From NCBI GenBank assembly GCA_018304505.1, contig JAGVWA010000007.1, positions 1 through 60,744 of the forward strand: a stretch of 60,744 nt of DNA, in the 5' to 3' direction. This document shows positions 1 to 60,744 of the stretch, in pieces. Source of the DNA: Nanobdellati archaeon (GTDB lineage: Archaea; B1Sed10-29; JAGVWA01). Every line of letters starts with the position of its first letter. The stretch's first letter is position 1. Made by a program: the position numbers and the translations under genes. Under the pieces are notes generated by a model, which saw only the letters and a program-made list of their open reading frames with translations, made no database searches and was not told the DNA's origin.

Positions 1-1
1 T

Positions 2-3000
2 GGTCTTCATTATGTTGTTTTTAATGTGACTGATGGTGCGGGTAATGAGAATTCGACAGCTGCGAGTAATATTACTATTACGGTTGATAATACGGTTCCG
101 ACGTGGGATTTGATTGATTTGATACCTATAGGGAATGCTAATGTTTCTGGGGCTACGGTGAATATTGTTGCTTTCGAAGTGTTTGATTTGAGTTTGGATA
201 ATAATAGTGCTTATTTCCGTTTGGTGAATTCGACGGGTAGTAATCTAACAGCGTGGACTCAGATGGTGAATGATAGTTTTATTGATGGTGGTGCTGATGG
301 TTTGGATGCGGTGAACTTCTCAAGTAGCTTTAATAGCACAGCATTTGATGATGGCACTTACTATATTGTCTTTAATGTGACTGATGGGGCTGGCAATGAG
401 AATGCTTCTGCAGATACCAACAGAACAATAATCATCGACAATACAAATCCGATATGGGATCTATCAGCAATCTCGCCCGTACAAGGCGCGAACATCTCAG
501 GAACACTGATGATCTCAGCATTCAATGTAATTGACATGACGCTGGATAATCAGAGTGTTTACTTCCAGCTACTTAACTCAACGGGTAGTAATGTGACTGC
601 ATGGGCATTAATGAGTAATGATAGCTTCTTTGATGGGGGGGCAGAGGGCACAGATTTGGCAAACTTCTCAGGAAGCGTGTTAACCACAGGACTGACCGAT
701 GGTCTACATTACATTGTTTTCAATGTCACGGATAACGCATCAAATGTCAATACCACAGCTGCCAGTAATGTAACCCTCACTATTGACAACTCAAAGTCAG
801 TAGTGTCTTTAACTACAGCTACGCCCTTGAATGAATTAAACTTCTCATCAACTAGCGGAAACTTATCAATAGCCGCAGTCACAATAAGCGATTTGACATT
901 GAACACCACGGGTGTTTATCTCCAAATCGCAAATAGCAGCGGTGACAATGTTACTGAATGGACTTTGATGGTTAATACTTCATACATAGACGGCGGTCCT
1001 GATGGCCTTGACTCTGCAAACTTCTCAGGTACTCTAAATGTCTCCGTACTAGCTGATGGCCGCCACTTTATAGTCTTTAATGTTACAGACTCTGCAAGCA
1101 ATGAAAATGCCACAGGCATCGCCAATATAACTATTAATCTTGACGACACGGTTCCAACATGGGATCTGACAAGCATGGCTCCGTTAACAAGTGCTAATGT
1201 TAGTGCAGTACTTACAGTGGTTAACCTTTCAATCAGTGATTTAACTCTATCCAACACGTCTGTTTACTTCCAGCTTGTCAACTCAACAGGTATTAACGTA
1301 ACAGAGTGGACCCCAATGGCGAACACCACGTATACAGACGGGGGTGATAATGGTCTTGACACTGCAAACTTCACCGGGACATTCAGCACAACTTCCCTGT
1401 CAAGAGATGGGCTACACTACATTGTTTTCAATGTGACAGATGCTGCAACAAACGCAAACACATCAGCAACATCAAACAGAACAATAACAATAGATAACAC
1501 CAACACTACCTGGACATTGCCTGCAGCGCCAGTTCAAACCGCGAACTTATCCGGCACGGTGACCGTTACAGACTTGGGAGTATCTGACTTGACGCTCGAC
1601 AACAATTCGGTTTACTTTACCATCCTAAACGCCTCAGGCAGCAATGTCACGAGCCGGATACAATTAGTTAATACAACGTCCTCTGAGGGGGGTGCTGATG
1701 GTCTTGACTTTGCAAACTTTAGTGGTAATGTTAGCGTAACGGGTGTGACTGATGGCGCCCACATTGTCGTGTTCAATGTTACAGACGGGGCTGGAAACAT
1801 CAACGCTAGTGTCTCATCAAATGTATCAATAACAATTGACAATACAAATCCATCAGTAAATGCAATTCTCACTAATGATAGCGACAACAACGTTTCTGGA
1901 TTAATAATAATAAACGCCACCGTATCTGATGTAACGTCAGGATTAAACAATATCTCATCAATCCAATACAGGGTACACAACAAAACAGGAAATGAGACCA
2001 GCTATGTAACCATGAATCATTCAGACGGAACAGCCAACCTCGCAAACTACACCGTGACAATAAATACTTCTGTATTTGCCGATGGGGTATACAACATATC
2101 AATAAACATTTCGGACTTTGCAGGCAATGAAAACTCATCAGAAATCCGAACTATGGCTATCGATAACATAGCTCCGGCAAGCCTCGCAATAACCTTTAAC
2201 ATAAGCAATTCAACATGGGCATCAGGATTGAATTTCAATGTAACTGGAACATACGTCGAGCCATCAGCGTCACCATCCACTACTATTGTAGTAACGCAAG
2301 TTGCCACCAACACAACCTGGACATGCGACAACGCTACAGGTGTTGGAGATGAGCAAGTTAATTGCACAATATCAGAAATCGGAAACACTAACTTTGGAGG
2401 GGAATTCAGAGCAACACTAACAGTCGTATCAACAACGGGATTGACATCAACCACTAATGCCTCAATATGGGTCTTCAATGCAGACCCATTTGTGCCAATA
2501 CAACCAACAGGTGTCAATGTAACCTCGACAGCATTCGCTCAAAAGAGGTCAAAGTACCAGATAGTAGTTCCAAACATAATCCCTTCGAGCATTGCCAATA
2601 CGTCACAGGGATTACTGCAAGTTGGTCAGATAATGCCAATATACTTTGCTGACAGCTCAGGGAATGCGGTGTTCCCATTTGCATCGCCAGACGTGATTGA
2701 GAACTTAGCGTATACATTCAACTTTAGTGTTAATCATAGTGGCGTCAGTACAGGTAGCCTACTAAACTTAACAATCCAGGTGCCCGGCTTAATGCCAGCA
2801 GTGCTTCAAACGCAGACAATATACACACCGATAGGGTCGAATACTGTTACTAGAATAGCACCCAGCTTTACAAACGTGTCAAATCCTCTGGAGGGGGTTT
2901 CAACATTTACAGTGAGGTATAATGGTTCAAGTTATAATACATCAACAAATACATCACTGGTGACATACGGAAGTTATGATGTGACATCTGGTAACTTAAC

Positions 3001-4675
3001 AGTAACAATAAATGTTACAGACAACACAAGCATTATAAACGGCTCTGTAATATTTGTCGTAACGCCGCCAGTAAACATAACCTCTCAGTCAGTAAGTGGC
3101 ATAAACATGGCTGCCGGACCAAATCCCGGAGCAAGCGGTACGCTTACAACATACTTAATGAATATATCTTCTACAAGTACCTACTTTGCACCTGACAACC
3201 TGACAATGATGTTCGGCTTTCCGGCGAATGTCACAGTTTGGCAAGCTGCAATTGCAGCCTCATCCAACACTACATACAACATAACATCTAACCCCGTGCT
3301 CACTGCATGGAACGGCTCAGAGTATGCTGTATTGGCAAATAGTTCATTCCAGGACTCAAACATTACAAATGTCACCAACTGCTTTAACATGACATTCAGC
3401 ATATCAAACTCTGCTATTGGCACAAAGAACCTTACCGTCTGTATGACTGGCTATGAATGGAAGATCGGTCAGTCAAGCTTGCTTGACTTCACAGCAGGTG
3501 CAGCAAGGGCAGTGAACTTCACCGCAAACATAAGTTTCCCGCAATTAGCAGAATCAGCAGCAACAACCAATGATGCAGATACCACAAGAACATATAAGAC
3601 AACACTAGTAATGGGTTCAGATGGTGCGCTAACAATACCCGACTCAAGTCTCCCCGGATGGAGCTCCAAAAACGCCATTGCAGCAGTAATCGTTAATGGG
3701 CAAACATTATCTAGCACGCAATATGCAGATGGTTCTGTAGTAATTAATGGAACAGGCCTGAATGCTGGTCCTGTTGAAGTGTTTGTACAATGGACGAGGA
3801 CATCAAATGAAACCGTATCCTCTTCAGGGGGTGCAGCAGCTACCCCAACGCCGAAAACAGTAGGCGGCGCCACTGTAGAAGTGAGCGTAACAGCAGGCAT
3901 GCAACCAGCGAAAGCAGGGGCAACGACGACCGTTGATATCCCTGCATCAATATCTGAAAAGCTCGGTGTAGAAAAAATTGAAATCAAGGCAAAGAACGAC
4001 ATCCCTGCAGGGGCAACGATAGAAGTGCAAAAGATTTCAGACAAGCCAGCAACAATAGCCATCGCACCGCCAGCAGCAGCAGTCGGCGGCGGTCCAGTAT
4101 ATGCATACCTCGAAATAACGACAAGTGGCTTTACAACTGACGATGTTGAAGAGGCAACGATCGACTTCAAGGTTGCAAAGTCATGGTTAGAAGAAAATGG
4201 ATTTACGCCAGCGGACATCGCCCTGAATAGGTTCCACGGGGACGTGTGGAGCGAACTACCTACCGAGGTAATCGAAGGCAATGGGGAATTCGTGTGGTTC
4301 TCTGCAGTCTCGCCAGGCTTCTCAACCTTCGCAGTCCTGCCAAAGATCTCAGCAGTCGGAGTCACAGAAGAAGAAGCCGCAGCAGCACAACCAACGCCAA
4401 CACCAGCACCAACGCCAGCACCGGCTCCAGTGGTTGAAGAGCCAGTAATGGAGGAAGAGATACCAGCGCCAGGATTCGCTCCAGAAGCAGAAGAAGTCGC
4501 GCCGGCACAAGTTGACTACACGCTCATCGGAATCATCGCAGCAATAATCATCCTGGGTGCACTACTGTACTTCTTCAGCGCTCCAAGGGGAGAAAAACCA
4601 CATGGGGTAAGCGCAAAAGTGAAACACGCAGTAGGCAAGATTACTGGAAAAAGAAAAGGCTTTGAGCAACTCTAA
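2..4675 (+). CDS. Giant repeat-containing surface protein, 5' end outside window
   Basis: The frame is open to the left edge (residues GLHYVVFNVTDG precede the first possible start, a GTG at 26), so this is the C-terminal part of a longer protein. About six Ig-like repeats of roughly 115-120 residues fill the first two thirds. Each has a W-D-L start, a Y-F-x-L-x-N-S-T-G core and a closing F-N-V-T-D plus I-D-N-T. N-x-S/T sequons are very dense, suggesting heavy N-glycosylation. Near the C-terminus (nt ~3870-4350) lies a PGF-pre-PGF-like domain ending SPGFSTFAV. A Pro/Glu linker, one membrane helix (nt ~4515-4580) and a short basic tail follow. It is probably a cell-envelope or adhesion protein. 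Codon use in the first ~350 nt is visibly richer in T-ending codons than the rest. Confidence 0.85.
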   Translation, partial: GLHYVVFNVTDGAGNENSTAASNITITVDNTVPTWDLIDLIPIGNANVSGATVNIVAFEVFDLSLDNNSAYFRLVNSTGSNLTAWTQMVNDSFIDGGADGLDAVNFSSSFNSTAFDDGTYYIVFNVTDGAGNENASADTNRTIIIDNTNPIWDLSAISPVQGANISGTLMISAFNVIDMTLDNQSVYFQLLNSTGSNVTAWALMSNDSFFDGGAEGTDLANFSGSVLTTGLTDGLHYIVFNVTDNASNVNTTAASNVTLTIDNSKSVVSLTTATPLNELNFSSTSGNLSIAAVTISDLTLNTTGVYLQIANSSGDNVTEWTLMVNTSYIDGGPDGLDSANFSGTLNVSVLADGRHFIVFNVTDSASNENATGIANITINLDDTVPTWDLTSMAPLTSANVSAVLTVVNLSISDLTLSNTSVYFQLVNSTGINVTEWTPMANTTYTDGGDNGLDTANFTGTFSTTSLSRDGLHYIVFNVTDAATNANTSATSNRTITIDNTNTTWTLPAAPVQTANLSGTVTVTDLGVSDLTLDNNSVYFTILNASGSNVTSRIQLVNTTSSEGGADGLDFANFSGNVSVTGVTDGAHIVVFNVTDGAGNINASVSSNVSITIDNTNPSVNAILTNDSDNNVSGLIIINATVSDVTSGLNNISSIQYRVHNKTGNETSYVTMNHSDGTANLANYTVTINTSVFADGVYNISINISDFAGNENSSEIRTMAIDNIAPASLAITFNISNSTWASGLNFNVTGTYVEPSASPSTTIVVTQVATNTTWTCDNATGVGDEQVNCTISEIGNTNFGGEFRATLTVVSTTGLTSTTNASIWVFNADPFVPIQPTGVNVTSTAFAQKRSKYQIVVPNIIPSSIANTSQGLLQVGQIMPIYFADSSGNAVFPFASPDVIENLAYTFNFSVNHSGVSTGSLLNLTIQVPGLMPAVLQTQTIYTPIGSNTVTRIAPSFTNVSNPLEGVSTFTVRYNGSSYNTSTNTSLVTYGSYDVTSGNLTVTINVTDNTSIINGSVIFVVTPPVNITSQSVSGINMAAGPNPGASGTLTTYLMNISSTSTYFAPDNLTMMFGFPANVTVWQAAIAASSNTTYNITSNPVLTAWNGSEYAVLANSSFQDSNITNVTNCFNMTFSISNSAIGTKNLTVCMTGYEWKIGQSSLLDFTAGAARAVNFTANISFPQLAESAATTNDADTTRTYKTTLVMGSDGALTIPDSSLPGWSSKNAIAAVIVNGQTLSSTQYADGSVVINGTGLNAGPVEVFVQWTRTSNETVSSSGGAAATPTPKTVGGATVEVSVTAGMQPAKAGATTTVDIPASISEKLGVEKIEIKAKNDIPAGATIEVQKISDKPATIAIAPPAAAVGGGPVYAYLEITTSGFTTDDVEEATIDFKVAKSWLEENGFTPADIALNRFHGDVWSELPTEVIEGNGEFVWFSAVSPGFSTFAVLPKISAVGVTEEEAAAAQPTPTPAPTPAPAPVVEEPVMEEEIPAPGFAPEAEEVAPAQVDYTLIGIIAAIIILGALLYFFSAPRGEKPHGVSAKVKHAVGKITGKRKGFEQL

Positions 4676-4723
4676 AAACCCACTTTGAGGGGGGGCTCTA
4701 AAAACCCAAAATCAAGTAAAAGC

Positions 4724-4758
4724 GAACGGCCACGCGCCGTTCACGCAACTCTTTTTTT
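4724..4758 (+). terminator. Hairpin plus T-run terminator after the surface-protein gene
   Basis: A perfect 7-bp stem, GAACGGC at 4724-4730 against GCCGTTC at 4736-4742, has a 5-nt loop. Nine bases later comes a run of seven T at 4752-4758. It lies between the ends of two convergent genes (surface protein on plus, RFC on minus). Archaeal termination depends mainly on the T-run, so the stem may be incidental. Confidence 0.55.
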
Positions 4759-4812
4759 CGTTAGCTAGTTAGAAGTTAAATAGTTAGAAAAAGGAAATGC
4801 TTTGTAGAAAAG

Positions 4813-5775
4813 CTATTTCTTTCCCGCTAAAACAAGGTAAGCGAGCAGCGAATCCAGTTGAATGCGCTCATTAGCGCCCTCTGTCAGCCTGAAATTGTAC
4901 TCGCCAATGCGGTCGATGATCTCGATCTTTTTCCGCTCGTCCAATTTATCGCTAGCAGAAACGCTCTTGTAAACCTGCAAGATCACTTCCTCCCCAGACA
5001 TGGCGTACTCGAACAGCAGCGCGTCCAAGTTCTTCCTGGCGTCCTCGAAGTTCCCCGACAATGCAAGCTCCACGAGTTGTTCGATTTCTTTAGGCCGCGC
5101 ACGTGCAGCGGTCTTGTAAACCACGTCCTCAGTGATGTTGTCAGTAGTCGCGGCGCTCGTCTGCAGGAAATTAATCGATTTTCTCATGTCTCCCTCACTC
5201 GCGTAAACCAAGGCAGCATAGGCCATCTTGTCCACGTTCAGCTTCTCTGCCGTCGCAATGTGTCCCAAAAAGTCAACTATCTCCTTCTCTGGCAGCGGCT
5301 TAAATCTGAAAACAGCGCACCGCGACTGGATTGGCTCAATTAATTTTGATGAATAATTCGCACTCATAATAAAACGGCATGTGCCCGTGAATTTCTCCAT
5401 GGTCCTGCGCAACGCGTTTTGCGCGTCCCGGGTCAACGCGTCAGACTCATCTAGGAAAATAATCTTGAACTTGTAATCCCCATAGGGCATGATGCTAGCG
5501 AAATCCTTTATCCTAGTTCGGACAACGTCAATACCTCGCTCGTCAGAAGCATTGAGTTCGAGAAAATTCTGGTTGAAATTCTCGCCAAAAAGATCTCGCG
5601 CAAGCGCCAAACTGCTAGCCGTCTTGCCTGTGCCAGCTGGGCCGGCGAAAATGAGGTGCGGCATGCTCTTTTTATTTACGTAGGCTTTCAGCCTCTCGAT
5701 AATTTCCTTGTGCCCGCGCAGCTCGCCCAAGGTCCTTGGCCTGTACTTTTCAGTCCACGGTAATTCAATGTCCAT
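4813..5775 (-). CDS. rfcS: Replication factor C small subunit (clamp loader)
   Basis: A protein of 320 residues starting MDIELPWTEKYRP, the classic RFC small-subunit N-terminus. Walker A is GPAGTGKT at residues 45-52. Walker B is the I-I-F-L-D-E-S-D segment. The arginine-finger region is visible as I-Q-S-R-C. The protein loads the PCNA sliding clamp onto primed DNA together with the large subunit, which is not in this window. The frame stays open upstream to 6246, but the start at 5775 fits the family N-terminus exactly and the extension would run through the divergent neighbour. Its length matches archaeal RfcS (~320). The stop codon is TAG. It is transcribed divergently from the YbjQ-family gene. 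Confidence 0.95.
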   Translation of the reverse strand: MDIELPWTEKYRPRTLGELRGHKEIIERLKAYVNKKSMPHLIFAGPAGTGKTASSLALARDLFGENFNQNFLELNASDERGIDVVRTRIKDFASIMPYGDYKFKIIFLDESDALTRDAQNALRRTMEKFTGTCRFIMSANYSSKLIEPIQSRCAVFRFKPLPEKEIVDFLGHIATAEKLNVDKMAYAALVYASEGDMRKSINFLQTSAATTDNITEDVVYKTAARARPKEIEQLVELALSGNFEDARKNLDALLFEYAMSGEEVILQVYKSVSASDKLDERKKIEIIDRIGEYNFRLTEGANERIQLDSLLAYLVLAGKK

Positions 5776-5825
5776 CAGAAATCCCCAGGGACTATTATGA
5801 GCGATGGTGTTTTTAAAGCGTTGTG

Positions 5826-5834
5826 TTTTTATAC
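5826..5834 (+). promoter_or_regulatory. TATA-like box upstream of the YbjQ-family gene
   Basis: The T-rich TATA-like string TTTTTATAC lies about 36-44 nt before the ATG at 5870. GCAGGGTG just before that ATG could serve as a weak ribosome binding site, so this transcript probably has a short leader. The intergenic region is shared with the divergent rfcS start at 5775. Confidence 0.35.
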
Positions 5835-5869
5835 ATGTACTGATTTCACTATAGCAGGGTGTATAAAGC

Positions 5870-6229
5870 ATGGCAAAACCAAGAAAAGGGATAATAATCA
5901 GCACAACGGATTCGATTCCAGGATACGAAATCAATGAAATCAAGGGCATTGTTTCAGGCACTTCAGTCAGGGCGCGCTTTTTCGGCAAGGACCTTATAGC
6001 GATTGGCAGGGTCCTGATAGGCGGCGAAATTCCCGAGTACGCGAACATGATCAGGGACGCGCGCAAGGACGTCGTACTTAGGGCAATGGCAAACGCGCAG
6101 GTCCTAGGTGCAGATGCGATATTGGGATTGCGAATGGAAAGCACAGCGCAGATAGTTCCTGGCACGGTCGAGCTGTTTGGAAAGCCGCTGCAAGCAAGGG
6201 CGCCCGCACCCAAGAAGAGAAAAAGGTAA
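5870..6229 (+). CDS. YbjQ/UPF0145 family protein
   Basis: A 119-residue protein. The family pattern is clear: T-T-D-x-I-P-G-Y-E near the N-terminus, then K-G-I-V-S-G-T-S-V, G-G-E-I-P-E-Y, R-x-A-x-x-A-x-x-L-G-A-D-A-I-L-G-L-R, and a terminal V-P-G-T-V-E-L-F-G. YbjQ-like proteins form small oligomers annotated as putative heavy-metal-binding; no reaction is established. The C-terminus ends in a basic tail (APAPKKRKR) not typical of the family, which could contact nucleic acid. The next gene starts 50 nt downstream on the same strand. Confidence 0.85.
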   Translation: MAKPRKGIIISTTDSIPGYEINEIKGIVSGTSVRARFFGKDLIAIGRVLIGGEIPEYANMIRDARKDVVLRAMANAQVLGADAILGLRMESTAQIVPGTVELFGKPLQARAPAPKKRKR

Positions 6230-6279
6230 AGTAATAAAAAGCCCATTGCACAGAATAAATCATATAGGGCGATTAGAAC

Positions 6280-6594
6280 ATGGCAGAATTCTCAGGATTA
6301 CTCATCTTAATAGGCGCAGGGTTCTTGGGCTACGTTTTCTCAGACCTGCTGAAGGAACTCGGCTTGGGAGAGACAAAGGCGTACTCATTCGGAACAGTGC
6401 TTGGCCTTGGCGTGCTCGCATTTCTGGCGTATTGGTGGCAACCCTTTTTCATTTTCGGCAGAATCCAGGCAGTGCCATTAAGTGGATTCTATGGCACGGA
6501 TTATTTCAACTTCACGATCGCGCTGATGATGGGAAACGGAGCCCGATTGGTCGAACGCTTAATAAGGTTCAAGAAAACCCCAAAGCTCTACTAA
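6280..6594 (+). CDS. Small membrane protein, function unknown
   Basis: A 104-residue protein with two clear hydrophobic stretches, residues ~5-22 (LLILIGAGFLGYVFSDLL) and ~38-60 (FGTVLGLGVLAFLAYWW). A weaker third one includes Y-F-N-F-T-I-A-L-M-M, and the tail is basic (VERLIRFKKTPKLY). No family is recognised. It ends 15 nt before the methylthiotransferase gene and may be co-transcribed with it. Confidence 0.65.
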   Translation: MAEFSGLLILIGAGFLGYVFSDLLKELGLGETKAYSFGTVLGLGVLAFLAYWWQPFFIFGRIQAVPLSGFYGTDYFNFTIALMMGNGARLVERLIRFKKTPKLY

Positions 6595-6609
6595 CTAAGT
6601 TGACTTTTT

Positions 6610-7848
6610 ATGAAAATTTTCATAGACAGCTATGGCTGCTCAAGCAACATGGCCGACGGGCAGTTCATCAAGAAGCAAATCCGGCAGCAGCAGGAACATG
6701 AATTAACACCCCTCTGCGATGCAGAAACCGTTATACTGAACACATGCGCAGTAAAAAATGCGACAGAGTCCAAGATGCTGCACAGAATCAGAACATACAA
6801 GGCCATGAACAAGCGCGTCATTGTAACAGGCTGCCTGCCTAAGGTAAATGGCAAGGTTCTCGAAAAACACAACGTGCAGCAAGTCGACACCAACTCAATA
6901 AACAAAATAAACAGCGCAATCAGTGACGGTGCAAACTACTTCTCTGGCAAGCCATTCGACAAAACAAAAAGTGGATTCCTGCTCGACGAAACGAACGTCG
7001 CAATTATCCCGATAAGCGAAGGCTGCCTCAATCGCTGTACATTCTGCGGCACAAAAAACGCGCGTGGCAATCTGTACAGCTACAGCGAAGAAAACATAAT
7101 CGCTGCAATGCAAAACGCGATACAGCAAGGCAAAACAGAAATCTACCTTACGAGCCAAGACTCTGGATGCTACGGTTTTGACAAGAAGACCAGCTTACCG
7201 CAACTGGTTTCAAAACTAATCCAGATTCCAGGGGACTACAAGATACGTATTGGGATGATGAATCCGCATCACGCAGTCAAAATCATTGACCCCCTACTTG
7301 AAGTGATGAAATCAGACAAGGTGTACAAGTTCATCCATGTGCCAGTGCAATCTGGATCTGACCGCGTGCTGATGGAAATGCTTCGCGGGCACTCGACAAA
7401 CGAGTTCTATGAAGTTGTTGAGAAGGCGAGAAAAGCGTTTCCTGAAATAACGATCGCGACAGACATAATTGTAGGGTATCCCACAGAGGCCGATGCTGAT
7501 TTCCAAGACACCGTTGGGCTAATTAAGCGAGTCAAGCCGGCTGTGATGAACCTCTCCAAGTTTTATCCGCGCCCCAACACAGCCGCGTCAAGACTCAAAA
7601 TGCATTCCACCCAGGTGCTCGCAGAGAGGTCAAAAACCATCACACGAGCCTTCAGGGAAATCCGACAAGATGAAAACAACATGGAGATCGGGGCAGAATT
7701 CGTAGTGGCTTGCAATGGCGAAAAAACCCGCCTGGGCAACTACAGGCAGGTCTTTCTAGAAAAACCAGCATACGGAAACCACACAATCAAAATAGTAGCT
7801 GCTGGTCCGCTGCACCTAAGAGCACAAGTAATCGAGACCTATATATAA
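6610..7848 (+). CDS. tRNA methylthiotransferase, MtaB/CDKAL1-like radical SAM
   Basis: A 412-residue protein with the complete MiaB-family architecture. The N-terminal UPF0004 domain has its three iron-sulfur cysteines in S-Y-G-C-S, L-N-T-C-A-V and V-T-G-C-L. The radical SAM motif is C-x3-C-x2-C at Cys139, Cys143 and Cys146 (GCLNRCTFC). A C-terminal TRAM-like domain starts around residue 350. Archaeal members convert t6A to ms2t6A at tRNA position 37. The G-C-L-N-R-C-T-F-C context and the full length fit the archaeal/eukaryotic e-MtaB group better than MiaB or RimO (inference from motif memory). Confidence 0.9.
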   Translation: MKIFIDSYGCSSNMADGQFIKKQIRQQQEHELTPLCDAETVILNTCAVKNATESKMLHRIRTYKAMNKRVIVTGCLPKVNGKVLEKHNVQQVDTNSINKINSAISDGANYFSGKPFDKTKSGFLLDETNVAIIPISEGCLNRCTFCGTKNARGNLYSYSEENIIAAMQNAIQQGKTEIYLTSQDSGCYGFDKKTSLPQLVSKLIQIPGDYKIRIGMMNPHHAVKIIDPLLEVMKSDKVYKFIHVPVQSGSDRVLMEMLRGHSTNEFYEVVEKARKAFPEITIATDIIVGYPTEADADFQDTVGLIKRVKPAVMNLSKFYPRPNTAASRLKMHSTQVLAERSKTITRAFREIRQDENNMEIGAEFVVACNGEKTRLGNYRQVFLEKPAYGNHTIKIVAAGPLHLRAQVIETYI

Positions 7849-7867
7849 ATACAAGTAAAGGGATAAT

Positions 7868-8608
7868 ATGGCTATGGAGAGCATTTTCCAAAAAACCAAT
7901 GAAACGTACATTGATTCCTTCAGGCTCGTCTTGGGATTCAGCGTTTTCGTCATTCTTTCATCACTAATGCTGCCCCTGCTTTCCAGCTATATCAACGGCG
8001 GCGCCGGCCTAGTCAGGTACTCAAGTTTATTTTTTGACATGACGCTCGAGCAGGCAGTTGTATTCGTTTTTATTGGCTTGCTCTCGACGCTGTTCCTGTC
8101 AATTTTCATTACTGCCATCGTCAGCATCGTCAAGTTAAAGGAAACAGCAGACGAAGTTTTGTTTGAGAAGGTCGTCGATTTGTTCCCAAAGTACGTGGCC
8201 AGGGTTTTCCTGCTGCTCTTGCTTATGATGGTTCTCACGGTAGTCATCGGCTCAATATTCGATTTCCTGTCATTGCCAACATACCTATCGCAGATCCTCT
8301 TCCTTGTCATGTTTTTGCCGTTCATGTTCGCGCCGCAAGTCGTGGTGTTGGAGCATCTAAGAACCCTGCCGGCGATAACCGACGCCATAAACTTCATAAC
8401 GATAGCCCCAAAGGCCACCATGGAGCTGCTTGCCCTCGGAACAATTTCGCTTTTTGCCCTGACCTTCATTGAAGTTATATTGTCAAGCATATTCCTGTAC
8501 GAGCACAAGCTCATATCAATAATTTTATTGTCTGTACTTGTTCTGCCGTACCTGATTATGTACGCAACGCAGTTGTACATACGCAGATATCCGTTGGCGA
8601 AAACTTAA
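7868..8608 (+). CDS. Polytopic membrane protein, function unknown
   Basis: A 246-residue protein with about six hydrophobic segments: residues ~20-40, 62-88, 115-137, 145-160, 188-205 and 213-235. It has few charged residues between them. It resembles the loosely defined archaeal membrane proteins of the glycerophosphodiester-phosphodiesterase-membrane-domain type, but no catalytic motif is seen. The start could be the ATG at 7868 or at 7874. It lies between the methylthiotransferase and topoisomerase genes on the same strand. Confidence 0.65.
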   Translation: MAMESIFQKTNETYIDSFRLVLGFSVFVILSSLMLPLLSSYINGGAGLVRYSSLFFDMTLEQAVVFVFIGLLSTLFLSIFITAIVSIVKLKETADEVLFEKVVDLFPKYVARVFLLLLLMMVLTVVIGSIFDFLSLPTYLSQILFLVMFLPFMFAPQVVVLEHLRTLPAITDAINFITIAPKATMELLALGTISLFALTFIEVILSSIFLYEHKLISIILLSVLVLPYLIMYATQLYIRRYPLAKT

Positions 8609-8612
8609 AGCT

Positions 8613-8621
8613 TTTTATATA
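8613..8621 (+). promoter_or_regulatory. TATA box of the topoisomerase gene
   Basis: TTTTATATA at 8613-8621 sits 21-29 nt before the ATG at 8642, so the predicted transcript would be leaderless or nearly so. The preceding gene ends at 8608, so this is a dedicated promoter. Confidence 0.5.
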
Positions 8622-8641
8622 ACAAATAACGTGAAACAACA

Positions 8642-11600
8642 ATGCAATTGATAATAGCAGAGAAACCAATAGCTGCAAAGAGAATAGCAGACCTGCTAGG
8701 CGAAAACAAGCAAGTTGATAAAAACAAAGTCCCCTGCTACGAATTGTCAGACTCAATTGTGGTGCCGCTAAAAGGGCACGTCCTAAACGTTGACTTTCCA
8801 AAAGAGTATAACAACTGGCAGAATACGGAACTAGAGAAACTTATTGATGCCGAGCTGGTGTATGAGCCAACGCACAATGCCATCGTAAAAACAGTTTCTG
8901 ATTATGCAAAAAAAGCGGATTCCCTGGTTATAGCAACAGACTACGACCGCGAGGGCGAATCGATAGGCAACGAAGCAGTCAACATAGCAAAAAACGTAAA
9001 CAACTCCATCCAAGTAAAACGGGCCAAATTCTCTGCCCTCACAAAGCAGGAAATAGATGACGCATTCTCCAAACTATCAGAGTTCGACCACAACCTCGCG
9101 GACTCAGCAGACGCCCGACGTGAAATTGATCTTATATGGGGCGCGGCGCTTTCGCGATATATCTCAATAACATCGGGCCGACTTGGGAAAAACTTCCTCT
9201 CTGTCGGTAGGGTGCAGACCCCAACGTTGGCCATGTGTAATGAACGCGAAAAGGAAATCAAGAACTTCAAGCCCGAGCCGTACAGCGAAGTCATCCTTGG
9301 CTGTGAAAAAAACAGCAAGCCATTCACGGCAATTTACAAGGAAGAAAAATTGTTCGACAAACAAAAAGCGCAAGAGCTCATGAAACTAAAAGCAGATACA
9401 GCAATCGTCAAAGAAATCAAAGAAGCCACAATAACAAATCACGCGCCAACACCGTTTAACACCACTGAATTTTTGAGGGCAGCAAGCAACATCGGCATAT
9501 TGCCATCAAGGGCCCTGTCTATAGCCGAGTCGTTGTACATGCAGGGCTACATGTCATATCCCCGAACAGATAACACCCATTATCCGGAATCGCTAGACTT
9601 AACCGGCATACTAGACAAAATCGCTACTATAAAGCAGTTCCAGTATCTTGTTGAAAAGATCAAAAAGGAAAATCCGAAACTTGTGGCAACAAAAGGAAAG
9701 AAAAAAGCAACAGACCATCCGCCAATTCATCCGGTAGAAGCTGCAAAGCAGGAAAAGCTAGATCCGGCAGACTGGAAGATCTATGAGCTTGTCGTCAGGC
9801 GATTCCTATCAACGTTCGCAAAGGACGCAGAAACCAAAACCACAAAGGTCACGCTGGACTACGCGAACGAAGAATTCATAGCGCGCGGTAAAGAGACCGC
9901 AAAACTTGGTTGGCGCGAGTTCTATCCATACTCGAAAATCGAGGAAGTGAAACTGCCTGGATTAGAAAAGGGGGATGTCATCAAAGCATCTGGGCTGGAA
10001 AAAACAGAGAAAGAAACCAAGCCAAAACCGAGGTACACGCCTGCAAACCTAATCAAGATAATGGACGACGAAGGGTTAGGGACGAAATGCCTATCAGAAG
10101 ATGCTAAAATAATTATCCTAGGGGCAAATGGAGAGGAATTACGGGGGATAGGGGATGTTTTCAATTTTTCTCAGGACATATTAGTTGACTCTGGCCTAGA
10201 ACTTGCACTTAATGCGGGCGTCAGATGTAAGTCAAAAAAAGGGGATAAAATAGAGCCAGCAGACTTTGCATTTATCTCTAGGCGGCCATTGCAGGATAGT
10301 GAACAGATGCTGAGGGTAGTCTTCTCAGATGGAACCTGCTTATCATCAACAAAAGATCACCCCTTTTGTATCTATGATGGTGGAAATATTCTCTACAAAG
10401 AGCTATCACAATTAGGGCAAGGATCTAAAGTAGTTTCATCGATCAAGATGCCCCTGATTTCTACTGAAAAGATAGCTTTAGAGATAGGTGACATTAAGCT
10501 GGAGGATAAGGTCTATGTTAGCGGATGTATTTCCAATAGAGTTAAGGACTTAAGGGAAAAACAAAAACTAAGCCAGCATGCTTTTGCAGCAATGCATGGC
10601 ATGGATCAATCAAGTGTCAGTAATCTTGAAAATGGCTATGGGAAAATGAATGTGGTAACAGCCAAGAGACTAGGAATTGATTTCAGTGAAGTCACAGATT
10701 TAAACGGAAGATTTGTACTAAAAGATATTTTTCCTATGTACTATGATTCTCGCTTAGTCCGAATACTTGCACAACTCAAGGGGGATGGTTCACTTGATGA
10801 GGAAAAACTAAGGAAAGAAAATTGTTATGATGTAAGATATCACAACACTGACTTGAATCTGTTGAACCAGTTTGTTCAAGATGTGTGTGATTTGTTTGGC
10901 ATAAATCTGAAAATCATTAATTTGGGGCGCAAACATCCGCACCACAAAACAAGATATTACATCAAAGTGCCTGCTCTTTTAGGAAGATTGCTTTACAAGA
11001 TAACAGACAAAGGAATTCTTAATGAAATCCCTCCTTCGTTGTATGTTTACTATATCGGGGGAATGTTTGATGATGAGGGGTGGGCAGGCATATCAGAATC
11101 TAAGTTGTTCATATCAAACACGGACCATGGGCTGCTCAGAGATTTACAAATAATGCTAGCGACATTAGGAATTAAATCCTCAATAGACCTTAAGCAGCAC
11201 AAGCTGCATGTTAGATCAAGGAAAGATTTAATGAGGTTTCTTCGCCAAGTGCCATTCATAAAAGTAGCCAAAAAACAAAGATTGTCGACTGTATTAAATG
11301 AAAAATATAATTACTCAAAAAACAAGTCAGTGAACATGGTATTGAAACAGGTCCTATCATTTATTTCATTAAAAGGAGAAGCGACAGCAAGAGAAATTGC
11401 AGATGAATTAAAAATATCTAGGGTCACATCCATCAAAAAAATAAATGAGCTCTTATCAGAGGGTTTAATTTCTAAAAAGGTTTATGGTAATAACAAAGAT
11501 GTCCAGAGGGTAATTAAGTATGCTTGTAATGAAAATAATGGAAACATATACTCACTAATTGGAGAAACAATAATAACCCCTGATCTGGCCACAAAGACAA

Positions 11601-12466
11601 TCAACTATATTGAAGAGATAGGGTATGATGGACCTGTTTTTGATTTAACAGTAAGTCCACTAAACCCAAATTTTGTGGCAGCTAATGGTGTAGTAGTACA
11701 TAATTCTACCAGAGCAGGTATCATTCAAAAATTAATGGAGCGCGGTTACATAGAGGGCAAGCAAAACTACACGGTGAGTAACGTTGGCTCATCACTCACA
11801 GATACGCTGCAGGAGTACGCGGGGGAACTGTCATTACCAAAGTTCACTGCAGAGCTGGAGCAAGAAATGGATAAAATCGAGCAGGGGCAGAAGACAAAAG
11901 ATGAAGTTGTACAGGAATCAAGGCAAATGCTTCGCCACATCTTAAAGCATCTGAAAGAAAACGAGGAAAAGATTAGGGAGAAAATGCGAGGAGCCAAGTT
12001 TGAGGACAACGTCCTTGGAGTGTGCCCAAAATGCGCATCTAACTTAATCATGATCAGGACCCGCAGGGGCACACGTTTTGTCGGTTGTACAGGCTACCAG
12101 GAAAAAGGCTGTGACGTGTCATTTCCATTGCCGGCTAAGGGCTTCATAACCAACCTGCACAAGGACTGCCCGGATTGCAGCCTGCCCGTGATTTCAGTCC
12201 GCTACGCGGGTAGGCGGCCATTTAACATGTGCATCAACCACAAATGTGTCAGCAAGGCAGACTGGGGCAAAAACAAAAAAACAGAAACAGAAAAAGAACA
12301 GAACAAGGACGGCTCAGGTAGCAAAACACCCGCGAAAAAAGCCACAAAGAAAGCACCTGCGAGGAAAGCACTTGCAAAGAAAACAACAGCCAAAAAAGCA
12401 ACAAAGCGCCCAACATCGAAAAAGAGCCCAACGCCGAAGAAGCAGGCTGCAGTGCCAAACGAATGA
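8642..12466 (+). CDS. topA: DNA topoisomerase I (type IA), intein-containing precursor
   Basis: A precursor of 1274 residues; removing the intein (residues 483-1021) leaves a 735-residue enzyme. The N-terminal Toprim domain shows L-I-I-A-E-K-P and the acidic T-D-Y-D-R-E-G-E motif. The catalytic tyrosine is Tyr306 in MSYPRTDN. The intein interrupts the conserved E-G-L-G-T-K / S-T-R-A-G-I-I junction. After it come two C-terminal zinc-ribbon-like modules (C-P-x-C ... G-C; C-P-x-C ... C-x4-C). A Lys/Ala/Pro-rich tail of about 45 residues, rich in AKK and PAKK units like histone H1 tails, closes the protein. The enzyme relaxes negative supercoils by transient single-strand cleavage. A dedicated TATA box lies 21-29 nt upstream. 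Confidence 0.95.
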   Translation: MQLIIAEKPIAAKRIADLLGENKQVDKNKVPCYELSDSIVVPLKGHVLNVDFPKEYNNWQNTELEKLIDAELVYEPTHNAIVKTVSDYAKKADSLVIATDYDREGESIGNEAVNIAKNVNNSIQVKRAKFSALTKQEIDDAFSKLSEFDHNLADSADARREIDLIWGAALSRYISITSGRLGKNFLSVGRVQTPTLAMCNEREKEIKNFKPEPYSEVILGCEKNSKPFTAIYKEEKLFDKQKAQELMKLKADTAIVKEIKEATITNHAPTPFNTTEFLRAASNIGILPSRALSIAESLYMQGYMSYPRTDNTHYPESLDLTGILDKIATIKQFQYLVEKIKKENPKLVATKGKKKATDHPPIHPVEAAKQEKLDPADWKIYELVVRRFLSTFAKDAETKTTKVTLDYANEEFIARGKETAKLGWREFYPYSKIEEVKLPGLEKGDVIKASGLEKTEKETKPKPRYTPANLIKIMDDEGLGTKCLSEDAKIIILGANGEELRGIGDVFNFSQDILVDSGLELALNAGVRCKSKKGDKIEPADFAFISRRPLQDSEQMLRVVFSDGTCLSSTKDHPFCIYDGGNILYKELSQLGQGSKVVSSIKMPLISTEKIALEIGDIKLEDKVYVSGCISNRVKDLREKQKLSQHAFAAMHGMDQSSVSNLENGYGKMNVVTAKRLGIDFSEVTDLNGRFVLKDIFPMYYDSRLVRILAQLKGDGSLDEEKLRKENCYDVRYHNTDLNLLNQFVQDVCDLFGINLKIINLGRKHPHHKTRYYIKVPALLGRLLYKITDKGILNEIPPSLYVYYIGGMFDDEGWAGISESKLFISNTDHGLLRDLQIMLATLGIKSSIDLKQHKLHVRSRKDLMRFLRQVPFIKVAKKQRLSTVLNEKYNYSKNKSVNMVLKQVLSFISLKGEATAREIADELKISRVTSIKKINELLSEGLISKKVYGNNKDVQRVIKYACNENNGNIYSLIGETIITPDLATKTINYIEEIGYDGPVFDLTVSPLNPNFVAANGVVVHNSTRAGIIQKLMERGYIEGKQNYTVSNVGSSLTDTLQEYAGELSLPKFTAELEQEMDKIEQGQKTKDEVVQESRQMLRHILKHLKENEEKIREKMRGAKFEDNVLGVCPKCASNLIMIRTRRGTRFVGCTGYQEKGCDVSFPLPAKGFITNLHKDCPDCSLPVISVRYAGRRPFNMCINHKCVSKADWGKNKKTETEKEQNKDGSGSKTPAKKATKKAPARKALAKKTTAKKATKRPTSKKSPTPKKQAAVPNE
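10088..11704 (+). mobile_element. Intein in topoisomerase I with LAGLIDADG endonuclease and HTH modules
   Basis: The 539-residue intein begins with Cys (CLSEDAKI) and ends V-V-V-H-N before Ser+1 of STRAGI. Block B is visible as S-T-K-D-H-P-F. The DOD homing endonuclease motifs are L-A-Q-L-K-G-D-G-S-L and I-G-G-M-F-D-D-E-G-W, both retaining the acidic residues. The C-terminal splicing block contains V-F-D-L-T-V. Two extra DNA-binding-like modules are present. One is an XRE-type helix-turn-helix (nt ~10535-10685; L-R-E-K-Q-K-L-S-Q and S-S-V-S-N-L-E-N-G-Y). The other is a winged helix (nt ~11345-11530; A-R-E-I-A-D-E-L-K-I-S-R). The insert is visibly more AT-rich than the exteins, consistent with horizontal entry. 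Splicing and endonuclease residues look intact, so both activities are plausible. Confidence 0.93.
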
Positions 12467-12495
12467 TTTAATACTACTTGCGCATTTGTAAACCC

Positions 12496-14385
12496 ATGAA
12501 AGGCCAGGGCGCGCTCGAATACCTGATTTTGCTTGCAGGGGTCCTTGCAGTAGCAGGGCTTGCCGTACTCTTTTTAACAAGCACTGCACAGACTGCCGCC
12601 GGGTCGCAAGTCAGGGCGCTGTGCAACATTGCAAAGCAGGAATGCAACAGCGCGCGTCTAGTTACGCCGCTTCTCGATTGCAGGAACCTATGCCAGCAGA
12701 GATGCACAGACCCGCGCACGGGGGTAGAGCCAGAGAATAACCTGATAGCGTGGTGCAACGGCGAGGTCGGCATTGAGCAGGTGGGCGCGGCGCTCACCGA
12801 GGGTTCTGAAGAACCGCTAGGCATGGTTGATGGAAACGGCATTGAAATGGTTTTTGTACTAGCCGACATAGACGATGACGGGGTGGAAGAGCGCGTAGAG
12901 GACAAGCGTAATCTTATCAACAACACTTATTTTGACGGCTATGAAACGTACATTGATAACGACGGCAGTTCGAGGGTATCAAGATACGTTGACGGTGATG
13001 GTGACGGCTTAATAGACCTTCTGATAGACACAGACCTCGATGATTGGATGACTCCGGAAATTTACTGGGACCCGGATGACAATATAATTACTCAAGTTAC
13101 AAAGCAAGATGAAAACAATTATTTAATAGATACCGATAATGATGGAAACCCAGACAGGATTTTCACATTCGGCAAGGTTAAATATGATACACGGAGGATG
13201 GGTTTTTTAGATCTTTTTTTCACAGAAGATCAAGATAGGTACCTTAAAACATGTGAAAGTATCCCAAATACTGATCCGTTAACATGTGCAAAAGAGGCAA
13301 CACTATGGTTTTCCCGCATTGGGGGAAACACCATTCTTTTTGAACCCTTTGACCTTGACATTCGTGATGATCCTAAAATAAAAATGGGGGTTTGGACAGG
13401 CGATTTCAATGTTGTGGAAAAAACAAAGAATAAAGAACAAATAAAAGAATACGTTGATTATGCACATTCTCTTGGGTTAGAAGTGTGGATAATCATGAGG
13501 GCTTTCGAAAATTCATACTGGCTGAAATCTCATCCTGAAGACAAGGAGCAGACATATTGGGAGAGAATTCAAGACCCTGCATTTGAAAGCCTAACGCAAC
13601 AGCAGCAGCAATTAGTTGAACCTGCTGATTTCGTGACGCCTGGTAGCGATGAGTATTGGGATGAAATGAAACGTAGGATCCAAATTCTTTTCACGGACTT
13701 TGAATTCGATGGCCTGCGCTATGATTATATAAGGTATCCATATTATCACTTGCCGGGCTTGAGGGGAGAACTCTATGACGTGGGCTACAATCAGAAGGTC
13801 ATTGACAAGTACATTTCTGAATTCGCAGATGAACCAGAGGAACACAATCCACTTACCAGCTCGGCTGAAAGGACATCTGGTTCATGGGTCCAATTCAGGA
13901 GACGCCTCGTCGGCGATCGCGTAGCTGAGATGACGCAACTGGTTGAGCAAATAACCAGCGACAGGGTCACGAGCGAAAAAACCAAAACCAATGCATACGT
14001 TCATATAAGAACCCAGTTCTTCCCGTCCCCGATGTATATCTCAACATGGGGTGTCGAAAGCATGGACCAGGACATCAATGGCCACTGGTCCACTCCGTTT
14101 ATTCCATTCTACAGCGAGAACATTCTTTATCAGCAGGGCGGCACTGCGAAAAACAGGTACATTGACATGCAGGGCATTAACGATGAGTGCAAAACATCAA
14201 GAGCGGCGTGCCCAGCAGAATTCCATAGCGGCTTCATTGAGTACCTGCTGCCGCAAACATGGGACGACCCGGGAATTGAATTGTATGAATGGGGTAGGGT
14301 ACAGGCGCCAGGAACTGACGAGTTTAATGCCATCGCACGAAACATACTCCCGTTTCGGGAAGTGCTTGAAGATTATGGCGTATAG
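12496..14385 (+). CDS. Secreted glycoside-hydrolase-like (GHL10-type) protein with class III signal and Ca-binding loops
   Basis: A 629-residue protein from the ATG at 12496, chosen because MKGQGALEYLILLAG is a textbook class III (pilin-like) signal; an in-frame start at 12478 would add six residues before it. A Cys-rich module (Cx6Cx11Cx3Cx3C, nt 12622-12726) follows. Next are three Asp-rich EF-hand/dockerin-like loops (DIDDDGVEE, DGDGDGLID, DTDNDGNPD). The C-terminal ~400 residues look like a TIM-barrel glycosidase of the GHL10/DUF187 kind: a G-G-N-T-I-L-F strand, H-S-L-G-L-E-V-W-I near the middle and F-D-G-L-R-Y-D-Y-I-R-Y-P. It is probably a cell-surface polysaccharide-acting enzyme (inference). 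The middle (nt ~13080-13600) is more AT-rich than both ends. Confidence 0.75.
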   Translation: MKGQGALEYLILLAGVLAVAGLAVLFLTSTAQTAAGSQVRALCNIAKQECNSARLVTPLLDCRNLCQQRCTDPRTGVEPENNLIAWCNGEVGIEQVGAALTEGSEEPLGMVDGNGIEMVFVLADIDDDGVEERVEDKRNLINNTYFDGYETYIDNDGSSRVSRYVDGDGDGLIDLLIDTDLDDWMTPEIYWDPDDNIITQVTKQDENNYLIDTDNDGNPDRIFTFGKVKYDTRRMGFLDLFFTEDQDRYLKTCESIPNTDPLTCAKEATLWFSRIGGNTILFEPFDLDIRDDPKIKMGVWTGDFNVVEKTKNKEQIKEYVDYAHSLGLEVWIIMRAFENSYWLKSHPEDKEQTYWERIQDPAFESLTQQQQQLVEPADFVTPGSDEYWDEMKRRIQILFTDFEFDGLRYDYIRYPYYHLPGLRGELYDVGYNQKVIDKYISEFADEPEEHNPLTSSAERTSGSWVQFRRRLVGDRVAEMTQLVEQITSDRVTSEKTKTNAYVHIRTQFFPSPMYISTWGVESMDQDINGHWSTPFIPFYSENILYQQGGTAKNRYIDMQGINDECKTSRAACPAEFHSGFIEYLLPQTWDDPGIELYEWGRVQAPGTDEFNAIARNILPFREVLEDYGV

Positions 14386-14449
14386 TGCGTCATCGTGGCG
14401 TGTGGCATGCATGAATACGTTTAAAAATCACAAAAAGCAAAAACAAGTT

Positions 14450-15091
14450 ATGAAGTACAAGGCAATAGTTTTCGACATGGACGGCGTGCTGGTTGACGAA
14501 AGGTCATCTTGGATGAAAGCGCACAGGTATTTCGGTGTATGCAATGACAATAATTGGGACGCGTTTAACAACGGCCAGATAGATTATGACGAATTCATGA
14601 GGCGGGACATAGGCCTATGGACGAAAAATCAAAAGCCTGTGCACCTGAGTCAAATTCACAGGGCCCTTATGCCGGTGAAGTACATACAGGGCGCTGAAGA
14701 AACCGTGTCGCGGCTTGCAAGGAACTACGGGCTGTGCATTGTAAGCGGAGGCATCGACTTGATGGCCAACCATGTTGGAATGCAACTTGGTATCGCAACT
14801 GTCTACGCAAACGGTATTGAGGCAGACGAAAAAGGCTACATAACCGGCGAAGGGATTTCGCGCGTACAGCTTTACAAAAAAGAGCGGGTGCTGCATGACT
14901 ACTGCGAAAGAAACCAAATATCGCCTGAAGAAACGATAGCGGTCGCGGACAGCCGATACGACAAGGAAATCCTAGAAGCCGCAGGCCTCGGAATCGCGTT
15001 CAACCCCCACGATGACGAAATAAGAAAAGCAGCAGACATAGTTGTGGAATCAAACAACCTCAAGGATCTTTTAAAGCACGTGAAGTGTTGA
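14450..15091 (+). CDS. HAD-superfamily phosphatase (phosphoserine-phosphatase-like)
   Basis: A 213-residue protein. HAD motif I is F-D-M-D-G-V-L-V near the N-terminus, motif II is I-V-S-G-G-I, and motif IV is V-A-D-S-R-Y-D. The cap is short and helical. This arrangement is usual for SerB-like or PHP-type small phosphatases; the substrate cannot be read from sequence. The ATG at 14450 is the only start that places motif I at residue ~8. The frame is open further upstream but overlaps the previous gene. It ends three bases before the NFACT-R gene, so the two are probably co-transcribed. Confidence 0.85.
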   Translation: MKYKAIVFDMDGVLVDERSSWMKAHRYFGVCNDNNWDAFNNGQIDYDEFMRRDIGLWTKNQKPVHLSQIHRALMPVKYIQGAEETVSRLARNYGLCIVSGGIDLMANHVGMQLGIATVYANGIEADEKGYITGEGISRVQLYKKERVLHDYCERNQISPEETIAVADSRYDKEILEAAGLGIAFNPHDDEIRKAADIVVESNNLKDLLKHVKC

Positions 15092-15094
15092 CAA

Positions 15095-15886
15095 ATGAAA
15101 ATAAAACTCGACCCCAAGAAATCGGCGCAGGAAAACGCGGCCATGTATTACGAAAAAGCGAAGAAGATCAAGGCCAAAATTCCCGGGTTGGAGACGGCAA
15201 TCGAGCAGACAAAAGCGCAGCTGGAAAAGGAAAGGCAAAGGCACGCAGCGAAGCTTGAGGAGAAGCCCGAAAAGCGCATCGAGAGAAAAAAAGAATGGTA
15301 CGAGAACTTTCATTATTTTTTCACAAGCCGCGGCAAGCTGGTTATCGGCGGCAAGGAAGCGAAACAAAACCAGCTCGTTGTCAAGACACACATGGAACCT
15401 CAGGACCTATACTTACACGCAGACGTCACAGGCGCGTCATCAATGGTGATGAAGCAGGGGCAGCAAGCATCGCAAGATGAGAAACAAGAAGCCGCAACCT
15501 TTGCAGCCTCGTTCTCGAGGGCGTGGCAAAACCAGAGAGGGGCCGCAGACGTGTTTTTCGTAAAACCCGGGCAGGTAAAGACTGCGGCCAAGGCCGGAGA
15601 ATATTTGGCGAAGGGCGCCTTCGTAATCAGGGGCGACAGGGAATACTTCAGCAAAACAGAACTCCGCTTGGCGATTTCCTATGTTGGCGACAAACTTGTC
15701 ATTGCGCCCGAAAACGCTATAAAGAAGCACACTTCAGCATACCTTATCATCACGCCAGGGGATGGGACAAAGAATGACGCTGCTAAGCTCATTTTCAAGA
15801 AACTCAAGGAAATGTTTCCGCAGGCCCAGTTCGACATCGACTGGCTGCTGCAGCTGCTCCCGAACGGCGGAAGCTATATAAAATAG
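15095..15886 (+). CDS. Stand-alone NFACT-R domain protein (RqcH/Tae2-related)
   Basis: A 263-residue protein. Residues ~1-70 form a charged coiled coil (ERKKEWYENF at its end). Residues ~70-220 match the NFACT-R (DUF814) domain: F-F-T-S-R-G-K-L-V-I-G-G-K, then Q-N-Q-L-V-V-K, D-L-Y-L-H-A-D-V-T-G-A-S-S, and A-A-D-V-F-F-V-K-P-G-Q-V. The NFACT-N and helix-hairpin-helix portions of full-length RqcH are absent. Full-length relatives bind stalled 60S/50S-peptidyl-tRNA complexes and add C-terminal tails. A solo domain could act as an RNA-binding cofactor (inference). Start by ATG with the previous stop four bases upstream; the stop is TAG. Confidence 0.85.
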   Translation: MKIKLDPKKSAQENAAMYYEKAKKIKAKIPGLETAIEQTKAQLEKERQRHAAKLEEKPEKRIERKKEWYENFHYFFTSRGKLVIGGKEAKQNQLVVKTHMEPQDLYLHADVTGASSMVMKQGQQASQDEKQEAATFAASFSRAWQNQRGAADVFFVKPGQVKTAAKAGEYLAKGAFVIRGDREYFSKTELRLAISYVGDKLVIAPENAIKKHTSAYLIITPGDGTKNDAAKLIFKKLKEMFPQAQFDIDWLLQLLPNGGSYIK

Positions 15887-15930
15887 GTTAGTCTAATAAG
15901 GTCAAAGCGGAAGAAATTTGAGCTGAAGAA

Positions 15931-17241
15931 ATGGACATAAAAAACATCCTTATTGGGCTGGCCGCAGCGCCGACAATCGCGGTTGCTGGTGCCCTCGTAA
16001 ACGAGGCGATAACAGGGACTTTCTTCGACACGGCCACATTCCTGATCGCCATCTTGTTCGGTATTGTTATCGCGGTGGCACTCATTATCGGCTACCCGAA
16101 GACCCAAAAGACGAAGCAGCCAAAGCAATTCTCGAAATTCATTGCAGGCGCAATCGTTTTTGGTTTCATACTAATTCCGTACATGCAGTTCTTTGTAGGC
16201 CAGATCAACATCTTCTTCGTTGATCCGCCAGAGTTTAGGCCAAGCGTTGACGTGCCGCAAATCAGGGTGCAGATCGACTCTATTGACATGACAAATGACC
16301 AAGGCCAGGCAGTGAACGTGTTGCCGCAGACCCAAGTGCACACGTTAGTTCCGGGTGGCAACAAGGTCAACATAGGGGCGCTCAACATTCCTGCTGGCAA
16401 CTATAACAAAATCGGCGTGAGGATAGGAATAATCGAGGTGGACATAAACATTGACACAAACATCGAGGCAGACCTAATTTACAATGACGTCAAGGAGCTC
16501 TTGCCGCCACAGGCAACTGCTGACATTGTCAAGCCGATCATAAAGGACCGAACAAAGGCCATGTTCGAGTCTGGAACCATCGTGCAAATGATACAACAGC
16601 AAGCTGGGGGAATGGCAAGCGTCAAAAAATCAGCAGTTGTCGGAGACGTGGTGCAAATGACACTCGCGTTGAACGCTCCGCTTATCGAATTCCCAGTCAT
16701 GATTCCATACCCTGTAGGCAGAGGCGGCCCCGACATTGTTTTTGACGTTGTCTTAAATGAGATCGGATTCCCGACAGACATAAAACCCCAGATAACATTG
16801 CCCCCAGGAGCGCCTGAAATCCCACTGCCGGACATAATGAGCTATGTAAGGCAAGGCATGCAGCCGCCGACGCAAATCGGGCCAAGCAAGGAGCAAATAC
16901 TTCAATACTTCAGCGAGGGCTCGGCGCAGGCTGAAGAAATAAAGCGGCAGGCAATTGCCAGCGCGACACAACAAGCATTGGCACAGGGCGCAACGCAAGA
17001 ACAGATAGATCAAGTACTTGCAGCATGCAGTGACGTTCCAGATCCGGCGTCATGCGCGCAATCATATATCACTGGATTTATTCCAGAAGGCGCGGATGCT
17101 GAAGCAGCAGCTGCCGGGGCAGAACAAGCAGCCGCAGGTGCACAGGCGCAGGCAATCGGCGAGGCCCAAAAAATCGCAGCAGTGACAGCAGCTTGCCAGT
17201 CTGCCCCCGATCCAGAAGCGTGCATCCAGCAGAGCGTATAG
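15931..17241 (+). CDS. Membrane-anchored protein with extracytoplasmic domain, unknown function
   Basis: A 436-residue protein. Three hydrophobic segments in the first ~90 residues (residues ~8-28, 34-52, 68-90) anchor it. The following region contains P-A-G-N-Y-N-K-I-G-V-R, reminiscent of DUF4382-type beta domains, though the match is weak. The last ~120 residues are Ala/Gln-rich and probably helical. They contain two similar Cys-pair segments, AACSDVPDPASCAQ and ACQSAPDPEACIQ, each C-x-(D/A)-x-P-D-P-x-x-C. This looks like an internal repeat that could form disulfides. The stop is TAG. No family is confidently recognised. Confidence 0.65.
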   Translation: MDIKNILIGLAAAPTIAVAGALVNEAITGTFFDTATFLIAILFGIVIAVALIIGYPKTQKTKQPKQFSKFIAGAIVFGFILIPYMQFFVGQINIFFVDPPEFRPSVDVPQIRVQIDSIDMTNDQGQAVNVLPQTQVHTLVPGGNKVNIGALNIPAGNYNKIGVRIGIIEVDINIDTNIEADLIYNDVKELLPPQATADIVKPIIKDRTKAMFESGTIVQMIQQQAGGMASVKKSAVVGDVVQMTLALNAPLIEFPVMIPYPVGRGGPDIVFDVVLNEIGFPTDIKPQITLPPGAPEIPLPDIMSYVRQGMQPPTQIGPSKEQILQYFSEGSAQAEEIKRQAIASATQQALAQGATQEQIDQVLAACSDVPDPASCAQSYITGFIPEGADAEAAAAGAEQAAAGAQAQAIGEAQKIAAVTAACQSAPDPEACIQQSV

Positions 17242-17275
17242 CAGGGTTTAAAGCAGGAGCTTATAAAGGAAGGCT

Positions 17276-17896
17276 TTAATGCGGGCAGTCGCATGAAAAC
17301 AGCTTAGGGTCCTTCTCGTTCTTCGGTAGAGTGACATGCGCACCGTCTGCGTTGATGTGTGGCTCTGCACACACAAAAATCTCGCGCTTGCCGCGCAGCA
17401 GGCCAATTATGTTTTTTTCCATAGGGTAAACCGCATTCAGTATCTCTGCAGCTTCCAGGTCATCAAACACAATTAAGTAAGTAGGAATCGGAATCGCGCC
17501 GCCTTGCCCAAGTAGAATTTCTTCGGCGTTGTGGTACTCTGCCCTATGCGTTTTCCCTTTCACAGTGAGGATGAACTTCAACGTGTACTCGTACTCTTCT
17601 ATAATAGGGATCTGCGGCATTTGCTTCTGTGGCTTATAAGAATAAAATTCGTGGAATCCCTCGGAGTCAGCGGGCGCATTGGGCATTGGCCATGGCTTCA
17701 TGGAAACCTTTATTTCGTAGTCTTCCAAAACCGCTGGCAGGTAGAGGAACTCAAGGACATGCAGGGCTTCGTTGGGTGAGAAAACCTCCAAGTAAACCTT
17801 GTCGTTTTCCTTTTTGGCAAAGAATGTCCTCCAAACTTCCGCGGGCCGCCCACCTATCGATATTCTTGCATTATCTGTTTCAATGAACCTTGCCAT
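17276..17896 (-). CDS. Conserved-looking hypothetical protein, unknown function
   Basis: A 206-residue soluble protein with mixed alpha/beta character and no signal peptide or membrane segment. It starts MARFIETDNARISIGG. A Cys/His cluster lies at the extreme C-terminus (F-S-C-D-C-P-H) and could bind a metal. It lies directly downstream of RadB on the same strand, nine bases apart, so the two are probably one transcription unit. No family is recognised. Confidence 0.6.
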   Translation of the reverse strand: MARFIETDNARISIGGRPAEVWRTFFAKKENDKVYLEVFSPNEALHVLEFLYLPAVLEDYEIKVSMKPWPMPNAPADSEGFHEFYSYKPQKQMPQIPIIEEYEYTLKFILTVKGKTHRAEYHNAEEILLGQGGAIPIPTYLIVFDDLEAAEILNAVYPMEKNIIGLLRGKREIFVCAEPHINADGAHVTLPKNEKDPKLFSCDCPH

Positions 17897-17905
17897 AATT
17901 CATCA

Positions 17906-18556
17906 CTATTGGATCCCTTTTTCGACAATCGTGAATAAGGCCTCATCGTCCTCTTTTTTGCATATGTGCTTTTTAATCCGGGCCTTCCGCATTCCAGGCC
18001 CGTGTTTTTGCAGCTCAAGAATCACCTTGGAATTGTAGCGCAGGATGTCGCCGCCGACGCTTTCCGTGCTGCCGGTATTGATGTCCGTGTAAACCTGGTT
18101 CGTAATGAGCACGGGTATGTTGCTCTTGCGCGCAATCGCCAAGAGCGATGAGAGCTGCCTCCCAAGTTCGCGGTTTGTCTCCTGGTATTTTTCCTGGCTC
18201 AGCTCAAGCCGGTAGAGGGCGGCCATGGAATCGACTATTATCAGCGACGCACCCTGGATTTCCTTGATTTTGTCTATGCACCTTGACTGCTCCTCGAAAT
18301 TCGTGGGCTCAAAGAGGAGCGTGTTTGCCACCACCTTGTCGAAATCGCTACCAGCAATCTGCTTCAGCCGCTTCTCGGAAAACCCGCCTTCGGTGTCGAT
18401 GAACACGACTTTCTTTTTTGCCGCAACTTTCGATAGCGTGTGCAGGCAAATGTTAGTCTTTCCAGTGCCGCTCGGGCCATAGAACTGAGAGATAACTTTA
18501 TTAGGCAGTTCGCCCCCAATGAGCTCATCAATGGGTTTGCAACCAATTTGGATCAT
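17906..18556 (-). CDS. radB: DNA repair and recombination protein RadB
   Basis: A 216-residue RecA-core protein with Walker A GPSGTGKT at residues 27-34. F-I-D-T-E-G-G-F-S and a Walker B segment L-I-I-V-D-S-M-A-A-L-Y follow. The start M-I-x-I-G-x-x-x-I-D-E-L-I-G-G is typical of archaeal RadB. The N-terminal helix-hairpin-helix domain of RadA is missing, as expected. RadB is a RadA paralogue that promotes homologous recombination. It shares a short intergenic promoter region with the divergent cdc48 gene. Confidence 0.93.
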   Translation of the reverse strand: MIQIGCKPIDELIGGELPNKVISQFYGPSGTGKTNICLHTLSKVAAKKKVVFIDTEGGFSEKRLKQIAGSDFDKVVANTLLFEPTNFEEQSRCIDKIKEIQGASLIIVDSMAALYRLELSQEKYQETNRELGRQLSSLLAIARKSNIPVLITNQVYTDINTGSTESVGGDILRYNSKVILELQKHGPGMRKARIKKHICKKEDDEALFTIVEKGIQ

Positions 18557-18581
18557 AAAAACCTATATATTTGTGAAACTT

Positions 18582-18593
18582 CTACTATATTAT
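18582..18593. promoter_or_regulatory. Shared divergent promoter region of radB and cdc48
   Basis: The 60-bp gap 18557-18616 contains TACTATATTATA. Read rightward it lies 24-35 nt before the cdc48 ATG at 18617. Read leftward it lies about 26-37 nt before the radB ATG at 18556. One AT-rich core may therefore serve both directions. GGGGTTGATG before the cdc48 ATG could act as its ribosome binding site. Confidence 0.4.
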
Positions 18594-18616
18594 AACTCTT
18601 TTTTGGGGTTGATGCA

Positions 18617-20761
18617 ATGGTTAGGCTAACAGTATCGGAAGCACGACATGAGGACGTTGGCAGACAGAGGATACGGCTCGACGACAAGGTGAGAAAACAG
18701 CTTGACCTCGGGGCTGGCGATATAGTTCAGATTGTGGGCAAAAAGACCACCACTGCGAAGGTATGGCCGCTTTACGGCGAGGAAGAGGGCATAGTTAGCA
18801 TGGGGCCTCTCATAAGGCAGAACGCTGGCGTTGCCATCGGTGACCACGTTGAGGTAACCAAGGCAGACAAGGTTGCCATGGCCAAGAAAATCGTTTTCGC
18901 GCCAGTCCCAAATCCCATGCGATTTAGAGAGGATATATGGGAACTTGCAAAGAACCAGATCCTCGATACTCCTGTGGTACAGGGTGACATCATTTCAGTA
19001 CCAGGGTTTGGGGCCCAATTGTATTTCAAGGCAGTCAAGGTCGCGCCCCACGGCGTTGTTTTGATAAAGCGCGAGACCAAAGTGGAGTTCAGGGAAGAGC
19101 CGCCGAAGGACTACGAAGCAGTGGGCCTCATCTCATATGAGGACATTGGGGGCCTTGGGGACCAAGTTAAGAAGATACGGGAAATAATCGAGCTTCCATT
19201 ACGTCATCCGGAGCTGTTCCAAAAACTTGGAATCGACGCGCCAAAGGGCGTTTTGCTGCACGGCCCCCCGGGCACGGGAAAAACGCTGTTGGCAAAGGCC
19301 GTGGCATCGGAGAGCGACGCGAACTTCTTCAGCATCCAGGGTCCTGAGATTATTTCAAAATTCGTCGGCGAGGCAGAAGAGCGCCTGCGAAGAATCTTTA
19401 TCGAGTCAGAGGAGAAAGCCCCGAGCATTATTTTTATAGATGAGATCGACGCCATTGCACCAAAGCGGGAAGAGGTTGTTGGGGAAGTCGAAAAGCGCGT
19501 AGTAGCGCAACTGTTGACGCTGATGGACGGCTTAAAATCAAGAGGCCGCGTAGTTGTCATTGCTGCAACCAACAGGCCCAATGCCGTTGATCCTGCACTC
19601 AGGAGGCCCGGGAGATTTGACAGGGAAATTGAACTTGGGGTTCCTGACAAGAAAGGCAGGAAGGACATCCTGCAGATCCATACGCGCAACATGCCGCTTG
19701 AGAAGGACGTTGACCTTGCAGATTTTGCAGCCATAACCCACGGTTACGTTGGCGCGGACATCGCAGCGCTTGCGCGTGAAGCAGCAATGAAAACCCTGCG
19801 CAGGATTCTTCCGGAGATAAATCTTGAGGAGGATGACATTCCAATAGAGGTTCTGCAGAACCTCAAGGTCACGAAAAAGGATTTCACGGACGCACTAAAA
19901 GAAGTGAGCCCAAGTGCCCTTAGGGAGGTCTTTGTGGAATCGCCGAATGTGAAATGGGATGACATCGGCGGTCTTGAAGAGGCCAAAAAGGAGTTAAAGG
20001 AAGCAATCGAGTGGCCGCTTAAGTATCCTGAGATGTTCAGGCGCATGGGCATCAAGCCCCCGCGGGGCATCATGTTGTTCGGGCCTCCGGGAACAGGAAA
20101 AACGCTGCTTGCAAAGGCTGTGGCTACAGAGGCAGAGGCGAACTTCATCGCAGTTCGCGGGCCAGAACTTTTGAGTAAGTGGGTGGGGGAAAGCGAAAAG
20201 GGAATCCGCGAAACCTTCAGGAAGGCCAGAACCGCAGCGCCGTGCATCATTTTCTTCGACGAAATTGATTCAATCGCTCCTCGGCGTGGCGGTGATGGGG
20301 GAACCCACGTGCTAGAAACCATGGTAAACCAGTTGCTGACAGAACTCGACGGCCTAGATGAATTGAAGGACGTTATCGTAGTCGCTGCCACCAACAGGCC
20401 AGACATCGTAGACCCTGCTCTCTTGAGGCCAGGTAGATTCGATAGGATGATACAAATCAACGCGCCGGATCAGGAAACTAGGCTGCAAATACTGAAGGTG
20501 CACACCGTCGGCGTGCCGCTTGAAAAATCAGTTGACCTGAAGCAACTTGCAGAGAAGACCAAGGGCTACTCTGGCGCGGACTTGCAGGCAGTAGTTCGGG
20601 AAGCAGTCATGTCTGCACTGCGCGAAAACAAGCAAGCGAAAATAGTGGCGCAAAAGTACGTCGATGCGGCGCTCGATTTAGTCAAGCCGAGCATCGAAGA
20701 AAAAGTCGTCGAGCACTATCAGAAGTTCAAGGAAGAATACAAGGGCGTCGAGTTTAGGTAA
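18617..20761 (+). CDS. Cdc48/VAT-type double AAA+ ATPase
   Basis: A 714-residue protein. The N-terminal double-psi barrel plus Cdc48 N2 domain spans residues ~1-180. AAA domain D1 has Walker A GPPGTGKT near residue 216, and D2 has the same motif at residue ~489. Walker B segments are I-I-F-I-D-E-I-D and I-I-F-F-D-E-I-D. Second-region arginines appear in R-R-P-G-R-F-D and L-R-P-G-R-F-D. It is a hexameric unfoldase that extracts or unfolds proteins, in archaea probably for the proteasome. The length is slightly below Thermoplasma VAT, with no domain missing. It is the best-conserved gene of the window. Confidence 0.95.
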
Positions 20762-20871
20762 CGCCACGGCGACATTGAGCCCGGCTGCGATGGCAGTGTA
20801 TAATTCCCTAGTTTCTCGGAAAGCCACTTGCTCGAATTCTTTAATAACTACGAACTCCCGAAATAATAAAT

Positions 20872-21306
20872 ATGCTCTCGGATTCCTTGCTAGGCATATT
20901 TGAAGAAAGCAAAGACAAACGCATTGTCGTAGTCGGCACGACATGTACAGGAAAATCAGCATTAATCAAGCACATCCCCAACGCGCGCGACATGGACGAC
21001 ATTGTGTTTCCGCAGCCCACAAAGGAAGAAGCCGATTACGTTATGCAGAAGTCCTGGACGCCAGAAATCGGGGAAACCATGGCCCGCCTAGTCAGAGAAA
21101 AAGTGAAAATCAAGCCCGGCGAGCCAGTTTTCAGAACCGTCATTATCGATGCAGATCTTATCGTTTATCTACACATTGATGACGCGCTTTTGAAAAAGCG
21201 TGTGGGGGAAAGGGGCGTTTCCTTTGCAGATGCTAAGAGCATGCAGGACATGATCAAGCAAGAAATCGATGAATCCGGGATTCCGTGCATCACCATCGAG
21301 ATCTAG
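20872..21306 (+). CDS. Small P-loop protein, possible kinase-like NTPase
   Basis: A 144-residue protein with a Walker A motif, GTTCTGKS, at residues 22-29. A plausible later hydrophobic strand is L-I-V-Y-L-H-I-D-D. The rest is helical, with K-K-R-V-G-E-R-G-V-S-F-A-D-A resembling the lid of nucleoside/adenylate kinase-like P-loop enzymes. The substrate is unknown. Its 3' end overlaps the last four bases of the convergent M50 protease gene. Confidence 0.65.
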   Translation: MLSDSLLGIFEESKDKRIVVVGTTCTGKSALIKHIPNARDMDDIVFPQPTKEEADYVMQKSWTPEIGETMARLVREKVKIKPGEPVFRTVIIDADLIVYLHIDDALLKKRVGERGVSFADAKSMQDMIKQEIDESGIPCITIEI

Positions 21307-21860
21307 AACCTCACAAAGAAGTTCAGGAAAAACAACGGCAGGAAAACGATGGCCCACACGGTTGGAGACCAGTCATACACTTTTTTTCCGTCAAGTATGA
21401 ATAATGGGATGAGGTTGAAGAAGCCAAGGAACAGATTCACTGTTATGCCAATGCGCGCGATGTCGGTAAAAATCCCGTTGAGGGCCAGGTAGTAAAACAC
21501 GCCTGCTAAGAGCACATTTGTCATCGGGCCGGCAAGGCTGATTATGCCGTTTTCTCGCCGCGTCAGGTTGCTTTTGTAGATGTGCACAGCTCCGGGAGCT
21601 GCGAACACCAAACTTCCGGCAGTCATTATGGCTAAAAAGATTGCTAGGACAAGGCCATGCATCCACGCGCGATAGTATGCAGTGCAGCCGTATTTTATTG
21701 CAGTGATTTTGTGCGCAATTTCATGCAATACAAAACCGAGGCCGACAGTAATCAAAACAATTGGAAAACTCAGAAAAAACGGAAGCGAGAAAGCCAGGCT
21801 GATCGTGACAATGCTAATGAACAAATGAGTAACTTCGGTCTTGTCGAACAGTTCCAGCAT
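21303..21860 (-). CDS. Site-2-protease family (M50) intramembrane metalloprotease
   Basis: A 185-residue membrane protein with the zinc motif H46-E47-x-x-H50 (LHEIAHK) inside a transmembrane segment. The downstream N-L-I-P-L-F-I-L-D-G-K matches the N-P-x-P-x-x-x-L-D-G motif that supplies the third zinc ligand. L-A-G-P-M-T-N-V lies between them, as in the family. It probably cleaves membrane-embedded substrates such as anti-regulators or signal-peptide remnants. It is a minimal version without PDZ or CBS domains and is convergent with the P-loop gene. Confidence 0.85.
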   Translation of the reverse strand: MLELFDKTEVTHLFISIVTISLAFSLPFFLSFPIVLITVGLGFVLHEIAHKITAIKYGCTAYYRAWMHGLVLAIFLAIMTAGSLVFAAPGAVHIYKSNLTRRENGIISLAGPMTNVLLAGVFYYLALNGIFTDIARIGITVNLFLGFFNLIPLFILDGKKVYDWSPTVWAIVFLPLFFLNFFVRF

Positions 21861-21926
21861 ACGTTGATTTTTACAGCATGACTGAATAAAAAGCTTTCAT
21901 TGATGTGTTTCCGAGGCAGGGGAATA

Positions 21927-21934
21927 TTTATAAA
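21927..21934 (+). promoter_or_regulatory. TATA box before the LamG pilin-like gene
   Basis: TTTATAAA-type sequence lies about 23-30 nt before the ATG at 21957, consistent with a leaderless transcript. Confidence 0.45.
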
Positions 21935-21956
21935 GGCGTTTTGAGTTCCTGTATGC

Positions 21957-23915
21957 ATGAGAAAAGGACAAGGCGCGTTCGAGTACATCATGACCTACGG
22001 ATGGGCAATCATAATCATCATAATTGTTGGCATAATTCTCTATAACTCCGGCGTGTTTGGCCAGGCTACAGAGAGCACGCAGGGTTTTATCAAGATAAGG
22101 CCGTCAGAGCACGCGTTTTATTTTGACGGCAGCGCTGTAATATCCTGGGTAAACGTTGCCGGCCAGTCCCTGAAAAGCGTAACAGTAGGATACACAGGAG
22201 ACTGTGTTGTGAACTCAAGTCTGGGAAACATCAAAACCGGTAAGCGCGCCAACGACGAAATCACATGCTCGTCAGGCTGCACAATTGGCGACGCGGTTAT
22301 TGTAGACGCATCAGTATCCTACATTGCGGAAACAGGAGTGAACAGGACCGAAACAGGGGTAATAAGGGGAACATGCTTCCAGAAAACCCTAGCATTTAGT
22401 TTAACGTGGCCATTCACCAACGCCTCGAACTACACGTACAACAGCTCTGAAGCCGAAGTCTCGGGAGGCACGCTGTCGCTGTTGCTGCAGTCATTCTCGA
22501 TTATTGATGACACGCAGGACGAATTCAACAACGGTACGCACAACAACACAGAGTACAACACCACCGGCGGATATGTACAGCTTTCTCCAGTGAACACAAC
22601 TGGGAACTTTTCAAGCAAGATACAGGCAGCCGGCCTCAATGCATCGTGGAAAAACATCTCGTGGTTCCAGGAACTCTGCTACGGCTGTGACCTTCCTGAC
22701 AGCGGCGCAACTGAGTCAGGGAATTACGTTTCAAAGGTGAACATGTCAGCCAACGTGCTGCTGATGCACATGGATGAGGAATCTGGGTCAACAATAGCCG
22801 ACACTTCGGGCAACGGAAACAACGGAACATACAACGGCACAAACCAGAACCAGACAGGCAAATTCGACAAGGGCCTCGGCTTCAATGGAGAAAATGAGTC
22901 CCTGCTTGTTGATGATGATGCGTCACTGCAACTCACAACTGCGGGCTCAATTGAGCTTTGGGTGAAACCAGACAGCACAACACAGGATTCTGACGCGAAT
23001 CTCGTGAGCAAGACAAATGGATCAACCGATGCCGATATTTCATACGCCCTGTACTGGGACCAGACAGATTCGGTCATCCGGGGCCAAATCAGCAATGGCT
23101 CTGACTCAAACACAGTCGAAACCAGCTTGCTGGCAAGCACCGAATTCCACCACATTGTGTTTACGTGGAACTCCTCAGACCTGGCAATGTACGTTAACGG
23201 CTCCTCTGTAAACTCCACAACAGCAAATGCCACGGCACAGGCGAATTCGACTCACACATTGAGAATCGGGGGCGCGACCTTCAATGACTCCGGGGATCAG
23301 GAATTCAACGGAACTCTTGATGAACTCGCGATATACAACAGCACATTAACATCTGCACAAGTGCTTGAACATTACAAGCGGGGCATATTGAAATTGAACA
23401 TGACTGTTAGGAGCTGTAATGACTCTGCGTGCAGCGGCGAGTCATTGACAGACATTGCTGACGTTTCACCAGTTACGCTGTCAGTTGACAACAACACGCA
23501 CTTCCAGTACGTTGCCTTGTTTGACACTGATGACGCGACATACTCGCCGTTACTGTACAACGTTTCGATTGCATATGAGAGGTATGCCAACACCACTGTT
23601 AATGTGACAACCAGCAACCTGAAAGCCAATTCCGCGATCGTTGCCTGGACCAGCTTCACGGAGACTGCGGCCATCAGCACCGGTTCTGCAGTTTACTACC
23701 AGCTGAGCAATGACTCGGGAACAAGCTGGCAGGAGTGGAGCGGAGCCGCGTGGACAACCACTGGCGCACTGACTTATAATAACACCGCAAGCACAATCAA
23801 TACAAACATACCGACATTCACGATTGATGGAAAGCAGCTGCGCATCAGGCTGTATCTTGTCTCCACAGGCGGGCAGATTTCGGTAGATGAAATTAGTGCA
23901 GGATACTCAACTTAA
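21957..23915 (+). CDS. Secreted LamG-domain protein with class III (pilin-like) signal
   Basis: A 652-residue protein. MRKGQGAFEYIMTYGWAIII is a class III signal with KGQ cleavage context, processed by a FlaK/EppA-type peptidase in archaea. A central concanavalin/LamG-like domain (nt ~22740-23380) shows L-L-M-H-M-D-E-x-S-G-S-x-x-x-D-x-S-G-N-G-N-N-G, then G-L-G-F-N-G-E, I-E-L-W-V-K-P and the terminal L-D-E-L-A-I-Y-N-S-T. The flanking beta-rich parts are dense in N-x-S/T sites. It is likely a pilus-associated or surface-exposed glycan-binding subunit (inference). Confidence 0.8.
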   Translation: MRKGQGAFEYIMTYGWAIIIIIIVGIILYNSGVFGQATESTQGFIKIRPSEHAFYFDGSAVISWVNVAGQSLKSVTVGYTGDCVVNSSLGNIKTGKRANDEITCSSGCTIGDAVIVDASVSYIAETGVNRTETGVIRGTCFQKTLAFSLTWPFTNASNYTYNSSEAEVSGGTLSLLLQSFSIIDDTQDEFNNGTHNNTEYNTTGGYVQLSPVNTTGNFSSKIQAAGLNASWKNISWFQELCYGCDLPDSGATESGNYVSKVNMSANVLLMHMDEESGSTIADTSGNGNNGTYNGTNQNQTGKFDKGLGFNGENESLLVDDDASLQLTTAGSIELWVKPDSTTQDSDANLVSKTNGSTDADISYALYWDQTDSVIRGQISNGSDSNTVETSLLASTEFHHIVFTWNSSDLAMYVNGSSVNSTTANATAQANSTHTLRIGGATFNDSGDQEFNGTLDELAIYNSTLTSAQVLEHYKRGILKLNMTVRSCNDSACSGESLTDIADVSPVTLSVDNNTHFQYVALFDTDDATYSPLLYNVSIAYERYANTTVNVTTSNLKANSAIVAWTSFTETAAISTGSAVYYQLSNDSGTSWQEWSGAAWTTTGALTYNNTASTINTNIPTFTIDGKQLRIRLYLVSTGGQISVDEISAGYST

Positions 23916-23924
23916 GTTGGCATT

Positions 23925-23981
23925 CTGGCATTGCTGGTATTGGCTGGCATTGCTGGTATTGGCTGGCATTGCTGGTATGTG
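23925..23981 (+). repeat. Three tandem 19-bp repeats in the intergenic region
   Basis: Unit ctggcattgctggtattgg occurs exactly at 23925-23943 and 23944-23962, with a third copy diverging at its 3' end (23963-23981). It lies in the 214-bp gap 23916-24129 just after a stop codon. No open reading frame is evident in the gap; the rest of it is the presumed promoter region of the pilin cluster. Confidence 0.85.
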
Positions 23982-24129
23982 GGCATTGTGCAGTGCTAGT
24001 TGTCCTTGAGGCTATTTGATTTAGGTTTTTTTTCCTTAGAAATCCCTTTGCAACCCATCCTGGTTTAAACTAGTTTCAACTGGATAACGTTGCAAAATCC
24101 TTTTATTCTTGTTTTGAGCAACTAATAAC

Positions 24130-24297
24130 ATGGATAACAAAGGCCAGATGTCAGCAGAACTCATCATTCTAATGGCGGCTGTGTTGACGATCGGAATTTT
24201 CGTGGTGCAGAGCATCATGGGGTCTACCCAAAGCGCTGCGGCAAAGCTCAACAAGTCGACGGAAAAAGTTCTCGCTGAAATCGAGAGCATGATGTAA
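24130..24297 (+). CDS. Tiny pilin-like protein 1 (class III signal)
   Basis: A 55-residue protein, MDNKGQMSAELIILMAAVL at its start, with a KGQ class III cleavage site and one hydrophobic helix. A short polar helix ending E-I-E-S-M-M follows. This is the minimal architecture of archaeal pilins or adhesive subunits: after cleavage only ~50 residues remain. It is followed 21 nt later by a paralogue of identical length. It is easily missed by gene callers because of its size. Confidence 0.8.
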   Translation: MDNKGQMSAELIILMAAVLTIGIFVVQSIMGSTQSAAAKLNKSTEKVLAEIESMM

Positions 24298-24318
24298 CAG
24301 CACGATCGGGAGCGTGAT

Positions 24319-24486
24319 ATGATGGATGACAAAGGACAGATCAGCGCAGAGTTACTCATAATCATGACGGCGATAATCGCCACAGCGATCGTTGTTGTCA
24401 ATGCTATGATGAACTCATCCAGCGCGGCAGAAAAGAAACTAGAAAGCACGGCAGCTAAGGCCATAAAGCAGGTGGGCAAGATATGA
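24319..24486 (+). CDS. Tiny pilin-like protein 2 (class III signal)
   Basis: A 55-residue paralogue of the preceding gene: MMDDKGQISAELLIIMTAIIA at the start (alternative second ATG at 24322), then a polar helix ending A-I-K-Q-V-G-K-I. The two share K-G-Q-(M/I)-S-A-E-L-(I/L)-I-(L/I)-M. Its stop codon overlaps the ATG of the next pilin-like gene by four bases, suggesting translational coupling in one operon. Confidence 0.8.
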   Translation: MMDDKGQISAELLIIMTAIIATAIVVVNAMMNSSSAAEKKLESTAAKAIKQVGKI

Positions 24487-24764
24487 GGGTAAGGAAGGGC
24501 CAGCTCACTATGGAGCTAATGATTGTTATAGCTTCGGTGCTGTTGATGATCAGCATCCTCGCCCCGCCGCTGTTCGCGTTCAAAATCAACAGCAGCAACG
24601 AGTCTCTATCCGACATAGCGTACTGCAACGACGCCTACTTGAGCTGGCCCCAAATCAGGCTCCAATGGAACCCTACGTCAGAATACCTTGAAAAATGCTT
24701 AACGCCTAAATTCACGAGGAGACCAACAACCAGGGTTGAAGGGCTGGAGACATGGTTCAGATAA
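24483..24764 (+). CDS. Pilin-like secreted protein (class III signal)
   Basis: A 93-residue protein starting MRVRKGQLTMELMIVIASVLL, with KGQ cleavage context and one membrane helix. The ~60-residue soluble part contains two Cys (Y-C-N-D-A and L-E-K-C-L). ATG overlaps the preceding stop (ATGA), and its own 3' end overlaps the next gene by 13 nt. This is the middle of a compact pilin-like operon. Confidence 0.75.
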   Translation: MRVRKGQLTMELMIVIASVLLMISILAPPLFAFKINSSNESLSDIAYCNDAYLSWPQIRLQWNPTSEYLEKCLTPKFTRRPTTRVEGLETWFR

Positions 24765-25243
24765 ATTCGAGGGGCCAGGCCCTGATGTCTGAATTCATGA
24801 TCTACTTCCTCATTGTTCTTATGATGCTCGGCATGCTGTTTGTTTCAGCCAATGCAAAGATCCGCACACTTGGCTTGGAAAAAGCGGATTTCAAAAAACA
24901 GCTTGCAGTGTACTACGCGTCTGAGGCCCTTGTGACAACTACTGGGGCTCCGGATGACTGGCGCCCGGGAAATGTTGTAACGCTTGGCCTCGCGCAGTAT
25001 GACAAAAATCAGAACACTGTAATGCACCATCAGCTCGATGAGGGCAAAATCGGCAGGCTGCGCAACATGGACATCACCGAGGTAAGCCGGGCGCTGCGCC
25101 TCGACGACTACAGTATTTCACTGTCAATCAAATCAAGCAAAATGCCGCAGCTCAAGATAGGCCCGGACCTTGTGGGAATAACGATTAAACGCGTCGCGCT
25201 GTGTGGAGGAGTTGAGTGTGTCATTGAAATCACGGCGCAGTAA
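24752..25243 (+). CDS. Pilin-like membrane-anchored protein
   Basis: A 163-residue protein. NSRGQALMSEFMIYFLIVLMML resembles a class III signal with R-G-Q in place of K-G-Q, followed by a helix. The mature region has a beta-rich C-terminus containing C-G-G-V-E-C, a probable disulfide or metal pair. It overlaps the genes on both sides, indicating co-translation. Confidence 0.75.
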   Translation: MVQINSRGQALMSEFMIYFLIVLMMLGMLFVSANAKIRTLGLEKADFKKQLAVYYASEALVTTTGAPDDWRPGNVVTLGLAQYDKNQNTVMHHQLDEGKIGRLRNMDITEVSRALRLDDYSISLSIKSSKMPQLKIGPDLVGITIKRVALCGGVECVIEITAQ

Positions 25244-25574
25244 ACCTGTGAATAGCAAGCAGTATCGTAGTAATGGCAGCCGGGGCTTTGCGTTGCTCAT
25301 AGAGGCCATCCTGTCATTGGTGGTCGTGTTGGCGGTCTCTGTATTTCCCGCTGCGGAAACGCGCGACATGAATGATCAGTACAGCCGGGCGCTCGCGCAG
25401 GACATAACAGAAGTGTGTGCACTAAAGGGGAATTTTGGATTGAATACGCTCTATTTTCGCATGACGGATATGGTGTCATTGTGCCTTTCCAAGTTACAAG
25501 GCAGGCGCGTTTTCACGAAGTCAGGGAGTTTCACGTGCTCCAATGCGATGCTCACTGATTGCTTGATTCCGTAG
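25218..25574 (+). CDS. Pilin-like protein with atypical class III signal
   Basis: About 118 residues from the GTG at 25218, chosen because GGAGGAG lies seven bases upstream; GTG 25203 is an in-frame alternative. A basic stretch precedes G-S-R-G-F-A-L-L-I-E-A-I-L-S-L-V-V-V, a pilin-type helix with the conserved Glu. The mature part has three Cys. The 3' 124 nt overlap the end of the convergent gene on the minus strand. If only one of the two is full length, its real end might lie near 25450. Confidence 0.65.
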   Translation: MSLKSRRSKPVNSKQYRSNGSRGFALLIEAILSLVVVLAVSVFPAAETRDMNDQYSRALAQDITEVCALKGNFGLNTLYFRMTDMVSLCLSKLQGRRVFTKSGSFTCSNAMLTDCLIP

Positions 25575-25750
25575 TACGTGCTGCGGTCGCATGCAGCGTT
25601 TATCTTGTCGTACAGCCTCGCGAGTTCCTGTTTCTCCAGCACTGCCGAGTGCGATGACTTTATCTTCACTAAAATCGGCGACATCAGCAGCACTACTGAG
25701 AGCGCAACGCTCAACACCAGCAGGTATTCTATGCTAAGCTGCCCCTTCAT
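25451..25750 (-). CDS. Pilin-like protein (class III signal)
   Basis: A 99-residue protein from the ATG at 25750, giving MKGQLSIEYLLVLSVALSVV, a canonical class III signal. The mature part is helical (AVLEKQELARLYDKINAACD) with two Cys. The first ATG overlaps the end of the upstream minus-strand gene by 17 nt, indicating coupling. Its 3' end overlaps a convergent plus-strand pilin gene by 124 nt, which is unusually long. Confidence 0.75.
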   Translation of the reverse strand: MKGQLSIEYLLVLSVALSVVLLMSPILVKIKSSHSAVLEKQELARLYDKINAACDRSTYYGIKQSVSIALEHVKLPDFVKTRLPCNLERHNDTISVMRK

Positions 25751-26255
25751 AAGTTGAACCCTCCGGTATAAGCGTAACTGAGGTATGGTCGCCGCGCGCT
25801 GTTTCGTACACAAATGCAACCCGCAGCCCGGCTACTTTTCCAAAGTCAATATCGGTTGACGTGTCTTTTACCATAAATGCGCCGTTTTCGTAAGCGAGGA
25901 AATTCTGGCACGCCGTCTTCTTGTCGGCGAGCAGCGTCTTTAGTTCATAAATCAAATTCAGCGCGTCGTTGTACTCGTAATTCCCTGGATTGACATAGCC
26001 GACCTTGATTTTGCCAGGCAGTAGGTGGCTGTAGTACGCCAGTGTTCCGCAAGCCTGCAGCACGCTTTTAGACCTTGTCATGATAAAGCGAAAATAGCGT
26101 TCGAACGTGTAGCTGTCTTTCGTGAACTCCTGATGCAGAATTACGGCGTTCTGAGACTCGTCGAGGTCTTTGTACATCGAGTTTTCGAAAGCCATTATCT
26201 GCGAAGCCATCACAAGCGCCCCAAGGGCAATGACGAAAGTGAAAAAACCGCGCAT
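25734..26255 (-). CDS. Secreted/membrane-anchored protein of the pilin cluster
   Basis: A 173-residue protein with an N-terminal hydrophobic helix (MRGFFTFVIALGALVMASQIMAF) and no K-G-Q motif. A mixed alpha/beta ectodomain with two Cys (L-Q-A-C-G and T-A-C-Q-N) follows. Its neighbours suggest a minor pilin or assembly partner. It is upstream of, and overlaps, the 99-residue pilin gene. Confidence 0.65.
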   Translation of the reverse strand: MRGFFTFVIALGALVMASQIMAFENSMYKDLDESQNAVILHQEFTKDSYTFERYFRFIMTRSKSVLQACGTLAYYSHLLPGKIKVGYVNPGNYEYNDALNLIYELKTLLADKKTACQNFLAYENGAFMVKDTSTDIDFGKVAGLRVAFVYETARGDHTSVTLIPEGSTYEGAA

Positions 26256-26299
26256 GTATTAGTTACACATTCATGTTATAAGTATTTTTTGCAACACCC

Positions 26300-26315
26300 G
26301 CGGGTTTAAACCCGC
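26300..26315. repeat. 16-bp perfect palindrome upstream of the pilin-cluster minus arm
   Basis: gcgggtttaaacccgc is a perfect palindrome 45 nt upstream of the minus-strand start at 26255. It could be an operator or part of a terminator; TATTTTTT lies 5' of it. Confidence 0.5.
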
Positions 26316-26347
26316 AGCAGTTAAATCAGTGCTAGGCTATGGGTTGA

Positions 26348-26569
26348 ATGTCTTCAGCATCCTGTGAACCATACTATAATATATTATCGGTTGTGCATAA
26401 CATATTTAGAGAGGGGGAAGCAGTTGAAGAGGAAACTACAGGCTTTTTTGGTTATAAGTCTTAGCATAATTTTAATGAGCAATGTAATGGCACAAGTGTA
26501 ACTGGAAAGCTTGAGAATTTTTTAATAAAAATTGACAAAATAAAAGAAATTGGCGGTATACGCGCTTAA
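26348..26569 (+). pseudogene. Possible decayed small gene(s) with in-frame TAG
   Basis: One frame reads from the ATG at 26348 to the TAA at 26567-26569 with a single interruption, TAG at 26462-26464. The second half reads like coding sequence (ending KIKEIGGIRA). In another frame, TTG at 26424 preceded by GAGGGGG encodes a 25-residue, signal-peptide-like string (MKRKLQAFLVISLSIILMSN at its start) that stops at 26501. A one-base shift there would join it to the first frame. Either reading suggests a broken gene. The stretch is otherwise empty of clear genes from 26256 to 26587. Confidence 0.25.
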
Positions 26570-26587
26570 AATTAATATGTGATCATA

Positions 26588-27280
26588 ATGGTAGAGTACA
26601 CAGAAGAGAGGAAAAAGGAATTTGATCGATTGTGGCGCAAATATAAAAAGGAGCTAGAAGAAGAAGAGCTGGCAAGGATAGCAGGAGCAGAAGCAGCAGA
26701 ACGGCAATGGAAAGCATTAAAGGAAGCAGAAGAGCGGGCAAGGATAGCAGGAGAGTCATTGTCAAGACGGTCAAGATGGGGTAGAGAAGATAAAACGAAG
26801 CGAATAGAAGAACGTATAAGAGCTGAAGAAGAATGGCGGGCAAGGCAACAAAGAATGGGTCAACCGGAAAACAAGGCAGCACTAGAAAGAGCACAACAAA
26901 AACGAAGGGAACAAGAGCTTGCTATTAACAAGCAAAGAATAATAAAACAGTTTGAAAAATTAAGAAGGTTGAGGGGGCCACTTGATAAAATTGAACTTGA
27001 GAGATTAGTAGAAGAACTGGGTAGGCTTCCAGAAGGAATGGCCGTAGATTTAATGGTAGACAAAGGGGTATTACTTAAAGGGGATATTGAATTATTAGAT
27101 ATATTAAGAAGAAAAGAAAGAGCACCAAGTAAAAAACCGGAATCGAAACCAAAACCCAAACCAAAACCTAAAAAGCCACGAACATCAAGAGACTTCTTTT
27201 TAGAAACAAGAGACGACGTAGCAAAGCGTATGGATAAACTAAGGAAGCAAGTTAAAAAAGCTAAAGCCCTCGCTCCGTAA
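26588..27280 (+). CDS. Highly charged coiled-coil protein, unknown function
   Basis: About 230 residues from the ATG at 26588 (a GTG at 26579 would add three). Residues ~1-125 are almost entirely Glu/Arg/Lys/Ala heptad-like coiled coil with two related segments (ELARIAGAEAAERQWKALKE and ERARIAGES), so partly repetitive. A short ordered region (L-E-R-L-V-E-E-L-G-R-L-P) follows, then a Pro/Lys linker (KPKPKPKPKK) and a basic helical end. There is no signal peptide. No family is recognised. Seven bases separate it from nreA. Confidence 0.65.
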   Translation: MVEYTEERKKEFDRLWRKYKKELEEEELARIAGAEAAERQWKALKEAEERARIAGESLSRRSRWGREDKTKRIEERIRAEEEWRARQQRMGQPENKAALERAQQKRREQELAINKQRIIKQFEKLRRLRGPLDKIELERLVEELGRLPEGMAVDLMVDKGVLLKGDIELLDILRRKERAPSKKPESKPKPKPKPKKPRTSRDFFLETRDDVAKRMDKLRKQVKKAKALAP

Positions 27281-27287
27281 TTATGTT

Positions 27288-28490
27288 ATGCAAATACAAG
27301 ACAGGTATGACTGCGCCAAGTGCAAAGCCGTGAGGATGCTATGTGGCCGCAACTTCTGCCCACTGCTAAGGCAGCAGATTGCAATGGAAAAACTCGAAAA
27401 GCAGCTAGTGAATCTTGAACTCGTGGGTTCTTCTAGCAGCGTTTTTGTGGGCTCACAAAATTATCCAAAACTAAATGTCGGGGCCTTGTCATCAGGAGAA
27501 TACGTGGACTATGAACCAGAGAGAATGTTCGGAAAGTCGCTGCAAGAGATAGTGGATACGTCAGTGCAGTTGTTTAGAAACAAGGACGGCATGCGGGTCA
27601 ACGAAGCCATGCAGCCCAGCAAGCATCTCGCTCAGGTGCAAGAAGTCGCGATGAGCGAAGGCAATGTTTTCAGTGACACAGAATTCAAAAAGAAACCTAA
27701 AATGGAAGTCTCGTTTTCTGGGGTACACCAGCCGTTCGGGCCAAGCGGCACCATCAGCAAATACAACCTCGAGTCAAATCCGCGCGTGTCACAGAAGGTC
27801 GAAAAGGTCGTCGATGACGATCTCATGTCATACGACCAAATGACACTAATGCACGACAAAAACGTTTCAGTGCACACCATACAAAAGGTCATGAGCGTTG
27901 GGTTACTCGGCGTGAACAAGAAACTTGTACCAACGCGATGGTCAATAACCGCGACAGACGACACAATCGCGAAAAACTTACTAGAGCAAATCAGGCAGGA
28001 AAATGAAATCGGTGAGTATCTGCTCTTTTCATCAGAATACATCGGCAACAAGTTTCAGATAATGTTGATTCCCGGAAAGTGGAGCTTTGACGTGATTGAG
28101 TGCATGGGCCCTGACAGCTTGTGGGCTGGATCAAGCGATAAATTCGTAACCGACTACGAGGGCTTCAAAGCAAGAACAGCGTACGCAGACAACGTCGCAG
28201 GTGGATACTACGCAGCGCGCCTGCCAGTAACCGAATACCTAGCAAAGAAAAATAAACAGGCAACAGCAATCGTGGTACGGCGCATATACGGAAGTTATCA
28301 TACGCCGGTGGGCGTGTGGCAAGTTCGCGAGAACGTGAGAAACGGCATGCGCAGCAAGCCCGAAAAGTTCAACACGCTGGACGAAATGTTGAAGAAAGTC
28401 GACAAGGAAATCGGGTTGAACTGGAAACCTCATTCTGAGGTTCTCAAGACAGTGCGCTCGCGCGAGGTCATGAAGAAGTATTTTGTTTAA
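27288..28490 (+). CDS. nreA: Archaeal DNA repair protein NreA
   Basis: A 400-residue protein starting with the NreA zinc motif C9-x2-C12-x6-C19-G-x3-C24-P. It is followed by the DUF650/DUF651-type body (F-V-G-S-x-x-Y-P-K-L-N-V-G, S-G-V-H-Q-P-F-G-P-S-G and L-V-P-T-R-W-S-I-T-A-T-D). NreA is an archaeal protein linked to repair of mitomycin C damage that binds PCNA through a C-terminal PIP-box-like tail. Here the end is SREVMKKYFV, which is only loosely PIP-like. This is a core archaeal gene at the left border of an accessory stretch. Confidence 0.88.
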   Translation: MQIQDRYDCAKCKAVRMLCGRNFCPLLRQQIAMEKLEKQLVNLELVGSSSSVFVGSQNYPKLNVGALSSGEYVDYEPERMFGKSLQEIVDTSVQLFRNKDGMRVNEAMQPSKHLAQVQEVAMSEGNVFSDTEFKKKPKMEVSFSGVHQPFGPSGTISKYNLESNPRVSQKVEKVVDDDLMSYDQMTLMHDKNVSVHTIQKVMSVGLLGVNKKLVPTRWSITATDDTIAKNLLEQIRQENEIGEYLLFSSEYIGNKFQIMLIPGKWSFDVIECMGPDSLWAGSSDKFVTDYEGFKARTAYADNVAGGYYAARLPVTEYLAKKNKQATAIVVRRIYGSYHTPVGVWQVRENVRNGMRSKPEKFNTLDEMLKKVDKEIGLNWKPHSEVLKTVRSREVMKKYFV

Positions 28491-28504
28491 GGCCCCGTCC
28501 GAGG

Positions 28505-28526
28505 GGTGTACGATATATCGTACACC
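28505..28526. repeat. 22-bp perfect palindrome, copy 1
   Basis: The half site is GGTGTACGATA, followed directly by its reverse complement. An identical copy is at 30293-30314, and a degenerate one (gggtgtatgatatgttgta) starts at 28656. The two perfect copies bracket the nucleotidyltransferase/winged-helix pair. It may be an operator for the winged-helix protein or part of an end sequence. Confidence 0.85.
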
Positions 28527-28603
28527 GTTATATACTGCTGGAAGACGCGTTCAAAAAAATTGATTCGTGATTTTTAATCGACAAAACTACCCACAAACTA
28601 ATC

Positions 28604-28643
28604 ATATAAACCGTTTTCACCTAAGGCTTTCCGAGAAATTAAC
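28604..28643. repeat. 40-bp direct repeat, copy 1
   Basis: The repeat begins atataaaccgttttc and contains taaggctttccga. It matches 30402-30441 over about 40 bp with roughly five mismatches. Each copy lies about 100 bp to the right of a copy of the 22-bp palindrome, in the same order and orientation. The remaining bases of the gap 28491-28701 show no gene. Confidence 0.8.
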
Positions 28644-28701
28644 CTACTAAAAAGCGGGTGTATGATATGTTGTATTCTGTTATAACGGATCCCTTTGCAC
28701 T

Positions 28702-29361
28702 CTACTCTTTTAATTGCTTTCTAGAATTCTCTTCAAAGTACGCGTCTCTCAGTTCGTCAATCTCTTTTATGATTGGTATTTTTATTCCCCTTTCTCTTAT
28801 TTTATCGAGTGTTTCCCCGACCCATGTAATCCAAACATGTTTGTTTGAATCTTTTATTTGGTTCTTGAGCTCAGCAAGAATGGTGTTCCAGTTTAGGTTT
28901 CGTTCTGTCAATGCAACACAGTCTATAAGGTCCCCATCGCGTTCAGTTAGTGTCTTAAACAGGAATATGTCTTCCTTGGAACACAAGGAAAGGGCTATGT
29001 TGCCTTTTGAGTAAACAGTTTCTGCTCTTTGTTTCATGTTTTTTGACAGCGAAAATCCATTGCAGACTGTCCTGTGAAATAGATCAATTCTAAATTCTCC
29101 TCTTACAAGTATCTGGCTCAGCCGCATTCTGGAATATTCAAGCGTTGGGATTTTTGGCACAAAACCTGCGTGTCTCAGAACCTGTCCGAATTCAGTATAG
29201 TCTCGTTGGTTTTCTGTAACCAGGTCTATATCTTTTGTTGCGGATTTTAGCTTGTAATGAAGCATTGCTCCGCCACCAATCATAAACAAATGAATCTTCT
29301 GATTCAATGTTGGTTCTAGTTCGTTAAGCATTTCAGTTATGTCTTCAAATTTTGATATCAT
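28702..29361 (-). CDS. Nucleotidyltransferase-fold protein (AbiEii/DUF6036-like, putative toxin)
   Basis: A 219-residue protein. F-M-I-G-G-G-A at residues 26-32, then K-D-I-D-L-V (D44, D46), is the G-G-x-A ... (K/T)-D-x-D signature of the polymerase-beta-like nucleotidyltransferase fold. A third acidic residue is likely in F-R-I-D-L-F. This layout resembles toxins of type IV toxin-antitoxin systems (AbiEii) and the DUF6036 group. Its start overlaps the end of the upstream winged-helix gene by 17 nt, so the two form one operon on the minus strand. The activity (nucleotide transfer to tRNA in known AbiEii/MenT toxins) is inferred. Confidence 0.7.
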   Translation of the reverse strand: MISKFEDITEMLNELEPTLNQKIHLFMIGGGAMLHYKLKSATKDIDLVTENQRDYTEFGQVLRHAGFVPKIPTLEYSRMRLSQILVRGEFRIDLFHRTVCNGFSLSKNMKQRAETVYSKGNIALSLCSKEDIFLFKTLTERDGDLIDCVALTERNLNWNTILAELKNQIKDSNKHVWITWVGETLDKIRERGIKIPIIKEIDELRDAYFEENSRKQLKE

Positions 29362-30226
29362 ATACTTCAGCCTTTTCTTTTATTTCGTTGAGTGGGGGAT
29401 AACCCTCTTTTTTTGTTCCTGCTAGGCTCTTTTGTATGTCTTCCAGAAGGGATTGTTTTATTCCTGAAAGTTTTTCCTTGAACTTGGCGTAAAATAAAGC
29501 TGCATATAGGATGAGGCGAAAATCCTTATCCTTGTCTGCTATGTAAAGAGAGTGTAGGAACACGTCTCTTTTTGATAGTTTCTTTTTTGGTAAATAGTAG
29601 TAATTGGTTAGTAGTCTCAATTGTATGCCAAAATCAGAATATGCGGAAAAGCCCGTAAGTGTGGCATCCTGTTTTTCTTCGCTTGAGAAAACAAGCTCTT
29701 TATCAGTCTTGTAGTATATAACCGAGCCTAAGGGAATTCTCGCGTCTATTGTGTGGTAATATTGCTTGTATTCTATAAGAAATAAGCCAAGCTTTGGCCA
29801 CAGAGCATGATTAAAGTAAAAGCGATCTTCTCGTTTTCTTACTGCTCCGACCCGCATTGCTTGATCTAGTTTGTTGTACAACGCGCTTTTTTTGATTTTT
29901 GTTTCTCTAAGAAGTTGTTTTATTGTCAAACCATTTTCTGGTTTTTTGGGCTCGCTCACCAACGCCAAAAAAACAGGTAGCCCAGAGTCTGCAAGCATAT
30001 CTATCAAGTTTGGGTGCTCTGCTATCGTCTGCATCAGCAGAGGCGTAAATGATGTTCTCGATGCGGTAATCTTTTTCCTGTGGCGTTCTAGGATGCCCTT
30101 TTTTTCCAGGTCAGCGGTTAGTCGGTATATCTGTTTTGTGCTTTTTCCAAGAGCGTCAGCTATCTCTTTCACAGTATGCTTGGGCAATTCTGACACTAGT
30201 CTCAGTTCCGTTTTGGAAAACTTCAT
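29345..30226 (-). CDS. Winged-helix regulator, putative antitoxin partner (AbiEi-like)
   Basis: A 293-residue protein from the ATG at 30226; a longer open frame reaches 30316 but would run across the palindrome and lacks a better start. Residues ~1-50 form a winged helix-turn-helix (V-K-E-I-A-D-A-L-G-K-S-T-K-Q-I-Y-R). A second HTH-like segment lies at residues ~125-160 (T-I-K-Q-L-L-R-E-T-K-I-K-K-S-A-L-Y). The C-terminal half is alpha/beta with many aromatic residues. With the downstream nucleotidyltransferase it looks like an AbiE-style pair (regulator/antitoxin first, then toxin). The 22-bp palindrome lies about 70 nt before its start, a good candidate operator. Confidence 0.65.
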   Translation of the reverse strand: MKFSKTELRLVSELPKHTVKEIADALGKSTKQIYRLTADLEKKGILERHRKKITASRTSFTPLLMQTIAEHPNLIDMLADSGLPVFLALVSEPKKPENGLTIKQLLRETKIKKSALYNKLDQAMRVGAVRKREDRFYFNHALWPKLGLFLIEYKQYYHTIDARIPLGSVIYYKTDKELVFSSEEKQDATLTGFSAYSDFGIQLRLLTNYYYLPKKKLSKRDVFLHSLYIADKDKDFRLILYAALFYAKFKEKLSGIKQSLLEDIQKSLAGTKKEGYPPLNEIKEKAEVYDIKI

Positions 30227-30292
30227 AATTCCATTATAGTGTCCTATATTTAAATACTTTTCGCATAATAGTGGAAAATCAAAAAAGACCCG

Positions 30293-30314
30293 GGTGTACG
30301 ATATATCGTACACC
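30293..30314. repeat. 22-bp perfect palindrome, copy 2
   Basis: Identical to 28505-28526. It lies 67 nt upstream of the winged-helix start codon, in the 304-bp gap 30227-30530. That gap otherwise holds the second 40-bp direct repeat and AT-rich promoter-like sequence but no gene. Confidence 0.85.
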
Positions 30315-30401
30315 AATGTTTACATAATAAAGTAATTCATATATAAACAGTTCTAATATTAGTGGAGTTAATGCTCTTATAAGCTTAATCCGTAAAGGGG
30401 G

Positions 30402-30441
30402 TATATAAACCGTTTTCTCTTAAGGCTTTCCGAAAATTTAA
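30402..30441. repeat. 40-bp direct repeat, copy 2
   Basis: Same orientation as 28604-28643, about 88 nt after palindrome copy 2. TATATAAAC at its left end resembles an archaeal TATA element, so part of the conservation could be promoter sequence. Confidence 0.75.
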
Positions 30442-30530
30442 CTCGTGCGGGTTTACAATAACTATATAAACAATGCACTATAGAACGGTTTTCTACAGAA
30501 AGGTTTATTACTGCTTGGGGGTTTGAGTAA

Positions 30531-30737
30531 ATGATGCCGCAAAGTCTGAATTATGAAGCATTCATGAAGCAAGACGTGTCTGAGTATTCTGGGCAATGGA
30601 TAATAATTATCAACCAGAAAGTCGTAAAGCATGGAACTGAACTTCAGCTAATTCTAAAGCAAGTGCAGAAGGAGTACCCGAAGCAAAAACCACTAATTGC
30701 GAGAATCCCCTCCTCAGCAGAAGAGCTGCTGTTGTAG
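30531..30737 (+). CDS. DUF5678 domain protein
   Basis: A 68-residue protein: Y-S-G-Q-W-I-I-I-I-N-Q-K-V-V-K-H-G-T-E-L-Q-x-I-L followed by L-I-A-R-I-P-S-S. This is the DUF5678 pattern (short beta-beta-alpha domain, often next to retropepsin-like genes). It stops in TAG, and the retropepsin-like gene follows in the same frame 15 bases later, so the two are surely co-transcribed. Function unknown. Confidence 0.75.
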   Translation: MMPQSLNYEAFMKQDVSEYSGQWIIIINQKVVKHGTELQLILKQVQKEYPKQKPLIARIPSSAEELLL

Positions 30738-30752
30738 GCGGGGTTGAAGTTT

Positions 30753-31178
30753 ATGGTTCATCACTTCAAGTACAAAAAATTGACCCCCTCTAGAAACAAA
30801 GAGAGAAAATACCCCGTTATCCCAGTCACGTATAAAACGGGAGACATTGAATTTGAAGTCATTTCTGTTGTGGACTCTGGAGCAACATCCTCATATCTGC
30901 CGTATTCTTTGGCAATGGCTCTTGGACTGAGTAAACAGAATAAAATAGAAACAGAAACGATGGGTGGAAAAATAAGCACTGCTACGGACAGGGTTATTAT
31001 CTCGATCCCATTGAAAAATGATAGACCTGTAAGAGTTGAAACCTACGTAAACTTCCCATGCTCACCAAAAGACGATCACTATGCCCATCCCTTATTGGGT
31101 AGGCAGGGCTTTTTTGATAAATTTATAGTCACATTTGATGACAAAAACGAGAAACTAACCCTGAAGAAAAACGAGTAG
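30753..31178 (+). CDS. Retropepsin-like aspartic protease
   Basis: About 141 residues from the ATG at 30753 (TTG at 30744 is an alternative nearer the GCGGGG). S-V-V-D-S-G-A-T-S-S-Y-L (catalytic D41-S-G) is the active-site loop of retropepsin-type aspartyl proteases. P-L-L-G-R-Q-G-F-F-D-K-F is the family's downstream strand. Such enzymes act as homodimers. The DUF5678 partner is directly upstream. It lies one gene before a putative RiPP operon, so a role in leader removal is conceivable, but it has its own transcription unit and pairs with DUF5678 elsewhere. It ends in TAG. Confidence 0.78.
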   Translation: MVHHFKYKKLTPSRNKERKYPVIPVTYKTGDIEFEVISVVDSGATSSYLPYSLAMALGLSKQNKIETETMGGKISTATDRVIISIPLKNDRPVRVETYVNFPCSPKDDHYAHPLLGRQGFFDKFIVTFDDKNEKLTLKKNE

Positions 31179-31243
31179 CGTGGACAGCCCGAGGAAGCAC
31201 TCAAGGTGGCTCTTGCTGTGCGCGATTCTGCAATTGATGAAGG

Positions 31244-31253
31244 TTTTATATAC
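31244..31253 (+). promoter_or_regulatory. TATA box of the putative RiPP operon
   Basis: TTTTATATAC at 31244-31253 ends 22 nt before the ATG at 31276, so initiation would fall at or just before the start codon (leaderless). The preceding retropepsin gene ends at 31178, so the operon has its own promoter. Confidence 0.55.
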
Positions 31254-31275
31254 ATGGTCCTATAAACTATAGGTT

Positions 31276-31620
31276 ATGGAAATAAGCTTTACTGGCAAGG
31301 TTGCGTCTAAAAATGACATAGACATGGTTACTGGTAGGGCTCTTTGGGTAGGCTCATGGGAAAAGCAGTTTGACGCTAACCAGGACAGCATCCTCGTGTG
31401 CCCCAAGACGGATTTTCTTGATGTCTCGAAACTCGCGAAATTTAGGGCCATTGTGTCTGCTACAGGCGGCGCGCTGTGCCACGCAGCCATCATTGCCAGG
31501 GAGCTGGGCATACCCGCGATAGTCGGGGTTGGAATAGAGAATTATGAGAAAGTCAAAACTGGAGATGAGCTTCAGTTGAACATGCTCACAGGAGAAATCA
31601 CTTGTGACGGAGGTAAGTAA
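31276..31620 (+). CDS. Stand-alone PEP-utilising-enzyme mobile (phosphohistidine) domain
   Basis: A 114-residue protein. T-G-G-A-L-C-H69-A-A-I-I-A-R-E-L-G-I-P-A-I-V-G is the swivelling phosphohistidine domain of PEP synthase/PPDK. The ATP-grasp and PEP-binding domains are absent. In the parent enzymes His69's equivalent carries phosphate between two active sites. Here it is the first gene of the operon, directly followed by the small peptide gene, whose Shine-Dalgarno sequence is inside this gene's last codons. Its role with the peptide is unknown; phosphate transfer to or from a partner is a guess. Confidence 0.85.
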   Translation: MEISFTGKVASKNDIDMVTGRALWVGSWEKQFDANQDSILVCPKTDFLDVSKLAKFRAIVSATGGALCHAAIIARELGIPAIVGVGIENYEKVKTGDELQLNMLTGEITCDGGK

Positions 31621-31749
31621 ATGGACTTGAGTCTAGGTACAACCACGTATGGTGGTTGGGAAGCAGACGGCTGGGAGAAAGACAACTGGAAAAGTGACAG
31701 CGATGGGATAGACCACTGGAAGGCAACCGACAGGGGGCAGGGCCAGTAG
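31621..31749 (+). CDS. Putative RiPP precursor peptide with D-x-W-[E/K]-x repeats
   Basis: A 42-residue peptide. A short leader (MDLSLGTTTY) precedes five pentapeptide units: GGWEA, DGWEK, DNWKS, a degenerate unit without Trp, and DHWKA, then a Gly/Gln tail. Trp falls at the third position in four of the five. GGAGGT at 31609-31614 lies six bases before the ATG and inside the end of the preceding gene; the ATG directly follows that gene's TAA. A radical SAM/SPASM gene follows 59 nt downstream. Short, repetitive, aromatic-rich and next to such an enzyme, it fits a precursor for peptide crosslinking, perhaps at Trp. No matching family is known to me. Confidence 0.7.
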   Translation: MDLSLGTTTYGGWEADGWEKDNWKSDSDGIDHWKATDRGQGQ

Positions 31750-31750
31750 C

Positions 31751-31790
31751 AAAACCAGGGGGGCTCCTTTGCTCCCACTCGGTTTTTTTT
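31751..31790 (+). terminator. Hairpin plus T-run between peptide and radical SAM gene
   Basis: AAAACC at 31751-31756 can pair with GGTTTT at 31781-31786 around a G-rich/C-rich inner stem. A run of eight T (31783-31790) and then seven G follow. Placed right after the peptide stop, it could terminate most transcripts and so favour peptide over enzyme, as in many RiPP clusters (inference). Confidence 0.5.
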
Positions 31791-31808
31791 GGGGGGGTGT
31801 AAATCTTT

Positions 31809-33083
31809 TTGAAAACTATAGCTGAAAACGAATTCAGGAAACTCATAAGAGTACGCGATGACTTTAAGGTATTTCCAAAAAATTATAGCCCCGTGGACGT
31901 TCTTGGGGAGACAAGGGATTACGCCACGGTTCCTGTTACGAAACAAACAATTGTTTTTGAGGTTACAAACGCCTGCCCCATGGGCTGTGAATATTGTTTT
32001 ATTTCGAAAATAAATAAACAAGAGCGCCTCAAGCTTGCCGTCAACACCGAGGAGAACGTGGAAAAACTTTTGGATTATATGCGCTCAGCGGATCTTGATT
32101 TTGACTTGATTTTCCACGGTGGCGAGCCATTGTTGGCCAAGGGCCTGATAAAAAAGGTTGTTGATTCTATTAAGCACAGCAGAATGCTTAGAAATCGAGT
32201 TGCGTTTTCAATGCAGACTAGCGGTAAAGGCATGACCAGTGATTTTCTTGACTGGTTGATTGACAACGGGGTAAGTATTGGCGTGAGTGTTGATGGGCTC
32301 GCCAAGGGGCTTCGTGACTCATCGCCAGGCATTGAATTGCTAAAAATGCTTAATGAGCGCGGAAAAAGGGCCGGCCTCGTAGTTGTTGTTAACTCATCTA
32401 ATCAAGAAACGCTGTTTGAAGATTTTAAAAAGCTCTATAATGATTTCGGGGTGCGTGGATTCAACTATAACTCCGTAATTTCTGACAACAAGCATCAATT
32501 GCCAGATCTTGGAATAGTGCGCGAGCAAATGGAAAAAATCACCAACTACGTGCTGCAGAATAATTTGACTCCGAGTTTGAATCCGATGCAAATGTTTGCA
32601 GAGCGGCTCGCTGGTGGTGGGGGATCCCTGTGCTATGACGATGGGTGTGGGGGTTTCAAGAGGATAATCGCTTTCTCCACAGATGGCAAGTTCTATGCCT
32701 GTGATTCGTTAACAGACAACCCTGCATACAAGGCTGAGGGGCCAGGGGAATTTGCAGAAAAAAGGAAAGCCCTTTTGAAGGACGTCATAAAAATGAAAAC
32801 CTCTCTGTCATGCAGCACATGCAAGTATGGTTATGTGTGTTGCCTGCCGTGTATTGGAAAAGTAAGCCTCTTTGGCTCATCTGAGAAAACCATGAAGCAG
32901 GCATGTGAATACAACAAGGTTTTCCTGGACATCCTTGTAGAAAAAACACTTGACAACCCGCTGAATCTTTATCATTTTATTGGACTGGGTAGACAGCCTT
33001 CAAGGCGCGACGTGTTGCTGGCATACTCCAGGCCGTCTGCGGAATTTCATCCATTAAATCGCATTGGGGGTGAAACCAAGTGA
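31809..33083 (+). CDS. Radical SAM/SPASM peptide maturase
   Basis: A 424-residue protein starting at TTG 31809, with the G-rich GGGGGGGTG about ten bases upstream. The radical SAM cluster motif is C56-x3-C60-x2-C63 (ACPMGCEYC), followed by F-H-G-G-E-P-L-L. The C-terminal SPASM part supplies further cysteines: Y-A-C-D-S-L, C-S-T-C-K-Y-G-Y-V-C-C-L-P-C and Q-A-C-E-Y-N. SPASM radical SAM enzymes typically install C-S, C-C or C-O crosslinks in ribosomal peptides, or act as sulfatase maturases. With the Trp-repeat peptide next door, peptide maturation is the best reading. No obvious leader-binding domain is seen in the first 50 residues. Its stop overlaps the next gene's GTG. Confidence 0.85.
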   Translation: MKTIAENEFRKLIRVRDDFKVFPKNYSPVDVLGETRDYATVPVTKQTIVFEVTNACPMGCEYCFISKINKQERLKLAVNTEENVEKLLDYMRSADLDFDLIFHGGEPLLAKGLIKKVVDSIKHSRMLRNRVAFSMQTSGKGMTSDFLDWLIDNGVSIGVSVDGLAKGLRDSSPGIELLKMLNERGKRAGLVVVVNSSNQETLFEDFKKLYNDFGVRGFNYNSVISDNKHQLPDLGIVREQMEKITNYVLQNNLTPSLNPMQMFAERLAGGGGSLCYDDGCGGFKRIIAFSTDGKFYACDSLTDNPAYKAEGPGEFAEKRKALLKDVIKMKTSLSCSTCKYGYVCCLPCIGKVSLFGSSEKTMKQACEYNKVFLDILVEKTLDNPLNLYHFIGLGRQPSRRDVLLAYSRPSAEFHPLNRIGGETK

Positions 33084-34039
33084 AAGAAATCAAGGGGATA
33101 CATGGTGAGCCCAGGCCCGATTTTTTCAACAATTACACAAAGAGGCTAGAGCTCACCAAAGACAACCTGCTGCGGATCCTTAACGAGGTAGGGAACGCTC
33201 TTGCTTACCGATTTTTAGGCGCCAATGAGGATATCTTGTATGACATCAAAACCGATAGGGGAGAGTACATTGTCGCTGACGGCAAGGTTTCTGAAAAACT
33301 GGACTCTACTAAGTTTGAAATCCATTTAGATAAGCCCTCGCCGCAGGTTGAAAAAGTTAAGGCGAACATGGATTATCACATCAATGGATTCAAGTTTGCC
33401 TTTCTGAAAAATGATTTCAATGCCTTAGTGCATCACTATGCAAACTTCTATGCCAACTACCTGATATTTATAGAAATTAAGAGCCAGTTTGAGAAAATGA
33501 TTGATGCAGACGATGGCGAAATAGAAGGTAAAATGCTAATGCATATAGTGCCATCGTATTATTACGGTGTGTATACTGATCCTGTTTTCTCTAAATTCAT
33601 AGAAAGTGGCAGCTTCAAATTCGACAGGGAAGAAATAATAACATACAGAAAAGAGGCACTGTCTCAAGACCCATTGAAGTATTATTTCTTTAGGTTGCTG
33701 GATTTCTCAGTAGAATACTTGGACACGTATTACATACTCTCAACTGTAATGCTATATTTTCTCTCAAAAAGGAACGTTCCCAAGAACGTGTTTTTGAATG
33801 CAGTTAAGGAATCAAAGTTTGAAAACCGAGAGGCAACAGATTATTTCATGAGCTTTACCAACTATGACAACTGTGCTTATTTTAGTTTAGATAACGAAGA
33901 CCAGAAGCTCACTTACTATGTTAATGTTGGACGAATGACTGGCGAGCGATTCTTCTCAAAAGAACTCCTCGTAGACAACTACCCTCGCTACCCATTTTCT
34001 ATGCTATTGATACAAGAAGAACTGAACATCAAAGGTTGA
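33080..34039 (+). CDS. RiPP-operon protein of unknown function
   Basis: A 319-residue soluble protein starting at a GTG that overlaps the radical SAM stop by four bases (GTGA), so strictly coupled to it. It is mostly helical, with aromatic-rich segments (L-V-H-H-Y-A-N-F-Y-A-N-Y and Y-Y-Y-G-V-Y). No signal peptide or membrane helix and no recognised family. Coupling implies a partner of the maturase: substrate-binding, a second tailoring enzyme, or immunity. Nothing in the sequence decides among these. Confidence 0.65.
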   Translation: MKEIKGIHGEPRPDFFNNYTKRLELTKDNLLRILNEVGNALAYRFLGANEDILYDIKTDRGEYIVADGKVSEKLDSTKFEIHLDKPSPQVEKVKANMDYHINGFKFAFLKNDFNALVHHYANFYANYLIFIEIKSQFEKMIDADDGEIEGKMLMHIVPSYYYGVYTDPVFSKFIESGSFKFDREEIITYRKEALSQDPLKYYFFRLLDFSVEYLDTYYILSTVMLYFLSKRNVPKNVFLNAVKESKFENREATDYFMSFTNYDNCAYFSLDNEDQKLTYYVNVGRMTGERFFSKELLVDNYPRYPFSMLLIQEELNIKG

Positions 34040-34286
34040 TTATGGCCTGGCCAAAGAGCACCCAAGGGGTTTTTCATAAAAGGGGTTGTTAAAGCTTTGA
34101 GGATGTTTGATTCATCTTCGAAGCAAACATGCGAAAATTCATTGTTTTGCATGTCTACGCAGAAATAATTTCTAATATAAACATAACTCCAGAAGTCCAT
34201 TCGCCGAGTGGCTTGTTGGCTTAGTAATGGATACTGGATATGGGTAGAGGATATCGATTTTTGAGAAGATGCTTTCTGGTAGTTTG

Positions 34287-35186
34287 TTAACTTACAGTTA
34301 GTTCAGAGCATATAGAATCGAAATTTTCATTGAAATAACCAAGGAGCACCTTGTTTTCTTTGTTTTCTCGATTCTGGCTCACCCAAGTTTGGAATTCAGC
34401 TATCGATCGGGAACCTGAGCAGTAAATCAGTTCAGCATTGGTTTCGGCTAGGGGTTCCCAAATATGAGTATCATGTGTTTGTACGCGTAAGCCTATAATA
34501 ACTATTTTGCTTGCCGATTGCGCAAGTTCTCTAAACCTCTTCCGTTGAAATAGGATAAAATCTGCTCCCGATGTTGTGCGTTTTTTGGGCTCCATGTAGC
34601 TCATTATCGGAGGGAACGCATCATTTCTTATTCGCTCCTTGAAGTGTTCTAGATCAACAATTGATCTCCCCGGTCCATTTGTTGTTACCCCCATTCCATT
34701 AAATGATACGTGCCTGGAATTTCCGCGTATGGACTCACAAAATAGATTGCAGCACCCATGCGGGATACACCACTCAATATGGTCTTGAATATTAGGTGTG
34801 GCTCCAAGAATTGGGATCCACCCACTAATCGCAAGGGAGGTCTCTAGTAATCGATCGTAGTTGAAACTTACAGGAGTTCCTTTCCATGCATTCTCTTTTA
34901 GCTTACGAAAGAGTTTTACGTAGAGATTATCTTCTGAAGGGATAAATTTAAAGAAGTATTCTGCCATTGCCCGTTGTAGTTCCGGCAGCAAGTGTCCTTT
35001 ACGTTCCGAAATCTTTAGCATGCCCTGCTCAAAATCCGAGTGAAGTAGCGCGGTAAATTCCGGAGAAAGTTCTTTCCATACCCTGCTAAATTCTGCTAGT
35101 TGATCATATAGCATGTTGGTTAATGGTGGCACATTGGTTGCATCTGAGCCATAACTGGCCCCTGCCCCAAAGATGATCATGTCCAT
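34287..35186 (-). CDS. SIR2-like domain protein, possible defence NADase
   Basis: A 299-residue protein. I-I-F-G-A-G-A-S-Y-G is the nucleotide-binding start of SIR2-like proteins. V-S-F-N-Y-D-R-L-L-E and I-P-H-G-C-C-N-L-F (catalytic-type His) follow. I-V-I-I-G-L-R-V-Q-T-H-D-T-H-I-W corresponds to the usual I-I-G-(Y/L)-S-F ... D strand. Such domains act as NAD-degrading effectors in several antiphage systems. No second effector or sensor domain is fused, and no obvious partner is adjacent on its strand. The 247-bp gap 34040-34286 shows nothing else. Confidence 0.75.
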   Translation of the reverse strand: MDMIIFGAGASYGSDATNVPPLTNMLYDQLAEFSRVWKELSPEFTALLHSDFEQGMLKISERKGHLLPELQRAMAEYFFKFIPSEDNLYVKLFRKLKENAWKGTPVSFNYDRLLETSLAISGWIPILGATPNIQDHIEWCIPHGCCNLFCESIRGNSRHVSFNGMGVTTNGPGRSIVDLEHFKERIRNDAFPPIMSYMEPKKRTTSGADFILFQRKRFRELAQSASKIVIIGLRVQTHDTHIWEPLAETNAELIYCSGSRSIAEFQTWVSQNRENKENKVLLGYFNENFDSICSELTVS

Positions 35187-35294
35187 GTTGGTTAATTTAT
35201 TCTTTGCAGTTAATAAACATGTGTTTAAACAGAAAGCCTCTGTGGCATTGTTGGTATAGGAAGGAATAAAAACTTTAAGTCCTTTTTCTAGGGT

Positions 35295-36281
35295 ATGAAG
35301 ACGTTACTTATGATAATGGTCTTGATTTTACTAGGGATGGGCTGCACACAAACAACCTCAACTGCGCCGATAGTCTGTAATGCACCTTATATTCTTGTTG
35401 GTACTGACTGTTGTTTGGATAACAATAATAATTCTATTTGTGATTCGCATGAGGATGTTAACGAAGCATGGGCAGATGTAACAGAAGATGTTGCAGAACC
35501 AGTTAATTATCCGCGCTACTTTGCCAAAAAGCAGATATTAGAATCGTGCATCACCGCGGCACAACAATGTAACTCCCTTAGACTAATGCAGCCAGGGGCA
35601 ACATGCCCAAATACTTGTGGTAGAGCATGTACTGACAAGCTTACGGGTGTTGACGCGCTAAGCCCAGAAGTTATCTGGGATGTTGGTGCGCAGTATCTAA
35701 GAGAGGGTGGGAGGTACTTCGTTCAGAGGGTTGAAGTTAATTATTGTAATGTTGGCATTGACGCTGGGTGCGTGGTATTTGACCATAATTGCGTACCAGG
35801 AACAGCGTGCTACCAGTGTTCCATCGCTGAAGAAAAAAGTTTAGCTTCCGAATTAACTGTCGAATTACCTCAATTGTTGAAGGATTTTGAAAAGTATTCG
35901 ACTCAATTCCAGGCGGATACTATACTGGATTCAGAAATCATCAACGATTGGAGAAATTTAAGTTCCCTACATTTTGAAGAGCAGCTTCTGCAAACCCCGC
36001 AAATCGCAAATGATTATGCGAGAGAAAGTAAATATTCTCTTGCTCATATCGATTCATTTGAGAATTTCATTAAAGATAATGAAGCAGAATTAGGAAATCA
36101 CAGCGTCCCCACATTTGAAGTTAAGACCGCCCTTATAGATGATAAAGTACGGATAATGAATAACATAGAGGGGATGGCAAGTGGCATCGAGGTCTTGAAA
36201 ACGCAAGCCGAGCAGCAACAAAGAGCCGAGGCCCAGCAACTAGAAGTTGTTCTGGGGCTTCTAAAGTTGTTGTTGGTTTAA
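35295..36281 (+). CDS. Cys-rich lipoprotein
   Basis: A 328-residue protein. MKTLLMIMVLILLGMGC is a lipoprotein signal with a G-M-G-C lipobox. An Asn/Asp-rich segment (C-C-L-D-N-N-N-N-S-I-C-D) follows, typical of envelope lipoproteins in small-genome archaea. The next module is Cx6Cx11Cx3Cx3C (nt 35547-35650), also found in the GHL10-type protein. The C-terminal ~150 residues are helical and end in a coiled coil. No enzyme motif; probably an envelope structural or binding protein. Confidence 0.75.
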   Translation: MKTLLMIMVLILLGMGCTQTTSTAPIVCNAPYILVGTDCCLDNNNNSICDSHEDVNEAWADVTEDVAEPVNYPRYFAKKQILESCITAAQQCNSLRLMQPGATCPNTCGRACTDKLTGVDALSPEVIWDVGAQYLREGGRYFVQRVEVNYCNVGIDAGCVVFDHNCVPGTACYQCSIAEEKSLASELTVELPQLLKDFEKYSTQFQADTILDSEIINDWRNLSSLHFEEQLLQTPQIANDYARESKYSLAHIDSFENFIKDNEAELGNHSVPTFEVKTALIDDKVRIMNNIEGMASGIEVLKTQAEQQQRAEAQQLEVVLGLLKLLLV

Positions 36282-36353
36282 CCTCTGCAGAAGTGTTTAA
36301 GTAGGTGTTTGTTGCGAAATTAATTTTGTTATTAATTTGGGGAGGATGCCAAC

Positions 36354-36902
36354 ATGGGGGATATAGAGGGGAATTCAATCGACATTGATCAGGGAAAAAA
36401 ACAAGCGGATGAGCGTTATTGGGAAGGCAGAGGAAAAAGAAGGGATATGGAACTAGAGAGGATAGATGAAGCATTATATGCAAATACGAAGGAATTTACC
36501 AACTTTGCAGAGGAAATGGGAAAATCTATCGATAGTTTTGATGATCTCTCACGTTGGGAGATTTTTGGAAGATCAAAACTAAACCAAAAAAAGCAAGAGC
36601 TCAAGGAATTTGAAAAAAAATTATCCTCGATGTCAAGAACAACAATCCTTAATTTAGATATGGTTTCTACTGTTAATGGTTTAACGCTTCCGAATGGGGA
36701 TTATAGTATGGATATTAGTGCTAATGTACAATTGTTGGCAGCTTATAATTCCCAGCTTGCAGAACAGCTGAGAGTTTGTCATGACTTATTAGATCTCTTT
36801 TCTAGTAAGGTCAATAGGTATGAAGTCTTGCTAAATACCAACTTGAGTTTACGTGTATCAACGGCTGCAGTAGTAGTTGCGGCTTACTCAGTCATTTTTT
36901 GA
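36354..36902 (+). CDS. Tail-anchored helical protein, unknown function
   Basis: A 182-residue protein: charged N-terminal half with coiled-coil-like helices (KKQELKEFEKKL), a middle segment with Leu/Ala, and a C-terminal hydrophobic stretch (S-T-A-A-V-V-V-A-A-Y-S-V-I-F) that would anchor it with the bulk in the cytoplasm. GGGGAGGATG lies 8 nt before the ATG, a strong ribosome binding site. No family is recognised. Confidence 0.6.
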   Translation: MGDIEGNSIDIDQGKKQADERYWEGRGKRRDMELERIDEALYANTKEFTNFAEEMGKSIDSFDDLSRWEIFGRSKLNQKKQELKEFEKKLSSMSRTTILNLDMVSTVNGLTLPNGDYSMDISANVQLLAAYNSQLAEQLRVCHDLLDLFSSKVNRYEVLLNTNLSLRVSTAAVVVAAYSVIF

Positions 36903-37244
36903 TTTGAATAATAAACCAGTTGCAAGCAGAAACCATCAGACCCAGCGCTCCTGTGCCACGCTATGAAAAAACGGTTTTCTTGGCAATGGCTTAAAATGAT
37001 CTGATGCTGTGCCGTATTTATCACTTCCGCAGGTTTAGACCTACAAATATCTAAACTTATGTTTTTTGTAGGGGTAAATTCTATTGTGGATTTTAGTCCA
37101 TGGTTTTTGTTTTTGGAATTCGATCTTTTCCATGCCGAGTTTTTTCAGGGAACGTTTACAATAAATGTTAAGATTTAAATAGTCACTCTGGTTGTCTAAA
37201 ATATAAGACCTTTTAAAGGAATATAATTATGGGGGCATGATAGC
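36903..37244. other. 342-bp intergenic region without a clear gene
   Basis: AT-rich. Only tiny open frames of 13 and 39 codons are present, neither with a ribosome binding site. A TATA-like TTTAAATA (37174-37181) lies about 65 nt before the next start, and a second AT-rich box about 30 nt before it. It separates the accessory stretch from the metal/redox island. Confidence 0.5.
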
Positions 37245-37505
37245 ATGGTGAAAGACATTGTGATTAACGAGAAAAAGGCAGCCATTGCACTCGGTTCTGT
37301 CTATGGGCTGTACCACCTTGTATGGGGTGTACTGGTGACCTTTGGTGGGGGTTTCTTGCCATGGTTCTTGGCAAAGCACTTCATACAAGTGAGCGCAACA
37401 GCAGCACCGTTTGATCTTGTAACGCTAATACTTGGAGTTGTTAGCGCAGCCATTGTCGGTGCAATAACAGGCTGGGTCTTTGCTTGGATCTGGGATAAGC
37501 TCTAA
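37245..37505 (+). CDS. Small two-helix membrane protein (holin/DUF5676-like)
   Basis: An 86-residue protein. Helix one spans residues ~14-40 (including H-L-V-W-G-V-L-V-T-F-G-G-G-F) and helix two residues ~58-82 (V-T-L-I-L-G-V-V-S-A-A-I-V-G-A). The N-terminus K-A-A-I-A-L-G-S-V-Y-G-L and the two-helix layout resemble the short archaeal/bacterial proteins annotated DUF5676 or holin-like. GGGGG before the ATG is a likely ribosome binding site. It starts the redox/metal island. Confidence 0.6.
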   Translation: MVKDIVINEKKAAIALGSVYGLYHLVWGVLVTFGGGFLPWFLAKHFIQVSATAAPFDLVTLILGVVSAAIVGAITGWVFAWIWDKL

Positions 37506-37607
37506 AGGCAGCACAACGGTAACCGGGGCTAATGGGCCCCCACGTTTTGTTTTTTTATTCCAGCTTTGAACAAAGGTTTTATATTGCCATTCAGGGTGAT
37601 GTAAATT

Positions 37608-38336
37608 ATGAAAGCTAAGAAAGCAACCGCAGAACCGAAATCAAAACTGAAACAGGAATCAAAATCAGCATCAGAATCAAAAATGAAACCGACATACTTA
37701 ACCGCGTTGTTGATGCTGGGTGTTTCTGTGCTGTACGCCTTTGTGCGATACAACATCTTCAAAGGAGTGCCGTTAGCGAATTTTCCGTTGTATGTCATGA
37801 ACAAGTCAGTTGCCCTGGCAGCAGTTGGCCTTATAGCCTTGTCGTTTTTGATGCGTGCCATGTCACTGGCATGGCCAAAGGTCTTTGGGCCTAAGTTGTA
37901 TTTGCGAAAGTGGTTTGGGTTGTTTGGTTTTGGCTTCGCCGCAATCCACGCCATGATGTCCCTGCTGCTGTTTAACGCGTCTAATTATCCTAAGTTTTTT
38001 GTCAATGGCCAGTTATCGCTTGTAGGCGAGCTGTCAATGCTCTTCGGAATACTGGCGTTCTTTGTATTCAGCATTGTAGCCCTGACGTCACTGCCCGCTA
38101 TTGCCAAAGCAATGAAGCCGCAGGATTGGCAAAACGTACAGAGGACAGGCTACATAGCCTTCTTTTTAGTCCTGCTGCACGTGTTCGTGATGGGCTTCGA
38201 AGGCTGGCTCACCCCAGACAAATGGCCAGGTGGATTGCTGCCAATCAGCCTGATAGCGTTCATCATCATCGTGTTTGTTCTGCTAGTGAGGCTTGGGCTG
38301 ATGCTGTTTGCAGGAAAAAAACCAGGGGCGAACTAA
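37608..38336 (+). CDS. Ferric-reductase-like/MsrQ-like haem membrane protein
   Basis: A 242-residue protein with a Lys/Ser-rich cytoplasmic N-terminus (~28 residues) and six membrane segments. Histidines within helices (F-A-A-I-H-A-M-M and V-L-L-H-V-F-V-M) are placed as haem ligands in YedZ/MsrQ and ferric reductase transmembrane domains. W-F-G-L-F-G-F-G also fits. It lacks the FAD/NAD domains. The thioredoxin-reductase-like flavoprotein gene begins one base after its stop, suggesting that electrons pass from that protein to the membrane haem (inference). Confidence 0.75.
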   Translation: MKAKKATAEPKSKLKQESKSASESKMKPTYLTALLMLGVSVLYAFVRYNIFKGVPLANFPLYVMNKSVALAAVGLIALSFLMRAMSLAWPKVFGPKLYLRKWFGLFGFGFAAIHAMMSLLLFNASNYPKFFVNGQLSLVGELSMLFGILAFFVFSIVALTSLPAIAKAMKPQDWQNVQRTGYIAFFLVLLHVFVMGFEGWLTPDKWPGGLLPISLIAFIIIVFVLLVRLGLMLFAGKKPGAN

Positions 38337-38337
38337 A

Positions 38338-39261
38338 ATGAGCAAGCTGTACGACATAATAATTATCGGCGGTGGACCCGCAGGCATTGCTTCTGCCCTG
38401 TACGCCGCGCGGCAAAACCTAAACTTTGTCATGATTTCAGAAGACATCGGTGGCCTTACGAATTTTGTGCCAAGCCTGAAGACATACCTCGGTTTTTACT
38501 ATCTAACAGGGTACGAGCTGATAGAGAAATTCAAGGAGCATCTGCTTCACTACAAGGTGCCGATTGTAAAGGAGAGGGCACAAACCGTGGTAAAGAAAAA
38601 AGGTTACTTCGAAGTTGTGACGGGCAACAACAAAAAATATATGACACGGGCAATCCTCGTCACCACGGGACGGCGTTTCATGCACTTGAAAGCGAAGGGG
38701 GCCTCCAAGTTCTTGGGCAAAGGTCTTTCCTTGTGTACGGCCTGCGACGGGCCATTGTTTAAGGACAAAACAGTGGCGGTAATCGGCGGCGGGAGATCGG
38801 GCTTGTTCGCGTCACTGTTCCTGCTCGAGCTTGCAAAGAAAATTTATTTAATCGAGCGAGATAAGGACATAAAATCAGCAGGCGCCTTAAGGGACATAGG
38901 AAAAACCCTGAGAAAGAACAAAAAGGTTCATATCATGACAGAAACCAGCGTCAAGGAGATTAAAGGCGACAAGTTTGTCAACAGCATCGTTGTTGAAAAA
39001 AACGGCAAGGAGAAAACAATCAAGCTTGAAGGGGTTTTTGTGGAAATCGGTTACATTCCAAACACTGAATTCATAAAGCACCTTGTAGACACAAATGGCC
39101 GCGGAGAAATAATCGTAGACGCAGAAGGGCGCTCATCGCAAAAAGGCATTTTTGCTGCCGGAGACGTGACGCACATCAAGGAAAAGCAAGTCATGGTGGC
39201 TTGCGGTGAAGGGGCAAAGGCACTCCTCACAGCAGTTACGTATATCGAGAAAAACAAATAG
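38338..39261 (+). CDS. Thioredoxin-reductase-family flavoprotein
   Basis: A 307-residue protein from the ATG at 38338. The FAD site is I-I-I-I-G-G-G-P-A-G-I-A-S-A. The redox disulfide is C133-T-A-C136-D-G, and the NAD(P) site V-A-V-I-G-G-G-R-S-G is intact. F-A-A-G-D-V-T is the C-terminal FAD motif. Such enzymes pass electrons from NAD(P)H to thioredoxin-like proteins. A small CGHC thioredoxin-like protein is encoded in the same island (46075-46326), a possible partner. One base separates it from the haem membrane protein. Confidence 0.88.
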   Translation: MSKLYDIIIIGGGPAGIASALYAARQNLNFVMISEDIGGLTNFVPSLKTYLGFYYLTGYELIEKFKEHLLHYKVPIVKERAQTVVKKKGYFEVVTGNNKKYMTRAILVTTGRRFMHLKAKGASKFLGKGLSLCTACDGPLFKDKTVAVIGGGRSGLFASLFLLELAKKIYLIERDKDIKSAGALRDIGKTLRKNKKVHIMTETSVKEIKGDKFVNSIVVEKNGKEKTIKLEGVFVEIGYIPNTEFIKHLVDTNGRGEIIVDAEGRSSQKGIFAAGDVTHIKEKQVMVACGEGAKALLTAVTYIEKNK

Positions 39262-39299
39262 ATTTAAGTAAATAGTTGCCAAGGTGTTTCCAAGGCGTT

Positions 39300-39590
39300 T
39301 TATTCCAGGCATTCCTTGTACAAATCCGGATGGTGGCCCATGTGTGTTTTCCAGTCATCGTCAGAATAGCCTTCAGGCGTAGCGCATTTGCCAAAATCTC
39401 CCTGTGGCGCTTGCGCAGCTACTGCCTGGGCAAACGCTTCTTTAGAATGCTCCTGCCCGATGTTTACTGTGGCTGCAGGGGCCTGGTTTGAAGAGGTTTG
39501 GTTTGAAAAGCCCATTACTGAGTAAATGAGCGTGGCCAGCCCAAGCCCGATCAGCAAAACAGGGACTAACGCGTTGACTTTTTCATTCAT
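39300..39590 (-). CDS. Small membrane-anchored Cys/His protein of the metal island
   Basis: A 96-residue protein from the ATG at 39590, which overlaps the upstream TGA (ATGA). One N-terminal helix (residues ~8-28) precedes a linker and a ~35-residue ectodomain ending C-A-T-P-E-G-Y-S-D-D-D-W ... M-G-H-H-P-D-L-Y-x-E-C-L-E. Cys, Met and His there could bind metal. It is the last gene of the minus-strand arm of the island. Confidence 0.65.
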   Translation of the reverse strand: MNEKVNALVPVLLIGLGLATLIYSVMGFSNQTSSNQAPAATVNIGQEHSKEAFAQAVAAQAPQGDFGKCATPEGYSDDDWKTHMGHHPDLYKECLE

Positions 39591-40027
39591 TTGCAACACC
39601 CCTTTTTGTACCTGTTCTTTATGAAATTAATTATCGCAAATGCAACCAAGACGCCCCCGGTTATCCAAAAAACCACGCTGAAGGCTTCGAGTTCCTTAAA
39701 CGGAATCGCGGCTATGAGCAGGCCCGTGCTCCCGATTAGCATATTTTTCGAGATGCACTTTCTGGTTGTGTAAAAGTAGAGCGACAGCCCCAAGAGGAGG
39801 ATAGCCAGGCTCCACAAGGGAATCGCGTAGTCTTGTAAAAACGCTAGCGGCATTCCCTGTAGTGATATTCCGAGCATTGAGAGCCCGGCGATGATGCCGA
39901 GGCAGAGGTTGTGGCACACGTTGTAGCCCCCGAGAAAGCTGAGGCTGCCGGAGGCGGTTGTGCCCATGTTAGCCACACGGTTGGTCATCTGCGCCCTGAT
40001 TTTTTCACCAAGCATTTTCACTTTCAT
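39587..40027 (-). CDS. Four-helix membrane protein, possible metal transporter
   Basis: A 146-residue protein with four membrane segments. The first contains N-V-C-H-N-L-C-L-G-I, two Cys and one His inside or at the edge of a helix. C-terminal K-K-G-C-C-K is another potential metal site. Layout and Cys placement recall MerC/MerT mercuric-ion transporters, but no sequence signature proves it. It is coupled to the downstream Cys/His protein. Confidence 0.65.
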   Translation of the reverse strand: MKVKMLGEKIRAQMTNRVANMGTTASGSLSFLGGYNVCHNLCLGIIAGLSMLGISLQGMPLAFLQDYAIPLWSLAILLLGLSLYFYTTRKCISKNMLIGSTGLLIAAIPFKELEAFSVVFWITGGVLVAFAIINFIKNRYKKGCCK

Positions 40028-40033
40028 TCCTGA

Positions 40034-40462
40034 TTACACCTGTTCTTCTATCGCGATTCCGTATTTTTCTAAAATGATCTGTTTTATGGCGTCTTCGTGG
40101 CCTGTTTTTTCAGATATTGCTCTCGCAAAGTACTTCGCCAAATACGGGTTGCCGTGGCCTTCAAGTATCTCGCCGATGCATTCGCCGCAAGGATGAACCC
40201 CATTGACAATGTCTTGCATGCAGTCACATGTTGCGCCCTCACCGTGCCCGGGTGTTTTCTCGATGCAGTACATGCACGGCTTCATTAAGCAGCATCTGTA
40301 TATTGAGGTGTTGCGCGCGGTTTCATGAATGTGATTTTTCATTTCAATAAAGTCTTCCCGTTGCTGGTTCATGCTGTGATGCGGATCTTGCATTGCGGGC
40401 GAGAAAAACACGACAACGCCAAGTAGTACTGCCAGCACGATGCCCAGAATATTGCCTTTCAT
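40034..40462 (-). CDS. Secreted Cys-rich metal-binding protein (PCYCG-like)
   Basis: A 142-residue protein with an N-terminal signal anchor (residues ~4-24). The ectodomain contains Y-R-C-C-L-M-K-P-C-M-Y-C, then H-G-E-G-A-T-C-D-C-M, H-P-C-G-E-C and a helical end. Nine Cys with His and Met nearby suggest thiol metal binding, probably copper or mercury. Similar to the domain in the 42545-43312 protein in having a C-x-x-C cluster followed by a conserved helical half. Confidence 0.7.
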   Translation of the reverse strand: MKGNILGIVLAVLLGVVVFFSPAMQDPHHSMNQQREDFIEMKNHIHETARNTSIYRCCLMKPCMYCIEKTPGHGEGATCDCMQDIVNGVHPCGECIGEILEGHGNPYLAKYFARAISEKTGHEDAIKQIILEKYGIAIEEQV

Positions 40463-40518
40463 TTCGTCATCTCCATTTTTTCATCTTCCGTTTCATCTTT
40501 CTTTTTATCTTTCGTTTG

Positions 40519-41022
40519 CTACCACTCCTTGCAGCAGTTTACGATTTCTTTTATTGTTTTCGAGAACTTCGTCATTACGCCTTTTTGTTTTTCAAATTCC
40601 AGCGTGTGCTCTATTTTTTGTGTCCCGACTATTTTCAGGTTGATGGCGAAGAACATGGAATATAAGTCAAACGCTGACTCGAACAATTCTTCAGCAGGTT
40701 TTTTGTTTCCCTTTGACATTTCCTTTGTGCCGACTTCGACAAGCCGCATCGAGGCAGCGAGCAAGTGCTTACTTATGCACCATTCTTCCCCAACGGGGTT
40801 TGTAACGATTTTTTTCAAAAGTTTTACCCTCAACTCGCGAATGGCTTGCATCATGTCGAGGTATTTCTGGTTGTTGGTCTTCATTGCCGTGAAATAAAAG
40901 TGTTCCTCCAGGCTGATCAGGTTCATTATGCCTATGCTCAGGTCTTCATCTAGCGACAAGTCTACAGTCTTTCCTTTTAGCTGTTGTATTTTTTCGAGCC
41001 ATTGCTCAGCGTCTTTTTTCAT
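40519..41022 (-). CDS. Helical protein of the metal island, unknown function
   Basis: A 167-residue protein, predicted all-helical and cytoplasmic. W-C-I-S-K-H-L-L-A-A-S and a C-terminal N-C-C-K-E-W give possible metal ligands. No signal peptide; no recognised family. Its place between secreted metal-binding proteins suggests a related role. Confidence 0.65.
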   Translation of the reverse strand: MKKDAEQWLEKIQQLKGKTVDLSLDEDLSIGIMNLISLEEHFYFTAMKTNNQKYLDMMQAIRELRVKLLKKIVTNPVGEEWCISKHLLAASMRLVEVGTKEMSKGNKKPAEELFESAFDLYSMFFAINLKIVGTQKIEHTLEFEKQKGVMTKFSKTIKEIVNCCKEW

Positions 41023-41046
41023 GTAATCATCATTTTCAAGTAATCA

Positions 41047-41589
41047 TCACAGTGTGAATTGAATGATTGTTCCGATCGCTATCAGCAGCAGTAGCGTGAG
41101 CGCGATGCCTTGGTATGGGATGTGTTTTCCTCGTAATTGCGTTATCTTCTTGCTTATTCCCGGGCTGGCATAGACAACTGCGCCGCCGATGACGCTGCTA
41201 GCAATGAATTTGTCTAGCAGGTACGTGCTGTTAAGCAGCGATCCATAGTCTCCCGCTAGTGAAACGTAAATTGGGTGAAAGTCGCCGCCAAAAAACGCTA
41301 GCATTGGGGAGACTGTAAGCGCCAGCGACGTTATCGCCAAGAGATGGGTCTGGAACGGCAAGAGTTGCTTTTTTATTAGCTTGGCAGCCCACAAGCCAGT
41401 TGATATTGCGAAAGCGCCGATGAACAGGCCGATAACTGGGGTCTTGACGCCAAGCAGTGTTGCGCCGCCGGCTGCTGCCACTATTCCAGCAGTGCAGAGC
41501 GGGCAGTGCGCGTATCCCCGCGCTGCAAAAAACGGAAATAAAAATATTGGCCCCAATATTTTCTTTATGCTCATGGTCTTGGTGTTCAT
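41047..41589 (-). CDS. Membrane protein with CPLC motif
   Basis: A 180-residue protein with about five hydrophobic segments. After the first comes A-H-C-P-L-C-T-A-G-I-V-A-A-A-G-G-A, a C-x-x-C motif at the membrane edge that could be a redox or metal site. An alternative ATG is at 41574. It lies directly downstream of the DUF411 gene on the same strand. Family not recognised. Confidence 0.7.
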   Translation of the reverse strand: MNTKTMSIKKILGPIFLFPFFAARGYAHCPLCTAGIVAAAGGATLLGVKTPVIGLFIGAFAISTGLWAAKLIKKQLLPFQTHLLAITSLALTVSPMLAFFGGDFHPIYVSLAGDYGSLLNSTYLLDKFIASSVIGGAVVYASPGISKKITQLRGKHIPYQGIALTLLLLIAIGTIIQFTL

Positions 41590-41601
41590 GGTCTTGGCCC
41601 C

Positions 41602-42057
41602 TTAGATCTTAAGGAATTCCTGTGATGTGCCGTCCTTGTTTATTGAGTATATGACGAATTCGCCTTGTTTTGATCCGGGCATTCCTGGCGAGCCGGATGG
41701 CATTCCCGGCAACGCGATTCCCGCTACGTCTGGTTTTTCAGCCATGAGCTTGTTGATGGCTTCTATCGGCATGTGGCCTTCTATGTAATAGTCGCCGATG
41801 ACCGCGGTGTGACAGCTTCTAAGGTGCGTTGGAATTCCCATTTCATCTTTTATTGGCGTGACGTCAGGCATCTCATTTACACCAACCGAGAACCCTTGCT
41901 GCTCAAGGTACCTTGAGTGTAGGCCGCAGCAGCCGCAGCTTGACGATTTATGTACGGTCACTTTTGTTTTTTCTGCTTGTCCTGTTGGCGTTATTAGCGT
42001 AAATGCAAGCACGCCGATCGCGAGCAGGCCCACAACTGCGAGCATCTTGATTTTCAT
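41602..42057 (-). CDS. DUF411 metal-binding protein
   Basis: A 151-residue protein from the ATG at 42057, with an N-terminal signal helix. S-S-S-C-G-C-C-G-L-H is the DUF411 C-x-C-C motif. R-S-C-H-T-A-V-I-G-D-Y-Y-I-E-G-H-M-P is the family core, and G-M-P-S-G-S-P-G-M appears near the end. DUF411 proteins accompany copper resistance genes. The frame is open upstream to 42462 but that part is an Asn/Arg-rich shadow of neighbouring genes. Confidence 0.88.
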   Translation of the reverse strand: MKIKMLAVVGLLAIGVLAFTLITPTGQAEKTKVTVHKSSSCGCCGLHSRYLEQQGFSVGVNEMPDVTPIKDEMGIPTHLRSCHTAVIGDYYIEGHMPIEAINKLMAEKPDVAGIALPGMPSGSPGMPGSKQGEFVIYSINKDGTSQEFLKI

Positions 42058-42059
42058 TT

Positions 42060-42299
42060 CTAACACCCGCCGACCATGTCTGGCATGTTTTGCAGGCCTG
42101 ATGGCACAGCTTGTGCATTTCCCTGCGCCGCCTGCGGTGTTATTGCGGCACCAGCGGTTGCTGCCCCCGTTGTTTGCGTTGTCAGGCTTAAGGTTCCTGA
42201 TTGCACAGCACTTTGCATGTTTTGCAGTTGCAGCGTTTGCATTCCTGTTACTAGGACCATGATGGCCAGGATGCCGATTATCATTGTTTCTTTTTCCAT
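42060..42299 (-). CDS. Small membrane-anchored protein ending MPDMVGGC
   Basis: A 79-residue protein: one helix (residues ~6-24), then a low-complexity Gln/Thr/Ala ectodomain and a C-terminal N-M-P-D-M-V-G-G-C. The same last eight residues end the 255-residue protein encoded at 42545-43312. The terminal Cys with two Met suggests a metal ligand or a tag. It is three bases upstream of the DUF411 gene. Confidence 0.7.
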   Translation of the reverse strand: MEKETMIIGILAIMVLVTGMQTLQLQNMQSAVQSGTLSLTTQTTGAATAGAAITPQAAQGNAQAVPSGLQNMPDMVGGC

Positions 42300-42320
42300 T
42301 AGTTTCGCCTCTTATGCCAA

Positions 42321-42503
42321 TTAGTTTATTTTTGTCAGTGTTCCGTTTTGTATGTTGTCCACGAGGAGGTTCCATTCTATTGGTTTCAGTTTCACGATGT
42401 TGTCGTCTTCCCCGATTGTTGCCCCATTCGTGTTTGTTATGACTTCTGGGCAGTGGTCGCAATCATCGCACAGTACCACTTTTTTTTCGTTTTGATTTTC
42501 CAT
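42321..42503 (-). CDS. Small cytoplasmic Cys-rich protein
   Basis: A 60-residue protein from the ATG at 42503: V-V-L-C-D-D-C-D-H-C-P-E-V in the first third, then a short alpha/beta stretch. Three Cys and a His in six residues look like a metal (zinc or copper) site. An upstream in-frame start at 42551 is less likely since it would overlap the preceding gene's end. GAGGTG precedes the ATG. Confidence 0.65.
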   Translation of the reverse strand: MENQNEKKVVLCDDCDHCPEVITNTNGATIGEDDNIVKLKPIEWNLLVDNIQNGTLTKIN

Positions 42504-42544
42504 TTTTTTCACCTCTATTTTTTCATTAATATTTTCATTAATGG

Positions 42545-43312
42545 TTAGCATCCCCCGACCATGTCCGGCATGCCGTCCAGGGTGCTTGTTGCCCCTGATG
42601 TTTGGAATTCCGCAGCTATTTCTCGCGGGTCATCTCCGTTTGCCAGCATTAGGAAGGCTATGTCTGCTGTGAACTTTCCTGCTTGCGCTTCTTGGACATA
42701 GCGCTGCGTCATTTGTTTTGGGAAGAACAGCACCTTCCATCTACTGATCTCGCCCATTATTTGCTCGTCTTTCATGTCTGGATGGTTCACTATCAAGTAC
42801 GCGGTCAAGCCGCGGATGGCGTAGCTGTGTTCGCAGCCGCATGCCGGGTCCCCATTGGGGAACACTGCTGTTTTTGCCCCGCAGCAGAATTCGCAGGTCA
42901 TTGTGGGCACTGTCAGTATCTTTATGTAGCGCTCTTTTTGCTCTTCATTCATTTCTATTGGGTTTGCCCCGAGCGTCGGGTCCAGTGCTGAGATTATGCT
43001 TAGGCTTTTTATCGGGTCATCAAACGTCACGTCTAGTTCTGGCCCATAGATTTCAGGAACGCCTTTTGGAATCACCCTTTCTGCCACGCTCGCCAAATCC
43101 AGCGTTCCGGATGCTGGCGCGGTTGCCTGGCCAGTTGCCTGTAAGTTTGCTAGTCCGGGGCTTTTCGTCGTTAGCCCTGTGTTTAAGTTGTTTATCGTGA
43201 CTTGGTTGAACATCAGCAGAATAAGCATTATTGAAAGCAGTCCGATTGTTGCGGTTTCTTTGCGTATTGGAATGCTGACATCGATTGTTTTTTTACTCTT
43301 TGCTCCGGCCAT
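42545..43312 (-). CDS. Membrane-anchored Cys-rich metal-binding protein ending MPDMVGGC
   Basis: A 255-residue protein with one N-terminal membrane helix (residues ~24-42). The ectodomain carries T-C-E-F-C-C-G-A-K, then D-P-A-C-G-C-E-H-S-Y-A-I-R-G-L, a PCYCG-like Cys cluster. A helical segment (L-F-F-P-K-Q-M-T-Q-R-Y) follows. It ends in M-P-D-M-V-G-G-C. It is the first gene of the minus arm, and its start faces the BlaI-type repressor across a 108-bp gap with candidate operators, so it is probably repressor-controlled. Confidence 0.72.
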   Translation of the reverse strand: MAGAKSKKTIDVSIPIRKETATIGLLSIMLILLMFNQVTINNLNTGLTTKSPGLANLQATGQATAPASGTLDLASVAERVIPKGVPEIYGPELDVTFDDPIKSLSIISALDPTLGANPIEMNEEQKERYIKILTVPTMTCEFCCGAKTAVFPNGDPACGCEHSYAIRGLTAYLIVNHPDMKDEQIMGEISRWKVLFFPKQMTQRYVQEAQAGKFTADIAFLMLANGDDPREIAAEFQTSGATSTLDGMPDMVGGC

Positions 43313-43330
43313 CTCACCACACCTCTACTT

Positions 43331-43345
43331 TTACATTATTTGTAA
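43331..43345. promoter_or_regulatory. Candidate BlaI/CopY-type operator (TTACA-N5-TGTAA)
   Basis: TTACATTATTTGTAA is an inverted repeat 19 nt before the minus-strand start at 43312. Its half sites TACA/TGTA are those of BlaI/CopY-type operators, though the spacer is longer than the usual TACA-nn-TGTA. Confidence 0.45.
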
Positions 43346-43367
43346 ACCTTCCGCAATTAAAGTATTT

Positions 43368-43394
43368 AAAGCTTTGCTTTGACAGTAAAGCTTT
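43368..43394. promoter_or_regulatory. Paired AAAGCTTT palindromes overlapping the blaI-like promoter
   Basis: AAAGCTTT occurs at 43368-43375 and again at 43387-43394, 19 bp apart. The second runs into the TATA-like TTTTATACT that lies about 21-29 nt before the repressor ATG at 43421. Positioned to block both divergent promoters. Confidence 0.45.
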
Positions 43395-43420
43395 TATACT
43401 ATAGCGTACACAAAATTATC

Positions 43421-43783
43421 ATGGAACTGTCAAAGCTCGACATGGGCAAGCAAGGAATTAATTCACTAGTCAGCGACCTGGAGTCAGGCATACTTGACGA
43501 GCTTTGGGAAAGACAAAACGCGATCGCCCGTGAAGTTTATAACGAATTAAAAGACGTGCACAATGTCTCATATACAACGGTTGTAGTTACGCTCGATAGG
43601 CTGTACGACAAGGGCCTTGTAGACAGAAAAACCGAGATGTGCCGCGGCGGGCAAAGGTACATTTACTCTCCAAAGCACTCAAGACAAGACCTTGGAAACA
43701 TGGTGGCAGACAGGTTCCTGTCATACCTAAAAACCACGTTTGGGGAGGCCTCAACTTCACACCTGAGGAAAAAACTAAAGTGA
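43421..43783 (+). CDS. BlaI/MecI/CopY-family transcriptional repressor
   Basis: A 120-residue protein from the ATG at 43421. The winged helix shows A-R-E-V-Y-N-E-L, then S-Y-T-T-V-V-V-T-L-D-R-L-Y-D-K-G-L-V-D-R-K, the family recognition helix and wing. A short C-terminal dimerisation helix follows. Members repress beta-lactam or copper genes and are inactivated by cleavage by a partner membrane protease or by metal. A putative partner protease gene follows with a 4-nt overlap. TATA is 21-29 nt upstream. Confidence 0.9.
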   Translation: MELSKLDMGKQGINSLVSDLESGILDELWERQNAIAREVYNELKDVHNVSYTTVVVTLDRLYDKGLVDRKTEMCRGGQRYIYSPKHSRQDLGNMVADRFLSYLKTTFGEASTSHLRKKLK

Positions 43784-44517
43784 ATATGATGCTTATGTTT
43801 GAGACACCGGCATGCCTGCAAAGCTGCATCTACGCGACAATCATGTCCCCGCTGTTCCTGTTTTCAGGGGGCGTTTTAATAATCATGCTGCTTTCGTACT
43901 ATTTTTTCCAGCACAGGTTGTCGCAAAAAGCAAAGCTGCAAATCAAGGTACTCTCAATATCGCTAACCGCAATACTCATTGTCGGCGTAACAGCGTACCT
44001 CTCGAATATGGGCCATATACCTGGCCTGCTGAATATGGAGCTGTTCGCGGGTGCGGCAGCGTATGTGTTGTCCTATTTGCTGGCCCCTGTTATAATGGGC
44101 CTGTCGCTGAAAAAACAACCAACAAGCAAGGCCATACAGAAATTTGCCGATGCAGAGTCAAAACGCCTGGGCATCATGACACCGAAACTTGTTGCTTACA
44201 AAGACGACAAGCCTGCGGCGTTCATGGTTTCAGGGCTGAAAAAAACAATGTACCTGTCTTCAGGCCTCATTTCCAGGCTGACAAAAGCAGAAACAGAAAA
44301 CGTTGTCCTGCATGAGCTCTACCACATCAGGCATGGCGGGTTTAACTTCAAGCGCTTATTCATGGCGATCAAGTCATTCACCGTAATCGGTTTCCTTGTA
44401 CCCGTGCCGCTGGAAGAATTTGACGAGATAGAAGAGGCAAAGCTTGACAAGATAATGCTAAAGCAGGGCATTGACATGGACACGGTCAGGGAAAAACTCT
44501 GGGGGAAGGCACAGTGA
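43780..44517 (+). CDS. BlaR1/M56-like membrane metalloprotease
   Basis: About 245 residues from the GTG at 43780, which overlaps the repressor stop (GTGA), with GAGG 11 nt upstream; ATG 43786 is an alternative. Three or four membrane helices precede a cytoplasmic zinc motif H178-E-L-Y-H182 in V-L-H-E-L-Y-H-I-R-H-G-G. P-A-A-F-M-V-S-G and Y-L-S-S-G-L-I-S-R-L are shared with M56/M48 proteases. There is no penicillin-binding sensor domain, so the signal is likely not a beta-lactam; a short Cys-containing N-terminus (T-P-A-C-L-Q-S-C) may sense metal (inference). Confidence 0.85.
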   Translation: MNMMLMFETPACLQSCIYATIMSPLFLFSGGVLIIMLLSYYFFQHRLSQKAKLQIKVLSISLTAILIVGVTAYLSNMGHIPGLLNMELFAGAAAYVLSYLLAPVIMGLSLKKQPTSKAIQKFADAESKRLGIMTPKLVAYKDDKPAAFMVSGLKKTMYLSSGLISRLTKAETENVVLHELYHIRHGGFNFKRLFMAIKSFTVIGFLVPVPLEEFDEIEEAKLDKIMLKQGIDMDTVREKLWGKAQ

Positions 44518-45029
44518 AAAAGATGTTAGCCGCACTGGCAATTCTTGTAATTTCACTTTTGATTTTTCCGCTAGTCGTGGCGCACGAAAACGACACCCTT
44601 GAAGAAGCGGAGCACATCATCGCGTCTCAAGTTACGTGTGATCAGTTGACGCAGGACCAGCTGGAAATTATCGGGGACTACTACATGGAACAGTTCCACC
44701 CCGGAGAGGCGCACGTTGCTATGGATAAAATCATGGGCGGTGAAGGCTCTCCAACCCTGCGGCAGGCCCACATCAACATGGCAGTGCGGTTCTACTGCAA
44801 CCAAGGCGCGTTCTATCCTGGAGGGGGCATGGGCTTTGGCGGCGTGATGGACGGCATTGGAGGCATGATGGGAATGATGGGCATGCCCGGCATGTACTAC
44901 TATCAAGGGGGTTACCAAACCAGGTTTTCTTGGACAGCGCTAATCATAAACATATTAGTAATTCTTATATTAGTGCTCGGCGTATTATGGCTTGCAAAGC
45001 AGGGCTTCAAGAACCTGAAGAAAAAATAA
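44514..45029 (+). CDS. Secreted Met/Gly-rich protein with C-terminal anchor
   Basis: A 171-residue protein starting at a GTG that overlaps the protease stop. It has an N-terminal signal peptide, then a helical domain with two Cys and H-P-G-E-A-H, and a Met/Gly-rich loop (M-G-M-M-G-M-P-G-M). One membrane helix and a K-rich end follow. Methionine clusters are typical Cu(I) ligands in periplasmic copper proteins. It belongs to the same operon as the repressor/protease pair. Confidence 0.72.
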   Translation: MKKMLAALAILVISLLIFPLVVAHENDTLEEAEHIIASQVTCDQLTQDQLEIIGDYYMEQFHPGEAHVAMDKIMGGEGSPTLRQAHINMAVRFYCNQGAFYPGGGMGFGGVMDGIGGMMGMMGMPGMYYYQGGYQTRFSWTALIINILVILILVLGVLWLAKQGFKNLKKK

Positions 45030-45077
45030 GGAACGGGTTAAGAAAAGTTTGATTAAGAAAATAGATAGTGCTGCAAA

Positions 45078-46073
45078 ATGTTATCTGAAGCTGAAATGAA
45101 AATCAGGACATACTTAGTAATTCTCGCCTTCATTTTATTTTCAATTTTTATTATTGGCACGTTCTGGATCTCCACAATGCCAACTGAAACTGTAACCTAT
45201 GCATTATCCTACGCAGCGGGCTTGTCAATGATATTCCTCCCATGCACGCTTCCCCTTGCGTTTATTATCGTGCCTTTGAGCATGGGTAACGGGTATAGAA
45301 AGGGCTTCCTGATGGCGTTGCTTTTCGGGCTAGGCTTGATAGTAACAATAACGCTTTACGCTATCGTGATTGGAACGCTTGGGCAAGTACTGGGCTTGGA
45401 TCGGGCTACACAATTCATGTGGCTCATTGCAGGCTCTGCAGCACTCTTGTTCGGCTTGTCAGAAGTCAAGCTAATAAAACTCAGGATTCCAGGATATGGG
45501 GGCGCTGCACCGCAGTTCATTCAAAAACAGGGGGACTACCTTAAGGCATTTTTCATGGGTTTGTTCCTAGGCAATGCAGGAGTGGGTTGCCCCAACCCTG
45601 CGTTTTATGTTCTCTTAACTTACATTGCATCAGTAGGAAACGTCGGGACATCGCTTGGCCTTGGTTTCATTCATGGGCTTGGCAGGGCAACACCGCTGAT
45701 CTTCCTCTCGATTCTTGGCATACTCGGCGTTAACGCAGTCCAGAGCATCAGCGCGCGAAGAATACAGTTCGAGCGCATCATCGGCTGGAGCCTCATCATC
45801 ATAGGCGCATTCATATTAATTAACGGCTTGCCAAGCGGCCATCAATGGTACGAAGAAAACGTTGTACATGTCGGCTGGAATGATTGGATAGCAAGCACAG
45901 GTCTTGTTGCAGAGATACCAGAAGAAGAGCATGGGCACGAAGACACGTTTTTCCTAATGCCGTACTATACATACATTCTTATTATTTTGATTCTAATACC
46001 AGTAATAGTCAATTACTACAAGAGCAAGAAAACACCCTCATCAGCAAAACGGAAAAAATCAGGGGGCATGTAG
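45078..46073 (+). CDS. CcdA/DsbD-like transmembrane thiol transporter
   Basis: A 331-residue protein with eight to nine hydrophobic segments. Helix Cys motifs F-L-P-C-T-L-P-L and V-G-C-P-N-P-A-F are those of CcdA/DsbD, which carry reducing equivalents across the membrane. A His/Glu-rich loop (P-E-E-E-H-G-H-E-D) precedes the last helix and may bind metal. The neighbouring small CGHC protein, one base downstream, is the natural electron donor. It probably keeps envelope Cys proteins reduced. Confidence 0.85.
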   Translation: MLSEAEMKIRTYLVILAFILFSIFIIGTFWISTMPTETVTYALSYAAGLSMIFLPCTLPLAFIIVPLSMGNGYRKGFLMALLFGLGLIVTITLYAIVIGTLGQVLGLDRATQFMWLIAGSAALLFGLSEVKLIKLRIPGYGGAAPQFIQKQGDYLKAFFMGLFLGNAGVGCPNPAFYVLLTYIASVGNVGTSLGLGFIHGLGRATPLIFLSILGILGVNAVQSISARRIQFERIIGWSLIIIGAFILINGLPSGHQWYEENVVHVGWNDWIASTGLVAEIPEEEHGHEDTFFLMPYYTYILIILILIPVIVNYYKSKKTPSSAKRKKSGGM

Positions 46074-46074
46074 C

Positions 46075-46326
46075 ATGGTCGGCAATACAATACTAATAAT
46101 AAAAACACCCGGCTGTGGACACTGCGAAGAGGTCATGGAAATAATTGACAAAAAAATCAAGCCCGACTTCCCTGACCTGGATGTAGAAGTGATAGACGTG
46201 ACGCAGAAACCAGAGTACTTGCAGAAGTATCCTGTGATGAGCGCTCCGGGCATAGTGATTAACGGCAAGCTGGAGTTTCAGGGCGTCGCAACAGAACAAC
46301 AAATAAGATCTAAACTTAAAGAATAA
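46075..46326 (+). CDS. Thioredoxin/glutaredoxin-like protein
   Basis: An 83-residue protein with redox motif C14-G-H-C17 (T-P-G-C-G-H-C), then V-I-D-V-T, and the cis-proline region M-S-A-P-G-I-V-I-N-G. This is a minimal thioredoxin fold. It probably transfers electrons to the CcdA-like membrane protein one base upstream and may be reduced by the TrxR-family flavoprotein at 38338-39261. Confidence 0.85.
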   Translation: MVGNTILIIKTPGCGHCEEVMEIIDKKIKPDFPDLDVEVIDVTQKPEYLQKYPVMSAPGIVINGKLEFQGVATEQQIRSKLKE

Positions 46327-46337
46327 AGTGTGATAAA

Positions 46338-46478
46338 ATGGCAACGGATCCAGTGTGCGGAATGGAATGTGATGAGAAGAAAGCAGACTCAGCTGAGTAC
46401 AAGGGCAAGAAGTACTATTTCTGCAGTGCGAGCTGCAAGTGGGCTTTCGAGTCAAATCCAAAGCAATTTGCGGAATAA
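46338..46478 (+). CDS. YHS-domain small protein
   Basis: A 46-residue protein: D-P-V-C-G-M-E-C at residues 4-11 and Y-Y-F-C-S-A-S-C-K at 26-34 form the YHS metal site (Cys7, Cys11, Cys29, Cys33). YHS domains bind copper or other soft metals and occur in copper ATPase loci. It is too short for usual gene-size cut-offs. It has the same strand and spacing as its neighbours, so it is part of the operon. Confidence 0.85.
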   Translation: MATDPVCGMECDEKKADSAEYKGKKYYFCSASCKWAFESNPKQFAE

Positions 46479-46504
46479 AGAAAATTTCATGGGTGATAAA
46501 AGAG

Positions 46505-46894
46505 ATGGATTTAGGGGACTTTGCGTACGTTGTCGAGACGGACAAAGGCTTTGATGAGGCAGCTGTGTCAGTGCTTAAAAGCGCTGAACAGAAAGGATGG
46601 AGCGTGTTCCAAATCTATGATTTGAAAGAAAGGCTCGCTGCAAAAGGATTTAAACAAGAACCGTTAAAAATAATTGAAATCTGCTCAGCGAAACACGCAA
46701 ACAATTTTTTAAACAAGAACAAGCTAATATCATTATGCATACCGTGCAAAATAAACGTCATTCAAGAAAATGGAAAAGTAAGAATAATTGGAATGAAACC
46801 AAGCCTTCTAGCACGGTTTTTTCCAGAGGTTTCTGAAGAAGAAACCATGGAAGCTGAACGGGACATAAAAGATATTGTTGACAATGCAAGATGA
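46505..46894 (+). CDS. DUF302 family protein
   Basis: A 129-residue protein from the ATG at 46505 (GTG 46493 possible): Y-V-V-E-T-D-K-G-F-D-E-A start, then V-F-Q-I-Y-D-L-K, I-I-E-I-C-S-A-K-H-A and L-C-I-P-C-K-I-N-V. This matches DUF302, whose members occur in metal resistance clusters and are of uncertain function. The C-x-x-C in L-C-I-P-C could bind metal. It overlaps the next gene by four bases. Confidence 0.82.
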   Translation: MDLGDFAYVVETDKGFDEAAVSVLKSAEQKGWSVFQIYDLKERLAAKGFKQEPLKIIEICSAKHANNFLNKNKLISLCIPCKINVIQENGKVRIIGMKPSLLARFFPEVSEEETMEAERDIKDIVDNAR

Positions 46895-47454
46895 AGTTCA
46901 TGAAACATGGCAAAAATAAAAATTTAATTGGGCCTGTAGGGCGAATCAGCGCCATAGCCACAGTGCTGCGCCGCAGGGCTTACTTACTGGTGTCTTTCAC
47001 CGCGTCTGCAACGTTCTTGTTGTTATTTATGTACTTCCCAGATATTGTGACAGTGATCAGCGGTTCGTCATTACTTGCACAGAACGCGGTGTCATTAAGC
47101 GTTTTTTCAACGCCATGGTGGGGTTATGGGCTGACGATTTTGCTGGCGCTTCTCCTGGGATTGCTTTTCAGCCTTCAGGTTTACGTTTTTAGAAACTTAA
47201 AAGCAAGACCTGTTACTGAGGCAGGTGCTGGTTTTTTGGCGGGCGTGTCAGGAATCGGCGCGACCATTTTCGGGAGCGCAACCTGTGTAGCGTGCCTGTC
47301 AGCACTGCTGGCGTTTGTAGGCCCAGGAACCATCGTGTTCTTTATTGGGTACAGGTGGCACATAATGGCGCTCAGTGTTGGAGTGACACTGGCGTCTTTA
47401 TATTTAGTAGCAAACAGAATTCAAGGCAATTGTGAAGATTGCAAGATAAGGTAG
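46891..47454 (+). CDS. Four-helix membrane protein with Cys pairs
   Basis: A 187-residue protein coupled to DUF302 by ATGA. Four hydrophobic segments; the third contains A-T-C-V-A-C-L-S-A-L-L, a C-x-x-C within the membrane. The C-terminus has N-C-E-D-C-K. The pattern resembles thiol-containing metal transporters or redox proteins, and no family is certain. Confidence 0.7.
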   Translation: MKFMKHGKNKNLIGPVGRISAIATVLRRRAYLLVSFTASATFLLLFMYFPDIVTVISGSSLLAQNAVSLSVFSTPWWGYGLTILLALLLGLLFSLQVYVFRNLKARPVTEAGAGFLAGVSGIGATIFGSATCVACLSALLAFVGPGTIVFFIGYRWHIMALSVGVTLASLYLVANRIQGNCEDCKIR

Positions 47455-47485
47455 GAGTGCAAGATAAGGTAGGAGATGAAATTAC

Positions 47486-47989
47486 ATGGTGCAGTATATC
47501 GAATCTGGAAAAAAGAAACAAGAGAAGTCAAACAAGCTGATTTATGCGTTAATCATTGGAGCAGTGGTGCTCATAGGTGCGCTAGCGTATGGTAGCGATA
47601 ATTCAGGAAAGCAATCATTGGCAGATGCAGATCTTCCATCTGGAGAGGTGCATTGGCACGCAACGCTTTCGATAAATCTTTGTGGGCAAGAGCAGCCGCT
47701 GCCAGTAACACCAATAAAAAGCCACTTGCTTCACACGCATGAAGATCGACTGATTCACGTTGAGGGAGTAATACCAGACCCAGAATCAATAATGCTTGGG
47801 AGGTACATGAACTACGCGCTAGGGCTAGAGTTGACAAACACGTCAGTCATGGGATACCGCAATGAAATTGAATCGTGTAATGACGGAAAGGACAATACGC
47901 TGGCAGTGTTGGTAGATGGCACGCCAATCCAAGACCACATGAACCATGTAATAAGAGACGGCCAGAAAATAAGGATACTTTACGAGTGA
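47486..47989 (+). CDS. Membrane-anchored His-rich protein
   Basis: A 167-residue protein: N-terminal helix at residues ~18-38, then an ectodomain with V-H-W-H-A-T-L-S-I-N-L-C, L-L-H-T-H-E-D-R-L-I-H-V-E-G, D-H-M-N-H and R-I-L-Y-E. Repeated H-x-H motifs point to Cu/Zn binding. The beta-rich ectodomain is a recurrent type in archaeal metal loci, but I cannot name the family. GGAGATG lies before the start. Confidence 0.72.
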   Translation: MVQYIESGKKKQEKSNKLIYALIIGAVVLIGALAYGSDNSGKQSLADADLPSGEVHWHATLSINLCGQEQPLPVTPIKSHLLHTHEDRLIHVEGVIPDPESIMLGRYMNYALGLELTNTSVMGYRNEIESCNDGKDNTLAVLVDGTPIQDHMNHVIRDGQKIRILYE

Positions 47990-48021
47990 GATAAGTTCTA
48001 CCAATTTCTGGCTTAGGTAGG

Positions 48022-48029
48022 TTTTAAAT
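48022..48029 (+). promoter_or_regulatory. TATA-like box of the copB-like gene
   Basis: TTTTAAAT lies 23-30 nt before the ATG at 48052, consistent with a separate, leaderless transcript for the ATPase. Confidence 0.4.
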
Positions 48030-48051
48030 CCCTCGATGTGTTCGCATACTT

Positions 48052-50061
48052 ATGGATCGCATGGATCACTCACAGCACATTGGAAAAGCACAGCATGAAC
48101 AAAAACAAACAATGCAGCACTCACACAGAAATCACCACGCGATGATGGCGCAAGACTTCAAGCGGCGCTTCATTGTCTCGGCGATCATCACGATACCTGT
48201 ACTCGTTCTGTCGCCGCTAATTCAGGAATTCCTCGGCTACTCGTTATTGATTCCGGGCAGCGAGTACATTCTATGGGTCTTGAGCACAGCGATTTTCTTC
48301 TACGGTGGCAAGCCGTTCTTTAATGGATTTTTCAGCGAAACTAGGACTAGGAAACCTGGCATGATGACCCTCGTCACTTTGGCGACGGGCACTGCGTACG
48401 TTTACAGCTCAGCAGTCGTTTTTGGATTCCCCGGAAAATTCTTTTTTTGGGAACTCGTGACACTGATTGATGTAATGCTGCTTGGGCACTGGCTTGAAAT
48501 GAAATCAGTACTGGGCGCTACTGGGGCACTGGAAAAACTAGCACAACTTTTACCAAATACGGCGCATATGGTAATGCCTAACATGGTGCATGACGTCGCG
48601 CTTACAGCCATCAAGAAAGGGGACACTGTTCTGGTCAAGCCTGGAGAGAAAATCCCGACAGACGGAATCGTTATTAATGGATCTTCATTTGTCAACGAGG
48701 CTTTCCTAACAGGGGAATCAGTGCCTGTGAAAAAATCAGTAGGTGGCAGTGTGGTTGCCGGATCCATTAACGGTGACGGCGCGCTGTACATCAAAGTCAA
48801 TGCAACTGGCGAGGACTCTTACCTGTCCAGGGTCATTAATCTTGTTAAGGAAGCGCAGGAGGCCAAGTCCAAAACGCAGATGCTGGCAGACAGGGCTGCA
48901 ATGTATTTGACAGGAATCGGGGTAAGCGTCAGCGTCATCACGCTGGTTGTTTGGCTGGCTCTTCAGCAAGATCTGGCCTTTGCAGTAGAGCGAATGGTAA
49001 CAGTCATGGTGATAACCTGCCCCCATGCACTAGGCTTGGCCATTCCGCTAGTGGGGTCAATGTCAACATCGCTAGCAGCAAGCAATGCGCTCCTGATTCG
49101 GAACAAGACTGCGTTTGAAAACTCGAGAAAGATTACAATTGTGGTGTTTGACAAAACAGGCACATTGACAGAAGGAAAGTTCTCGGTCAATTCAGTGAAA
49201 CCGCTCGACAAGAAATACACTGTAAAGAAAATTCTCTCCTTAGCAGCGTCGCTAGAAAAGCAGTCAGAGCATCCAATTGCTAACGCGATACTTGAACGGG
49301 CAAAGAACTCAAAAGCAAAACTCAGCCCCGCAGCTGGTTTCCAGAACATGAAAGGCCAGGGCGTTTCGGGAAAAATCGGCAAGGATAAGGTGCTGGTTGT
49401 CGGCAAGAACTACCTGGGCAGCCAAAAAATCATTGTCCCAGAAGTGCAGGAAAAGGCAGCAACGCTAGTGTATGTTTTGGTTAATGAGAAGCCGGTGGGC
49501 GTGTTGACGTTGTCAGACAAGATAAGGCCTGAAGCCCGAGACGCTGTGCGGCAGTTGAAAAGTGCGGGCATAAAGACCATGATGATAACTGGCGATAATG
49601 AAAAGATCGCAAAGAAGGTCGCTAATGAATTGAAGCTTGACGGTTACTTTGCGCAAGTGCTGCCGCACGAAAAGCAAGAGAAAATCAAGGAGCTGCAGGC
49701 CAATGGAGAATTCGTGGCAATGGCAGGTGACGGCGTGAATGATGCCCCCGCGCTTGCCCAGGCTGATGTTGGAATCGCCATTGGGTCGGGCACTGACATT
49801 GCAGCAGAAACTGCCGATATAATCCTTGTAGATGACAATCCTAAAGGAGTTTATTCAACTGTGCGCTTTGGCAGGGCTACTTATGGTAAAATGGTCCAGA
49901 ATTTGTTGTGGGCCACTGGTTACAATGTGGTGGCGATTCCGCTTGCGGCAGGGGTATTGTTTCAGCAGGGCATTTTGTTGAGCCCTGCGCTGGGCGCAGC
50001 TTTTATGAGCCTGAGCACTGTAATCGTTGCGCTGAACGCGCGGCTCCTGAAATTCAAGTGA
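48052..50061 (+). CDS. copB: CopB-type copper P-type ATPase
   Basis: A 669-residue protein with a His/Met-rich N-terminus (first ~30 residues; HSHRNHH) instead of CxxC domains. Membrane metal-site motif C323-P-H in T-C-P-H-A-L-G-L replaces the usual C-P-C, marking the CopB subgroup. The phosphorylated Asp367 is in D-K-T-G-T. T-G-E-S (actuator), M-I-T-G-D-N and G-D-G-V-N-D-A-P-A-L are all intact. It exports copper (reported as Cu2+ or Cu+) with ATP hydrolysis. It is the effector of the whole island. Eight membrane helices are expected. Confidence 0.95.
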   Translation: MDRMDHSQHIGKAQHEQKQTMQHSHRNHHAMMAQDFKRRFIVSAIITIPVLVLSPLIQEFLGYSLLIPGSEYILWVLSTAIFFYGGKPFFNGFFSETRTRKPGMMTLVTLATGTAYVYSSAVVFGFPGKFFFWELVTLIDVMLLGHWLEMKSVLGATGALEKLAQLLPNTAHMVMPNMVHDVALTAIKKGDTVLVKPGEKIPTDGIVINGSSFVNEAFLTGESVPVKKSVGGSVVAGSINGDGALYIKVNATGEDSYLSRVINLVKEAQEAKSKTQMLADRAAMYLTGIGVSVSVITLVVWLALQQDLAFAVERMVTVMVITCPHALGLAIPLVGSMSTSLAASNALLIRNKTAFENSRKITIVVFDKTGTLTEGKFSVNSVKPLDKKYTVKKILSLAASLEKQSEHPIANAILERAKNSKAKLSPAAGFQNMKGQGVSGKIGKDKVLVVGKNYLGSQKIIVPEVQEKAATLVYVLVNEKPVGVLTLSDKIRPEARDAVRQLKSAGIKTMMITGDNEKIAKKVANELKLDGYFAQVLPHEKQEKIKELQANGEFVAMAGDGVNDAPALAQADVGIAIGSGTDIAAETADIILVDDNPKGVYSTVRFGRATYGKMVQNLLWATGYNVVAIPLAAGVLFQQGILLSPALGAAFMSLSTVIVALNARLLKFK

Positions 50062-50079
50062 ATTTCTAAAATGGATTCT

Positions 50080-50328
50080 CTAGAAAACACTGAAGATTTT
50101 GTAGGCCACGAGCAGGTTCAGTATCATTATTGCTAGTATGGCGTACATCAATCTTCTTTTCAGGTCGCTTTTCACTTTCGTTGCCTTGTAAATCGCGAAC
50201 AGCACAAGCGATGCAATTCCGATGCCTGCCGAAATTGCAGTGTTGATCAGGGCAGTGTAAATCGCGAAGAAGGCCGCGATAGTTAAGCCGATTGCTTCGC
50301 GCTCTTCAGTGATTTTGAATTTCATCAT
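50080..50328 (-). CDS. Small membrane protein, unknown function
   Basis: An 82-residue protein with two or three hydrophobic segments (residues ~12-45 and 60-80) and a short basic loop (K-A-T-K-V-K-S-D-L-K-R-R). Its start ATGATG overlaps the stop of an upstream 32-codon frame (ATGA). It is convergent with the ATPase gene. Confidence 0.55.
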   Translation of the reverse strand: MMKFKITEEREAIGLTIAAFFAIYTALINTAISAGIGIASLVLFAIYKATKVKSDLKRRLMYAILAIMILNLLVAYKIFSVF

Positions 50329-50423
50329 GGCAATATCACCACGCCGCTAATTCCTTCACCGTCAATGAGCCCTGACAACTCCAGGCCCCGGTCGTTCTTG
50401 AACGTTACTTTTTCACTAAGCAT
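50325..50423 (-). pseudogene. 32-codon frame resembling the N-terminus of an alpha/beta hydrolase
   Basis: It reads MLSEKVTFKNDRGLELSGLI and ends V-V-I-L-P before TGA. The pattern x-V-x-F-x-N-x-R-G-L-x-L-x-G resembles the first two strands of alpha/beta hydrolases, which would then be truncated. Alternatively it is a real short peptide, because its stop overlaps the next ATG. The rest of the gap to 50503 holds only the promoter of the next plus-strand gene. Confidence 0.3.
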
Positions 50424-50471
50424 GAACAATAAAAGATTAACTTGTTTATAAAACTGGCTTTGCGGGCTCAG

Positions 50472-50481
50472 GTTTAAATAT
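50472..50481 (+). promoter_or_regulatory. TATA box of the 51-residue protein gene
   Basis: TTTAAATATA lies 23-32 nt before the ATG at 50504, fitting a leaderless transcript. Confidence 0.45.
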
Positions 50482-50503
50482 ATGAATCACCAGAATTGGT
50501 ATC

Positions 50504-50659
50504 ATGATGTACAGGGAAATTTGTCCAAGATGTTTCCAGACACATGGAGCGTCGGTAGTTCTTCAAGACGAAAAAGGCGTCTTTTTCTGTACTGAGGAGC
50601 CACAACACAAATATAAGAAAAATGAACAGGGTTTCTTAGAGTTCTACAAGGACTGGTAA
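50504..50659 (+). CDS. 51-residue zinc-ribbon-like protein
   Basis: M-M-Y-R-E-I-C-P-R-C-F-Q-T-H gives a C-x-x-C plus His, with one further Cys in F-F-C-T-E-E-P-Q-H-K: a half-ribbon or C2-HC zinc site. The tail is charged. A TATA box is correctly placed upstream. Too short for usual filters. Function unknown. Confidence 0.6.
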   Translation: MMYREICPRCFQTHGASVVLQDEKGVFFCTEEPQHKYKKNEQGFLEFYKDW

Positions 50660-50686
50660 AATCCTTTTTGGTAGAATCCTGAGTTT

Positions 50687-50878
50687 TTATTGGTCAAAAA
50701 TTGAGTCGTCTGGCTCTTCTTCGTATTCAGTTTCTTCCATTTCAACAAGGTATACATTTCCTTTGTCGTCTTCTAGAGCCTCGAGTTCAACTTCGCATTC
50801 TGGGCATTCAGTTTCGTCGCCTATTTCTAGCTCGTCAAACTCGAGTTTTTCTCCACAAGCAGGACACTTTAATTCCAT
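50687..50878 (-). CDS. LysW-like acidic zinc-ribbon protein
   Basis: A 63-residue protein: M-E-L-K-C-P-A-C-G-E, then I-G-D-E-T-E-C-P-E-C-E-V-E-L-E-A-L, the two C-x-x-C of a LysW/ArgW-type carrier ribbon. The rest is very acidic. LysW ends in E-D-W-G-E, whose terminal Glu is the attachment point; here the end is D-D-S-I-F-D-Q, so the carrier function is doubtful. It may simply be a transcription-related small ribbon. Confidence 0.7.
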   Translation of the reverse strand: MELKCPACGEKLEFDELEIGDETECPECEVELEALEDDKGNVYLVEMEETEYEEEPDDSIFDQ

Positions 50879-51015
50879 GTGACCACCTGTATAGTTTGTT
50901 GAGGCAATTCTGGCGTATCTGGTATATAAGCCAGATGGTCCTGCGTTTCCGAGGCATTGTGCGAGCCGTGGGCAAAGCAGTAAAGCCTTAATACATCAAA
51001 GTCCAAAAGGGCTCT

Positions 51016-52866
51016 ATGAAGGTATACTTCAGGCACGACAAAGTTCGGGAAGAACAGAAGAAGCTCATCAGCGATGTTGTGAAGTGCATCGAGGACCGGC
51101 GGCATCTTGTGGCCCACGCAGCTACAGGGCTTGGCAAGACCGACTCAAGCATAAGCCCTGCCTTGTCTTACGCCATTGAGAACGACAAGATGGTTTTTTT
51201 CATCACGCCCAAGATAAGCCAGCACAGGATTGCCACAGAGCTGGTAAAGGAACTCACGGAAAAGCACAACCTTAATGCGCGCGCCGTTGACTTTATTGGA
51301 AAGCGCAATTTGTGCATCAACGAAGCCATAATGGACTCGCCTGAGATCTATGAGCTCTGTGAGCACGCAGTAAAAAAAGGCACATGCCCACATTACAATT
51401 ACGTTGCCGGCAAATCCTTGAAAGACCAGGCGATATCGAAGATAAACAAAGATCAGTTACTGCAGTGGTACGGCACAATAAAGCCCCATAATGAAGTTGT
51501 CGAGTTCTCGAAACGCCAGCGGAGGCCACCATGTCCCTATTATGCGCAAACAGAACTAGCGAGGCAGGCCAACTTAATTATATGCGACTTCAATCACCTG
51601 CTGAACCCGTTTATAAGCAAGCACTTCATTAAGAAGATCAGCGCGGTCATGGAAGACTCGATCGTCATCATTGATGAAGCCCATAATGCGCCGCAGAGGA
51701 TCAGGGACAGCCTAAGCTCATCACTGACTGTCGGACTCCTGAAACGGGCTGCAAGGGAAGCCAGGTACTTCAACGCCACGGAACTTGAAAAGGAGCTTAA
51801 GGGCCTCGAAAAATACATCAGCACCCTTTTGGGAAAAAACAAGGAAGAGCGGAAGATTTACAGGAACGAGCTGCCGATTTATGAAGGGGAATTCTTAGAG
51901 CAGCTGCATGAATTGGGCTTGCTCTATCTGGAAAGCAATGACAGGGCCAAGAGCGCCCTTTTGCAGGTAATGAGATTCCTGAGCCTGTGGCCAGAAGCAG
52001 ACGTCTCGTACCTGAGAACGATAGAAAAAACCGATGACGGGGAAGGTGTAAAGGTCAACTTGAAGTGCCTTGATCCGAGTGTCTTTACGAAGGACTTCCT
52101 GAACAGGGCGCATTCTGTCATCTTGATGTCCGGCACGCTGAAGCCGCAGGGCATGTACACCGACATCCTCGGCCTCGACAGGTCTAGGACAGTCGAAAAG
52201 GAGTACGTGTCGCCGTTTCCGCGCGAGAACAAGTTGTCACTGCTAGTCACTGGGGTCACGACAAAATATGCGCACAGGAATGACGAGAACTTTGACGCTA
52301 TCGCCAGGAAGGCAGCAGACATAATCAACAACATGCAAGGTAACACTGCAGTGTTCCTGCCGAGCTTTGAAATGCTTGATCAACTTAAATCAAAAATCGG
52401 GATACGCATCAATAGGGAAATCCTCGCGCAAACGTCGGGAATGAGCCCCACTGAGGTCGGCGATTTGATCAGTGAGTTGAAAAACTCGTCAAAGGAGGGC
52501 AAGGTCCTGCTTGCAGTGACTGGCGGCAGCCTCGCCGAAGGCGTTGATTTCCCGGGCGACATTCTGAAAGGCGCCATCGTAATCGGGATACCGCTGCAAG
52601 AGCCTGATCTTGAAACCCAGGCCTTGATTGATTATTATGACAAAAAATTCGGCAAGGGCTGGGAATACGGCTATGTTTTCCCCGCCATGTCGAAAGCGGT
52701 GCAGGCAGCTGGCCGCGTCATCCGAACAGAGCATGACACGGGCGTGGTCGCGTTCATGGACGATCGTTACTTGTGGAAGCAGTACTCGCAGTGCCTGCCG
52801 CGGGACAATGACTACGTCATTTCGGAACACCCTGGCAATGTCGTAAAACAGTTCTGGGCGTATTGA
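51016..52866 (+). CDS. XPD/Rad3-like iron-sulfur DNA helicase
   Basis: A 616-residue superfamily 2 helicase. Walker A is A-A-T-G-L-G-K-T, and the DEAH box is V-I-I-D-E-A-H-N-A. Four cysteines between motifs I and II (Cys100, Cys115, Cys124, Cys173) match the 4Fe-4S domain. Motifs V/VI appear as G-S-L-A-E-G-V-D-F-P-G and Q-A-A-G-R-V-I-R. XPD unwinds 5'-3' and acts in nucleotide excision repair. DinG-like helicases share most motifs, but the length and cysteine layout favour archaeal XPD. The gap upstream (50879-51015) contains only promoter-like sequence. Confidence 0.9.
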   Translation: MKVYFRHDKVREEQKKLISDVVKCIEDRRHLVAHAATGLGKTDSSISPALSYAIENDKMVFFITPKISQHRIATELVKELTEKHNLNARAVDFIGKRNLCINEAIMDSPEIYELCEHAVKKGTCPHYNYVAGKSLKDQAISKINKDQLLQWYGTIKPHNEVVEFSKRQRRPPCPYYAQTELARQANLIICDFNHLLNPFISKHFIKKISAVMEDSIVIIDEAHNAPQRIRDSLSSSLTVGLLKRAAREARYFNATELEKELKGLEKYISTLLGKNKEERKIYRNELPIYEGEFLEQLHELGLLYLESNDRAKSALLQVMRFLSLWPEADVSYLRTIEKTDDGEGVKVNLKCLDPSVFTKDFLNRAHSVILMSGTLKPQGMYTDILGLDRSRTVEKEYVSPFPRENKLSLLVTGVTTKYAHRNDENFDAIARKAADIINNMQGNTAVFLPSFEMLDQLKSKIGIRINREILAQTSGMSPTEVGDLISELKNSSKEGKVLLAVTGGSLAEGVDFPGDILKGAIVIGIPLQEPDLETQALIDYYDKKFGKGWEYGYVFPAMSKAVQAAGRVIRTEHDTGVVAFMDDRYLWKQYSQCLPRDNDYVISEHPGNVVKQFWAY

Positions 52867-53011
52867 ACCACAGTGCATTGAAACATGGTGCATTCGATTT
52901 TAGTGAATTTTAGTTAGCTGCTTGACTTTAGTTTGTGTTCATCCGGATGTGCTATGTGGTTAGCTTTAAAAACCCCGAAAAGCACAATTTGCAGAGAACA
53001 CGCGGGAGGCG

Positions 53012-55048
53012 ATTTTCTTCAGATATCTAGTAACGTCAGCCCTGCCTTACGTGAACAATGAGCTTCACTTGGGGCACTTTACAGGCTGCATCCTGCCTGG
53101 GGATGTCTATTCCAGGTTCTTGAAACTCAAGGGCGAGGACGCAATCTATGTTTGCGGTACTGATGAGTATGGCACTCCAACTGAAGTGGCGGCGCAAAAG
53201 GAAGGCGTGACACCGCAGGAACTCACTGACAAGTACTACGCGAAACAAAATGAAGTGTTGAAGAAATTCAACGTGCAGTTCGACATCTATTCAAGAACCA
53301 CAACGCTTGACCACACAAAACAGGTTCACGAGTTCTACAACGCGTGGAAACACAATAACTTCATCTACAGGAAAGAAATCGAGCAGCTCTACTGCAAGCA
53401 CTGCGACCGGTTCTTGCCAGACAGGTACGTCGAGGGCATTTGCCCGCTTTGCGGTGCTGAAGGCGCCAGGGGCGACCAGTGCGACACCTGCGGCAAGCCC
53501 TTGGATCCGACAGATCTCAAGAACCCGTACTGCATCACGTGCAAAAACACGCCTGAATTGAGGAAAACAGAGCACGTGTTCTTCGAGCTGTCGAAACTCG
53601 AAGAGCAGGTATTGGAGTGGGTTGAAAACCATGAGGGCCTGTTCCAGAATTCGAAGAACTTTGCCCTGGGTTTCATAAAACAAGGCCTGAACGACAAGGA
53701 CATGTCGCGTGACTTGAAGTGGGGGGTTCCGATTCCAGACGCACCAGGCCAAGTTTTCTACGTGTGGTTTGATGCACCCATAGGTTACGTCACATTTACC
53801 AAACAGCTCGGCAAGCTCAATTGGTGGCAGGACAAGAATACACGATTGGTGCATTTTATCGGCAAGGACAACATACCATTCCACACGATTTATTTCCCGG
53901 CGATGCTAATCGCAAGAGGGGACGACTACATCCTGCCGTACAAAGTCGCGAGCTACGAGTACCTTACGTTCAAGGGATCCAAGCTCTCAAAATCAAAAGG
54001 CCATATGATAACACTGAGGGAAGCCGCAGAGTTGTTCCCGGTAGACTACTGGCGGTATTTCATCATCTCGTCTCTTCCAGAGCGAGCTGATACCGATTTC
54101 ACATGGGAAGGCTTCCAGGAGAGAATCAACAACGAACTAAATAATGACGTCGGCAATCTAGTACAACGGGCCCTGAGCCTAGCGAAGAAGTACGTCAACT
54201 CAACAGTGCCAAAACCAGTGACATTGACAGACAATGACAAGATAGTGCTGAAGCAAATCGAGACAAGCGCGCAACAAGTCGCGGAGCTGATCTACGACAT
54301 AAAGCTTAAGGAAGCGCTGCAGGAAGTAGCAAAGCTCGCCAGGATCGGGAATCAGTACATTCAAATCGAGGAACCCTGGAAAAACCAGGAACGGCAAAAG
54401 GAAATCATTTTCGTTTCACTGAACGTCGTCAAGGCGCTCTCAATACTGCTGGAACCGTTCATTCCAGAGACCGCGAAGAAGATCCAGGACTATCTGAACC
54501 TAAAGCCGCAGATGTATGACAACATTGCCGATCACTTAGAGCCGGGGCATGAGCTCAATAAGGAATTCGAGCCGCTGATAAAGAAAATTGAGGACAAAGA
54601 TCTCCCGATAAAAAATGAGGGGCAACAGCAGCAGGGCGTAAAGGAAAAGCCAGGAGACGCAAATGCAAAGGTCAAATCAGCAGCAGTGTCTACTGAAGTC
54701 GGTAAGGCTGCCGTCGCTGCGGTTGAATATGATGACTTCGCCAAACTCAAGTTTAAGGTCGGCACTATCAAAAGCGCAGAACGCATTGAAGGGGCAGACA
54801 AGCTGTTCAAGCTGACTGTCGATGTCGGCGAGCAAAATCCGCGGACACTGGCCGCAGGCATTGCCGAATTCTACAAGCCAGAAGAACTGGTGGGCAAGCA
54901 AGTTATTGTATTGGCGAATTTAAAACCCAGAACCATCCGTGGCATCGAAAGCCAGGGCATGCTGCTGGCATCAGAAACAGAAGACGGGAAGCGAGTAAAG
55001 TTCGTTACCGTGCATGAAGAAATGCCGCCGGGCTCGAAAATAAGGTGA
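53012..55048 (+). CDS. metG: Methionine-tRNA ligase with fused tRNA-binding domain; start codon unclear
   Basis: About 678 residues. R-Y-L-V-T-S-A-L-P-Y begins the nucleotide-binding HIGH region (L-H-L-G-H). Four C-x-x-C zinc knuckles and K-L-S-K-S-K-G-H (KMSKS) follow. The last ~110 residues are an EMAPII/Trbp111-like tRNA-binding domain (F-K-V-G-T-I-K-S-A-E-R, then N-L-K-P-R-T-I-R-G-I-E-S-Q-G-M). The first canonical in-frame start is GTG 53051, inside the HIGH region, which would delete the catalytic N-terminus. Upstream, GGAGGCGAT lies at 53005-53013, and the codons there are ATT, TTC, TTC, AGA. I place the start at ATT 53012 as the least bad option; a sequence error is possible. It charges tRNA-Met. 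Confidence 0.9.
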   Translation: MFFRYLVTSALPYVNNELHLGHFTGCILPGDVYSRFLKLKGEDAIYVCGTDEYGTPTEVAAQKEGVTPQELTDKYYAKQNEVLKKFNVQFDIYSRTTTLDHTKQVHEFYNAWKHNNFIYRKEIEQLYCKHCDRFLPDRYVEGICPLCGAEGARGDQCDTCGKPLDPTDLKNPYCITCKNTPELRKTEHVFFELSKLEEQVLEWVENHEGLFQNSKNFALGFIKQGLNDKDMSRDLKWGVPIPDAPGQVFYVWFDAPIGYVTFTKQLGKLNWWQDKNTRLVHFIGKDNIPFHTIYFPAMLIARGDDYILPYKVASYEYLTFKGSKLSKSKGHMITLREAAELFPVDYWRYFIISSLPERADTDFTWEGFQERINNELNNDVGNLVQRALSLAKKYVNSTVPKPVTLTDNDKIVLKQIETSAQQVAELIYDIKLKEALQEVAKLARIGNQYIQIEEPWKNQERQKEIIFVSLNVVKALSILLEPFIPETAKKIQDYLNLKPQMYDNIADHLEPGHELNKEFEPLIKKIEDKDLPIKNEGQQQQGVKEKPGDANAKVKSAAVSTEVGKAAVAAVEYDDFAKLKFKVGTIKSAERIEGADKLFKLTVDVGEQNPRTLAAGIAEFYKPEELVGKQVIVLANLKPRTIRGIESQGMLLASETEDGKRVKFVTVHEEMPPGSKIR

Positions 55049-55054
55049 TGTGGC

Positions 55055-55453
55055 GTGGCAGATTGTGTTTTTTGCAAGATCAGGGACAACGAGATTGATG
55101 CGGCAAAGGTTTATGAAGACGAGGATGTAATGGTGATGATGGACGCCTTCCCTGTATACAAGGGCCAAACACTGGTAATACCAAAATCACACGTGGATTA
55201 TATCTTCGATCTTGACGATGGACTATACCAAAAGACATGGGGCGTGACAAAGCGCATTGCCAAAGCCACAGACAAGGCAGTAAAGCCGCGCAGGACATGC
55301 ATCATTGTTGAGGGCTTCGGCGTGCCGCATGTCCACATCAGGGTAAATCCGCTGCAGCAAGGTCAGTACTTGACTGCGCAAATCGGGTCTGAGAAAGCTG
55401 ATGTTAATGAACTGAAAAAACTAGCAGAGAAGATTAGAGGTGAATTAGAATGA
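55055..55453 (+). CDS. HIT-family protein
   Basis: A 132-residue protein starting at GTG 55055 with AAGGTGATG upstream. C-V-F-C-K-I near the N-terminus and V-P-H-V-H-I-R-V give the HIT motif. In the standard H-x-H-x-H-x-x pattern the third His is Arg here, while the central nucleophilic His remains. HIT enzymes hydrolyse or transfer nucleotidyl groups (AMP, AMP-lysine). It overlaps the next gene by four bases. Confidence 0.85.
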   Translation: MADCVFCKIRDNEIDAAKVYEDEDVMVMMDAFPVYKGQTLVIPKSHVDYIFDLDDGLYQKTWGVTKRIAKATDKAVKPRRTCIIVEGFGVPHVHIRVNPLQQGQYLTAQIGSEKADVNELKKLAEKIRGELE

Positions 55454-55863
55454 GCGGTGAAGATGACTCAAAAATCGACCAGAAGATAAACAAGGAAATG
55501 CTGAAAGACGTAGGCATAACAGGCGAGGACTTAAGTAACGTGTTTGACACATTCGATAAGTGCCGGAAAACCATTAATTTCTATTTCGAAAACGCGCACG
55601 GATCAGGCGAAGAGAGGGCAGAAATCGTGTTACTAAGTTCGCGTTCCGAAAAACTATATCTGAAGTTCATAATGCTATTCTGCATAATGGATGACTTAAC
55701 TTTGGAGTATCGCAAGAAGGTTTTATTGAATGAAAAGCTCAGCGTAAAGGACCAGATCGTTGAATTTAATAAACGCTATGCTGAGGCTAAGAACGACTTT
55801 AACGGGCTACTTGAAGCAACGCAGAAGTTCATAGACGAGACCTCCAAGAACGCGCCATTCTAG
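55450..55863 (+). CDS. Helical hypothetical protein coupled to HIT
   Basis: A 137-residue protein, cytoplasmic and all-helical. ATG overlaps the HIT gene stop (ATGA). It has two Cys (D-K-C-R-K and L-F-C-I-M-D). No recognised family. Tight coupling suggests a shared pathway with HIT or metG. Confidence 0.65.
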   Translation: MSGEDDSKIDQKINKEMLKDVGITGEDLSNVFDTFDKCRKTINFYFENAHGSGEERAEIVLLSSRSEKLYLKFIMLFCIMDDLTLEYRKKVLLNEKLSVKDQIVEFNKRYAEAKNDFNGLLEATQKFIDETSKNAPF

Positions 55864-55904
55864 AGGTAGATTGAATTGTTTTATTTCATTAGTTGCTTTT
55901 TGCC

Positions 55905-55976
55905 GGGCTCGTAGATCAGTGGAAGATCGCTTCGTTCGCAACGAAGAGGCCGCGGGTTCAAATCCCGCCGAGTCCA
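55905..55976 (+). tRNA. tRNA-Ala, anticodon CGC
   Basis: A 72-nt cloverleaf. Acceptor stem is GGGCTCG (55905-55911) with CGAGTCC (55969-55975), including the G3:U70 pair that is the Ala identity element. D stem GATC/GATC, anticodon stem CTTCG/CGAAG with loop TTCGCAA (anticodon CGC at 55937-55939), T stem GCGGG/CCCGC with loop TTCAAAT, discriminator A. No intron, and CCA is not encoded. Confidence 0.95.
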
Positions 55977-55994
55977 TAAGAGGGGCTTCGCTTG

Positions 55995-56220
55995 CAACGA
56001 AACTTCGTTTCGTTGAAGATTTGAAAAACAGGGTTTTTCAAATTTGACAAACGCGTAGCGTTCTGTCAAATCTCAAGGAACTTCGTTCCTTGCAGACCCC
56101 TTCTATCCCTGAAGCACTGCATTCGGCTTCGCCGAAGCAGAGCGGTTCTTTAGTGCAGCTTTCTTTCCAAGAAAGGTGCTGTGGGATCCCGCCGAGGTGC
56201 CACAGAGGAGCTTCGCTCCT
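55995..56220. other. Run of strong hairpins downstream of tRNA-Ala
   Basis: At least six stems lie between tRNA-Ala and the next gene. Perfect ones: 55995-56015 (9 bp), 56019-56043 (11 bp), 56074-56092 (8 bp), 56122-56136 (6 bp), 56206-56220 (6 bp). A bulged 12-bp stem is at 56043-56070, and another probable stem around 56156-56181. Four share the C-TTC-G loop closure. The stretch 55977-56332 contains no convincing coding frame. It may be a structured non-coding RNA, a string of terminators, or a hairpin-repeat expansion. Confidence 0.6.
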
Positions 56221-56332
56221 TCCATCGCAAGGGCTGCGCATGCAACGAAATCGTGTTTCATTTGGGGCTTTGACAAACTGTGCTTTATAGGGCCCGTTAT
56301 GTTAATAAGCAACATGCATGTTAAGCTAGATC

Positions 56333-56779
56333 ATGGGAAAGACATTGCTTGCATTGCTCGCACTCATGCTTTTGATGTCAACAGCAACAGCGCAGGAAGA
56401 CACAATCACGGTTGAGGACATCAACCAGTTCATACAGATATACAACGCCAACGTTGATCAGGTCCCGGATTTCATCAAAAGCATAATCAGCAATGAGAAA
56501 ATAAATATAGAAGTCTCGACAGCACAAGGCACGCTGCAGTTCTACGCCGTAATGCAGGATAGCACTATCCAGTCAGGCAGCGTAGGATCGCTAGACGACG
56601 CCACACTGTTGATATCAACGTCAGAAGAAACAATACGTAGAATCGCTGCATCACCAGACCCCGTAGGCGAACTGAAAATCGCCCTGAATACAGGGGACGT
56701 TTCATACAGCGGTTTGGGCTTCTTCAGCTCAATAAAGTATGGCATCATCAGTTTCCTTTCTGGCTTGTTTGGCTTCTAG
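56333..56779 (+). CDS. Small secreted protein, SCP2-like fold possible
   Basis: A 148-residue protein with a signal peptide (MGKTLLALLALMLLMSTATA) probably cleaved before Q-E-D. The rest has V-E-D-I-N-Q-F-I, L-L-I-S-T-S-E-E-T-I-R-R-I and a C-terminal G-L-G-F-F-S-S-I-K-Y-G-I. The S-E-E-T ... L-K-I-A-L-N-T-G-D pattern resembles SCP2-type lipid-binding domains of small archaeal proteins, but weakly. It is convergent with the giant surface-protein gene. Confidence 0.6.
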   Translation: MGKTLLALLALMLLMSTATAQEDTITVEDINQFIQIYNANVDQVPDFIKSIISNEKINIEVSTAQGTLQFYAVMQDSTIQSGSVGSLDDATLLISTSEETIRRIAASPDPVGELKIALNTGDVSYSGLGFFSSIKYGIISFLSGLFGF

Positions 56780-56808
56780 AAAAACCATGGCCCTGCGAAA
56801 GGGCTTTT

Positions 56809-59800
56809 TTATTCTTCTACACGAACCAGTTTCCCGTTTATGGTTTTGTAGTGTACCTTTTTAAGTGCTGGCTCAGGCTTTGGCGCCTCTTGTGATGTTT
56901 TGCTTTCAGTTGAAACTGCGAGCTTCGCTTGTTCTGTTTTTTCGGTAGGCTGTTTCGTGCTAAACAGAATCTTTTTATCCTTTATCGGCTGCAGGTTTTT
57001 GTATGTCACCTTAGGTGTCGCGGTTTGCCGCGGTTCTTTTTCATATCCCTTTGTAAAGAAATCCTTTATCGTGGACACAGTGTTTTTTGTGTCAGATAGG
57101 TATTCTTTTAGTGGTTTCTTGTACCCGATGTTTGCCAGGGATTTCTTTGGGAACAGATCGGGCAACTGAGCCGTCGTATAGATAAGCCACACGATCAGCA
57201 CAACAAGAGCCGTTACTATACTTGCAGCAACAAGGTCTATTCCAAGCGGCACAATATCCCCTTCGGCTGCTGGTTCTCCAGTAACGTTGTCAGTGACGTT
57301 CATGGTGGCATTCTCTGCATCAGCCACTGCAGTATCTTCAATAAGGGGTACCTGGGCCGTTTCATTGCTTACACTAACATTGTCTGTAGTAGTTACGTTT
57401 ACAGCACTTGATTTTTCGGTCTTTGTTATAGCGAATACGCTGAATCCAGGGGTTGTGGCCACGAAGTTCACCAGTGTTGATGTTTCGTTCATAACGCGCG
57501 TGTTGAACGAAACATCAACACTGGTGAACTTCGACGCGTTGTTGTTGTACCTGTTCAGCTTGATCTGCTCTTTGGTTGCGCTGTTGCTCGTGAGCCATGA
57601 TTTCAGCACCTGGAAGTTGATGTTCGCAGAGGCTACCTTGTCAGAGCTTATGTTTGACAGTGAAATGTCCAGGTAGCCGTAGACAGTCAGCGTATGGCTC
57701 GGTTTTGCCGGTGCAGTAGGTACAGATGTGGGCTTTGTGGTTTCAAGGTTTTCAACTACCACCCTGCCGCCTTCTGAAGTGGCCTGCGCCAGCGTGATTT
57801 CAACAGCTGAGACGAGCAGGTCTGCTATTTTTGTTGATGGTATAGCCAGTTTTATTGTTTCACCTGAGTTTCCTTGCTTTGCCACCAGCGTCAGTTTCTT
57901 TGATGGTGTCGTTCCAGTTCCGCCGCCCCCACCGGTAGTTGTTGTGGTTGTTGTAGTTCCGTTGAACGTGATTGAGAACGTATCGCTGCCAGTGGTGTTC
58001 CACACGCCGTTTATGGTTGCGGTCGCGGATTGGCTGGCTAATGAACCAAGGGTGCACGCGCTGCTGAATGTGCCGTTTGTTGCGGTGAGTGCGCACGTGT
58101 TGAGTCCTGTTCCTGTGGCTGTGCCGGAGCCCCACACGTTAAAAGAACCGTACTTTGCAGTGCCCGCTACCGTTATTGCAGAGCTGGCAGTGGTTTGGTC
58201 ACCCACGGCCACTGTAACGGTGCGCGGTATCACGACGCTATCTGAATAGTTGCCAGTGTGATTCCTTGTGTTGGTGACGTTTATTGACAGCGTCTGCGTG
58301 CCCTGGCTCCAAGAATTATTCGTTATTATTGTGCAGTAGAAATTGTAATCACTACTACGTGTAATGTTTCCAAATATGCCCCCAATAGCGCAGTCTGGCC
58401 AGAATGGTGTGCCGTTTGAGTCCTGCACAACAAGGAAGTTAGACAAGTTGACGAGGCCGTCGACGCTGCTGTTTAACTGGAACGTGACGTTAATCAGCAG
58501 CTGAGACGTGTTCGCAGAATTGGTTATGTAGTTAGTGCTGGTAATGTTCGTTGTCGTCGGCGCCAAGTTTATGAAGCTAATGCTGGGCCGGGTTGCGCTG
58601 ACTATGAGCGATGCGTTTAGGCTGCCGCTTGTCGAATTTACACTAATTGTTATATTAGTGTTGGTCGGGGTTTGCAGCGAAAAGTTCACGCTAACGTTGA
58701 ACTGTGTTTGATTTGAGTAGTTTAAGTTGACAATGCTTGTCGGCGTGACGGATGCGTTGACGCTGGAACTGCTTGTTTCAACGGTCACAGTGTAGGTTTC
58801 ATTAATGTTGCCGGTGTTCGTGAAGTTGACGGTGAAGTTGGTTTCCAATGGCAATGAGAAATTTGTAAAGTTCGACACGCTGCTGAATGATATGTTGTGA
58901 TGTTCTGTAACGTTGACGAGGAACGAAACATTTTCATTAACATCTCCTTCACTACTGTTAACCAGGATTGTGAAGTTGTTGAAATTGCCTGGCTCGAGGA
59001 ACGGCACACTCATTGACAAATTTATTGTTGCGGTCTGGCTCGCGTTCAGCGTCAGGGATGTGGTGTCGAGACTCGCGTTCCAGTCGCTCGTGTTGGTGAA
59101 ATTTATCGAAAATGTGTTCTGCAGGCTGCCGTTGTTTGTGATGTTAATTGGCACCGTCAAACTAATGTTGGGATGCACTTGTTGGTCTGTTATTGAAATG
59201 TTTACCCCGTAGGTGATGTTGACAGTGAATGTCGTCACATTTTGCAGGCTGAAGAACGCGCTGAGCATCGTTATGTTCCACGTGCCGGTTGAGGTTATGT
59301 TGCTCTCTATTGTGTAGTTGAAGGACCCATTTCCAACCAAGGTTACGTTGATGCTCTCGACAACGCCCGTGGTATTTGAAATGTTCACTGTGATAGTCTC
59401 GTTTGTCTGCATCTGCTCTGAAGTGTTCTGCAGCAGCGTGATGTTGTAGTAAACCGTTTGCCCGTTCGTGTAGAACGCCTTGTCGGTCACCACGGTCAAG
59501 CCAGTCATGTTCTGTGCCGTGAAATTCTCGCTTGAATTCTCAAGATTCGTTGAAGTAACGTTTATGGAATATGCGCCGGTTTCGTTTGGCGAGTACACAA
59601 ACGACACAAGGCCTGACGAGTTTGTTGTTGAGGAGTTGACATTGAATTGCACGCCGCTTTTGGTGATGTTCATGCTGATTGCGATTCCCGAAATTGGGTC
59701 ACCGGTTTGGTCAAATAATCCAACAGTCACCGTGACCAGGTCATTTAACCTTTGAAATGAGCCATTGCTTATCGACAGGTTTAGCGTTGTCTCGTTTTGT

Positions 59801-60744
59801 GACACCTCGAACGTCCGCGTTGCGGGCGCAGTGATGTTAAACGGCGTTACTTGTATCTGCCAGGTGCCTGCTTTTGATGCGCTGTCCAACGCAAGGTTTT
59901 CCTTGAATGTTGAGCCATTAATTGCAATGGTGGTGTTTGATTTCACGGTCGTGCCATTAGGCGCAATCACCGAGATGTTGGCAGTGAAATTCAGGAACTC
60001 ATCGTTCTCGCCGAATGCGAAGGCCTGATAATGGACCGTGTTCCCTGGGCCATAGCTCGTGTTCAAGTTGTCATAGTTGCTGTTGTTTGAAATGTTCACT
60101 AGCGTTGTATACACTTTTTGGAGCGTGAAGGAGTAGGTATCAGAGGTTCCACTACTCGCCGCACGGCAGGTGCGGATGTTCCACAAGCCCGTGCTATCAG
60201 CGATTGCTGAGATGTTTGATGAGCCGCCACTGTCAACGCTCATGTTTTTTGAATTCCCTGATGGGTCTTGAATTTCAAAATACATCCTGTTTGTCGATAT
60301 TCCCCAAGTAGCGTTGATTTTGGTGTAGTTAATGTTGTTTCCGAGTTCAAAGTAAGTTTTGCGGGGATTGTCTGTATTAGTGCATATGCCTGGAATCACT
60401 GTGTCGTGCGTGAAGGATGACGATGTGATAGTGTTCGTGAAGTTCACGACCGGCACGATGACCTTGTACGGCAGTTCAATTGACCCGCCGCTGTAACTGA
60501 GTGTGATGTTTCCCCTGTATTCGCCTTCTTGTGTGCTGCTTGGAATCGCGATTGTGAAATTTGACGTGTTTGATGCGGATTGCGTTATCGTGAATGTTGA
60601 CGCTGACACATTGCCTGCGCCTATTGTTTTTGATGTATCCCATAGTTCAGTAGCAGCAGTGGCGCTTGGCGTCAGTGTCAAGTCTCCGGCGCCGGTGTTT
60701 GTGAAATTCACTGACACTATTGAGGACGTGTTGCCCTTGTGCAC
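56809..60744 (-). CDS. Giant Asn/Thr/Ser-rich surface protein, 5' end outside window
   Basis: The frame is open to the right edge (first codon GTG at 60744, no signal peptide), so at least 1311 residues and a missing N-terminus. Repeated beta-domains rich in N-x-S/T sequons cover residues ~1-950. A Gly/Thr linker and a PGF-pre-PGF-like domain (H-T-L-T-V-Y-G-Y-L-D-I ... T-P-G-F-S-V-F-A-I) follow. One membrane helix (A-A-S-I-V-T-A-L-V-V-L-I-V-W-L-I) and a basic cytoplasmic tail of ~115 residues end the protein. Same architecture as the plus-strand protein at the left edge. A perfect 30-bp inverted repeat lies inside the PGF-pre-PGF part. Confidence 0.85.
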   Translation of the reverse strand: MHKGNTSSIVSVNFTNTGAGDLTLTPSATAATELWDTSKTIGAGNVSASTFTITQSASNTSNFTIAIPSSTQEGEYRGNITLSYSGGSIELPYKVIVPVVNFTNTITSSSFTHDTVIPGICTNTDNPRKTYFELGNNINYTKINATWGISTNRMYFEIQDPSGNSKNMSVDSGGSSNISAIADSTGLWNIRTCRAASSGTSDTYSFTLQKVYTTLVNISNNSNYDNLNTSYGPGNTVHYQAFAFGENDEFLNFTANISVIAPNGTTVKSNTTIAINGSTFKENLALDSASKAGTWQIQVTPFNITAPATRTFEVSQNETTLNLSISNGSFQRLNDLVTVTVGLFDQTGDPISGIAISMNITKSGVQFNVNSSTTNSSGLVSFVYSPNETGAYSINVTSTNLENSSENFTAQNMTGLTVVTDKAFYTNGQTVYYNITLLQNTSEQMQTNETITVNISNTTGVVESINVTLVGNGSFNYTIESNITSTGTWNITMLSAFFSLQNVTTFTVNITYGVNISITDQQVHPNISLTVPINITNNGSLQNTFSINFTNTSDWNASLDTTSLTLNASQTATINLSMSVPFLEPGNFNNFTILVNSSEGDVNENVSFLVNVTEHHNISFSSVSNFTNFSLPLETNFTVNFTNTGNINETYTVTVETSSSSVNASVTPTSIVNLNYSNQTQFNVSVNFSLQTPTNTNITISVNSTSGSLNASLIVSATRPSISFINLAPTTTNITSTNYITNSANTSQLLINVTFQLNSSVDGLVNLSNFLVVQDSNGTPFWPDCAIGGIFGNITRSSDYNFYCTIITNNSWSQGTQTLSINVTNTRNHTGNYSDSVVIPRTVTVAVGDQTTASSAITVAGTAKYGSFNVWGSGTATGTGLNTCALTATNGTFSSACTLGSLASQSATATINGVWNTTGSDTFSITFNGTTTTTTTTGGGGGTGTTPSKKLTLVAKQGNSGETIKLAIPSTKIADLLVSAVEITLAQATSEGGRVVVENLETTKPTSVPTAPAKPSHTLTVYGYLDISLSNISSDKVASANINFQVLKSWLTSNSATKEQIKLNRYNNNASKFTSVDVSFNTRVMNETSTLVNFVATTPGFSVFAITKTEKSSAVNVTTTDNVSVSNETAQVPLIEDTAVADAENATMNVTDNVTGEPAAEGDIVPLGIDLVAASIVTALVVLIVWLIYTTAQLPDLFPKKSLANIGYKKPLKEYLSDTKNTVSTIKDFFTKGYEKEPRQTATPKVTYKNLQPIKDKKILFSTKQPTEKTEQAKLAVSTESKTSQEAPKPEPALKKVHYKTINGKLVRVEE
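57462..57533. repeat. Perfect 30-bp inverted repeat inside a coding region
   Basis: 57462-57491 and 57504-57533 are exact reverse complements separated by 12 nt. In the minus-strand protein they encode F-T-S-V-D-V-S-F-N and its reverse-strand counterpart N-E-T-S-T-L-V-N-F. Compared with the left-edge paralogue, this part is six residues longer, consistent with an inverted duplication (or an assembly artefact). Confidence 0.9.

Follow-up and report, generated by a model that had tools for sequence, protein, structure and literature searches.

Four closely packed genes on a contig of a Nanobdellati archaeon (GenBank assembly GCA_018304505.1, contig JAGVWA010000007.1) raise the question of whether a 42-residue Trp-rich peptide is the substrate of the radical SAM/SPASM enzyme encoded behind it, and what a solitary phosphohistidine domain is doing in the same operon. 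Most of what is known about radical SAM peptide maturases and their substrates comes from bacteria, and to our knowledge almost no RiPP products are known from archaea with reduced genomes. Few archaeal RiPP products have been characterised at all (PMC12144867). We read the locus as a member of a RiPP system specific to this lineage of archaea with small genomes, with the peptide as substrate of the enzyme in a swivel-associated system, and give this reading a probability of roughly 0.7. The window, meaning the whole stretch of DNA that was analysed, is 60,744 nt long.

Organisation of the Locus

An initial annotation made from the sequence had listed a phosphohistidine domain, a Trp-repeat peptide, a radical SAM/SPASM protein and an unknown protein, and our reading of the ORFs recovered all four on the plus strand (window positions 31276–34039), with these features:

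31243–31251, plus strand: TATA-like box TTTTATATA upstream of the first gene (consensus resemblance only)
31276–31620, plus strand: solo PEP-utiliser mobile (phosphohistidine swivel) domain, 114 aa (PF00391, E = 1.8e-18)
31606–31620, plus strand: Shine-Dalgarno sequence GGAGG for the peptide ORF, overlapping the swivel gene's 3′ end (sequence reading)
31621–31749, plus strand: putative precursor peptide, 42 aa, MDLSLGTTTYGGWEADGWEKDNWKSDSDGIDHWKATDRGQGQ (counterparts by position and composition in six other loci)
31759–31790, plus strand: terminator- or attenuator-like hairpin followed by T8, between the peptide and radical SAM genes
31809–33083, plus strand: radical SAM/SPASM putative peptide maturase, 424 aa, TTG start (PF04055, E = 1.9e-11)
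33080–34039, plus strand: ORF4, an orphan 319-aa protein overlapping the radical SAM stop

The peptide ATG lies directly 3′ of the swivel stop with GGAGG 7 nt upstream, in agreement with the strong Shine-Dalgarno sequence noted earlier. A single promoter had also been proposed. A TATA-like box does precede the first gene, but with the hairpin and T8 behind the peptide gene, transcription may not be uniform across all four genes; the stability of the hairpin does not exceed that of shuffled sequences (z = −1.2). The operon showed neither a transporter nor a dedicated peptidase. No close relative of the operon in this exact form was found in a contig set of 85,462 species, 394 archaeal genomes, IMG/VR, plasmids and phages, which gives no sign that it belongs to a common mobile element or a set of phage genes, and the matches in a viral structure library were general phage radical SAM proteins only.

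ORF4 was described as an unknown gene coupled to the enzyme, and so it remains: its start overlaps the radical SAM stop, it has no Pfam or NCBIfam match and no significant homology was found. Searches by BLAST and hhalign for an RRE in it, or for homology to the helical proteins, found neither, and its single-sequence AF2 model was unusable (pLDDT 36). By position it is the counterpart of the separate helical proteins that adjoin other swivels, and any role for it is inference only.

Recurrence within the Phylum

The same plan recurs at a second locus in the home genome, in the order aromatic-repeat ORF (MKAFNVSLNNLPITAAYPESGKWIDTYGDTGGQYVQTSYSEHYTEN), radical SAM gene, solo swivel and helical ORF, and, elsewhere in its phylum, which has a single class, at five loci from four further genomes (G006, G007 twice, G016 and G017). 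The initial annotation had proposed asking whether a small ORF and a solo swivel always stand beside homologous radical SAM genes, and within the class they do: both adjoin the gene, the small ORF being aromatic-rich, at 7/7 matches counted at E ≤ 1e-20. Among the class's other genomes (G001, G003–G005 and G008–G014), the radical SAM matches inspected, from G001, G004, G008, G012 and G014, proved to be of other types, without an adjoining swivel or peptide. Among 27 control radical SAM loci elsewhere in archaea none had a swivel neighbour within about 1.5 kb, and three had an aromatic, acidic small ORF, two of which have the motif LTHYV..E.SPF in common and themselves resemble genuine precursors. 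The home genome holds only 12 radical SAM genes in total, and three of its four swivel genes other than PEP synthase lie at most two genes from one of them (chance about 4e-4). A contig scan with the helical domain of a Cys-type swivel cassette matched G007 alone; Cys-type cassettes in the same genomes also carry small ORFs and PqqD/RRE-like modules.

The Radical SAM/SPASM Enzyme

The C-x3-C-x2-C core and SPASM cysteines claimed for the window enzyme are both present (core CPMGCEYC; motifs C..G-x4-C and CX2CX5CX3CX17C), and the full set is likewise found in the second home-genome enzyme, G016 and G017. One SPASM motif of G006 and of the first G007 enzyme (G007a) is unmatched by the strict pattern, and the second motif is missing from the other G007 enzyme (G007b). 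For the seven enzymes, NCBIfam gives PapB (NF047865) and CbpB (TIGR04163) as the best matches, at 88–177 bits where the cut-offs are 340 and 375; the window enzyme scores 88.6 bits with PapB. Scores far below cut-off led us to reject membership of the PapB, SCIFF, HxsB, GrrM and YhhB families. The initial annotation knew of no described class with this gene set, and we found none in the literature searched. The window enzyme forms a very long branch (2.65) without firm placement in the tree. Tests of whether all seven enzymes arose once neither showed nor excluded it (p-AU 0.076, or 0.37 when the window enzyme is left out), and they leave a clean single clade unresolved.

CteB, the SCIFF maturase (PDB 5WGG), together with TigE, ChlB and SuiB, gives the best structural and profile matches of the family. 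Modelled with AF2, the G017 enzyme (pLDDT 82) matches CteB best, as does the family profile, with an alignment that begins inside the N-terminal RRE of CteB (PMC6231123). By profile and fold, the relatives carry an RRE-like domain before the radical SAM core, although there was no Pfam PqqD match; the window enzyme has no N-terminal RRE. Unlike CteB, the relatives' enzymes have an extra N-terminal helical domain, and whereas CteB makes Cys thioethers, the precursors here hold at most one Cys. The seven peptides contain a single Cys in total and so fall short of the Cys-rich precursor of SCIFF and sactipeptide systems. PapB-type precursors also consist of short-period repeats, and the PapA substrate depends on Cys, which is missing from nearly all peptides here; the window peptide offers none for a Cys-X3-Asp/Glu link.

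Putative Precursor Peptides

The Trp residues of the window peptide (W13, W18, W23 and W33) follow a period of five, with one unit degenerate; aromatic pairs at spacing 5 number two against 0.4 expected (P about 0.05, from a single peptide). The D-x-W-[E/K]-x repeat was however found to be peculiar to this copy. Its triads are WEA, WEK, WKS and WKA, which places A, K, S and A at +2 of Trp, with D at −2 and +3 and no acid at +2. The window copy, with this arrangement and its enzyme without RRE, is the most divergent member of the group.

The relatives' small ORFs (32–51 aa) are acidic, rich in Trp and Tyr, and lie just 5′ of the radical SAM gene, behind which comes the solo swivel with its His retained. 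Four peptides have W-[IT]-D-T-Y-[GS]-[DE] in common, with codons that differ synonymously. As a pool, the six relatives have Asp or Glu exactly two residues after Trp or Tyr 23 times against 11.1 expected (P = 5e-5), with no excess at +1, +3 or +4. Their frames are open and mostly lie behind good ribosome sites, so the conservation of the peptide frame, on which the earlier proposal had been made to depend, holds for the relatives; the window copy has no close relative by which its own frame could be judged. We judged a spurious ORF unlikely, as conserved counterparts exist. That the peptide is the enzyme's substrate is supported by the recurrence at all seven loci and we hold it with considerable confidence, though it is still an inference.

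A close parallel in layout is that of the triceptide enzymes (XncB, OscB, YxdB and YhhB), likewise SPASM radical SAM proteins, whose short precursors, encoded next to them, abound in aromatic-X-X motifs. The bond runs from i to i+2, between Tyr and Asp in the case of YxdB and between Trp and Asn or Asp in that of OscB, and the Y-x-D and W-x-D triads of the relatives are of the kind joined by these two (PMC11002830). The present family differs in being archaeal, in having the extra phosphohistidine domain and in matching the YhhB and GrrM/OscB models only far below cut-off; no cross-link has been demonstrated here and the +2 acid is missing from the window peptide. With no product or mass data, triceptide-like i,i+2 cyclophane chemistry is an inference that we rate as an even bet.

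The Solo Phosphohistidine Swivel

The window swivel matches PF00391 at 66.4 bits (cut-off 23.1), and the diverged swivels of the relatives were confirmed as the same family. A catalytic-type His lies within GGALCHAAIIAREL; it is invariant across eight aligned swivels and present in the further swivels read. PF00391 is also the mobile domain with the phospho-accepting His in PEP synthase, rifampicin phosphotransferase and PigC, but here it is encoded alone, without ATP-grasp or substrate domain, and sits inside a radical SAM peptide operon. No paper connecting swivel or PEP-utilising domains with radical SAM RiPPs turned up among those searchable. The home genome lacks a dedicated ATP-grasp (PPDK_N) partner, PEP synthase being its only PPDK_N protein. 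A role in phosphotransfer is inferred, at slightly less than even odds.

Alternative Explanations

The swivel could instead be a structural or regulatory subunit, for example one that senses the charge of PEP synthase and switches peptide maturation on or off. The missing kinase domain and the loss of the glycines before the His in G016, G017 and G007a (KRGSWSTHAAI, RRKNFLCHAAI) are consistent with this, but the His is kept in every member read, and the swivels of G220 and G002 have a solo PPDK_N domain encoded alongside them, which is a ready phosphate donor; we consider this reading rather unlikely. Much the same standing is given to other radical SAM chemistry, namely streptide-type Lys-Trp i,i+4 bonds, an aryl ether, epimerisation or Tyr cleavage. 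The window core ADGWEKDNWKS resembles streptide-type substrates in its Lys and Trp content; the nearest named models are mixed (PapB, CbpB, HxsB, YhhB and AmcB), and the absent +2 acid of the window peptide points the same way. Against it stands the pooled excess of acid exactly at +2, as in characterised i,i+2 cyclophane substrates, and thioethers are disfavoured because the relatives' peptides have almost no Cys.

Two further readings concern the peptide itself. It may give rise to a small cofactor excised from it, in the manner of PqqA and MftA, rather than act as an antimicrobial or signal, with the swivel phosphorylating or activating it during excision. The lack of an export gene and the small ORFs and modules of the Cys-type cassettes speak for this, and having more than one copy in a genome does not rule it out. 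The precursors of PQQ and mycofactocin, however, are conserved single-site peptides, whereas those here are repetitive and vary strongly between paralogues, which counts against a scaffold, and neither a PqqB/F-like peptidase nor a dehydrogenase partner was seen; we regard it as improbable. Least credible to us is that the small ORF is a leader, regulatory or spurious, and that enzyme and swivel act on another protein or metabolite. Aromatic, acidic small ORFs do arise at a background rate of about 1% (10/869 ORFs) and occur at three control loci, and a terminator-like hairpin lies behind this one, but chance sits poorly with seven loci out of seven, ribosome sites and a motif conserved through synonymous codons, and two of the three control ORFs may be precursors themselves.

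Proposed System and Significance

In the RiPP system that we prefer, the peptide would be made in excess of the enzyme, given its own strong ribosome site and the terminator-like hairpin behind its gene. The enzyme would bind the N-terminal leader, in the relatives via the RRE-like domain, and cross-link aromatic side chains to residues nearby, most probably from i to i+2 as in triceptides. The swivel may be charged in trans, PEP synthase being the one PPDK_N protein in this genome, and would hand its phosphate on, either to the peptide or to the complex formed by the enzyme. Gene order, recurrence, peptide motifs, +2 acid bias, the conserved His and the relatives' RRE-like domain are what the sequence and model analysis shows; the case rests on no product, expression or mass data. 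Only tentatively do we go further and suggest a new archaeal RiPP class, in which Trp/Tyr-X-Asp cross-linking is coupled to phosphorylation (of Asp, Thr or Tyr, for example) by a free-standing swivel charged from central metabolism. We know of no radical SAM peptide pathway with phosphorylation as a second post-translational step, and could not find a description of a peptide gene, a radical enzyme and a solitary phosphohistidine domain in combination.

The locus makes one family traceable across several genera, and this family offers a substrate motif open to testing, an RRE-like domain and a phosphohistidine partner. Its putative substrates are short, and E. coli could express them together with their enzymes straight away. 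The phosphohistidine domain has not previously been tied to peptide modification in the literature searched. If the swivel does phosphorylate the peptide, PEP/ATP charge would be linked to peptide maturation, a new kind of tailoring step.

The Four-Gene Operon

The initial annotation had proposed an operon in which a radical SAM/SPASM enzyme modifies a short peptide encoded just upstream. The operon is real: reading 30400-34800 and calling ORFs gave four plus-strand genes with almost no gaps, and the genes, the GGAGG, and the CPMGCEYC and SPASM cysteines were all confirmed in the sequence.

Features of the window operon
31276-31620, +, gene 1, lone PEP-utiliser mobile (phosphohistidine) domain, here termed swivel (PF00391, E 1.8e-18)
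31621-31749, +, gene 2, peptide ORF MDLSLGTTTYGGWEADGWEKDNWKSDSDGIDHWKATDRGQGQ
31809-33083, +, gene 3, radical SAM protein; core motif CPMGCEYC, SPASM motifs complete (CX2CX5CX3CX17C among them)
33080-34039, +, gene 4 (ORF4), zero matches in Pfam and NCBIfam
5′ of gene 1, TATA-like TTTTATATA

The phospho-accepting His of gene 1 lies within GGALCHAAIIAREL, and the start of gene 2 abuts the gene 1 stop, with GGAGG seven bases 5′ of that start. Between genes 2 and 3 is a GC-rich hairpin with a T8 run on its 3′ side; because its stability is within the range of shuffles, it remains only a candidate attenuator.

The same strand carries, immediately 5′ of the operon (30531-31178), genes for a DUF5678 protein and then a retropepsin-like aspartyl protease, the latter assigned on a sub-threshold Pfam match. 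This protease ORF is a candidate leader peptidase, and the pair may be unrelated to the operon; a similar protease ORF lies ~4 kb from a solo swivel at another locus, L042. Just 3′, the minus-strand ORF at 34287-35186 begins with GAGASY and matches AbiH weakly, below threshold; it is possibly a defence gene.

Close relatives of the window radical SAM protein are absent from contigs of 85,462 prokaryote species, from about 390 archaeal genomes, and from viral contigs, phages and plasmids; ORF4 has none in the archaeal genomes or viral contigs. The home genome comprises 0.92 Mb in 21 contigs, and its phylum, which has a single class, is represented in our genome set by only 19 genomes. Judging by the size of the genome, we infer a DPANN-type lineage.

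Recurrence of the Gene Plan

Recurrence was searched with the swivel domain as query and with a profile built from two radical SAM enzymes. A second home-genome locus, L039, has the order 46-aa ORF, radical SAM, solo swivel and 261-aa helical ORF, and four genomes of the same class, G016, G017, G006 and G007 (two loci), share the order small ORF, radical SAM, solo swivel. The swivel adjoins radical SAM in 7/7 class-level matches (E <= 1e-20), and was beside it at none of 27 loci in other archaea within the ~1.5 kb of flank examined. In the home genome, three of four non-PEP-synthase swivel genes lie two genes or fewer from one of 12 radical SAM genes (p ~4e-4, simple binomial estimate). The proposed check of related genomes came out in favour, with radical SAM, small ORF and solo swivel together at all seven class-level loci; comparative evidence supports the RiPP reading, and of the seven members the window copy has diverged furthest.

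A helical protein family (L039:7907-8692 and L043:653-1507, ~25% identical) also lies beside solo swivels, and reaches a convincing score in only two of 374 genomes.

Candidate Precursor Peptides

Peptides of the seven loci
Window: MDLSLGTTTYGGWEADGWEKDNWKSDSDGIDHWKATDRGQGQ
Home genome, L039: MKAFNVSLNNLPITAAYPESGKWIDTYGDTGGQYVQTSYSEHYTEN
G016: MKVWEVSASKLDDDDDKYVDYPYSDGGYVDTWTDTYGDLG
G017: MQVWAVLSVSSSGDDEYSEYGTWTDTYSDSDSDSWDDDSDSYDNSSDD
G007: MVWSLVAENAGGDEYREWGTWIDTYGEREEDE and MAEYMTSSCTSGGDDWPRYSKSGGYSRSGGWGEYEDWRDHYNKYYDRDEYD
G006: MFAYIKDLEEKPTSFEDSYRQHTNITWDEYDDDIAYR

For three of the seven, an internal ATG was chosen over the longest frame for its better ribosome site. Four of the seven have W[IT]DTY[GS][DE] in common, where codons vary at the third position with the residues kept (GAC/GAT, ACA/ACC/ACG, TAT/TAC, GGA/GGG/GGT); judged from sequence, this is the pattern expected of a translated, selected peptide. 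Asp/Glu occurs 23 times at +2 of Trp/Tyr versus 11.1 expected from shuffles (P 5e-5, which is optimistic because the peptides are not mutually independent); the same comparison gave no excess at +1, +3 or +4. Position -2 shows an enrichment of Asp as well. The +2 residues of the window peptide's Trp are A, K, S and A. Composition thresholds for control ORFs were fixed only after the peptides were seen; these are passed by 10 of 869 background ORFs and at 3 of 27 control loci. Of the three control ORFs, two have a motif in common and themselves resemble precursors.

Further small ORFs were observed elsewhere. A sister cassette (L038:3756-6240 in the home genome, L044:5144-7636 in G007) encodes a radical SAM/SPASM protein with an N-terminal RRE-like part (RRE, a leader-binding domain common in RiPP enzymes), a 48-50-aa Cys ORF whose copies have a C-x3-PC-x-GGCSA-type motif in common, and a fusion of swivel and helical domain; at L044 the reading frame of the radical SAM gene is interrupted close to the end. 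In other archaea, the radical SAM genes at L087 and L096 are immediately preceded by small ORFs that have LTHYV..E.SPF in common and are a candidate second precursor family, and a 43-aa ORF, MGKMDDLEIYVENGEVKVAYKRDYRMGYDGFGSHSHGWASKTK, just 5′ of a radical SAM gene at L084 (G380) is a possible precursor.

Enzymes and Their Relationships

The enzymes of five relatives (606-660 aa as taken here) have a helical part at the N terminus and also contain an RRE-like segment, recognisable in the clearest cases as GRWAIVDD; hhalign matched this segment to the N terminus of the home-genome paralogue (87% probability, E 4e-6). For the G017 enzyme, an AF2 model built on seven sequences (mean pLDDT 82) had as its best PDB match the SCIFF maturase CteB (E 3.3e-16). 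CteB was also the best match of the family profile (1.2e-49), in an alignment that runs through the RRE assigned in CteB (PMC6231123). The window enzyme has no RRE, starting after the RRE-aligned region. A 37-enzyme tree groups four relatives firmly and puts the window enzyme on a very long branch; a single origin of the seven is neither established nor ruled out (p-AU 0.076; 0.37 when the window enzyme is omitted).

The Solo Phosphohistidine Domain

Every swivel read retains the His, including those that have lost the preceding glycines, and solo PPDK_N (ATP-grasp) domains are encoded together with swivels in G002 and G220; a phosphate-transfer chain through the swivel is therefore a plausible inference. 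The only PPDK_N domain of the home genome is that of PEP synthase, and we infer that its swivel would need phosphate fed in trans.

In G220, from another archaeal family, one operon (L045:5942-9749) encodes a radical SAM protein, a 25-aa Cys ORF MEKVLWQFSCLACGGISGSLDEEEN, a helical ORF, a C39-peptidase-like/swivel fusion and a solo PPDK_N. L048 (G222) holds a run of swivel proteins (~350-530 aa) and a PPDK_N protein without radical SAM.

Proposed Mechanism and Known Systems

A RiPP system is the best-supported account of the window operon. The radical SAM enzyme would bind the leader and cross-link aromatic residues radically, and a phosphotransfer step would, by inference, proceed via the swivel. 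The excess of acid at i+2 falls on residue pairs of the sort that triceptide synthases link: YxdB joins Tyr-Asp and OscB joins Trp-Asn/Asp (PMC11002830). We do not file the system as a triceptide, because the enzyme scores outside the described families, the bond is only inferred, and the window peptide lacks the acid at +2. Its predicted working is that of rSAM/SPASM RiPP systems, and it fits none of the named classes.

In the papers searched, we found no system that combines a solo phosphohistidine domain with an operon of this type; since subscription papers mostly fall outside that set, the novelty of the swivel/radical SAM peptide pairing is not proven. The window system probably belongs to a known kind, the SPASM radical SAM RiPPs, and its partner domain may be new biology.

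Follow-up and report, generated by a model that had tools for sequence, protein, structure and literature searches.

The window, a 60,744-nucleotide contig from a Nanobdellati archaeon with a genome of 0.92 Mb, contains an apparent operon of four genes. These encode, in order, a stand-alone PEP-utilizers domain, a 42-amino-acid peptide with a tryptophan repeat, a radical SAM/SPASM maturase and an orphan protein of 319 amino acids (Table 1). The archaeal identity of the genome is suggested by a full-length match to the archaeal SSU rRNA family, which bacterial controls also hit, and by genes and a promoter of archaeal type. The peptide gene is the second cistron, and its ATG abuts the stop codon of the PEP-utilizers gene. 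The peptide ORF is likely to be translated, since the Shine-Dalgarno sequence GGAGGT sits 6 bases 5′ of the ATG.

Table 1. Coordinates of the operon genes and associated signals (positions within the window)
Feature	Position	Strand	Evidence or remark
TATA-box-like TTTTATATA	31244..31252	+	~28 bases 5′ of the first gene's ATG; spotted by eye
Stand-alone PEP-utilizers mobile (phosphohistidine-type swivelling) domain, 114 aa	31276..31620	+	PF00391 E=1.8e-18, residues 36-105
Shine-Dalgarno GGAGGT of peptide gene	31609..31614	+	6 bases before ATG
Precursor-like peptide gene, 42 aa, Trp repeat	31621..31749	+	translation
Five 15-nt units GGWEA DGWEK DNWKS DSDGI DHWKA	31651..31725	+	after 10-residue N-terminus
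Hairpin with T-run (terminator- or attenuator-like), between peptide and maturase genes	31751..31786	+	folding, terminator scan
Radical SAM/SPASM peptide maturase, 424 aa, TTG start	31809..33083	+	PF04055 E=1.9e-11
Orphan protein, 319 aa, overlapping the maturase stop (GTGA)	33080..34039	+	no family match

Two further signals frame the peptide gene. Upstream of the operon, the TATA-like box suggests an archaeal promoter giving a near-leaderless transcript. Between the peptide and maturase genes, the segment 31750-31789 folds into a hairpin at −18.5 kcal/mol (z −3.96; 0 of 200 shuffles as low) that the terminator scan also lists; folding of a longer 66-nt stretch around it is not unusual relative to shuffles (z 0.17). 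To judge from the sequence, this arrangement suggests one transcript with an attenuator 3′ of the peptide gene. A Pfam search finds neither a transporter nor a leader peptidase among the operon genes. Just upstream (30531-31178, plus strand) lie a DUF5678 gene and then a gene for a retropepsin-like aspartyl protease, the latter a possible candidate for the leader peptidase; another genome (G004, L055) has a similar-looking protease ORF some 4 kb away from a PEP-domain pair. Beyond the operon, the minus strand (34287-35186) encodes a 299-amino-acid protein beginning MDMIIFGAGASYG, with a weak match to AbiH (E 0.087). We presume that this protein is perhaps SIR2-like, and its gene is possibly a defence gene.

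The peptide ORF translates to MDLSLGTTTYGGWEADGWEKDNWKSDSDGIDHWKATDRGQGQ. The sequence-only reading had described tryptophans at a fixed five-residue spacing, each preceded by aspartate. The spacing is confirmed: Trp13, Trp18, Trp23 and Trp33 fall in one five-residue phase (intervals of 5, 5 and 10), with the fourth unit, DSDGI, skipped, as it keeps its Asp and lacks Trp. The aspartate holds for three of the four tryptophans, at Trp−2, but not for the remaining one. Shuffling the peptide brings all four Trp into register at period 5 in 0.4% of cases and at any period from 3 to 8 in 4.1%, and an any-period phase combined with at least three Asp at Trp−2 arises in 0.05%, all for a Trp/Asp pattern picked post hoc, once seen. 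An imperfect 15-nt period in the DNA, claimed in the same reading, is also borne out: self-identity at 15 nt across the 75-nt core is 0.50, versus 0.32 in shuffled codons (6 of 2000 shuffles reach 0.50), the Trp units agree pairwise at 6-10 of 15 bases, and same-residue codon pairs among the units use different codons in three of seven instances. This worn period is real, and the small data fit selection or old duplication alike.

The maturase retains an intact CxxxCxxC motif from C56 and a SPASM motif, CX2CX5CX3C, from C335. Its closest NCBIfam models are mostly peptide maturases, all scoring far under their cut-offs. The top model is PapB (NF047865; 88.6 bits versus a cut-off of 340), and the enzyme also stays below the curated 3-CyFE models GrrM/OscB (38.0/310), FxsB (46.1/370), YhhB (63.5/445) and AmcB (48.2/425). 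No relative was confirmed in the genome-contig and viral-contig collections, and no close relative was found. Matches on plasmids are generic radical SAM enzymes, at about 26% identity among the 5 matches listed out of 37.

The PEP-utilizers domain scores 66.4 bits against PF00391 (cut-off 23.1), and its His69 (31480-31482) has a counterpart in all eight aligned domains. A related 349-amino-acid fusion protein gave a structural model (pLDDT 79.6) whose residues 1-111 match phosphohistidine domains, among them those of rifampin phosphotransferase (Z 18.2, rmsd 2.0 over 104 residues) and pyruvate phosphate dikinase; in a limited comparison, the C-terminal part of the model has no clear structural match. 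Because the histidine is present in every aligned domain and the model resembles phosphohistidine domains, the fold is likely to be a phosphoryl carrier, and it may act on the peptide or support its maturation. Within the operon, neither Pfam nor NCBIfam matched an ATP-grasp ligase of the kind that a graspetide cluster would carry, although the 319-amino-acid protein is unassigned in both, and no PEP-binding domain was recognised.

The 319-amino-acid protein has no Pfam match reaching cut-off and no NCBIfam or PDB sequence match. Searches of 19 genomes of the phylum and 345 archaeal genomes return only the protein itself, and no relative was found in the genome-contig collection or in the order. 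Its AlphaFold model (pLDDT 35.6) was unusable and was set aside. We considered whether this protein, a 261-amino-acid protein and the fused C-terminal regions form one family, and rejected the idea, as blastp, phmmer and hhalign gave no support; the 261-amino-acid protein is related only to a 284-amino-acid protein adjoining a PEP domain in G002. Nor was an orthologue of the Trp peptide found in the genomes searched. Viral contigs scanned for two D-x-W-[EK]-x units and a further Asp gave 40 stretches (47 frames listed). To go by the frames alone, these look like tandemly repeated sequence, fragments or pieces of larger proteins, and we set them aside.

The gene set itself recurs. PF00391 has 43 matches in the 19 phylum genomes, 16 of them in frames shorter than 700 amino acids, and 11 of these 16 small domains, as a raw count, lie beside or are fused to a radical SAM gene. 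The 11 loci are spread over five of the 19 genomes: G000, which carries the window, at C21 and C15 (two); G007 at C29, C30 (two) and C26; G017 at C17; G016 at C58; and G006 at C8:64927 and C6. Every one of them also has a small peptide ORF, so that the arrangement expected of a radical SAM RiPP, a short precursor gene adjoining the gene of a peptide-modifying enzyme, is found 11 times. In the window's own genome, the enzyme at C15:39440 is flanked by a small peptide, MKAFNVSLNNLPITAAYPESGKWIDTYGDTGGQYVQTSYSEHYTEN, on one side and by a PEP-utilizers domain on the other, and a third cassette near C15:4000 (L021:3756-6240) combines a radical SAM gene with a Cys-containing peptide and the 349-amino-acid PEP-utilizers fusion. 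A Cys peptide, a radical SAM gene and a PEP-utilizers fusion protein likewise make up the G007 C29 cassette (L054:2644-5136). At G006 C6 (L062:464-2621, minus strand), a single 652-amino-acid protein comprises PEP-utilizers, radical SAM and SPASM domains, with a Cys/Tyr/Asp-rich peptide ORF upstream. The radical SAM gene at G007 C26 is split into three frames in the assembly.

No radical SAM gene is seen beside the other five small PEP domains (G004 C3, G000 C18, G006 C8:5900, G002 C14 and G007 C19), two of which lie near contig edges: G000 C18 ends 610 bases past the gene and G002 C14 starts 426 bases before the match. Because of these five, the domain may have other work as well. At L055, L059 and L063, stand-alone PEP-utilizers genes are paired with orphans of about 310-370 amino acids, and radical SAM genes are absent; neighbouring genes that we take to be polyprenyl-synthase-like are common to L059 and L063. 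Three other arrangements were seen in passing. L021:7246-8673 (minus strand), in the window's genome, has a further radical SAM gene of SPASM type, accompanied by an 84-amino-acid ORF that is presumably PqqD-like. In G012:C21 and G002:C38, PF00391 is matched in two halves about 1.2-1.3 kb apart within one long frame, an intein-like arrangement in a gene of PEP-synthase size. At L057 (G222 C7), related proteins of about 490 amino acids are encoded in a cluster, and PEP-utilizers is matched 11 times in that genome.

Eight of the 11 peptides are of the aromatic-repeat type, two are Cys peptides and one is Cys/Tyr/Asp-rich. The eight aromatic-repeat peptides, the window's and seven siblings, all lie directly upstream of the maturase gene, and the two Cys peptides (G000 C15 and G007 C29) have C-x4-C-x-G-G-C-S-A in common. 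Sibling peptide ORFs were located by place and Shine-Dalgarno sequence, with those at L015 and L058 picked by eye among alternatives; sibling core limits were set by hand, and acid counts use the full-length peptides instead. The siblings carry Tyr as well as Trp, mostly spaced by 3-5 residues and with an acid at +2. Across the seven, Asp or Glu occupies aromatic+2 in 29 of 46 instances (shuffled mean 12.3) and aromatic−2 in 23 of 49 (shuffled mean 12.4), values reached in 0 of 3000 shuffles each, and there is no enrichment at −3, −1, +1 or +3. The window peptide places an acid at +2 of none of its five aromatics, at +3 of three of the five and at −2 in three of four cases. To go by the translations, a repeated aromatic plus acid after about ten residues is common to the window peptide and its siblings, and the register differs. 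This mismatch is the main result against a simple reading in which all eight undergo the same chemistry. The short leader of about ten residues, remarked on in the sequence-only reading, proves to be a trait common to the related cassettes.

Four sibling peptides have W-[IT]-D-T-Y-[GS]-[DE] in common. As a DNA pattern, this motif occurs in 8 of 394 archaeal genomes, four of the hits being the sibling cassettes; the other four, outside the phylum, were rejected as cassettes, being long or unrelated frames (two of 396-398 amino acids with GHVDHGKT, which we assume to be translation-factor-like, one of 189 and one of 77 inside a 660-amino-acid frame). Querying the 394 genomes with the N-terminal domain from three sibling maturases recovered only those three enzymes. 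A tree of 13 radical SAM cores, with long branches and weak group shuffles (for the aromatic group, 48 of 500 as low), puts six labelled aromatic-cassette enzymes on one side of a 99/99 branch and the two Cys-cassette enzymes in a separate group (99/98), with the window enzyme as a long, poorly placed branch.

Considered together, these data lead us to regard the 42-amino-acid ORF as probably the precursor of a RiPP in which aromatic side chains are repeatedly crosslinked, in a cyclophane-like manner, with an unusual phosphohistidine-type partner. We infer both the crosslinking and a biological role for the product from the genes. The SPASM maturase would bind the short N-terminus of the peptide and then move from unit to unit, in each of them linking the aromatic residue to a neighbouring residue through their side chains, which would give up to four identical rings. 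The bond would most likely be carbon-carbon. Its acceptor could be residue i+2 (Ala, Lys, Ser and Ala), with the geometry of a three-residue cyclophane, or the Asp at i+3 (Aro-x-x-Asp), with a wider ring. The hairpin 3′ of the peptide gene may allow peptide to be made in excess of enzyme, and the PEP-utilizers domain, through its conserved His, may serve as phosphoryl carrier for the peptide or its maturation, perhaps with the 319-amino-acid orphan. Several modifications per chain, as proposed from the repeat alone, are a sensible expectation because a SPASM maturase adjoins the peptide gene and seven cassettes keep a repeated aromatic-plus-acid design, but the five-residue Trp/Asp pattern on which that proposal was built is not shared by the siblings.

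The maturase might instead perform some other radical chemistry on the repeat, such as epimerisation, formation of ether, C-N or Asp-centred bonds, or decarboxylation. Its nearest models span ranthipeptide maturases, HxsB, CbpB and sulfatase maturase, sequence does not decide the reaction, and the acid residues of the siblings are as regular as the aromatics. We nevertheless think this unlikely, and the aromatics with an acid at +2 fit Tyr-Asp and Trp-Asp/Asn triceptide substrates as described in the relevant part of PMC11002830.

The recurrent pairing with a His-bearing phosphoryl-carrier fold, with the resemblance of the 349-amino-acid relative to rifampin phosphotransferase and the fusion of PEP-utilizers to radical SAM/SPASM in one protein, would also suit an operon whose product is a peptide-derived cofactor or a phosphopeptide, with the PEP-utilizers domain phosphorylating the peptide. 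Against this improbable outcome stand the ATP-grasp and PEP-binding searches of the operon, which recognised neither domain, and an orphan protein that belongs to no known family. That a small, acidic, Trp-rich ORF merely happens to lie between two genes and is no substrate is a far-fetched explanation: the codon-level signal is weak, the pattern is post hoc and the orthologue search came back empty, but the Shine-Dalgarno sequence is strong, the operon is tightly packed, and seven aromatic-repeat ORFs occupy the same place before the radical SAM gene in other cassettes. Crosslinking of the repeat remains our preferred reading. We are doubtful of its boldest form. On that view, this archaeal phylum would possess a new class of RiPP whose SPASM enzymes have a free-standing phosphohistidine swivelling domain as obligate partner; phosphorylation or phosphoryl-driven activation of the peptide would be coupled to repeated crosslinking of its aromatic units, and the window peptide would use a distinct Trp-x-x-Asp register.

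To our knowledge, repeat-type radical SAM peptides come mostly from bacteria. The cassettes described above add several divergent examples from archaea with small genomes, and the partner domain common to them did not turn up with radical SAM RiPPs in our literature searches. A full-text search, with many subscription papers outside its scope, returned none pairing radical SAM with PEP-utilizing and RiPP or with PEP-utilizers, or radical SAM and SPASM with phosphoenolpyruvate synthase and peptide. Should the PEP-utilizers domain prove necessary, it would add to RiPP biosynthesis a tailoring or regulatory step of a new kind. The window's genome, small and with three cassettes, lends itself to comparing peptide patterns with the enzymes beside them.

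PapB ranthipeptide precursors contain repeated Cys-x3-Asp/Glu. The PapB model is the best-scoring one for the window maturase, but at about a quarter of its cut-off, and the window peptide has no Cys. Like the phosphohistidine domain (PF00391) present in rifampin phosphotransferase and in PEP synthase, the PEP-utilizers domain of the operon has the conserved His; it differs in standing alone, without an ATP-grasp part, and in adjoining a radical SAM enzyme. An antiSMASH survey (PMC12144867) reports RiPP clusters in archaea; the lineages include DPANN, and the classes include ranthipeptides and sactipeptides. The Aro-Xaa-Xaa-Asn peptides of Cluster 27, for which wider cyclophanes are predicted, are described in a section of PMC9062424; the window units WEAD, WEKD and WKSD likewise place an acid or amide three residues after the aromatic, but with Asp in place of Asn, and ten homologues with a peptide are reported there against none found here. 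That section mentions no PEP domain.

Triceptides (XncB, OscB, MscB, YxdB, HaaB and YhhB) also pair a SPASM enzyme with an adjoining short precursor of aromatic units. Their i to i+2 bonds, in the portion of PMC11002830 that treats them, are Tyr-Asp (YxdB), Trp-Asn/Asp (OscB), Trp-Arg/Asn (XncB), His-Ala (HaaB) and Phe-Ser (MscB), and the Tyr-x-Asp and Trp-x-Asp units of the siblings resemble the substrates of YxdB and OscB. The window's gene set differs in a maturase under every curated cut-off, in having no acid at +2, in its PEP-utilizers partner and in its archaeal host. Acceptors such as Ala, Ser, Arg and Asn are also described in that portion, so an i+2 geometry stays compatible with the window peptide.
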